Positions 1-22,053 of a stretch of 22,053 nt of DNA are shown one piece after another. The stretch comes from a virus. Both the position numbers and the translations under genes were made by a program. The stretch covers positions 1-22,053 of the IMG/VR virus record IMGVR_UViG_3300010354_000766. One strand, written 5' to 3'. Every line of letters starts with the position of its first letter. Position 1 is the stretch's first letter. The notes beneath the pieces are model-generated. The model saw only the letters and a list, made by a program, of their open reading frames with translations. It was not told the origin of the DNA and ran no database searches.

Positions 1-65
1 ATGGCTTTGTTTCCGGCGCTGGCGGCAATGGCGCGGCTGGTGTTGTGAGGGTCTGGACATGGTGA
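1..65 (+). CDS. C-terminal end of a probable phage tail-fibre protein (partial)
   Basis: Reading frame 3 is open from the window edge to a TGA at 63-65 and ends in GAGGNGAAGVVRVWTW. A Gly/Ala-rich run followed by a short beta-strand-like hydrophobic end is typical of the C-termini of phage tail fibres and adhesins, and the small proteins that follow also fit the end of a tail module. Only 20 residues are visible, so identity rests on this ending and on position. The stop overlaps the start of the next gene by 7 nt. Confidence 0.5.
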   Translation, partial: GFVSGAGGNGAAGVVRVWTW

Positions 66-289
66 TGCAGTACGCAATTCTTGATAGCACTGGCCGATGC
101 GTCAATCGCGTTCTTTGGGACGGTGAATCTGACTGGCAACCACCTAAGGGCTGCACAGTCATTGCAGATCCTGACAATCTGCATCCGATCTATGTAGAAC
201 CTCAACCTGAAGCGCCAGAAGATCCACTGGCTAGTCTTACGCCAGAGCAAAAGGCAGCATTAGTTGCCCTACTCCAGCAGCAAAACTGA
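59..289 (+). CDS. Small phage protein following the tail fibre gene
   Basis: This 76-aa protein has an N-terminal part (MQYAILDSTGRCVNRVLWDG, then a WQPPKGC stretch) of a kind common in small proteins encoded just after phage tail fibres. The C-terminus (LTPEQKAALVALLQQQ) is probably one helix. I chose the ATG at 59 because GAGGG at 47-51 sits 7 nt upstream; the ATG at 65 is an alternative that would overlap the preceding stop as TGATG. Its stop overlaps the next ATG by one base. The exact role is unknown; a structural or tail-associated part is an inference from position. No membrane segment or signal peptide is seen. Confidence 0.75.
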   Translation: MVMQYAILDSTGRCVNRVLWDGESDWQPPKGCTVIADPDNLHPIYVEPQPEAPEDPLASLTPEQKAALVALLQQQN

Positions 290-564
290 TGGCACTAACA
301 ACCTCGCTAGCTCAAACCAACATCGGCATCCCCATGGCCGACACCTACGCCCGTATCACGCTGATGCGTTGCGATAAGGAGCAGACGCTGATTCAGGTGT
401 CGCATTACGCGAACGCTGATGCCCGCAACGCCGACGCGCAGCCCGTATTTGATCACACAATGTTTGCACCCACCAGCGAGCTGCAGCCTGGCGACAATCC
501 GCTGGCGATTGGCTACGCCTGGCTAAAGACACAGCCCGAATATGCTGACGCTGCCGATTGCTAA
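289..564 (+). CDS. Small phage protein, probably virion or tail associated
   Basis: A 91-aa protein containing IGIPMADTYARITLMRCDKE, a pattern seen in small phage proteins found near tail genes (IGIP..DAYARI). The ATG at 289 overlaps the previous stop as TGATG, which suggests translational coupling. An internal ATG at 334 (MADTYARI) is the alternative start; I prefer 289 because the residues before it look like part of the conserved beginning. No catalytic motif, membrane segment or signal peptide is visible. It lies between the tail-fibre end and the holin-like gene, so a structural role is likely but not shown. Confidence 0.75.
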   Translation: MALTTSLAQTNIGIPMADTYARITLMRCDKEQTLIQVSHYANADARNADAQPVFDHTMFAPTSELQPGDNPLAIGYAWLKTQPEYADAADC

Positions 565-595
565 CCTATAGAAAAGGTCGGCCGTATGCCTTGCA

Positions 596-847
596 ATGGA
601 GCACCACGAAGAGGCGCTGATCACCGCCAAACGCCCTGAAAGCCCATTTACGCAGATGGTGCCAGCCTTGTTGACCGCTGCGGTGGTCGGCTTGGCTGGT
701 CTTTTTATGCAAGTCGCCAAGCTAGATCAGTCAGTCAATACGGTGGCGGTGGATATTCAGGAGCTGAAAAACGACAGCAAAGAGCGGTTATCAGATCTTG
801 AAGGTCGCGTGCGACACATAGAGATGACGCTCGGCAATAGCAAGTAG
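596..847 (+). CDS. Holin-like or membrane-anchored coiled-coil protein
   Basis: An 83-aa protein with one hydrophobic segment at about residues 24-41 (VPALLTAAVVGLAGLFMQVA) followed by a charged heptad-like helix (residues 42-80, ELKNDSKERLSDLEGRVRHI) and a charged N-terminus. This layout resembles small phage holin or holin-associated proteins, although XhlA-type proteins have the coiled coil before the membrane helix. It lies 31 nt after the preceding gene with no clear ribosome binding site. The endolysin is encoded nearby on the opposite strand, which supports a lysis role by context. A virion or spanin-like role remains possible. Confidence 0.65.
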   Translation: MEHHEEALITAKRPESPFTQMVPALLTAAVVGLAGLFMQVAKLDQSVNTVAVDIQELKNDSKERLSDLEGRVRHIEMTLGNSK

Positions 848-880
848 CACAACTACACTGAAGCCACACGCCATCTAACA

Positions 881-1018
881 ATGGACCCAACCACCGCCGC
901 AGCTATCGCCATCCTGGTTGCCGCAGGATCTGAAATTATCACCCTGCTGCCAATTAAAGAGAACTCTTGGGTGCAACTCATCCTTAAAGCCCTGAAAGTT
1001 GTCTTCCCAAAGCGCTGA
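881..1018 (+). CDS. Small hydrophobic phage protein (45 aa)
   Basis: ATG at 881 opens a 45-aa frame beginning MDPTTAAAIAILVAAGSEII and ending LKALKVVFPKR. The first half is strongly hydrophobic and the C-terminus is basic, as in small membrane-active proteins. I recall similar short proteins (MDPTTA.AI..IAAGSEII) next to lysis genes in picocyanobacterial phages. It lies between the holin-like gene and a gene of unknown function, and its TGA overlaps the proposed CTG start of the next gene. A second holin or antiholin is a reasonable but unproven guess. Confidence 0.7.
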   Translation: MDPTTAAAIAILVAAGSEIITLLPIKENSWVQLILKALKVVFPKR

Positions 1019-1275
1019 AAGCTGACACCGTATGGCTAGCGCGATTTGGTGACAAAACTTGGCGTGATCACCTGCGTAAAGCAGCTCAAGATTACAAGTT
1101 TGAGAAAACGCTAGGTCCAAGGCTAGATCGTGCAGAAGCTGACTGGTTAGCGGATCAGCCAGTAACACCAAAACCTGTTGTGGTGCATGAAGTGCCAAAT
1201 GATGAGCTGCAAACTGGCGAAAGCCGAAAGTTAGGCGGTGCCATGCAAATCAAAGCACCTTGGTCTGAGCAATGA
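1015..1275 (+). CDS. Unknown phage protein with non-standard start
   Basis: A frame open from 988 to the TGA at 1273-1275 encodes a protein-like sequence (ADTVWLARFGDKTWRDHLRK, then PRLDRAEADWLAD, ending KAPWSEQ). No ATG, GTG or TTG is available near its beginning. The best candidate is the CTG at 1015, which overlaps the previous TGA as CTGA, copying the ATGA overlaps used throughout this genome. From there it is 86 aa. A programmed frameshift from the upstream gene is the other option. Gene 1272 follows with an ATGA overlap, which supports that the frame is translated. Mixed charged composition with no recognised domain; a role is not assigned. Confidence 0.55.
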   Translation: MKADTVWLARFGDKTWRDHLRKAAQDYKFEKTLGPRLDRAEADWLADQPVTPKPVVVHEVPNDELQTGESRKLGGAMQIKAPWSEQ

Positions 1276-1457
1276 GCATAATCAGCACCACTGACTACGG
1301 CAACGGCTACACGCTCGACCAGCTCGAGAACCACAAAGGAGAGCTCTACTACCGAGCCTGTAAAAACAGCATCTGCCGCTACGCCGAAGACCACTACGTA
1401 GCCGTCATGTATCTTGAAAACATGGGCTGGGACCCTAAGCAAGAGCCGCTGGCTTAG
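1272..1457 (+). CDS. Hypothetical small phage protein
   Basis: A 61-aa acidic, Tyr-rich protein (MSIISTTDYGNGYTLDQLEN start, DPKQEPLA end) with two cysteines at ACKNSICRYAED. It starts by ATGA overlap with the preceding frame. Its last 23 nt overlap the end of the convergent minus-strand gene 1435-1593. I do not recognise the family; no membrane segment or catalytic motif is visible. It is the last gene of the plus-strand block that starts with the tail-fibre end. Confidence 0.7.
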   Translation: MSIISTTDYGNGYTLDQLENHKGELYYRACKNSICRYAEDHYVAVMYLENMGWDPKQEPLA

Positions 1458-1593
1458 CACCGAAGTCTGGCCCCGGATCTCTCCCCGTCGTGAGCACCGC
1501 CACCGCCCTCGTGTAAAACGGGCTACTTGTCTTACCCGCCCGCTCCAACGCCTCCTTCACCTTCGCCCAATTCTCCCGAGTACGGTCGTCCAT
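1435..1593 (-). CDS. Small conserved phage protein (NWAKVKEALERAGKT type)
   Basis: Reading the minus strand from 1593 gives a 52-aa protein: MDDRTRENWAKVKEALERAG, then KTSSPFYTRAVAVLTTGRDP, ending AKPAALA. The NW.KVK.ALE.AGKT...FY.RA.A pattern matches short proteins I recall from cyanophages and picocyanobacteria, so I regard it as real although very short. Its ATG overlaps the endolysin TGA as TGATG (1591-1595), which fits translational coupling at the end of the minus operon. It runs 23 nt into the convergent gene 1272-1457. The function is unknown; co-expression with the endolysin suggests a late role. Confidence 0.75.
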   Translation of the reverse strand: MDDRTRENWAKVKEALERAGKTSSPFYTRAVAVLTTGRDPGPDFGAKPAALA

Positions 1594-2741
1594 CAATAGC
1601 TCCATTCGGCGGCTGGCCTCGCACCCGCTCCCGGGACGAATCCCCCGCCGTTGCGCGTGTCCAGATGCACAAAGCCGCGCGGCCGCCCATCACCCAATCC
1701 CCCGGTCCACCGAGTGCGAATCCACTGGTAGAAGCTATCCAGGCTCCGATCCACCGGATACACATCGAATGCCTCCCCGGTTACGTGCCTCGAGCCCGGC
1801 ACTCCGCCCACGGATGCATTGATAGGTTCCGGCCTGTAGAAGCTCGTCACTCCTAGCGGCCTACCCCACGCTTCCCGCATCCGCTGAAACTCCGCCGCAG
1901 TCCGCAGCAAACGAGTCCGCACTGACGCATTCGGCCCCGGGATCCGGCGCTTGTCCCATTGCACAATCTCCCCAACCGTCAAATTTGGCGTCACCTTGCA
2001 GTCAAAATCCCCCCAATCAACCTCCGGCCGCATGAACTCCCCCGAGCCGATCACCTTCCTCCAGTGCGGCTCAAAGACAAACCACGTCCCAGCACCCGCG
2101 GCCAACTCCACCCGCGCATGCGCATCCGCCGGCCGCTCCGTGTATGCAACCACTGCATAGTCCTTCCCAACCGGCACCAGCACCTTCTCCTTCTCCCCGA
2201 GCTCGGCAGCCTGCACCGGCTCCTTCTTCAGCCAAGTCACATGCACCGCTTCAATCCGGTACAAGATCGGCTTCGGCGCCGCTTTGACCACAGGCTTGCT
2301 CACCCCCGAGGACGGTATCTGCTCATCCATTAGCTTGATCAGCTTCTCTGCGTAAGTCGGATCTGTCGCGTATCCCTGATCCACCAACGCCTTCGCCGCA
2401 TCCTCCCGCGTCGCCGCCCGATTCACCCCCTCATATTTATCCCAGTCTTTGTACCATCGTGTAACCAAGTACCTAACACAGGCCCCAAGGTCAGCAAAGT
2501 CAATAAAGTCGGCCTTTATCGTTATCCACTTTCCATCGACAAATTCTTTAGTTTCTTTACCTGTTCCAGCACCCTTCAACCCAAAGTAATTATTTTTACC
2601 ACTCGTGTGCTTCCCATAGCCACTCTCGAGTGCCCACTGCGCTGCTACAAGCTCGGGGTATTTAGCCCCTGCGTCCTTCCCTGCCTGTTGCACACTTTCC
2701 CAGGTGTTCGAGTACGTCTTGCGAGTAGCCACAGATTCCAC
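1593..2741 (-). CDS. Two-domain endolysin: glucosaminidase plus M15 peptidase
   Basis: This 382-aa enzyme probably cuts host peptidoglycan at two bond types. Residues about 10-140 form a glucosaminidase (FlgJ/endo-beta-N-acetylglucosaminidase type) with PELVAAQWALESGYGKH, candidate catalytic Glu39, and NNYFGLKG. Residues about 160-230 look like a beta-rich linker or wall-binding part. Residues about 238-366 match zinc peptidase M15 (D-Ala-D-Ala or L-Ala-D-Glu type): SRHVTGEAFDV gives His318 and Asp325, and GFVHLD gives His358. The start is GTG at 2741 (a second in-frame GTG is at 2732), since an in-frame stop lies just upstream. No signal peptide is seen, so it would need a holin. The first ~95 codons are more AT-rich than the rest, suggesting a domain swap. 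Confidence 0.88.
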   Translation of the reverse strand: MESVATRKTYSNTWESVQQAGKDAGAKYPELVAAQWALESGYGKHTSGKNNYFGLKGAGTGKETKEFVDGKWITIKADFIDFADLGACVRYLVTRWYKDWDKYEGVNRAATREDAAKALVDQGYATDPTYAEKLIKLMDEQIPSSGVSKPVVKAAPKPILYRIEAVHVTWLKKEPVQAAELGEKEKVLVPVGKDYAVVAYTERPADAHARVELAAGAGTWFVFEPHWRKVIGSGEFMRPEVDWGDFDCKVTPNLTVGEIVQWDKRRIPGPNASVRTRLLRTAAEFQRMREAWGRPLGVTSFYRPEPINASVGGVPGSRHVTGEAFDVYPVDRSLDSFYQWIRTRWTGGLGDGRPRGFVHLDTRNGGGFVPGAGARPAAEWSY

Positions 2742-2755
2742 GCAGATACTTCACG

Positions 2756-2980
2756 CTACCGGCGCCGCTGCACTTCACGCCAATAGCGGTCCTCTGCTTT
2801 GCCTTGCCACGCTTGGTACTGCGACATCCGTGCCGAAGCCCGAGCTCGTTTCTTCCGCAGATTCCAGTCATAAAAAAATTGGGCATCCTCCACCAAGCGA
2901 TGGAGTAGCCCATTGGGTAAGCGCTCTGCGATCTGAGCCAGGCGAGCCAACAACCGAGATCGCAGCTCGCTCTCGGTCAT
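2756..2980 (-). CDS. Hypothetical small basic helical protein
   Basis: A 74-aa protein that begins MTESELRSRLLARLAQIAER and ends RYWREVQRRR. It is Arg-rich, predicted mostly helical, and has an aromatic cluster (EDAQFFYDWNLRKKRARASA). Its ATG at 2980 overlaps the TGA of the AbrB-like gene as TGATG, so it is probably co-translated; a TTG three bases upstream is an alternative start. The endolysin begins 14 nt downstream. The basic character would fit nucleic-acid or membrane contact, but I do not recognise the family. Confidence 0.7.
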   Translation of the reverse strand: MTESELRSRLLARLAQIAERLPNGLLHRLVEDAQFFYDWNLRKKRARASARMSQYQAWQGKAEDRYWREVQRRR

Positions 2981-3348
2981 CAAGCCGCTGCGGACTGAGG
3001 CACCAACCGGATCGAGTCCTGCTCAATCACGATCTGCAGCTCATCTCCGGGCTCCACACCGAACTTCTCCGAGTACGTCTTACCCACGAGAATGACACCA
3101 TTACGGTGAACAGTCGTCGTAAACTTAGCAGTTTTACCTGGTTTTTTGCCAGTTTTTAGCTTCACACCTTTAGCATCTAACAGCGCTGCATGAAATTGCG
3201 TGATAAGCAGACGCTCATTACCTTTGTCACTAACCTTCACATAGCCAGCTTCACGGGCTAGCTCTGTCTGATCCATATCGCCGTTTGCTTTTACAAGCGA
3301 AAGCAACTCTTGTCCAGTAAGCATTGGTAGGGAAAACGCTTCAGCCAT
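2980..3348 (-). CDS. Cyanobacterial AbrB-like (cyAbrB) transcriptional regulator
   Basis: A 122-aa protein with the layout of cyanobacterial AbrB proteins: an N-terminal helical part (LTGQELLSLVKANGDMDQTE, LAREAGYVKVSDKGNERLLI, QFHAALLDAKGVKL) and a C-terminal swapped-hairpin domain (TTVHRNGVILVGKTYSEKFG, VEPGDELQIVIEQDSIRLV). In cyanobacteria this family controls nitrogen and carbon metabolism genes; a phage copy could interfere with or copy that control. That last point is inference. It lies 18 nt downstream of the polymerase and overlaps the next gene by TGATG, so it is in the minus-strand operon. AbrB-type proteins commonly bind AT-rich, weakly specific sites. Confidence 0.88.
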   Translation of the reverse strand: MAEAFSLPMLTGQELLSLVKANGDMDQTELAREAGYVKVSDKGNERLLITQFHAALLDAKGVKLKTGKKPGKTAKFTTTVHRNGVILVGKTYSEKFGVEPGDELQIVIEQDSIRLVPQSAAA

Positions 3349-3366
3349 ACCCTACCACGCAAATCA

Positions 3367-5322
3367 CTACTTGGCATCCGCCCAGGTGTCACCAAAAGAC
3401 GCCTCAGCGACAATAGGCACTTCCTTGCAGACAATCGCACCAGCCTTCTCCATCGCTACTGCAAGCGCTTTTGCCCACTTATCCACAGCACCTTCCTCGA
3501 CCTCGAGCACGATTTCGTCGTGCACCATCGCGATAAGCAGAGCCTCGCCCTTCTTAGCTGCTGTGATCTGGTCCCAAATCATCGCAATAGCAATCTTAGC
3601 AATATCCCCTGCCGTGCCCTGCACTTGTGTATTGATCCGAGTTGTGTACTTATCGTTGAATCCAGTTAGTATTCTACGTCTCCCATACCTAGTAAATACA
3701 GCTCTAGTGGTTTTATTACCTTCAACCGTTTGCCACTCATACAACTGCGGATAAGCCTCACGAAACCCTGTAACAAGCTCCTGCGCTTCTTCTAGCATCA
3801 TGTCTACGCCATACTGTGCAACTGCTTGTTTTCTCAACGTAGCAGCACCAGCCCCATACAAAAGCCCGAAATTACAAAGTTTGGCCGATGTACGTTCTTT
3901 CTTCGTAATCATATCTGCACTTTTACCCGTCAACAATGATGCAGTCTCCGTATGCAGATCGCGCCCCGCGCGGTACGCAGCCCGCATCTGCTCTTCTCCC
4001 GACAGCTCCGCTGCCACCCTCAGCTCCACCTGGCTGAAATCCGCCACCACCAGCTTGTACCCACCCCGAGCTCGGAACAAGCGCCGAAACTCCGCTTCTC
4101 GCGGTACTTGCTGCAGATTCGGACCTGAGCAGCTCATGCGCCCTGTCTCTGTCCCCATTTGCCTGTATCCGGCATGGATGCGCCCATCGGGGCCAATCGA
4201 CTCCAGCAGCTTCTCAATGTGAGACACACGCGTCACAGCCGCCTTCCACTCCATGTACATCGCCACGAGCTCGTACTCCCCCTTCAGGAACGCCAGCAGG
4301 TTCTGATCCAAGCTCGGGGCGCCCTTCTCATCCGGCGGTAACAGGATCCCGGCTTGCTCGAATCGCTCCGCCATCTGCTTCGGCGAGCGCGGATTGAAGC
4401 CCTTGTACCGCTTCGTGCCCGCGCGAATCGACCCCGAGTCCTTCTCGCGCGTGTTGAAGCACGTCTCATCGTCCGGCTCCCGCGGCAGCCACACGCCCGG
4501 ATCATCCGGATGCTCCGCCTTAATCGCTGCATCCAGCGCCTCAAGGAATTGTGTCTTAAGCGTCTCAGCCTGATCCTGAAGTGAGACCTGCAGCGCCGCG
4601 GCAGACACAGCGTCAAACCCAAACCCATTCCACTGCATCCGCGCTATAGGCCGCAACGCCTGCATCTCCAGCTTGAAGATGTCCCACAGCGTCACCGAGG
4701 GCGACACCTCTGCATCTTTCAGCGCAGCTACCAACGCCGGCACCATCCGCGGTAGACACACCGCGTCCCGCGCCGCGTAGCGCACCATCTCATCCGAGAT
4801 CTCGCCGCCCCAGTCCGCTTTCTGCAGTTCCTTCGGCAGCGGCACCTTCAGCACCCGATTCACCAAACTCCCGAGATCGTTCTTGGCCCCCGTGCCGTTG
4901 TTCACCACCTTGGCGGCAATCATCGTGTCGAAGATCGATCCTCCGAGCCCGAGCCCCTCACCCTCGAGGAAGTTCAGGTCAAATGCAGCGTTCTGCAGCA
5001 CCTTTTTCCGCGGCCCCTCGAGCAACGCCTTGAGCTCACGCAGCCCGGGAGCAGCCCAAGGCAACTGCCGCGCGCCTTCTGTGCGCCACCCCTCCACGTC
5101 AACCACCAATGCATAGTCGCAAGTTGCGACTTGGATGAGACGCACGCGATTCGTCAGCGGATCCAGGCCGGTGGTTTCCGTATCGATGCCCAGCGGACCC
5201 GCGTCTTCACCGAGCTCGATAACGCGACGCTTCAACAGTTCTGCTGCCTGTGGCCCGCGTATGAAGTCGAAATCAACATTTTCTAAAGCTTGCTTGTGCT
5301 CAAGAGTCTCAGTAGACGGCAT
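3367..5322 (-). CDS. polA: Family A DNA polymerase with 3'-5' exonuclease
   Basis: A 651-aa replicative polymerase of the viral PolA type. The DEDDy exonuclease domain shows GIDTETTGLDP (Asp47, Glu49), NAAFDLNF (Asp115) and RYAARD (Tyr182, Asp186). The polymerase domain has motif A VVADFSQVELR (Asp428), motif B RTSAKLCNFGLLYG (Lys481, Phe485, Tyr489) and motif C MVHDEIVLE (His601-Glu603). The residue matching E. coli Phe762 is Phe485. There is no N-terminal 5'-3' exonuclease domain, as usual in phages. The ATG at 5322 is divergent from a plus-strand gene 23 nt away. Part of the gene (about 3600-3960, covering motif B) is more AT-rich than the rest, a possible recombination patch. It presumably works with the Prim-Pol/helicase encoded upstream on the same strand. 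Confidence 0.95.
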   Translation of the reverse strand: MPSTETLEHKQALENVDFDFIRGPQAAELLKRRVIELGEDAGPLGIDTETTGLDPLTNRVRLIQVATCDYALVVDVEGWRTEGARQLPWAAPGLRELKALLEGPRKKVLQNAAFDLNFLEGEGLGLGGSIFDTMIAAKVVNNGTGAKNDLGSLVNRVLKVPLPKELQKADWGGEISDEMVRYAARDAVCLPRMVPALVAALKDAEVSPSVTLWDIFKLEMQALRPIARMQWNGFGFDAVSAAALQVSLQDQAETLKTQFLEALDAAIKAEHPDDPGVWLPREPDDETCFNTREKDSGSIRAGTKRYKGFNPRSPKQMAERFEQAGILLPPDEKGAPSLDQNLLAFLKGEYELVAMYMEWKAAVTRVSHIEKLLESIGPDGRIHAGYRQMGTETGRMSCSGPNLQQVPREAEFRRLFRARGGYKLVVADFSQVELRVAAELSGEEQMRAAYRAGRDLHTETASLLTGKSADMITKKERTSAKLCNFGLLYGAGAATLRKQAVAQYGVDMMLEEAQELVTGFREAYPQLYEWQTVEGNKTTRAVFTRYGRRRILTGFNDKYTTRINTQVQGTAGDIAKIAIAMIWDQITAAKKGEALLIAMVHDEIVLEVEEGAVDKWAKALAVAMEKAGAIVCKEVPIVAEASFGDTWADAK

Positions 5323-5345
5323 ACTCAGTTAAATGCAGGGTTTGT

Positions 5346-5555
5346 GTGGACGACCTTACTCGTAGCTTTGCCGTAGAAGCAGCGCTAAGGCAGATCGATA
5401 ATTGCAGCAGCATAACAGAGCTAAAAGCTTTAGCAAAGACTCTCATCAAGTCTCACTTTGAGGCTCGCAGCTTCATCGCAACGCTGCTGCTGCAGGCTCC
5501 GCTACCCGGCTACCAGGCCGAGCTCGATGACGAGCTCCCCTGGCGCCGAGGCTGA
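5346..5555 (+). CDS. Small two-helix protein of unknown function
   Basis: A 69-aa protein read from GTG at 5346: MDDLTRSFAVEAALRQIDNC, then ITELKALAKTLIKSHFEARS, ending DELPWRRG. It appears to form two amphipathic helices (residues 5-20 and 24-50). It is the only plus-strand gene between two minus-strand replication genes; its stop is 4 nt before the stop of the helicase. I recall similar short helical proteins in picocyanobacteria but cannot name a function. Size and two-helix layout recall the phycobilisome-degradation protein NblA, but the sequence match is too weak to claim it. Confidence 0.6.
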   Translation: MDDLTRSFAVEAALRQIDNCSSITELKALAKTLIKSHFEARSFIATLLLQAPLPGYQAELDDELPWRRG

Positions 5556-5559
5556 AGCC

Positions 5560-8307
5560 CTACCAATCGTCCTCCCAATCTCCGTAGTCCTGCGTAGAAA
5601 CAGGCGCCCCCTTTATCCCCGAGACCGTGTCCAAAACCTCAGACTGATTCTCCGAAACCGCTGTGCTGGATAGGGTTTCAGCCTCGGAGGTTTTGGACAA
5701 CTCCTCCGCGTGTCCAAAACCTCCAGCTACCTCTGAGGCCATTTCAGGGGGTTTTTCCCCAGCAGTTTCCACAGGCTGATCAGTCTCATGCGTCTCAGAT
5801 GCGACTGTGCCCTGCTGAACCGTTTCGACCTCGGAGGTTTTGGACAACTCGAGGTTTTGGACAACTTTTTCTGACCCTTGTCCGAAACTCAAATCGCTTC
5901 CAGCAGAAGGAGTTCCAAAGAAAGAAGGGGGGGTTTTGGACACTCCGTCCCTCTCATATAGGGATTTGACCTTGAAACCCACCTGAGGTCTCCCCCCTTT
6001 GGATCCCGTCTGTCTCACGGTGGATTCCTCCACGAGGCCGGCAACAACCCACCGCTGCACCCACCGCTTCACCGTCTTCTCGCTGACGATCGTCCCGGGC
6101 CCCCTCCGCCCCGCCAACCGTGCATTCAGCGCGTAGCGCAGCTCTTTAGCCGTCATCGGATCCTCCGCCTCCTTAAGGATCCCGAGAACGAGCGTCCGCG
6201 GCGTCTCGTCGCCATTCCCTCCGTTCTCTCGGGTCACCGTAGGCGTGAGGTCTTCGATGCTCAGCGCCTCCTCGATGTCTTCCCGCACGAGGAAGCGATC
6301 ACCGCCCCGCATACCGCGGCTCTTGTCGATCTCGAGGATGAGCGCATGGTCGCCGTACTGCGCCCGCTCCTCATCACTCAGCTCCTTGAGCTCCCAGGTC
6401 TCGTGCACCGCATTCCGCAGCGTGTCTGTCCCGCGGAACTTCGTCCCATCTTTGGTGTTGTGGTGAATCCACAGGAACGTCGTCGCCGGAAACGCCGTCC
6501 CGTTCTCCCGCGCCAAGCGGTACAGCGTATTGGCGTACTCCTTCTCGTACTCCTTGGCGGCAATCATCATGCTCACCGACGTCAACGAGTCGACGACCAC
6601 GAGCACTGGCTTGATCTCCTCCAGCCACCGCACCAGCACCCGGTACTGGCTTTGCTGCCACTGCGGCTTGAACTTCATCCAGCGATCCGCCCCACTGGAG
6701 TCGATCCCCTGCTGATCGAAGTACTCCGCGTAGTCCGTCATAGACATGTCGTTGCCAATAAACAGCACGTTCCCCGAGACCGTCGGCTCCACCGTCAGCC
6801 CTCGCACCTTCATCGGCAGCTTCTGACCCACGATCTTGGACAGCAGCACCGCCAATCGGGTCTTGCCCATGCCGCCACGCGCGTGAAGCATCACCGAGGA
6901 CGGCTTCGACATGAAATCCGGAATCAAATAGTCCCGGTCCCCCCTTACTTTCTCTTGCCATTTCGGATCCGCCTCTACCTGCTCTTGGTGCAACAGGAAT
7001 CGCTCGAGCGCTGATTCCACCTGCGGCCCCGACTTGTAGACGTGCGTCAACCCCGAATCCCTCACCAGCTCCATCAACTGGTAATGCGCGAGCTCAGCGT
7101 TGTCGTACCCATTGATGATCTTCTCGGCCGCTGTGAAGAACTCCTGCCCCGACAGCCGTTTCAGCGGCGCATCTTTGATGGTGACCTCGGTCGCCGTTGC
7201 ACACGCTGGGTAGTCGTACCCCAGCTCCCCCGCCAGCTCTGCCACGTATGACTCGAGGTCGGGCCCACTAGGCCGCCCCGCGTGCATGTCCTCCGTGCGG
7301 ACCTTGTGCACGAAATCGAGAACGTCCCCACCTACACCACACGCCTTGCAGTCCCAGCAGCCGGTCTCTTCCGCGTACTGAAATGCCGTCCCGCTCTGCC
7401 CCCCGTGCCACGGGCAGCCACTCATCAGCTGCGGGTTCTCACCCCCACGTCGCTTCCACCCGTACTTGTCGAACACGGAATGGTTGAACACGAGGTCAGC
7501 CAGTCGCGGCCGCAACAGCGACTGCACTTCTTCCTTGAAGAACCACCCGCGTATCTGACGCGACGGCACCGCGGTCTGCCCCCCGAGCTCGTCAAGCAGC
7601 TCCTTCTGCTCCGCCTCCGACAGCCACTGCACCGGCTTCCTATGAGGCCTCAGCACATCCAGCACCCACTGCGGTGCCGGCGCCACCTGGCCTTCGTTGT
7701 AGTTGAGGAACTGATATGGCTGCTTTGTCTCTGGATGCGGCGAGCCCGGCACCACGCTCTGACACGCGTTGAATCGCAGCACGACCTCTTCGTAGGCCTC
7801 GCCACTGATCGCATCCCTGTCTCCTCCTGCACCGCGGTTCGTGTCCCCATGCCCGAGGTGCCACTGCCCGTCATCCGTCCGGAGGATCAGCGTCTTGACG
7901 TCCTTGAGCTCAGGCACCAGCCGCTTCGGCACCTGATAAAGGATCTGCCGGCGACCGGGCTTGCCTGACGTCCACGACATCGTCCGCTCTTCGCCATAAG
8001 GCTCATACTCCGCGCCCGCTACCTCGCGGTAACGCTCATCCGCGGCGTGCCCATCAATGTCAAGCGCAATCAATCCCCCCGAGAACGATCCCGTAACCAC
8101 CCCCAGGCCGACGTAGTCCTGCCTGAGCTGATATGCAGTCATGCACTCAATCCGCGTCAGCGGCTTTGTGCTCCACTCCTTTACGTAGGTGGCTTTACCC
8201 GCTACAGGTACAAACGCCCAACGATCGGGAAATACATCACGGCGCAGCAATTCAATAGCCCGTCCTTTTAGGAAGTCCGAGCTGTTGCCTTTGTGCTCTT
8301 TGTCCAT
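5560..8307 (-). CDS. Prim-Pol primase / RecA-fold helicase fusion
   Basis: This 915-aa protein probably opens the replication fork and makes primers. Residues about 15-215 resemble the bifunctional primase-polymerase (archaeo-eukaryotic primase) domain: GLGVVTGSFSGGLIALDIDG with Asp83 and Asp85. Residues 298-323 hold a CHC2-like zinc site (CPWH at 298-301; CWDCKAC with Cys317, Cys320 and Cys323). A RepA/DnaB-like ATPase follows, with Walker A ARGGMGKT (Lys482), Walker B PVLVVVDSLTS (Asp573) and FLWIHHNTKDGTKFRGTDTL. Residues about 700-780 look like a winged helix. The last ~125 residues are low-complexity and are encoded by DNA carrying a repeat array (see 5628-5942). The ATG at 8307 faces the divergent control region. 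Confidence 0.9.
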   Translation of the reverse strand: MDKEHKGNSSDFLKGRAIELLRRDVFPDRWAFVPVAGKATYVKEWSTKPLTRIECMTAYQLRQDYVGLGVVTGSFSGGLIALDIDGHAADERYREVAGAEYEPYGEERTMSWTSGKPGRRQILYQVPKRLVPELKDVKTLILRTDDGQWHLGHGDTNRGAGGDRDAISGEAYEEVVLRFNACQSVVPGSPHPETKQPYQFLNYNEGQVAPAPQWVLDVLRPHRKPVQWLSEAEQKELLDELGGQTAVPSRQIRGWFFKEEVQSLLRPRLADLVFNHSVFDKYGWKRRGGENPQLMSGCPWHGGQSGTAFQYAEETGCWDCKACGVGGDVLDFVHKVRTEDMHAGRPSGPDLESYVAELAGELGYDYPACATATEVTIKDAPLKRLSGQEFFTAAEKIINGYDNAELAHYQLMELVRDSGLTHVYKSGPQVESALERFLLHQEQVEADPKWQEKVRGDRDYLIPDFMSKPSSVMLHARGGMGKTRLAVLLSKIVGQKLPMKVRGLTVEPTVSGNVLFIGNDMSMTDYAEYFDQQGIDSSGADRWMKFKPQWQQSQYRVLVRWLEEIKPVLVVVDSLTSVSMMIAAKEYEKEYANTLYRLARENGTAFPATTFLWIHHNTKDGTKFRGTDTLRNAVHETWELKELSDEERAQYGDHALILEIDKSRGMRGGDRFLVREDIEEALSIEDLTPTVTRENGGNGDETPRTLVLGILKEAEDPMTAKELRYALNARLAGRRGPGTIVSEKTVKRWVQRWVVAGLVEESTVRQTGSKGGRPQVGFKVKSLYERDGVSKTPPSFFGTPSAGSDLSFGQGSEKVVQNLELSKTSEVETVQQGTVASETHETDQPVETAGEKPPEMASEVAGGFGHAEELSKTSEAETLSSTAVSENQSEVLDTVSGIKGAPVSTQDYGDWEDDW
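5628..5942. repeat. Six-copy iteron-like array, candidate embedded origin
   Basis: The 13-mer GAGGTTTTGGACA, or its complement, occurs at 5628-5640 (minus), 5687-5699 (plus), 5711-5723 (minus), 5834-5846 (plus), 5851-5863 (plus) and, with one change, 5930-5942 (plus). A decayed copy lies at 5879-5890. Copies 2 and 3 form inverted arms of 14 perfect bases with an 11-nt spacer (5686-5724). The copies are read as LSKTS, VQNLE, EVLDT and GGFGH in the helicase tail, so it is the DNA and not the peptide that is repeated. Phage lambda keeps its origin inside gene O in the same way. Origin function here is inferred. Confidence 0.7.
5782..5794 (-). promoter_or_regulatory. Copy of the ATGAGACT motif inside the origin-like array
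   Basis: On the minus strand the 13-mer GACGCATGAGACT lies between iteron copies 3 and 4. The same 13 bases occur at 12467-12479 in the non-coding region upstream of the tandem promoters. It is inside the helicase coding sequence. A binding site shared by origin and promoters is possible but not proven. Confidence 0.4.
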
Positions 8308-8329
8308 TACGATTACGGCAGCAAGTGAA

Positions 8330-8371
8330 GGCCAAGACCTCCCGCCACCAGCGGGGGGTTTTTTCTTGGCC
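8330..8371 (+). terminator. Nested hairpin with T-run, reading plus strand
   Basis: Outer arms GGCCAAG (8330-8336) and CTTGGCC (8365-8371) enclose a GC-rich stem (8337-8345 with 8351-8359, loop CACCA) followed by a run of T through 8364. On the plus strand this is a good intrinsic terminator. No plus-strand gene precedes it, so it may end transcripts antisense to the helicase start. On the minus strand it would be a hairpin in the helicase leader, 23 nt before the start codon. Confidence 0.6.
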
Positions 8372-8417
8372 GTGTTTCACCGTACCGAGGCCGTCCACCT
8401 ACGACAACCGGCCGCGG

Positions 8418-8435
8418 TGAGTCTCAATAGACTCA
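8418..8435. promoter_or_regulatory. Operator-like perfect inverted repeat
   Basis: TGAGTCT (8418-8424), spacer CAAT, then AGACTCA (8429-8435): seven perfect base pairs of dyad symmetry in the divergent region between the helicase and the ssDNA-binding protein gene. It contains the 9-mer TGAGTCTCA that recurs at 12444, 12473, 16603 and 16612. It lies 29 nt upstream of the -35 element at 8465 and could control both directions. Confidence 0.6.
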
Positions 8436-8464
8436 TCAACTTCTGCGAGTTGTCACGCATATCG

Positions 8465-8493
8465 TTGACAGACCTGGGCTTACCCCCTACGAT
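8465..8493 (+). promoter_or_regulatory. Strong sigma-70-type promoter for the ssDNA-binding protein gene
   Basis: TTGACA at 8465-8470, a 17-nt spacer and TACGAT at 8488-8493. The expected start site is near 8500, giving a leader of about 60 nt before the ATG at 8560. The perfect -35 and near-consensus -10 suggest early recognition by host sigma. Confidence 0.7.
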
Positions 8494-8559
8494 CTGCAAG
8501 TGAGACGGATAAACGCTCCGTTTCCGGCACATCACCCACTTTTTACGGGATCTAGCCAC

Positions 8560-9093
8560 ATGTCCTCATTCCTGTCAGCCACCGCTATCGAGGAGATCTC
8601 CAAGGAGTCTTCCGGCTCGGGTCGCTACCTCAACCCCGCCAAGATCACCGACGAAGTCCGAGTGCGCTTCTTCGGCTCTGGCATCACCGGCTTTGAAGCC
8701 TGGACGATCGACAACAAGCCTGTCCGCTGGGAAACCAAACCCGAAGAGCTACCGGCAAACATCCGCCAGCAGGAGGGTTACCAAACCATCAAGCGGTTCA
8801 TCGCCGGCTTGGTCTACGACTATTCAGCAAACGACTTCAAGATCCTGCAGATCACTCAGAAGACCCTGATGGATCAGCTCTTCAAGTTCATCTCCGACGA
8901 GGACTACGGCGATCCCACCGGCTACGACATCAAGATCAGCAAAACCGGCGAAGGCAAAAAGACCGAGTACTCCTTGGTCGCCGCCCCGCCTAAGGCCATC
9001 AAGTCGGACATTCAGCAGCGCTTCGACGATCTGCGGTGTGATCTCAACCGTCTATTCGACGGTGAAGACCCCTTCGCTGAAGCCTCCGTCTGA
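8560..9093 (+). CDS. Putative single-stranded DNA-binding protein
   Basis: A 177-aa protein resembling the gp32-like or OB-fold ssDNA-binding proteins of siphophages: ITDEVRVRFFGSGITGFEAW, then IKRFIAGLVYDYSANDFKIL, QITQKTLMDQL and DYGDPTGYDIKISKTGEGKK. The acidic end DGEDPFAEASV resembles the partner-binding tip of SSB proteins (acidic residues then Pro-Phe). It would coat ssDNA for the polymerase and helicase. The ATG at 8560 is chosen over a start near 8500, which would coincide with the transcription start. It has its own promoter (8465) and terminator (9102-9127), so it can be made in large amounts alone. Confidence 0.7.
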   Translation: MSSFLSATAIEEISKESSGSGRYLNPAKITDEVRVRFFGSGITGFEAWTIDNKPVRWETKPEELPANIRQQEGYQTIKRFIAGLVYDYSANDFKILQITQKTLMDQLFKFISDEDYGDPTGYDIKISKTGEGKKTEYSLVAAPPKAIKSDIQQRFDDLRCDLNRLFDGEDPFAEASV

Positions 9094-9101
9094 TCGCTAC
9101 A

Positions 9102-9127
9102 GGGGGAGCTCACCGCTCCCCTTTTTT
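9102..9127 (+). terminator. Intrinsic terminator after the ssDNA-binding protein gene
   Basis: Stem GGGGAGC (9103-9109), loop TCACC, stem GCTCCCC (9115-9121), then six T (9122-9127). The next gene starts only 13 nt later with no clear promoter between, so read-through or antitermination would set expression of the downstream nuclease and kinase genes. Confidence 0.85.
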
Positions 9128-9139
9128 ACTCCGCACGCT

Positions 9140-9373
9140 ATGGACACCACTCAGCTACTCGGGCGCAACATCCGCTTCCACCTCTTCCGCACACGACTGA
9201 CCCTCCGCGATGTCGCCGAGTCCTCCGGCATCTCCTCCTACTCCCTCGGTCGCATGGCTAGCGGAAAAACCAAGCTGATCGACCCCAACGTTCTCACCGA
9301 TCTCATGCGCGTCTTCAAATGCGACGCCAACGCGCTGCTCCTCCCCATCGAGGGTGTCCCCTATGACGGCTGA
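9140..9373 (+). CDS. Small helix-turn-helix regulator (Cro/XRE-like)
   Basis: A 77-aa protein consisting of one HTH domain: LGRNIRFHLFRTRLTLRDVA, ESSGISSYSLGRMASGKTKL, then DPNVLTDLMRVFKCDANALL. The turn and recognition helix fall at about residues 22-42. Proteins of this form act as Cro- or repressor-like DNA-binding factors. It begins 13 nt after the terminator of the preceding gene and overlaps the nuclease gene by 11 nt. It is one candidate for the protein that binds the TGAGTCTCA sites, but that is only an inference from gene position. Confidence 0.8.
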   Translation: MDTTQLLGRNIRFHLFRTRLTLRDVAESSGISSYSLGRMASGKTKLIDPNVLTDLMRVFKCDANALLLPIEGVPYDG

Positions 9374-10043
9374 AGCCATCCGCGGCCTTCCCAAGTACGA
9401 ACCCATCCGCTCCCACGAGAACGGCGATCGCAGCTACTCCACCCCTCTCGGCGCCTGCAGCTCCGTCACCACAATCCTCAGCAACACCCGCGACAACACA
9501 GGCCTGCAGCAATGGCGCGAGTCCGTCGGTGAAGCCCGCGCCGACTTCATCTGCAACCTCGCCAGCTTCCGCGGCACCCGTCACCACGACGCCATCGAGC
9601 GCTATCTCCTCGACGGCACCGAACCCGGATTCGACTTTCTCAACACTCCTTACTGGAACAGCACGCGCAGCTTCCTCGACCGCATACGCCGCCCTCTCGT
9701 CTGCGAGGGCGCCATCTACCACCCTCTCCGCTACGCCGGCACCTTCGACTGCATCGCCTACTTAGACGACGACGGAGAGCAACCCTCTTTGCTCGACTGG
9801 AAAACAGCTGACAAAGTCCGCAACCCCGCAAAGATGTACGAGTACTCGCTGCAGGTTGCTGCTTACACCGCCGCCGCCAACTACGTCTACAAACCACAAG
9901 GCTTAAACATCACCCGCGCGCTAATCGTCGTAGCAATACCCGACGAAACACCTCAAATAGAAGAACTGTCACCGCGCAAACTCACCCAGTACATGCAGCA
10001 CTTTGAAGCCCGTTTCAAACGTTTCACCCGAGCGCGGACATGA
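9363..10043 (+). CDS. RecB/Cas4-like PD-(D/E)XK exonuclease
   Basis: A 226-aa nuclease of the PD-(D/E)XK superfamily. Visible motifs are FRGTRHHDAIERYL (His74/His75, Glu79), CEGAIYH (Glu115), YAGTFDCIAYL (Asp129), LLDWKTA (Asp145, Lys147) and YSLQVAAYTAA (Gln164, Tyr168). This matches MGME1/RecB-like single-strand exonucleases encoded by many phages for recombination and DNA processing. The ATG at 9363 overlaps the HTH gene by 11 nt; a GTG at 9354 is the alternative. The gene ends with an ATGA overlap to the next. No iron-sulfur cysteine cluster is seen, unlike many Cas4 proteins. Confidence 0.85.
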   Translation: MTAEAIRGLPKYEPIRSHENGDRSYSTPLGACSSVTTILSNTRDNTGLQQWRESVGEARADFICNLASFRGTRHHDAIERYLLDGTEPGFDFLNTPYWNSTRSFLDRIRRPLVCEGAIYHPLRYAGTFDCIAYLDDDGEQPSLLDWKTADKVRNPAKMYEYSLQVAAYTAAANYVYKPQGLNITRALIVVAIPDETPQIEELSPRKLTQYMQHFEARFKRFTRART

Positions 10044-10429
10044 GCAACCACACCCCCATCCACGCGTTGGTCAGCAACGTCATCGGTGGCTCCTTGCTAG
10101 TCCAACACGCCCAGGCTCTGGATATCGACACCGCCCTCCTCGATAACCCAGAGAGCCCCGAGGCTTTTGAGATCTACCGCAAACTCACCGCGCACCTCGG
10201 CCTCGACTTTGAGGTCGCTGCCTCACACGTCCTCGGATCCCTCACTGCCTTGCTCATCGACGACGAGATCAAGGCCTACAACGTCCGTTACCTCGCCGCT
10301 GCCCTCTGGAAAGTCCTAGGCGACCCCGCACAGAACGGCAGCGAGCCACCCCCGATCTACACCGAGGCCGCCAAGGCCATGTACGCCTGGACTCTGACCC
10401 TTCTCCACCCCACCTTCATCCACCCCTGA
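10040..10429 (+). CDS. Hypothetical protein in the replication module
   Basis: A 129-aa, mostly helical protein (MSNHTPIHALVSNVIGGSLL start, RYLAAALWKVLGDPAQNG centre, LTLLHPTFIHP end). It starts by ATGA overlap with the nuclease gene and is followed 2 nt later by the dNMP kinase gene. No motif, membrane segment or signal is recognised. Its position between a nuclease and a nucleotide kinase suggests a DNA-metabolism accessory role. Confidence 0.75.
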   Translation: MSNHTPIHALVSNVIGGSLLVQHAQALDIDTALLDNPESPEAFEIYRKLTAHLGLDFEVAASHVLGSLTALLIDDEIKAYNVRYLAAALWKVLGDPAQNGSEPPPIYTEAAKAMYAWTLTLLHPTFIHP

Positions 10430-10431
10430 TC

Positions 10432-11043
10432 ATGCTCATCGGCCTTTACTCCCCCGCCGCCGGCAGCGGCAAATCCTTCATCGCCGACCACCTCGTAACA
10501 CACCACGGCTTCACCCACCTCAGCTTCGCTGAGCCACTCAAAGCCATGATCAGCACGCTGCTCCTCGACTTCGGTTACACCCCGCAGGACGCTCACCACA
10601 TCACCCACGTCGCGAAAAGCGCCCCCCTCCCCGAGCTCGCCGACAACGTCGACGCCCGCCACCTTCTCCGCACCCTTGGCACCGAGTGGGGCCGCGAATG
10701 CGTCCACCCCGAGCTTTGGCTCCGCTGCTGGACAATCCGCTACATGCGTCTCCAGCTCCAAGGCACCGAGCGCGTTGTCGTCGACGACATGCGCTTCCTC
10801 AACGAAGCCGCTCTACTCGACCGCTTCGGTGCCCACCTTTGGAAAGTCACGCGCCCCGACATCGAGCGCGCCACAACCCACGCCTCCGAGGGCGGCCTCG
10901 ACCACCTCCGCCTGCTAACCGACCCCGACAACGACTGCTCCCTCGCGTTTCACCACCTCATCGAGAACGACGACTCCCTCGACGCGCTTTACAGCCAAGT
11001 CGACGACGTCCTCGCGTTCGACTATTTCTCCGAGGTCGTATGA
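10432..11043 (+). CDS. Deoxynucleoside monophosphate kinase-like P-loop protein
   Basis: A 203-aa P-loop kinase. MLIGLYSPAAGSGKSFIADH carries the Walker A loop (Gly11-Ser15), and HLLRTLGTEWGRECVHPELW matches the LLQxLGTExGR motif of phage dNMP kinases (T4 gp1-like). VVVDDMRFLNEA resembles the V.DDVRF.NE Walker B-like segment of the same family. It would phosphorylate dNMPs released from host DNA for use by the phage polymerase. It lies 2 nt after the previous gene and overlaps the next by ATGA. Confidence 0.85.
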   Translation: MLIGLYSPAAGSGKSFIADHLVTHHGFTHLSFAEPLKAMISTLLLDFGYTPQDAHHITHVAKSAPLPELADNVDARHLLRTLGTEWGRECVHPELWLRCWTIRYMRLQLQGTERVVVDDMRFLNEAALLDRFGAHLWKVTRPDIERATTHASEGGLDHLRLLTDPDNDCSLAFHHLIENDDSLDALYSQVDDVLAFDYFSEVV

Positions 11044-11225
11044 GCTCTCTATCCGTATCCGAACTGCGTGCCCACGCCACCAATGTTGAAGACCACATAG
11101 CTGAAGTCCTCAACGACTTCAGCGAAATCACAGGCGTGACCGTCGAAGCTTTAACGATTACGCCAGCTTCCACCGCTGATTCCTTCAGCGCCACATACTA
11201 CGTTCAGCTCCAAATTACCCTCTAG
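11040..11225 (+). CDS. Hypothetical small acidic protein
   Basis: A 61-aa protein (MSSLSVSELRAHATNVEDHI start, YYVQLQITL end) that starts by ATGA overlap with the dNMP kinase gene and ends one base into the GTG of the next gene. An N-terminal helix followed by beta strands is likely. The codons are less C-rich than its neighbours. No family is recognised. Confidence 0.65.
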   Translation: MSSLSVSELRAHATNVEDHIAEVLNDFSEITGVTVEALTITPASTADSFSATYYVQLQITL

Positions 11226-11428
11226 TGGATTCGCACCTCGCCACCGTTCTTCCGCAATACCTGCGGCTCACCGCCAGCGCCTCCGCTGAAACCATCCGCC
11301 GTAACCCCGTCACTGGCCCCTACAGCGAGCTCTACTTCAAACTCGCCCGCCAACACGGCCTCGCCCACGCCCGGGCCTGGCTCCTCGGATCCCTCGTCCG
11401 CGACCTGCACAGCGCCGCTGCTTCTTGA
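11225..11428 (+). CDS. Hypothetical small protein
   Basis: A 67-aa protein read from GTG at 11225, which overlaps the previous TAG as TAGTG. The sequence runs MDSHLATVLPQYLRLTASAS, then YSELYFKLARQHGLAHARAW and ends LGSLVRDLHSAAAS. It resembles a short helical protein, partly like the end of the 10040 gene (GLDFEVAASHVLGSL against GLAHARAWLLGSL), so it could share a fold or ancestry with it. It is followed 6 nt later by the sigma factor gene. Confidence 0.65.
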   Translation: MDSHLATVLPQYLRLTASASAETIRRNPVTGPYSELYFKLARQHGLAHARAWLLGSLVRDLHSAAAS

Positions 11429-11434
11429 TCCGCG

Positions 11435-12325
11435 ATGTCGGACCTCATCTCCCAGTACCTGAGCGACATCTCGCGGCACCCGATCCTCTCCCGCGAAGCG
11501 CAGCTCCGTCACGCCTATCGCATCCGCGCTTGGGTCGACTACATCCCACCCGGCTCCACCGAGCCCGACCGATCCGCCGCCCCTGCCCACATCGCTCGTC
11601 CCGGCAAACGCTCACTGGACATCATGGTGCGCACCAACCTGCGCCTCGTCGTCCACATCGCCAAGCGCTACCAGAACCGCGGTCTCGAGCTCAGCGACCT
11701 CATCCAAGAAGGCAGCCTCGGCCTCATCCGCGGCATCGAGCTCTTCGACCCAACACGCGGCTACGCCTTTAGCACCTACAGCTATTGGTGGATCCGCCAA
11801 TCCATATCCCGCGCAATCTATAACTCATCCCGCACAATACGCCTACCAATCAATGTGCAGGATCTTGCTACCAAGATCAAGCGCCTTACGCACACTTTTT
11901 TCCACGAGCACGGCAGACCCCCCACAGTCGAAGAACTCGGCACCGAGCTCGACCTACCCCCGGAGCGCATTACCGAAACGCTGGCCAGCTGCACCATTAC
12001 CGACTGTGGCTCTCTCGACTCCCTCTGCCAACTATCCGACGCCTCGCTGCTCGACATCCTCTCCACCGATACCCCCACTCCTTCACAAAGCCCCGAACTA
12101 GCCCTCTCCCTCACCGAGCGCGAAGACCTCCTCTACAACGCTCTCTCCACGCTCGATCCCACGCAGCTCCTCGTTGTCCAGGCTCTCTACTTCCAACAGC
12201 GCAGCCGCCACGAGCTCTCTGAAGAGCTAGGCATCTCTCGTTACTGCATTTCATCCATCTACAAAAAAGCACTCCACAAGCTCCGAGTAGAGCTCGCCTA
12301 TAGCTGGGATGCTTTTAACGAGTGA
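11435..12325 (+). CDS. Phage-encoded sigma-70 family factor with altered region 4.2
   Basis: A 296-aa sigma factor related to cyanobacterial group 2 sigmas. Region 1.2 is DLISQYLSDISRHPILSREA. Regions 2.1-2.4 (about 62-140) include LIQEGSLGLIRGIELFDPTR and FSTYSYWWIRQSISRAI; the Gln and a Ser for Thr used to read the -10 element are kept. Region 3 is about 141-190 and region 4 about 223-288. The recognition helix reads SRYCISSIYKKAL (268-280) where the usual form is TRERIRQIEAKAL, so the residues matching E. coli Glu585, Arg588 and Gln589 are Tyr, Ser and Ser. This should change or weaken -35 recognition. The gene ends just before the non-coding region with three tandem promoter-like elements, its likely targets by context. 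Confidence 0.92.
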   Translation: MSDLISQYLSDISRHPILSREAQLRHAYRIRAWVDYIPPGSTEPDRSAAPAHIARPGKRSLDIMVRTNLRLVVHIAKRYQNRGLELSDLIQEGSLGLIRGIELFDPTRGYAFSTYSYWWIRQSISRAIYNSSRTIRLPINVQDLATKIKRLTHTFFHEHGRPPTVEELGTELDLPPERITETLASCTITDCGSLDSLCQLSDASLLDILSTDTPTPSQSPELALSLTEREDLLYNALSTLDPTQLLVVQALYFQQRSRHELSEELGISRYCISSIYKKALHKLRVELAYSWDAFNE

Positions 12326-12402
12326 GTTTGTAGCAGCTTAAAGCCCGTACATACACATACAGTTTTTCTAGCCCAGGATGTGTCATATCCCCCTCTAGCC
12401 CA

Positions 12403-12427
12403 GTCTCGTTGCGACGCAAGGCGAGAC
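12403..12427. repeat. Compound inverted repeat
   Basis: Outer arms GTCTCG (12403-12408) and CGAGAC (12422-12427) enclose TTGCG-A-CGCAA (12409-12419) with a two-base GG interruption. The single-base centre makes a protein-binding palindrome likelier than an RNA hairpin. It lies 97 nt after the sigma gene. Confidence 0.45.
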
Positions 12428-12433
12428 CCAACT

Positions 12434-12602
12434 TGCGACACCATGAGACTCATGCCCCTCAGGTGCGACGCATGAGACTCACTGGGGTGGCTTGACATCC
12501 GGCCGACGCCACGCCAGACTGACCTCACGCGCGCACATCATGCGCGTTTCCACTTGCTCTGGCAAGCGGTCCCGTCTCCCGGCTTGCGTCTCATGAGACT
12601 TA
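12434..12602 (+). repeat. Three copies of an 18-19-bp direct repeat upstream of tandem promoters
   Basis: TGCGACACCATGAGACTCA (12434-12452), TGCGACGCATGAGACTCA (12464-12481) and TGCGTCTCATGAGACTTA (12585-12602). Copies 2 and 3 lie at the same distance from the promoter-like elements that follow: ATGAGACT, 7 nt, then GTGGCTTGAC. In copy 3 the motif is part of the perfect palindrome GTCTCATGAGAC (12588-12599). The fixed spacing suggests activator or repressor sites belonging to each promoter. Confidence 0.65.
12492..12520 (+). promoter_or_regulatory. Tandem promoter-like element P1
   Basis: TTGACA at 12492-12497, 17-nt spacer, CAGACT at 12515-12520. The -10 is far from TATAAT but resembles those of P2 and P3. 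An ATGAGACT repeat sits at a fixed distance upstream. Confidence 0.5.
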
Positions 12603-12612
12603 GCCAAGTGGC

Positions 12613-12641
12613 TTGACGGATTGCGCGATCTGCGCAACACT
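12613..12641 (+). promoter_or_regulatory. Tandem promoter-like element P2
   Basis: TTGACG at 12613-12618, 17-nt spacer, AACACT at 12636-12641. It shares GTGGCTTGAC and the upstream ATGAGACT spacing with P1, as if the module had been duplicated. Confidence 0.5.
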
Positions 12642-12731
12642 TCATGTCATCGGAGCTCAGCCGCCCTGTGAAGCCTAGACCTCAGGTCAGCTTCCCGCGG
12701 CTGCGCGCCGATACCGGCTCCGGCCGGTTGC

Positions 12732-12761
12732 TTGACAATCCGGCGCCTCGTGTGCCACACT
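12732..12761 (+). promoter_or_regulatory. Tandem promoter-like element P3
   Basis: TTGACA at 12732-12737, 18-nt spacer, CACACT at 12756-12761. It lacks the ATGAGACT site of P1 and P2. It would start RNA near 12768, at the beginning of the structured region. Confidence 0.5.
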
Positions 12762-12767
12762 TCCCTC

Positions 12768-13301
12768 AGTTCAGAACCTCCAATGCACTAACACCGAGAG
12801 CGGGGCAGGGCCCTGCGCGATAAATAGGCCACGGCCGCCGAACCGCTTATCCCCGTCTGGGGGAGCGAGGGCGCTAGGGCCTGAGATAAGTAGGGAGCTG
12901 GGCTAGTACCCCAGCGAACGCGAAACCCCCGACAAGTCGGTCCCGCTTTCATGCGGGCTGAATCCGGTGAGGGGCGGAGTAGTTGATCAACCGAAAGGCT
13001 CAGGTGGGTGTTGACCCGTAACCGAACGCGGACCCTTCGTACCGGTGTAGGACGCCAAAGACAGTAGTGGCTAGCGTGCACCGCCTCACGGCGGGGGTGT
13101 GTCCGGACTCCAGATCCGGGCGCGGTGAGTCAACTCCCCACACCCAGCACAGATAGCGGCGCTCCTATCAGGCCGCACTACAAATGAGTGATAGGACGGT
13201 TGCGCGTGTCAACCGTGGCACCGAGCATTCGGCTCTGCTCCACACGCACAAACCATCTCCCCCAGAAGTCCCCCCTGGCGCACTGCGTCCGGGGGTCTTT
13301 T
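12768..13301 (+). ncRNA. Candidate large structured non-coding RNA
   Basis: About 530 nt between P3 and an intrinsic terminator show many strong hairpins and no protein frame. Examples are GCTGGG/CCCAGC around 12897-12915, CCGA/TCGG around 12929-12940, CCCGC/GCGGG around 12952-12957, CCGCC/GGCGG around 13081-13094, TCCGGA/TCCGGG around 13102-13120 and ACGGTTG/CAACCGT (13196-13216). A CC-GAAA-GG tetraloop lies near 12991. TCCTATCA (13163-13170) pairs with TGATAGGA (13189-13196) but could instead pair with GATAG (13152-13156). I cannot assign a family. Large phage RNAs such as GOLLD are of similar size and context. It could instead be a long leader of the downstream genes. Confidence 0.55.
13270..13301 (+). 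terminator. Intrinsic terminator of the structured RNA
   Basis: CCCCC (to 13275) pairs with GGGGG (13291-13295) over an inner stem GGCGC-ACT-GCGTC, followed by TCTTTT (13296-13301). It lies 45 nt before the next start codon and separates the RNA region from the small-gene arm. Confidence 0.8.
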
Positions 13302-13346
13302 GGCTGAGGTGCTTTGCATCTCCCTTCTCTAGCTGTGAGTTTCAGC

Positions 13347-13637
13347 ATGTACCGCAACACCTGGTTCCACGGCCGCGAATCCCTGCGGCAACTGCCCCCC
13401 GAGTGCGTCTGTGACTGCTCCGGATCCGGCGACCGCGACGAAGACATATCCGCATGGGTCGACCGTCTCGACTTCGACGGCCCCTCCTGGCTTTTCCGCG
13501 AATACCTACGTGGCTTCGGCGCATGGGACGCCCGGGAGCTGGCCGACCACAACGAGAACCGCAAGCGCGTCTTGTGGATCTGGGCCTGCAACTGCGCCGA
13601 AGAACCCGGCGCCTACGACTACCTCTACCTGGAGTGA
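13347..13637 (+). CDS. Conserved phage hypothetical protein
   Basis: A 96-aa acidic protein with MYRNTWFHGRESLRQLPPEC, then AWVDRLDFDGPSWLFREYLR, and KRVLWIWACNCAEEPGAYDY. Proteins with the C..CSGSGD...WVDRL.FDGP.WL pattern are known from other phages and plasmids but have no function I can name. Five cysteines (ECVCDC near the start and ACNC near the end) could bind metal. ATG at 13347 is chosen over the earlier in-frame ATG at 13314 because the conserved part begins there. It is the first gene after the non-coding region. Confidence 0.75.
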   Translation: MYRNTWFHGRESLRQLPPECVCDCSGSGDRDEDISAWVDRLDFDGPSWLFREYLRGFGAWDARELADHNENRKRVLWIWACNCAEEPGAYDYLYLE

Positions 13638-13639
13638 CC

Positions 13640-13843
13640 ATGCGCCCCGAGTACGCCACCCCCGAAGACTTCGCCAAATGGCGGAGCCACGCAGAAACCC
13701 TCTGCACCGTCTCCCTGCGCTACGTCATCGCCGACTGCCGTTCCGCGGCGGCTGCCCTGCGCCATAGCAACCCCATCCGTGAGGGCTACTACGAAGACCA
13801 AGCCTTCACCTACGCCGACGAACTCGCCCGCCGCAAGCCATGA
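13640..13843 (+). CDS. Hypothetical small protein
   Basis: A 67-aa helical protein (MRPEYATPEDFAKWRSHAET start, YADELARRKP end) that begins 2 nt after the previous stop. The YATPEDFAKW beginning resembles the ATPEQWAQ beginning of the gene at 20598. It ends with an ATGA overlap to the next gene. The family is not recognised. Confidence 0.7.
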   Translation: MRPEYATPEDFAKWRSHAETLCTVSLRYVIADCRSAAAALRHSNPIREGYYEDQAFTYADELARRKP

Positions 13844-14022
13844 CCTACGAAATCATCTGCACCATCTCCGACGAGCTCGGCACCCGCACCGCCCCCACCG
13901 GCATCTGGGGGTGGAGCCGTGCCGACATCGTGCTGGAACTCGCCGGCCTAACCCGCCGCAACCCGGACTGCACCTTCCACATCGAGGAGTGCATCCCCGA
14001 AGACGCCTTCAACGCCTACTGA
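13840..14022 (+). CDS. Hypothetical small protein
   Basis: A 60-aa protein (MTYEIICTISDELGTRTAPT start, EECIPEDAFNAY end) with an N-terminal strand-like part and a helix around SRADIVLELAGLTRRN. It starts by ATGA overlap. No recognised domain; probably one of the many small accessory proteins in this arm. Confidence 0.7.
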   Translation: MTYEIICTISDELGTRTAPTGIWGWSRADIVLELAGLTRRNPDCTFHIEECIPEDAFNAY

Positions 14023-14028
14023 GCCACC

Positions 14029-14232
14029 ATGCAGACCCACTTCCGCGACCCCGCTACCCCGCCCGTCACCCCCGAGCAACTCCGCTCCGTAGGTGTAGAC
14101 CCCACCGACCTCTATTGGTCCGGCACCTTCCGCTCGTGGCGCTTCGCCGGCGCCATTGCCACCCGCTCCCCCTACTTCACCACCGGCCAGATCCTCCACG
14201 AGCTCGGCCTCACCCCTCACCCCGACGCCTGA
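14029..14232 (+). CDS. Hypothetical small protein
   Basis: A 67-aa protein with MQTHFRDPATPPVTPEQLRS at the start and GQILHELGLTPHPDA at the end. It follows the previous gene by 6 nt and overlaps the next start by TGATG. No motif is recognised. Confidence 0.65.
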   Translation: MQTHFRDPATPPVTPEQLRSVGVDPTDLYWSGTFRSWRFAGAIATRSPYFTTGQILHELGLTPHPDA

Positions 14233-14393
14233 TGGACCCCCACACCAAAGCCACCGAGGTCTGGTTCCTGCTCCACCAAATAGAGCAGCTAACCATCAAC
14301 GACCCCGCATACACCCACGTCCTGCGTGACGTGTCCAACTGCCTCGACCGCGTCGAAACCCTCCAACACGACATAGAGGCATCCGGCAACTGA
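14232..14393 (+). CDS. Hypothetical small helical protein
   Basis: A 53-aa, probably all-helical protein (MDPHTKATEVWFLLHQIEQL, then CLDRVETLQHDIEASGN). Its ATG overlaps the previous TGA as TGATG. The amphipathic pattern suggests a coiled coil or a partner-binding helix. The family is unknown. Confidence 0.6.
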   Translation: MDPHTKATEVWFLLHQIEQLTINDPAYTHVLRDVSNCLDRVETLQHDIEASGN

Positions 14394-14402
14394 CGCTCCC
14401 CC

Positions 14403-14429
14403 GGAGCTCTCCCCACCACGGTGAGCTCC
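14403..14429. repeat. Inverted repeat between genes
   Basis: GGAGCTC (14403-14409) and GAGCTCC (14423-14429) in the 77-nt gap before the DUF7227-like gene. No T-run follows, so it is not a typical intrinsic terminator. Confidence 0.35.
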
Positions 14430-14470
14430 CTGGGCGCCTCGCCCACTTCCCTTCACAAGCTGTAGACAGC

Positions 14471-15154
14471 ATGCACTCCGCCCTCACCGTCCGGTCTTCC
14501 AACTCGAAGACCGGACCCATCGCCGTGTCCACCACGGCCCGCCCCAGCTGCCCACCCACCTGCCCCCTCGCCGGCGACGACGGCTGCTACGCCGAGGCCG
14601 GCTACTACACCCGCGACCACTGGGACCGCGTCACCGATGGCACCCGCGGCGTCCCACCCGAGCAGTTCATCGCTCAGGTAGCGGCCCTCCGCCCCGCCAC
14701 CTTCTTCCGCCACGACGTCGCCGGCGACCTCTGGCACGAGGCCGGCCGCATCCACGCCGCCCTGCTGCGCCGCCTCGCCGACGCCACCCGCCACCTCGGC
14801 GCCGCCTGGACCTACACCCACCACCTGCGCACCGCCGCCAACCTCGCCGCCATCCGCAGCGCCCTCCGCCGCGGCTTCGTCGTCAACCTCTCCACCGAAT
14901 CCCGCTCCGAGGCCGCCCGCTTCACCCGCCGCGGCTACCCCACCGTCTGCGTCGTCCCCGAGGACGCCCCGCCGCACTTCGAGCACGACGGCATCCGCTT
15001 CCGCCAGTGCCCCGCCACCTTCGACGGCTCCCCCACCCAGTGCGCCACCTGCGGCGGCGGCACCCCGCTCTGCGCCCGCGCCGACCGCACCTTCGTCGTG
15101 ACCTTCCCCGTCCACGGCAACCGCTCCGCCACCGCCGCCACCTCCTGCTCATGA
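14471..15154 (+). CDS. DUF7227-like phage protein with conserved cysteines
   Basis: A 227-aa protein of a phage family that I recognise by NSKTGPIAVSTTARPSCPPT, CPLAGDDGCYAEAG, RHDVAGDLWHEAGRI, AWTYTH and FVVNLSTES. It ends with a second cysteine cluster, CATCGGGTPLCARADR (Cys191, Cys194, Cys201). With Cys27, Cys31 and Cys39 these may bind metal. The family is widespread in phages and has no established function that I know of. A 77-nt gap precedes it. The gene is extremely C-rich at third codon positions and overlaps the next gene by ATGA. Confidence 0.8.
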   Translation: MHSALTVRSSNSKTGPIAVSTTARPSCPPTCPLAGDDGCYAEAGYYTRDHWDRVTDGTRGVPPEQFIAQVAALRPATFFRHDVAGDLWHEAGRIHAALLRRLADATRHLGAAWTYTHHLRTAANLAAIRSALRRGFVVNLSTESRSEAARFTRRGYPTVCVVPEDAPPHFEHDGIRFRQCPATFDGSPTQCATCGGGTPLCARADRTFVVTFPVHGNRSATAATSCS

Positions 15155-15309
15155 CCCGCCCCCGCCGCCCCACCCCGCCCTGGATCCGCGCCGAGCACAT
15201 CGCCGGCGTCCTCCTCGGCCTGTCCCTGGCCGCCATGGCCATCGACTACGGCTACCGCCACCCCACGCAAACCCTGCCCCCCACCCCCACCCTCTACACA
15301 GGCCCATGA
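15151..15309 (+). CDS. Small single-span membrane protein
   Basis: A 52-aa protein with a basic N-terminus (MTRPRRPTPPWIRAEHIAGV), one hydrophobic segment (residues 17-32, IAGVLLGLSLAAMAID) and a Pro-rich end (TLPPTPTLYTGP). It is likely inserted in the inner membrane with the basic end inside. ATGA overlaps on both sides place it in a coupled run. The role is unknown. Confidence 0.65.
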   Translation: MTRPRRPTPPWIRAEHIAGVLLGLSLAAMAIDYGYRHPTQTLPPTPTLYTGP

Positions 15310-15512
15310 GCGACGCCCCCGACCCCCGCCCCCTCAGCCCACCTGACCCCGAGCCCGACGCCCCACCGACCCGCGTCTGGCACTTCCTCTCCGACGACCA
15401 CGACCACGAGCACTGGGTCGAAGACCCCACCGAGGTCGAGCCCCTCCTCACCGAGTACGCCACCCGCGCCCAGCCCTACACCCTCCGCTGCTACCTAGCG
15501 GACGCGCAATAA
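15306..15512 (+). CDS. Hypothetical acidic Pro/Asp/His-rich protein
   Basis: A 68-aa acidic protein with a Pro/Asp-rich beginning (MSDAPDPRPLSPPDPEPDAP) and a His/Asp cluster (DDHDHEHWVEDP). It starts by ATGA overlap. The cluster might bind metal, but composition bias is the only basis. The family is not recognised. Confidence 0.6.
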   Translation: MSDAPDPRPLSPPDPEPDAPPTRVWHFLSDDHDHEHWVEDPTEVEPLLTEYATRAQPYTLRCYLADAQ

Positions 15513-15574
15513 CAGCAGCGAATCCGCTAACTTCCTTGCGTTCCTCACCAATCCCCGCTAAAACTCACACATCC

Positions 15575-15919
15575 ATGCGTAACCCCACCCGCACAACCCG
15601 CACCTACAGCCCTAGCGGCACCATCGGCCGCCGCCTCACCGCAGCCCACGAGCTGCAACTCCAATCGCAGCGCATCACCGCCGAGCTCACCGCTCACCGC
15701 TCCTGGCTCTGCGACCGGATGCAACGCCTCGATCTCGACCGCATAGAGCAGGGCGACCTCGTCGTCACCCGCAAACTCCGCCACCGCTGGACCTACACCC
15801 CCGAGACCGAGGCCGCCATGGAGGCCCTCCGCAAGATGCAACTCCGCGAACAAGCCGAAGGCCTCGCCACCGACTCCCCCACCGTCTACGTCGCCCTCAC
15901 CACCCAGTACCAACCATGA
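15575..15919 (+). CDS. Hypothetical coiled-coil protein
   Basis: A 114-aa protein with a long charged helix (LQLQSQRITAELTAHRSWLC, then RMQRLDLDRIEQGDLVVTRK) and WTYTPETEAAMEALRKMQLR. The layout, a helix followed by a short substrate-like strand part (DLVVTRKLRHRWTYTP), is reminiscent of phage proteins of Gam or host-factor type, but the match is not specific. ATG at 15575 follows a 62-nt gap without clear promoter. It overlaps the next gene by ATGA. Confidence 0.65.
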   Translation: MRNPTRTTRTYSPSGTIGRRLTAAHELQLQSQRITAELTAHRSWLCDRMQRLDLDRIEQGDLVVTRKLRHRWTYTPETEAAMEALRKMQLREQAEGLATDSPTVYVALTTQYQP

Positions 15920-16119
15920 GCCTCACCGCCCTCTCACCCACCGAGCTCCACCACACCATCGCCGCCATGGAGCGCCACGGCGGCGGCTTCTGCTCCGCCC
16001 TCGCCCAGGCATGGTTCAAAGCCGACCCCAGCAACAAACGGCGCATCGAGAGCGCCTTCCCCCACCTGCTGGCCGACTTCGGCCCCGACTCCCGCTTCTT
16101 CTACCTCCAGAACAGCTGA
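15916..16119 (+). CDS. Small conserved phage protein (ERHGGGF type)
   Basis: A 67-aa protein with ERHGGGFCSALAQAWFKADP and NKRRIESAFPHLLADFGPDS. Small proteins with HGGGF...LA.AW..AD..N..RIE.AFP occur in many phages and prophages without an assigned role. It starts by ATGA overlap with the coiled-coil gene. Confidence 0.7.
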   Translation: MSLTALSPTELHHTIAAMERHGGGFCSALAQAWFKADPSNKRRIESAFPHLLADFGPDSRFFYLQNS

Positions 16120-16123
16120 CCCC

Positions 16124-16285
16124 ATGCGCTCCATCCTTCTGCAGATCATCCGCGAGCACGGCTACGAGCCACGCATCGCCCTCTTCATAGACGGCCGCCG
16201 CGGCGTCCCCTCCTCCCTCGCCCCCGACGAGGTCGGCACCTGGCTGCAAGGCTTCATTAACGCCCTCCCCCCACTGGAGGACTGA
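16124..16285 (+). CDS. Hypothetical small protein
   Basis: A 53-aa protein (MRSILLQIIREHGYEPRIAL start, LQGFINALPPLED end). The ATG is 4 nt after the previous stop and the TGA overlaps the next ATG as TGATG. An N-terminal amphipathic helix is likely; no family is recognised. Confidence 0.6.
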   Translation: MRSILLQIIREHGYEPRIALFIDGRRGVPSSLAPDEVGTWLQGFINALPPLED

Positions 16286-16605
16286 TGCGCCGCGTTCTCC
16301 TCGCACTCTCGGTCGCCGCGCTCTGCACCCCCGCGCACGCGCGCACCGTAACCGCCACCGTCTACGACTCCTGGTACCACGGCCGCGTCGCCTATTGCGG
16401 CCAGACCTACCAGCACTGGGGCGTCTCCGCCGCCCACCCCTGGCTCCCCTGTGGCACCCGAGTACGCGTCTCCCACCGAGGCCGCACCCTCACGGTGCCC
16501 ATCACCGACCGCTGCGACTGCGCCTCCATCGACCTCAGCGCCGGTGCTGCCTACCGCCTCGGCGTCCCCCTAGACGGAATCGCCTCCGTGCACATCTCTT
16601 ACTGA
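16285..16605 (+). CDS. Exported RlpA/barwin-like double-psi beta-barrel protein
   Basis: A 106-aa protein with a signal peptide (MRRVLLALSVAALCTPAHA, likely cleaved after residue 19) and one double-psi beta-barrel domain: GVSAAHPWLPCGTRVRVSHR, then TVPITDRCDCASIDLSAGAA and RLGVPLDGIASVHI. In RlpA the DR and IDLS segments form the active groove; the Asp residues are kept here and the usual Gly after DR is Cys. Four cysteines (38, 56, 78, 80) could form disulfides in the periplasm. It would reach the host cell wall without a holin. Whether it cuts peptidoglycan or only binds it cannot be told. It overlaps the upstream gene by TGATG. Confidence 0.85.
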   Translation: MRRVLLALSVAALCTPAHARTVTATVYDSWYHGRVAYCGQTYQHWGVSAAHPWLPCGTRVRVSHRGRTLTVPITDRCDCASIDLSAGAAYRLGVPLDGIASVHISY

Positions 16606-16620
16606 GTCTCATGAGTCTCA
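16603..16620. repeat. Tandem TGAGTCTCA motif at a gene junction
   Basis: TGAGTCTCA occurs twice head to tail (16603-16611, 16612-16620). The first copy contains the stop codon of the RlpA-like gene and the junction of the two forms the ATG of the next gene. The same 9-mer is found in the divergent control region and the 1-kb non-coding region. Confidence 0.55.
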
Positions 16621-16817
16621 CCCTCCCCGAGCATGACCACCAATTCGTTGTGGCCTTCTACGAGAACGACCACATCCACTACCTCTTTGGTCCCTTCACC
16701 TCGCGCGAGCAAGCCCGCACGTGGTCCGACAGCTTCAACAGGCGCTACGCCCCCGAGGGCGCCCGTGTCCTCTTCACCCGCCGCACCATCTACCCCGTCT
16801 GCGCCCCCAATGTCTGA
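16611..16817 (+). CDS. Hypothetical small protein
   Basis: A 68-aa protein (MSLTLPEHDHQFVVAFYEND start, FGPFTSREQARTWSDSFNRR centre) with an alternating strand-helix pattern such as in small ferredoxin-like folds. It starts 5 nt after the RlpA-like gene at the tandem TGAGTCTCA repeat and overlaps the next gene by 8 nt. No family is recognised. Confidence 0.65.
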   Translation: MSLTLPEHDHQFVVAFYENDHIHYLFGPFTSREQARTWSDSFNRRYAPEGARVLFTRRTIYPVCAPNV

Positions 16818-17067
16818 CCTCATCCTCCCCACCGTCCACCTCAACGGCACCAGCCGCGCCACCCTCTCCGAGGGCTACGGCGCCGCCTACAGCGCCCTGC
16901 AAGACGCCATCCGCGCCTTCAACGCCATCGAGTTCAACTGCCGCGACTACTACGTCCAACCCGCTGACGCCTGGGCCCGCGCCACGACGCAACGCGACGT
17001 GATGCGATCACACCTACGCGACGTCCAGCAGTACCTCGAAGCCCATCTGATTCACCTCGGCGAATGA
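16810..17067 (+). CDS. Hypothetical protein
   Basis: An 85-aa protein (MSDLILPTVHLNGTSRATLS, then AYSALQDAIRAFNAIEFNCR, and RSHLRDVQQYLEAHLIHLGE). The motif LNGTS...L..GY..A...L..A..A resembles small phage proteins found beside DUF932 genes, but no function is known to me. It overlaps the previous gene by 8 nt and the next by ATGA. Confidence 0.7.
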   Translation: MSDLILPTVHLNGTSRATLSEGYGAAYSALQDAIRAFNAIEFNCRDYYVQPADAWARATTQRDVMRSHLRDVQQYLEAHLIHLGE

Positions 17068-17345
17068 CTGACCCCGCCTTCAACCTGGCGCAACTCGACT
17101 CGCGCCCCAACTGGTACGACCACCTCTCCCAAGTGGAGGCCGCCATGGCCGACCAGTACCGCACCGAAGAGCTCCGCCGCCGCGCCGGCTGGTACGCCGA
17201 CGAGGGCGGCTGGTACTCCCCCGACGGCGTCCACGAAGCCGAATGGGAAGCCGAAGCCCGCCCCCTCCCCGAGGACGAGGGCTACGTCGACTTCTGGTCG
17301 GCCTACATCCACTACGAGGCGCTCGACAGCGCCCCCACCGTCTGA
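17064..17345 (+). CDS. Hypothetical acidic Trp/Tyr-rich protein
   Basis: A 93-aa acidic protein with several Trp and Tyr residues (GWYADEGGWYSPDGVHEAEW) and an N-terminal helix (NWYDHLSQVEAAMADQYRTE). It starts by ATGA overlap. A short GC hairpin (CCGGC-TCC-GCCGG, about 17348-17360) follows the stop. The family is not recognised. Confidence 0.65.
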   Translation: MTDPAFNLAQLDSRPNWYDHLSQVEAAMADQYRTEELRRRAGWYADEGGWYSPDGVHEAEWEAEARPLPEDEGYVDFWSAYIHYEALDSAPTV

Positions 17346-17381
17346 CCCCGGCTCCGCCGGCCCACCCCACCCCCTACCACC

Positions 17382-18461
17382 ATGCGCGACTACAGCCCCA
17401 ACACCGTCACCACCGCCTACGCCGCCAACGGCCAAGGCCCCGCCGTCTACGGCAAATACCGCGAACACGGCTACGCCGTGAACCCCCTCACCGCCCAACT
17501 CGGCACCTTCGTCCCCGAGCGCGCCTCCGCCACCGAGGCCTTCGCCATCGCCGGCCTCAACTGGACCGCCGAAAAGCGCCCCGTCTTCTACATGGGCCCC
17601 GACGGCCCTCTCGAATCCCCCGACCACTGCTCCATCGTCCGCAGCGACAACGACGCCCTCCTCGGCATCCACGGCACCGCCTACACCCCGGTGCAAAACA
17701 ACGCCCTGATCAACCTCCTCGACTACCTCCGCGAGGACATCCACCTCGAGACCGTCCTCTCCATCCGCAACGGCCGCCGCGTCTTCGCCACCGCCACCAT
17801 CAACACCGAGAGCGAAGTCGTCCCCGGCGACCGCGTCCGCCGCTACCTCCACCTCTTCAATTCCCACGACGGCTCCAGCGGCTTCGGCGTCTTCTTCAGC
17901 GACGTCCGCCTCGCCTGCGCCAACCAACTCAACTACCTCACCGGCCGCGCCGCCACCGCTGCCGCCGCCTCAGGCACCGGCCTCCGCCGCAAGCACACCA
18001 GCAGCGTCACCGAGTTCGCCCGCCAACTCCCGCAACTCATCGACATCGAGCGCCGCACCTTCGCCAACTCCATCGAAGAACTCCGCGCTCTCACCAGCAT
18101 CAAGCTCACCCCCGAGATCGCCCGCCGCGTCCTCGAAGCCACCTACGCCGACAAGCTCGCCACCCCCATCCGCGACAAACAAACCGGCGACAAGCGCCCC
18201 CGCACCCTCGCCGACCTCACCGAGATCGGCACCATCCGCAGCCACTACTCCGGCACAACCGGCCTCGGCATCCACGACATCCCCGGCATCGCCGGCACCG
18301 CCTACGCCCTCTTCAACGCCATCACCCAACACACCACCCACGACACCGGCCGCGCCTCCGACTCCACCGAGCGCGCCCGCGCCCGCCTCGAAGCCCTCTG
18401 GGGCGGCACCGCCGCCAAGCGCATCGACCGCGCCCGCCAGGCCTGCCTCGCCCTGGTGTAA
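17382..18461 (+). CDS. DUF932 (phage/plasmid-like TIGR03299) protein
   Basis: A 359-aa protein of the DUF932 family carried by many phages and plasmids. Supporting segments are NPLTAQLGTFVPERASATEA, LLGIHGTAYTPVQNNALINL, LFNSHDGSSGFGVFFSDVRL and ACANQLNY, the region that in this family reads R..C.N.L. Length fits the family. The biochemical role is not established; the family often sits among DNA-metabolism and anti-defence genes. It follows a 36-nt gap and ends before a hairpin at 18471-18491. It is the largest gene of this arm. Confidence 0.85.
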   Translation: MRDYSPNTVTTAYAANGQGPAVYGKYREHGYAVNPLTAQLGTFVPERASATEAFAIAGLNWTAEKRPVFYMGPDGPLESPDHCSIVRSDNDALLGIHGTAYTPVQNNALINLLDYLREDIHLETVLSIRNGRRVFATATINTESEVVPGDRVRRYLHLFNSHDGSSGFGVFFSDVRLACANQLNYLTGRAATAAAASGTGLRRKHTSSVTEFARQLPQLIDIERRTFANSIEELRALTSIKLTPEIARRVLEATYADKLATPIRDKQTGDKRPRTLADLTEIGTIRSHYSGTTGLGIHDIPGIAGTAYALFNAITQHTTHDTGRASDSTERARARLEALWGGTAAKRIDRARQACLALV

Positions 18462-18470
18462 CCCACCCCC

Positions 18471-18491
18471 GAGGCCGGCCTCACCGGCCTC
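18471..18491 (+). terminator. GC-rich hairpin after the DUF932 gene
   Basis: GAGGCCGG (18471-18478), loop CCTCA, CCGGCCTC (18484-18491), eight perfect pairs. No good T-run follows (CCTACCCTT), so it is either a weak terminator or an RNA 3'-end stabiliser. Confidence 0.45.
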
Positions 18492-18521
18492 CCTACCCTT
18501 GCCTCAGCGCCTCCACCCGCC

Positions 18522-18923
18522 GTGCACATCCCCGACAGCCCCGAGGCGCTCTTCGAGCACCTCAGTGACAGCAGCGTCCGCGAGATGTTCTCCAACTACG
18601 ACGCCCTGCGCCCCCGCCACCGCAAGCTCGTCCACCTGCTCCACACCGAGCTCACCAAGGGCGAACTCAGCGACGCCTCCTTCATGGACACGATCGCCTT
18701 CATCACCCTGCTCTGGCGCTGCTTCAACCGCACCGCCTGCCTCCAAATCGAGAAGCTGATCGACGACCACACCGAGCTCGACCCTCAGTGGATCAACGCT
18801 GCCCTCGACTACGCCCGCGTCAACCAGTTCATCGACGCCTGCCTCAACCTGTACGACGCCGCACCTGACCTCACCGAGCTCGACGGCGAAAGTACCTACC
18901 ACCTCCGCCCTACCACACCCTGA
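18522..18923 (+). CDS. Hypothetical helical protein
   Basis: A 133-aa, all-helical looking protein read from GTG at 18522: MHIPDSPEALFEHLSDSSVR, then RPRHRKLVHLLHTELTKGEL, and INAALDYARVNQFIDACLNL. It follows the DUF932 gene after 60 nt. Asp/Glu and Leu are abundant; no motif is recognised. No other start codon in frame is close upstream. A 95-nt gap with no clear signal follows. Confidence 0.7.
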   Translation: MHIPDSPEALFEHLSDSSVREMFSNYDALRPRHRKLVHLLHTELTKGELSDASFMDTIAFITLLWRCFNRTACLQIEKLIDDHTELDPQWINAALDYARVNQFIDACLNLYDAAPDLTELDGESTYHLRPTTP

Positions 18924-19018
18924 TGCCCCTGCCAGACTGATAAAGCCGGCTCACTCCGAGCGCTGAGCGCCGCCCGGCCCACTCTTCATCTCCTTCACGG
19001 CTCTGCCGTTGCTTTCGC

Positions 19019-19204
19019 ATGGCTTCGCTTGCGTTCGCCTACTACGACCTGTGCAACCCCACCACAGGAACCATCCTTTACCGCACCTGTGCCACCACCT
19101 CCGAGATCCTCCAAGCCAATGCTCGCCTCCGAGACCGCGGCATCCCCAGCCGCTACTACCCAGCCGACACCTTTCACGCGCCTCTATTACACGATCCGCG
19201 CTGA
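19019..19204 (+). CDS. Hypothetical small protein
   Basis: A 61-aa protein (MASLAFAYYDLCNPTTGTIL start, FHAPLLHDPR end) with strand-rich beginning and a helix (TSEILQANARLRDRGI). It may be a small alpha-beta protein. Its 3' part overlaps the frame of the next gene by up to 86 nt. No family is recognised. Confidence 0.6.
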   Translation: MASLAFAYYDLCNPTTGTILYRTCATTSEILQANARLRDRGIPSRYYPADTFHAPLLHDPR

Positions 19205-19388
19205 GGGTGGCTTTCTCGCCGCCAGCCACTCCGCCGACGGCCCGCCCATCACAACCACCCCTCTCCCCGAGAACGCCACGCGCTTCATCGACATCGTCAC
19301 CGCCGGCCGCCGCGCCGCCGCTCTGCAGCAACTCGGCTGGCGCGACCTCCGCGTCATCGCCATCTACCTCACCCCCACCCGCCCATGA
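19119..19388 (+). CDS. Hypothetical protein with uncertain start
   Basis: The frame ending at 19388 encodes TRLYYTIRAEGGFLAASHSA, then GRRAAALQQLGWRDLRVIAI, clearly protein-like. The nearest in-frame ATG is 19119, which gives 89 aa and a long overlap with the previous gene; the residues before about position 24 look like out-of-frame low-complexity sequence. A rare start codon near 19172-19185 is possible. It resembles the preceding gene in size and strand-helix layout. The next gene starts by ATGA overlap. Confidence 0.55.
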   Translation: MLASETAASPAATTQPTPFTRLYYTIRAEGGFLAASHSADGPPITTTPLPENATRFIDIVTAGRRAAALQQLGWRDLRVIAIYLTPTRP

Positions 19389-19774
19389 GCAAATCCGTTC
19401 CCCCTGAGCGCCACCAGCAACTCATCGCCCTCGCCGAAGCCCACTACTCCCGCCAAGGCTTCGTCAAGTGGACCGACCTCGCCACCGAGCTCGGCCTCAG
19501 CCGCCAGCGCATCCTCCAGCTCCTGCAGCAGGCCGTCGGCCTGGGCTACATCACCAGCGACGACCTCGACCGCTACCGCTCCGAGGCCGCCCGCCGCATG
19601 GCCTCCCGCACCAACCGCGAACTACGCCGCGACCTGGAGCGCCTCAAGCTGCAGCTCGTCCTAACCCCCGACAACCTGCGCTGGCTCGACACCGCCCACG
19701 CTGCCGCGCCTCACGGCGCCACCCGCAGCGACCTCATCAACATCGCCATCACCCACTACCGCACCCATGCGTAA
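19385..19774 (+). CDS. DNA-binding protein with HTH and ribbon-helix-helix-like parts
   Basis: A 129-aa protein with an N-terminal winged-HTH-like part (FVKWTDLATELGLSRQRILQ, residues 26-45, continuing to about 58), a charged helix (60-92) and a C-terminal ribbon-helix-helix-like segment (LVLTPDNLRWLDTAHAAAPH, then GATRSDLINIAITHYR). Two DNA-binding folds in one short protein suggest a regulator of late or accessory genes. It starts by ATGA overlap and overlaps the next gene by 8 nt. It is a second candidate for binding the recurrent TGAGTCTCA sites; this is inference only. Confidence 0.7.
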   Translation: MSKSVPPERHQQLIALAEAHYSRQGFVKWTDLATELGLSRQRILQLLQQAVGLGYITSDDLDRYRSEAARRMASRTNRELRRDLERLKLQLVLTPDNLRWLDTAHAAAPHGATRSDLINIAITHYRTHA

Positions 19775-19925
19775 AGACACCATCTGGAGCGCCATCGCCC
19801 GCTACTGCGCCGAGCTCGCTCCCGTCGCCGGCCCCCTCCTCCAAGCCGCCGCCGACACCGCCACCGCCGTCGAACGCGCCGCAACCCCACGCGCGGCCCT
19901 ACCCGCATCCCCCGAGGACGACTGA
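19767..19925 (+). CDS. Hypothetical small protein
   Basis: A 52-aa protein (MRKDTIWSAIARYCAELAPV start, RAALPASPEDD end), largely helical and Ala-rich. Its ATG overlaps the end of the DNA-binding protein gene by 8 nt. The frame is shadowed by longer C-rich frames; tight packing and natural composition support it. Confidence 0.5.
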   Translation: MRKDTIWSAIARYCAELAPVAGPLLQAAADTATAVERAATPRAALPASPEDD

Positions 19926-19935
19926 CTTCCACCCC

Positions 19936-20178
19936 TTGCCCATCCACACCGACCCTCTCCAACTCCCCGATGCCGACTTCATCGAGCGCGCCCGCGCCAT
20001 GTGCGCGACAAAGATCCCCCACCTGAACCGCGCCGCTGCCACCGCTCACCTCCGCCGCGGCAGCTACACCGGCACCCCTTACCACTGCCCCATCTGCGGC
20101 GACTGGCACACCACCACCTATGACCGTGCCCAAGCCAAACGCTTTGCCCGCCGCTTGTCCCGCCTACTCCGCAACTAA
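19936..20178 (+). CDS. Small protein with CPICGDWH zinc-finger-like motif
   Basis: An 80-aa protein with PYHCPICGDWHTTTYDRAQA near the C-terminus. Such C-P-x-C-x-x-W-H segments occur in small phage proteins of zinc-ribbon type; only one cysteine pair plus histidines is visible. TTG at 19936 (10 nt after the previous stop) is the likely start; a downstream ATG (MCATKIPHLN) would shorten it. The basic C-terminus (KRFARRLSRLLRN) would fit nucleic-acid binding. The next ATG follows directly after its TAA. Confidence 0.65.
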   Translation: MPIHTDPLQLPDADFIERARAMCATKIPHLNRAAATAHLRRGSYTGTPYHCPICGDWHTTTYDRAQAKRFARRLSRLLRN

Positions 20179-20346
20179 ATGCAACGCACCAAGCTTTACC
20201 AAGCCCGTCTGCAATTCCGCACTATTGGATTGATGGCATTTGACTTAGAAGACGCTAGACTCTGTCTGCAAGAGCTCTACCCCAACGAAACAGTACTAAG
20301 TCTGATGATCGCCCCTGAGTGGTTTGACGAACCTATTGAAACGTAG
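20179..20346 (+). CDS. Hypothetical small protein in an AT-richer patch
   Basis: A 55-aa protein (MQRTKLYQARLQFRTIGLMA start, MIAPEWFDEPIET end) beginning immediately after the previous TAA. Strand-helix-strand layout: an N-terminal beta-like part, a helix (DLEDARLCLQELYP) and a second strand (ETVLSLMIAP). Codon use is far less C-rich than its neighbours, which suggests separate acquisition together with the next small gene. Confidence 0.65.
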   Translation: MQRTKLYQARLQFRTIGLMAFDLEDARLCLQELYPNETVLSLMIAPEWFDEPIET

Positions 20347-20360
20347 CAACACTAACTACC

Positions 20361-20450
20361 ATGACAGCTTACTATTTTTGGCTCACATGGATCGTATTGC
20401 TCATAAGCATGCTTCTTCTAATCTTCATCGCCTCCAAAATCCTTCCATGA
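20361..20450 (+). CDS. 29-aa single-span membrane peptide
   Basis: ATG at 20361 opens a 29-aa frame, nearly all of it one transmembrane helix: MTAYYFWLTWIVLLISMLLL, then IFIASKILP. The TGA overlaps the next ATG as ATGA. Composition and packing support a real gene. Very small membrane peptides of phages act as holins, superinfection factors or toxins; which applies here is unknown. Confidence 0.55.
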   Translation: MTAYYFWLTWIVLLISMLLLIFIASKILP

Positions 20451-20605
20451 CCATCGACCCCACCACAGAACAGCGTCGCCAGAACTACCTCGACGCCCTC
20501 TACACCGAGAGCGGCCGAACCTGCGGTACCTACACCGGCCTCTACCAAGAGCGCCTCACCGAGCTCGTCCAACGCGACATGCAGGAGCTCCTCGGCGATG
20601 CCTGA
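20447..20605 (+). CDS. Hypothetical small protein
   Basis: A 52-aa hydrophilic, helical protein (MTIDPTTEQRRQNYLDALYT start, LTELVQRDMQELLGDA end). It starts by ATGA overlap with the membrane peptide gene and overlaps the next gene by 8 nt. I recall short QRRQ.YLDALY-type proteins in picocyanobacterial phages, without a function. Confidence 0.65.
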   Translation: MTIDPTTEQRRQNYLDALYTESGRTCGTYTGLYQERLTELVQRDMQELLGDA

Positions 20606-21002
20606 CTACGCAACACCCGAGCAGTGGGCCCAGTGCGAGGGGTGGGTGAACAACCCCGTCGTCGGAGCTACCGATGCCTGCGTCCTCGAACTACGCACGC
20701 GCGTCGGAGCACTGGAAGACGACAGCTGGAAGCAAGCCGAAAGCACACGCTTCTGCGTGGATGCCTTGGTGAAGCGCATCGAAGCGCTTGAAGCCACCGT
20801 CAACCCAACTCCTAATGATCGCCAAATTAGGAGTTCGCTTGTTGAGGATCTCGCCGATCTGATCGCTGTGAAGACCCGAGATCACGGCACCGAGGACGAC
20901 ACAGCTGCCCGGGCAGTTCTCAACGCTGTCGCCCTGTGGCTCAGCCAACACGCCGGCGGCACCCGCGCCAGCTGGCTCCTCGAGCGCGAGGCAGAGCGAT
21001 GA
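20598..21002 (+). CDS. Cyanophage-type hypothetical protein (ATPEQWAQ family)
   Basis: A 134-aa protein with MPDYATPEQWAQCEGWVNNP, then ACVLELRTRVGALEDDSWKQ and VDALVKRIEALEATVNPTPN, a heptad-like central part. The YATPEQWA...ELR.RV.ALE pattern is common in small proteins of picocyanobacteria and their phages. Role unknown; the coiled coil suggests self-association. It overlaps the next gene by ATGA. Confidence 0.75.
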   Translation: MPDYATPEQWAQCEGWVNNPVVGATDACVLELRTRVGALEDDSWKQAESTRFCVDALVKRIEALEATVNPTPNDRQIRSSLVEDLADLIAVKTRDHGTEDDTAARAVLNAVALWLSQHAGGTRASWLLEREAER

Positions 21003-21328
21003 CACAACAACACCCCATCACCCCACCGCCGGAGCTGGTAGAGCAGTGGGCAGACATATTGGCTTCGCGCTCGGATGAAGCAGTATTCAGCCTTGCCGCC
21101 CAATGGGGCGCCGACCAGGAGCTGGAGGCGTGCTGTGAGTATCTGGTGCGCTGTGCTCAATGGGAACCTGAGGATGTCGCAGAACTCCGCGCCGCCCGCC
21201 GCCCCAAGCCGCCGAGCTTGAAAGAGCAGGCGCTAACTGCGCTGACGCGGTACACGACTGGTGAAACAATCCTCACCAACGAATCTGTTGACACCATCCG
21301 CCGCGCATTGGAGCAGCTTGATGACTGA
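20999..21328 (+). CDS. Cyanophage-type hypothetical protein (ITPPPELV..W family)
   Basis: A 109-aa protein with HPITPPPELVEQWADILASR, AAQWGADQELEACCEYLVRC and RRPKPPSLKEQALTALTRY. I know this combination from many picocyanobacterial phage genomes, where it occurs in multiple copies. The function is unknown. A 25-nt stretch near its start (21015-21039) is repeated exactly in the gene at the right edge (21930-21954), showing recent duplication. It starts by ATGA overlap. Confidence 0.8.
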   Translation: MTQQHPITPPPELVEQWADILASRSDEAVFSLAAQWGADQELEACCEYLVRCAQWEPEDVAELRAARRPKPPSLKEQALTALTRYTTGETILTNESVDTIRRALEQLDD

Positions 21329-21522
21329 CTTCTGACTCATTGTTAAAAGCATTAAAAAGCGGCAGGATGTCACCCCCACCGCTCTTGCAACTGGATCTCA
21401 CTCCAGTCGCTTCGCTGGTTTCTGATCAGCCCCAGCACTGTAGCACACGGCAAGTATCAGCATGTATTACCTGGAAACAGGGATCAGCTAATACTTGCCC
21501 CTCACCACCCGTCTCAACTTCC
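21329..21522. promoter_or_regulatory. 194-nt intergenic region with inverted repeat
   Basis: No gene is visible here. GGCAAGTAT (21449-21457) and ATACTTGCC (21491-21499) form nine perfect inverted pairs 33 nt apart, in a region richer in A and T than its surroundings. It lies just before the gene at 21523 and could be an operator pair or the stem of a leader RNA. Confidence 0.45.
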
Positions 21523-21729
21523 ATGTCTGAATTTTCACTCGCCGTCCAGGCTGTTCTTAGTGCCTATAACGCAGGTTTCGACCGTCCTGTAGCTGTTCAT
21601 CACAAGCCACGCATTGCCGCCGCCCTGCGAGCTGCTGCGGATTGCCTTAATTACGAACTTCTTGGTGTTCGTGTTGTCGATTGCTCTCAACTTCTAAACA
21701 TCGCTGACGAACTGGAGGGCGCTGAGTGA
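21523..21729 (+). CDS. Hypothetical small helical protein
   Basis: A 68-aa protein (MSEFSLAVQAVLSAYNAGFD start, CSQLLNIADELEGAE end) with RIAAALRAAADCL in the centre. The form AV.AVL.AYN......IAAALRAAAD is common in cyanophage-type small proteins. It begins after the 194-nt regulatory-looking gap and overlaps the next gene as GTGA. The function is unknown. Confidence 0.7.
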   Translation: MSEFSLAVQAVLSAYNAGFDRPVAVHHKPRIAAALRAAADCLNYELLGVRVVDCSQLLNIADELEGAE

Positions 21730-21917
21730 AACTCGAGCACAAGCGAGCCCTCCGTTGCTTCATTCTCGAGAAACTCAAAGAGGTGACCTGTGTAGACCTT
21801 GCGTACTTAGCCTCAGATGTTAACTGCACCCCGTTTGAAATGGCCGAGCAGTACAGCATTGAGCTAGAGCGCATTGAGAAACTCTTCAACTACCCAAACT
21901 ATTCCGACGACGAATGA
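21726..21917 (+). CDS. Hypothetical small protein
   Basis: A 63-aa protein read from GTG at 21726 (MKLEHKRALRCFILEKLKEV start, FNYPNYSDDE end). A helical arrangement with VDLAYLASDVNCTPFEMAEQ suggests a small HTH-like fold, but there is no firm match. It overlaps both neighbours by 4 nt (GTGA and ATGA). Confidence 0.65.
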   Translation: MKLEHKRALRCFILEKLKEVTCVDLAYLASDVNCTPFEMAEQYSIELERIEKLFNYPNYSDDE

Positions 21918-22053
21918 CTAAGAACCACGCCATCACCCCACCGCCGGAGCTGGTGCAGCAGTGGATGGAAGAGCTATACGGCGGTCCAGTTTCTGTGATT
22001 AGCCCGTTTGATCAACGCGTCCTTATAGCTGTCGCCCAATGGGGCGCTGACCA
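21914..22053 (+). CDS. ITPPPELV..W family protein, partial (runs off window)
   Basis: The frame starts with ATG at 21914 (ATGA overlap) and continues past the window edge. The visible 46 residues include AITPPPELVQQWMEELYGGP and VAQWGAD, a paralogue of the gene at 20999, with an exact 25-nt DNA match at 21930-21954. The C-terminal part is not in the window. Confidence 0.8.
   Translation, partial: MTKNHAITPPPELVQQWMEELYGGPVSVISPFDQRVLIAVAQWGAD

Follow-up and report, generated by a model that had tools for sequence, protein, structure and literature searches.

The window examined here, a stretch of 22,053 nucleotides of viral DNA from IMG/VR, carries a short DNA word repeated within the 3' end of a replication gene, which raises the question of what these repeats do and which protein recognizes them. 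The gene (5560..8307, minus strand, as are all the protein features given below) was assigned, from its open reading frame and Pfam matches, to a 915-aa replication protein that joins Prim-Pol, Zn-finger, RecA-like helicase and winged-helix parts and is proposed to be the initiator. Its Prim-Pol (AEP) domain (residues 29-214; 7666..8223; PF09250, 1.7e-14) is followed by a CHC2-type zinc finger (residues 288-338; 7294..7446; PF01807, 3.2e-5, slightly below the curated cutoff) and by a RecA-like AAA_25 helicase core (residues 455-621; 6445..6945; PF13481, 8e-10). This succession of an AEP Prim-Pol domain and a helicase-type ATPase is that of a Prim-Pol/helicase protein. Immediately past the initiator gene lies a small convergent ORF (5346-5555, plus strand); L060, a distant relative, carries a clear homologue of this ORF, which matches no Pfam family. 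Downstream of the Prim-Pol/helicase gene, and on the same strand, is a gene for DNA polymerase A.

Beyond the helicase core, AlphaFold models predict a winged-helix domain (residues 703-780; 5968..6201) that matches winged-helix structures in the PDB with Z scores of 9-10.6. In these models, two helices (residues 703-713 and 720-731) precede the recognition helix (residues 743-755), and a beta hairpin formed by strands 759-764 and 775-780 encloses the wing, as expected for a winged-helix fold. The solved structures of P4 alpha and SaPI Rep are absent among the fold matches listed, which is uninformative, and a profile search of the full protein against the PDB gave no matches. Two elements of the domain are relevant for what follows, namely the recognition helix (delimited as residues 743-756 from the structure model, SEKTVKRWVQRWVV; 6040..6081), altered where the left half of the word differs, and the wing loop (residues 765-774, RQTGSKGGRP; 5986..6015), which varies with the right half of the word. 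The remaining C-terminal tail (residues 784-915; 5563..5958) is predicted to be disordered in the full-length model (pLDDT ~25), contains all the repeats, and finishes in an acidic/aromatic tip, TQDYGDWEDDW (5563..5595), proposed to be a protein-contact peptide. The tails of most clades likewise end in acidic plus W/F tips.

The first-pass annotation of this DNA had reported six copies of a 13-mer in both orientations, one of them with a single change, and two forming a 14-bp perfect inverted pair. Inspection of the region 5628-5942 located all of them, five exact copies of TGTCCAAAACCTC and one with a single change, together with the inverted pair (5686-5699/5711-5724). It also revealed a degenerate seventh copy, TGTCCGAAAC, that had been overlooked and whose counterpart at this position is intact in most close relatives. 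Numbered in gene order, the array comprises iteron 1 (5930-5942, minus strand; single change), iteron 2 (5879-5888, plus; degenerate), and the exact iterons 3 (5851-5863, minus), 4 (5834-5846, minus), 5 (5711-5723, plus), 6 (5687-5699, minus) and 7 (5628-5640, plus). All seven fall within the coding sequence 5560-8307, at residues 789-894 of the disordered tail. The array thus groups repeated copies of one short, specific word in a single place, as in iteron-type origins, and does so inside the reading frame proposed to encode the initiator, as in the lambda-type arrangement.

Clustering of this kind is not expected by chance. The closest further match to TGTCCAAAACCTC in the 22 kb window (47-59) has two mismatches and, when up to three mismatches were allowed, the window contained 12 matches compared with 4.5 +/- 2.1 expected, a count reached in none of 100 shuffles. 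Furthermore, a de novo word search scored the tail at 13.3, above the maximum of 7.2 obtained in 216 dinucleotide shuffles and also above the maximum of 11.1 found in 344 real control windows. A different type of repeat was also observed: palindromic words (GTCTCATGAGAC / GACGCATGAGAC), possibly repressor operators, occur at ~12.4-12.6 kb amid TTGACA promoter-like boxes, and one copy of this type of palindrome falls in the gap at the centre of the array (5783-5795), being found again at the same place in the relatives L008, L011, L013, L016, L019 and L021.

Since most members of the family translate the tail and the peptide LSKTS appears twice in it, the repeats could be regarded as peptide repeats retained for a function of the protein. 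The word, however, occurs in both orientations and is translated in three frames, yielding the different peptides EVLDT, LSKTS (twice), GGFGH, VVQNL, LSFGQ and VSKTP. Moreover, in the 12 relatives that share the word, conservation is higher in the iteron columns (0.958) than elsewhere in the tail (0.805), and this also applies to third codon positions (0.957 versus 0.779); none of 398 circular shifts of the site map matched the observed iteron conservation. Both the reading in several frames and the conservation, third codon positions included, argue that selection acts on the DNA, as the first-pass annotation had claimed on the basis of the multiple translations. Two relatives, L048 and L329, have an early stop codon in the gene, with the array ~86-300 bp beyond it, which indicates that the array is a DNA element independent of translation. 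The peptide explanation is already contradicted by these observations, and we give it practically no chance. An additional copy of the gene, L332 (gene 2-2005), from a cyanobacterial MAG, stops soon after the wing in a changed frame, and an array of its own wing type (TGTCCGTTCA) is still present across and past the stop.

The same annotation anticipated that related phages would carry repeats in the same tail, with other words and the same layout, and this was found in nearly every lineage. Five scans of viral contigs and one genome scan provided ~65 distinct contigs that include the 3' end of the gene, nearly all of which (about 60) contain 5-8 copies of one lineage-specific word in the same tail, amounting to 26 distinct 10-mers. 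Array positions and orientations are conserved within each clade: they are near-identical between the clade of the window and its sisters L034, L035, L041 and L079 despite the different words, and a second clade presents six sites of alternating orientation. Where words were searched across whole genomes, they were concentrated in the tail, and in two relatives of 66 kb and 56 kb all the listed occurrences of TGTCCAAAAC fall there. No array was detectable in the long-branch relative L038. L146 was considered as an array-less exception and discarded as such when alignment to its sister L151 exposed TGATANTTNT sites. A search of viral contigs for the inverted-pair pattern, conducted with two words, retrieved only family members plus one unrelated AT-rich match (L367), which was rejected as an array copy residing elsewhere, in a decoy or satellite, and attributed to chance. 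In the class to which Synechococcus sp. BO 8801 belongs, none of 390 genomes contained the inverted pair of the window word. A cyanobacterium is the probable host, given that relatives are present in cyanobacterial genomes, including that of Synechococcus sp. BO 8801 itself (L331), and that an AbrB-like protein is encoded in the window.

The diversity of words made it possible to ask which protein changes together with them. On a core tree built on residues 1-690, the word has changed at least 28 times. In clade C, where wing class and word half have undergone nine changes each, wings of the type GQ[RN] pair with TTCA, G[SA]D with TTGC, and G[AVS]K with TCGT, with a small deviation in L147 (a GSD wing with TTTCC). 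For the first of these pairings, all seven independent contrasts were in agreement (sign test p=0.0156). When close pairs, defined by a helicase core identity of >=90%, were compared, wing identity was 85% in those sharing the word and 58% in those with different words, whereas their cores were no less alike in the latter (94% identity with the same word versus 96% with different words). Among ~790 columns, the top eight for excess change in different-word pairs correspond to residues 760-773; six of them are in the wing loop or at its edge (764-773) and the other two are residues 760-761, with K744, in the recognition helix, among the columns ranked next.

The recognition helix follows the other half of the word, being altered in lineages in which the left half has changed. 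Similar pairings are encountered at considerable distances: an SRRT helix accompanies TGACC in both L035 and L048, whose cores are ~50% identical, and a KGGRP wing accompanies AAAAC across clades that are ~50% identical. A one-residue code for the recognition helix was discarded, given that TVRRW occurs with TGTCA (L045, L329) as well as with TGTCC (L184, L147). A check of words predicted from the wing, made with the code already in hand, in L143, L193, L145, L332, L151 and L059, in which the unguided search was weak or empty, also favored the pairing; the word of L146 was identified post hoc. Overall, the covariation of the word with helix and wing strongly supports the notion that the winged-helix domain of the same protein binds the iterons.

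The window also encodes other small DNA-binding proteins, e.g., the AbrB-like protein and a repressor-like HTH protein, and the array might accordingly be bound by one of these or by a host protein. Nevertheless, sister genomes with different words, such as L062 and L075, are near-identical over the remainder of the 9.6-kb locus, the island formed by wing and array being the only strongly divergent stretch between them, and the changes that accompany a switch of word are concentrated in the wing. A switch of the host protein would be unexpected between phages so similar. We therefore consider recognition by another protein very unlikely, and retain the winged helix of the initiator as the protein that would read the array.

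Comparison of sister genomes further delimited the variable region. Sisters with different words (L062/L075, L019/L023, L143/L144, L260/L290 and L151/L146, with flanks compared over up to 12 kb) are highly similar except for one divergent island of 0.3-0.5 kb, which starts at the recognition helix or the wing and ends just past the array. Given that the wing adjoins the array and both change within this single island, it could be argued that wing and word covary only through the swapping of a short tract by recombination, with no functional pairing between them. Such linkage could contribute a part of the covariation. As the sole cause, however, it would not account for the divergence being centred on wing and iterons, for the concerted change of all copies, or for the recurrence of similar pairings across clades that are ~50% identical (KGGRP with AAAAC, and SRRT with TGACC in L035 and L048). 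The pair L151/L146 is also difficult to reconcile with linkage, as the inter-iteron sequence is partly shared and the difference lies mainly at the specificity residues and the iterons, L146, with its changed helix, having TGATANTTNT at the exact positions of TGTCCNTTGC in L151. Linkage without functional pairing is thus very unlikely, and a functional match between the winged helix and its word is the explanation we favor.

A broader interpretation, which we put forward tentatively and at somewhat less than even chance, is that wing and iterons form a self-contained, hypervariable origin-specificity cassette of ~0.3-0.5 kb, contained mostly in one gene, that is repeatedly exchanged between closely related cyanophages, rare origin types being favored, and that the pairing of wing and word may be a readable winged-helix recognition code. 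If this interpretation were true, candidate pressures would include satellites, origin-directed nucleases, decoy origins, and relatives that superinfect and take advantage of a common origin. The 26 words and the many sister pairs constitute in any case an unusually rich natural data set on joint changes of specificity in a winged helix and its DNA site.

As for the role of the array, the first-pass annotation had proposed either the phage origin or a site for the helicase or its winged-helix part; the second proposal is now supported by the covariation of the word with wing and recognition helix, and the first is what we infer. From these sequence comparisons, the array is probably an iteron cluster bound by the winged helix encoded in the same gene and serving as the phage replication origin. 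According to the mechanism proposed, the recognition helix would read chiefly TGTCC, the left half of the word, and the wing chiefly AAAAC, the right half, and six or seven molecules physically bound in this way would assemble the helicase on the 3' end of the gene that encodes it. The helicase would be loaded at the array and the origin would fire there, with the fused Prim-Pol domain priming DNA synthesis. The tail would behave as a disordered linker carrying the C-terminal acidic/aromatic peptide, and the reading frame may be kept open across the array because this linker carries the tip, whose role would be to contact another protein.

Another possible role for an array bound by the winged helix would be that of a control site, for autoregulation, copy-number control or partition, with the origin located elsewhere. 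Several observations would fit this possibility. No strong AT-rich unwinding element was found near the array, a mild rise in AT content being seen in some clades only at ~100-300 bp past the stop (0.50-0.55 in clade A). GC skew, which the first-pass annotation had suggested as a guide to the origin, does not mark the array: analyzed in long relatives, it keeps one sign over most of three genomes of 66-72 kb and is mixed in a fourth, with no switch at the array, and was therefore unable to place the origin. In addition, the central gap of the array holds a palindrome like those of the promoter-like region at 12.4-12.6 kb. On the other hand, the array occupies the 3' end of the gene, a long way from the promoter of that gene, six or seven sites over 0.3 kb are typical for the loading of an initiator, and such arrays are origins in lambda O, SPP1 gp38 and SaPI Rep (PMC6022878, PMC6316719, PMC7581432). 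A purely regulatory site is thus unlikely, albeit the most credible of the alternatives considered, and origin function is preferred. The single-signed skew, which extends across nearly the whole genome in the relatives L333-L344 (66-72 kb), may fit one-directional replication.

The location of an origin within the tail of the gene was initially viewed as a new arrangement, and precedents in lambda O, SPP1 gp38 and SaPI Rep make it less so. Lambda indeed keeps its origin iterons inside the initiator gene, as the first-pass annotation had stated, and the O protein has a DNA-binding and a partner-binding part with a flexible linker between them (PMC6022878, PMC7466680). Lambda O resembles the system of the window in having iterons within the initiator gene; however, it is neither a helicase nor a primase, and its iterons are imperfect inverted repeats of 18-19 bp, bound by dimers and placed in the middle of the gene beside an AT-rich region, whereas the words described here are non-palindromic, 10-13 bp long, and located in the disordered tail of a fused primase-helicase. 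No lambda O family was listed among the Pfam matches of the protein, which are Prim-Pol, AAA_25 and a Zn ribbon. SPP1 gp38 also has origin repeats (oriL) inside the gene of the protein that binds them (PMC6316719), the difference being that gp38 acts as an initiator distinct from the loader gp39 and the helicase gp40, its partners.

Helicases that recognize iterons at the end of their own gene through a C-terminal domain are known in SaPI Rep and SCCmec Cch2, the SaPI iterons being directly downstream of rep (PMC7581432). This arrangement resembles that of L048 and L329, in which the array lies past the stop, but in the SaPI and SCC systems the iterons are outside the gene and the proteins lack a fused Prim-Pol domain. 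Multidomain parallels are found in P4 alpha and pRN1 ORF904, primase-helicases that also contain a winged helix, and P4 alpha binds origin repeats (PMC4234260); yet P4 alpha has a Toprim primase, and the proposed origin of pRN1 is a stem-loop that lies downstream of the gene and lacks iterons. In the PLE satellites of Vibrio cholerae, the DNA-binding domain of RepA and the origin covary and are exchanged as a module, an exchange for which an origin-directed nuclease has been proposed as the driver (PMC8263062). This modular covariation is shared with the phages studied here; RepA, however, is a RepA_N protein with its origin in a separate intergenic region, and there are two types of module compared with the 26 words found here.

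Origins within initiator genes being already known, what appears to be new here is the class of protein, the site in a disordered tail and the repeatedly swapped cassette. In a literature survey of incomplete coverage, which leaves novelty unproven, we found no described case in a cyanobacterial-phage Prim-Pol/RecA-like helicase and no description of a cassette so small and so often changed. The array and its gene are the likely origin and initiator of a large group of viruses, probably of cyanobacteria, that has received little study, and in which the type of this putative origin switches between near-identical genomes and can be tested as a trait of defence, parasitism or incompatibility.

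Some further features were observed. In Synechococcus phage S-LBS1 (L328), whose Prim-Pol gene is a different one, ~14 TGCCTAACCT-like words directly follow this gene, spanning from 6 to ~380 bases past the stop; in the S-LBS1 literature surveyed, these repeats are not reported as an origin. Within the window, a long stretch lacking a convincing gene (12330-13180) lies beside a sigma factor gene and has no Rfam or tRNA match; its segment at 12.76-13.18 kb was considered as a structured RNA and rejected (no Rfam match, fold z-score of 0.02). Finally, the start of one gene appears to be duplicated near the right end of the window, at 20999-21049 and 21914-21964 (84% identical over 51 nt).
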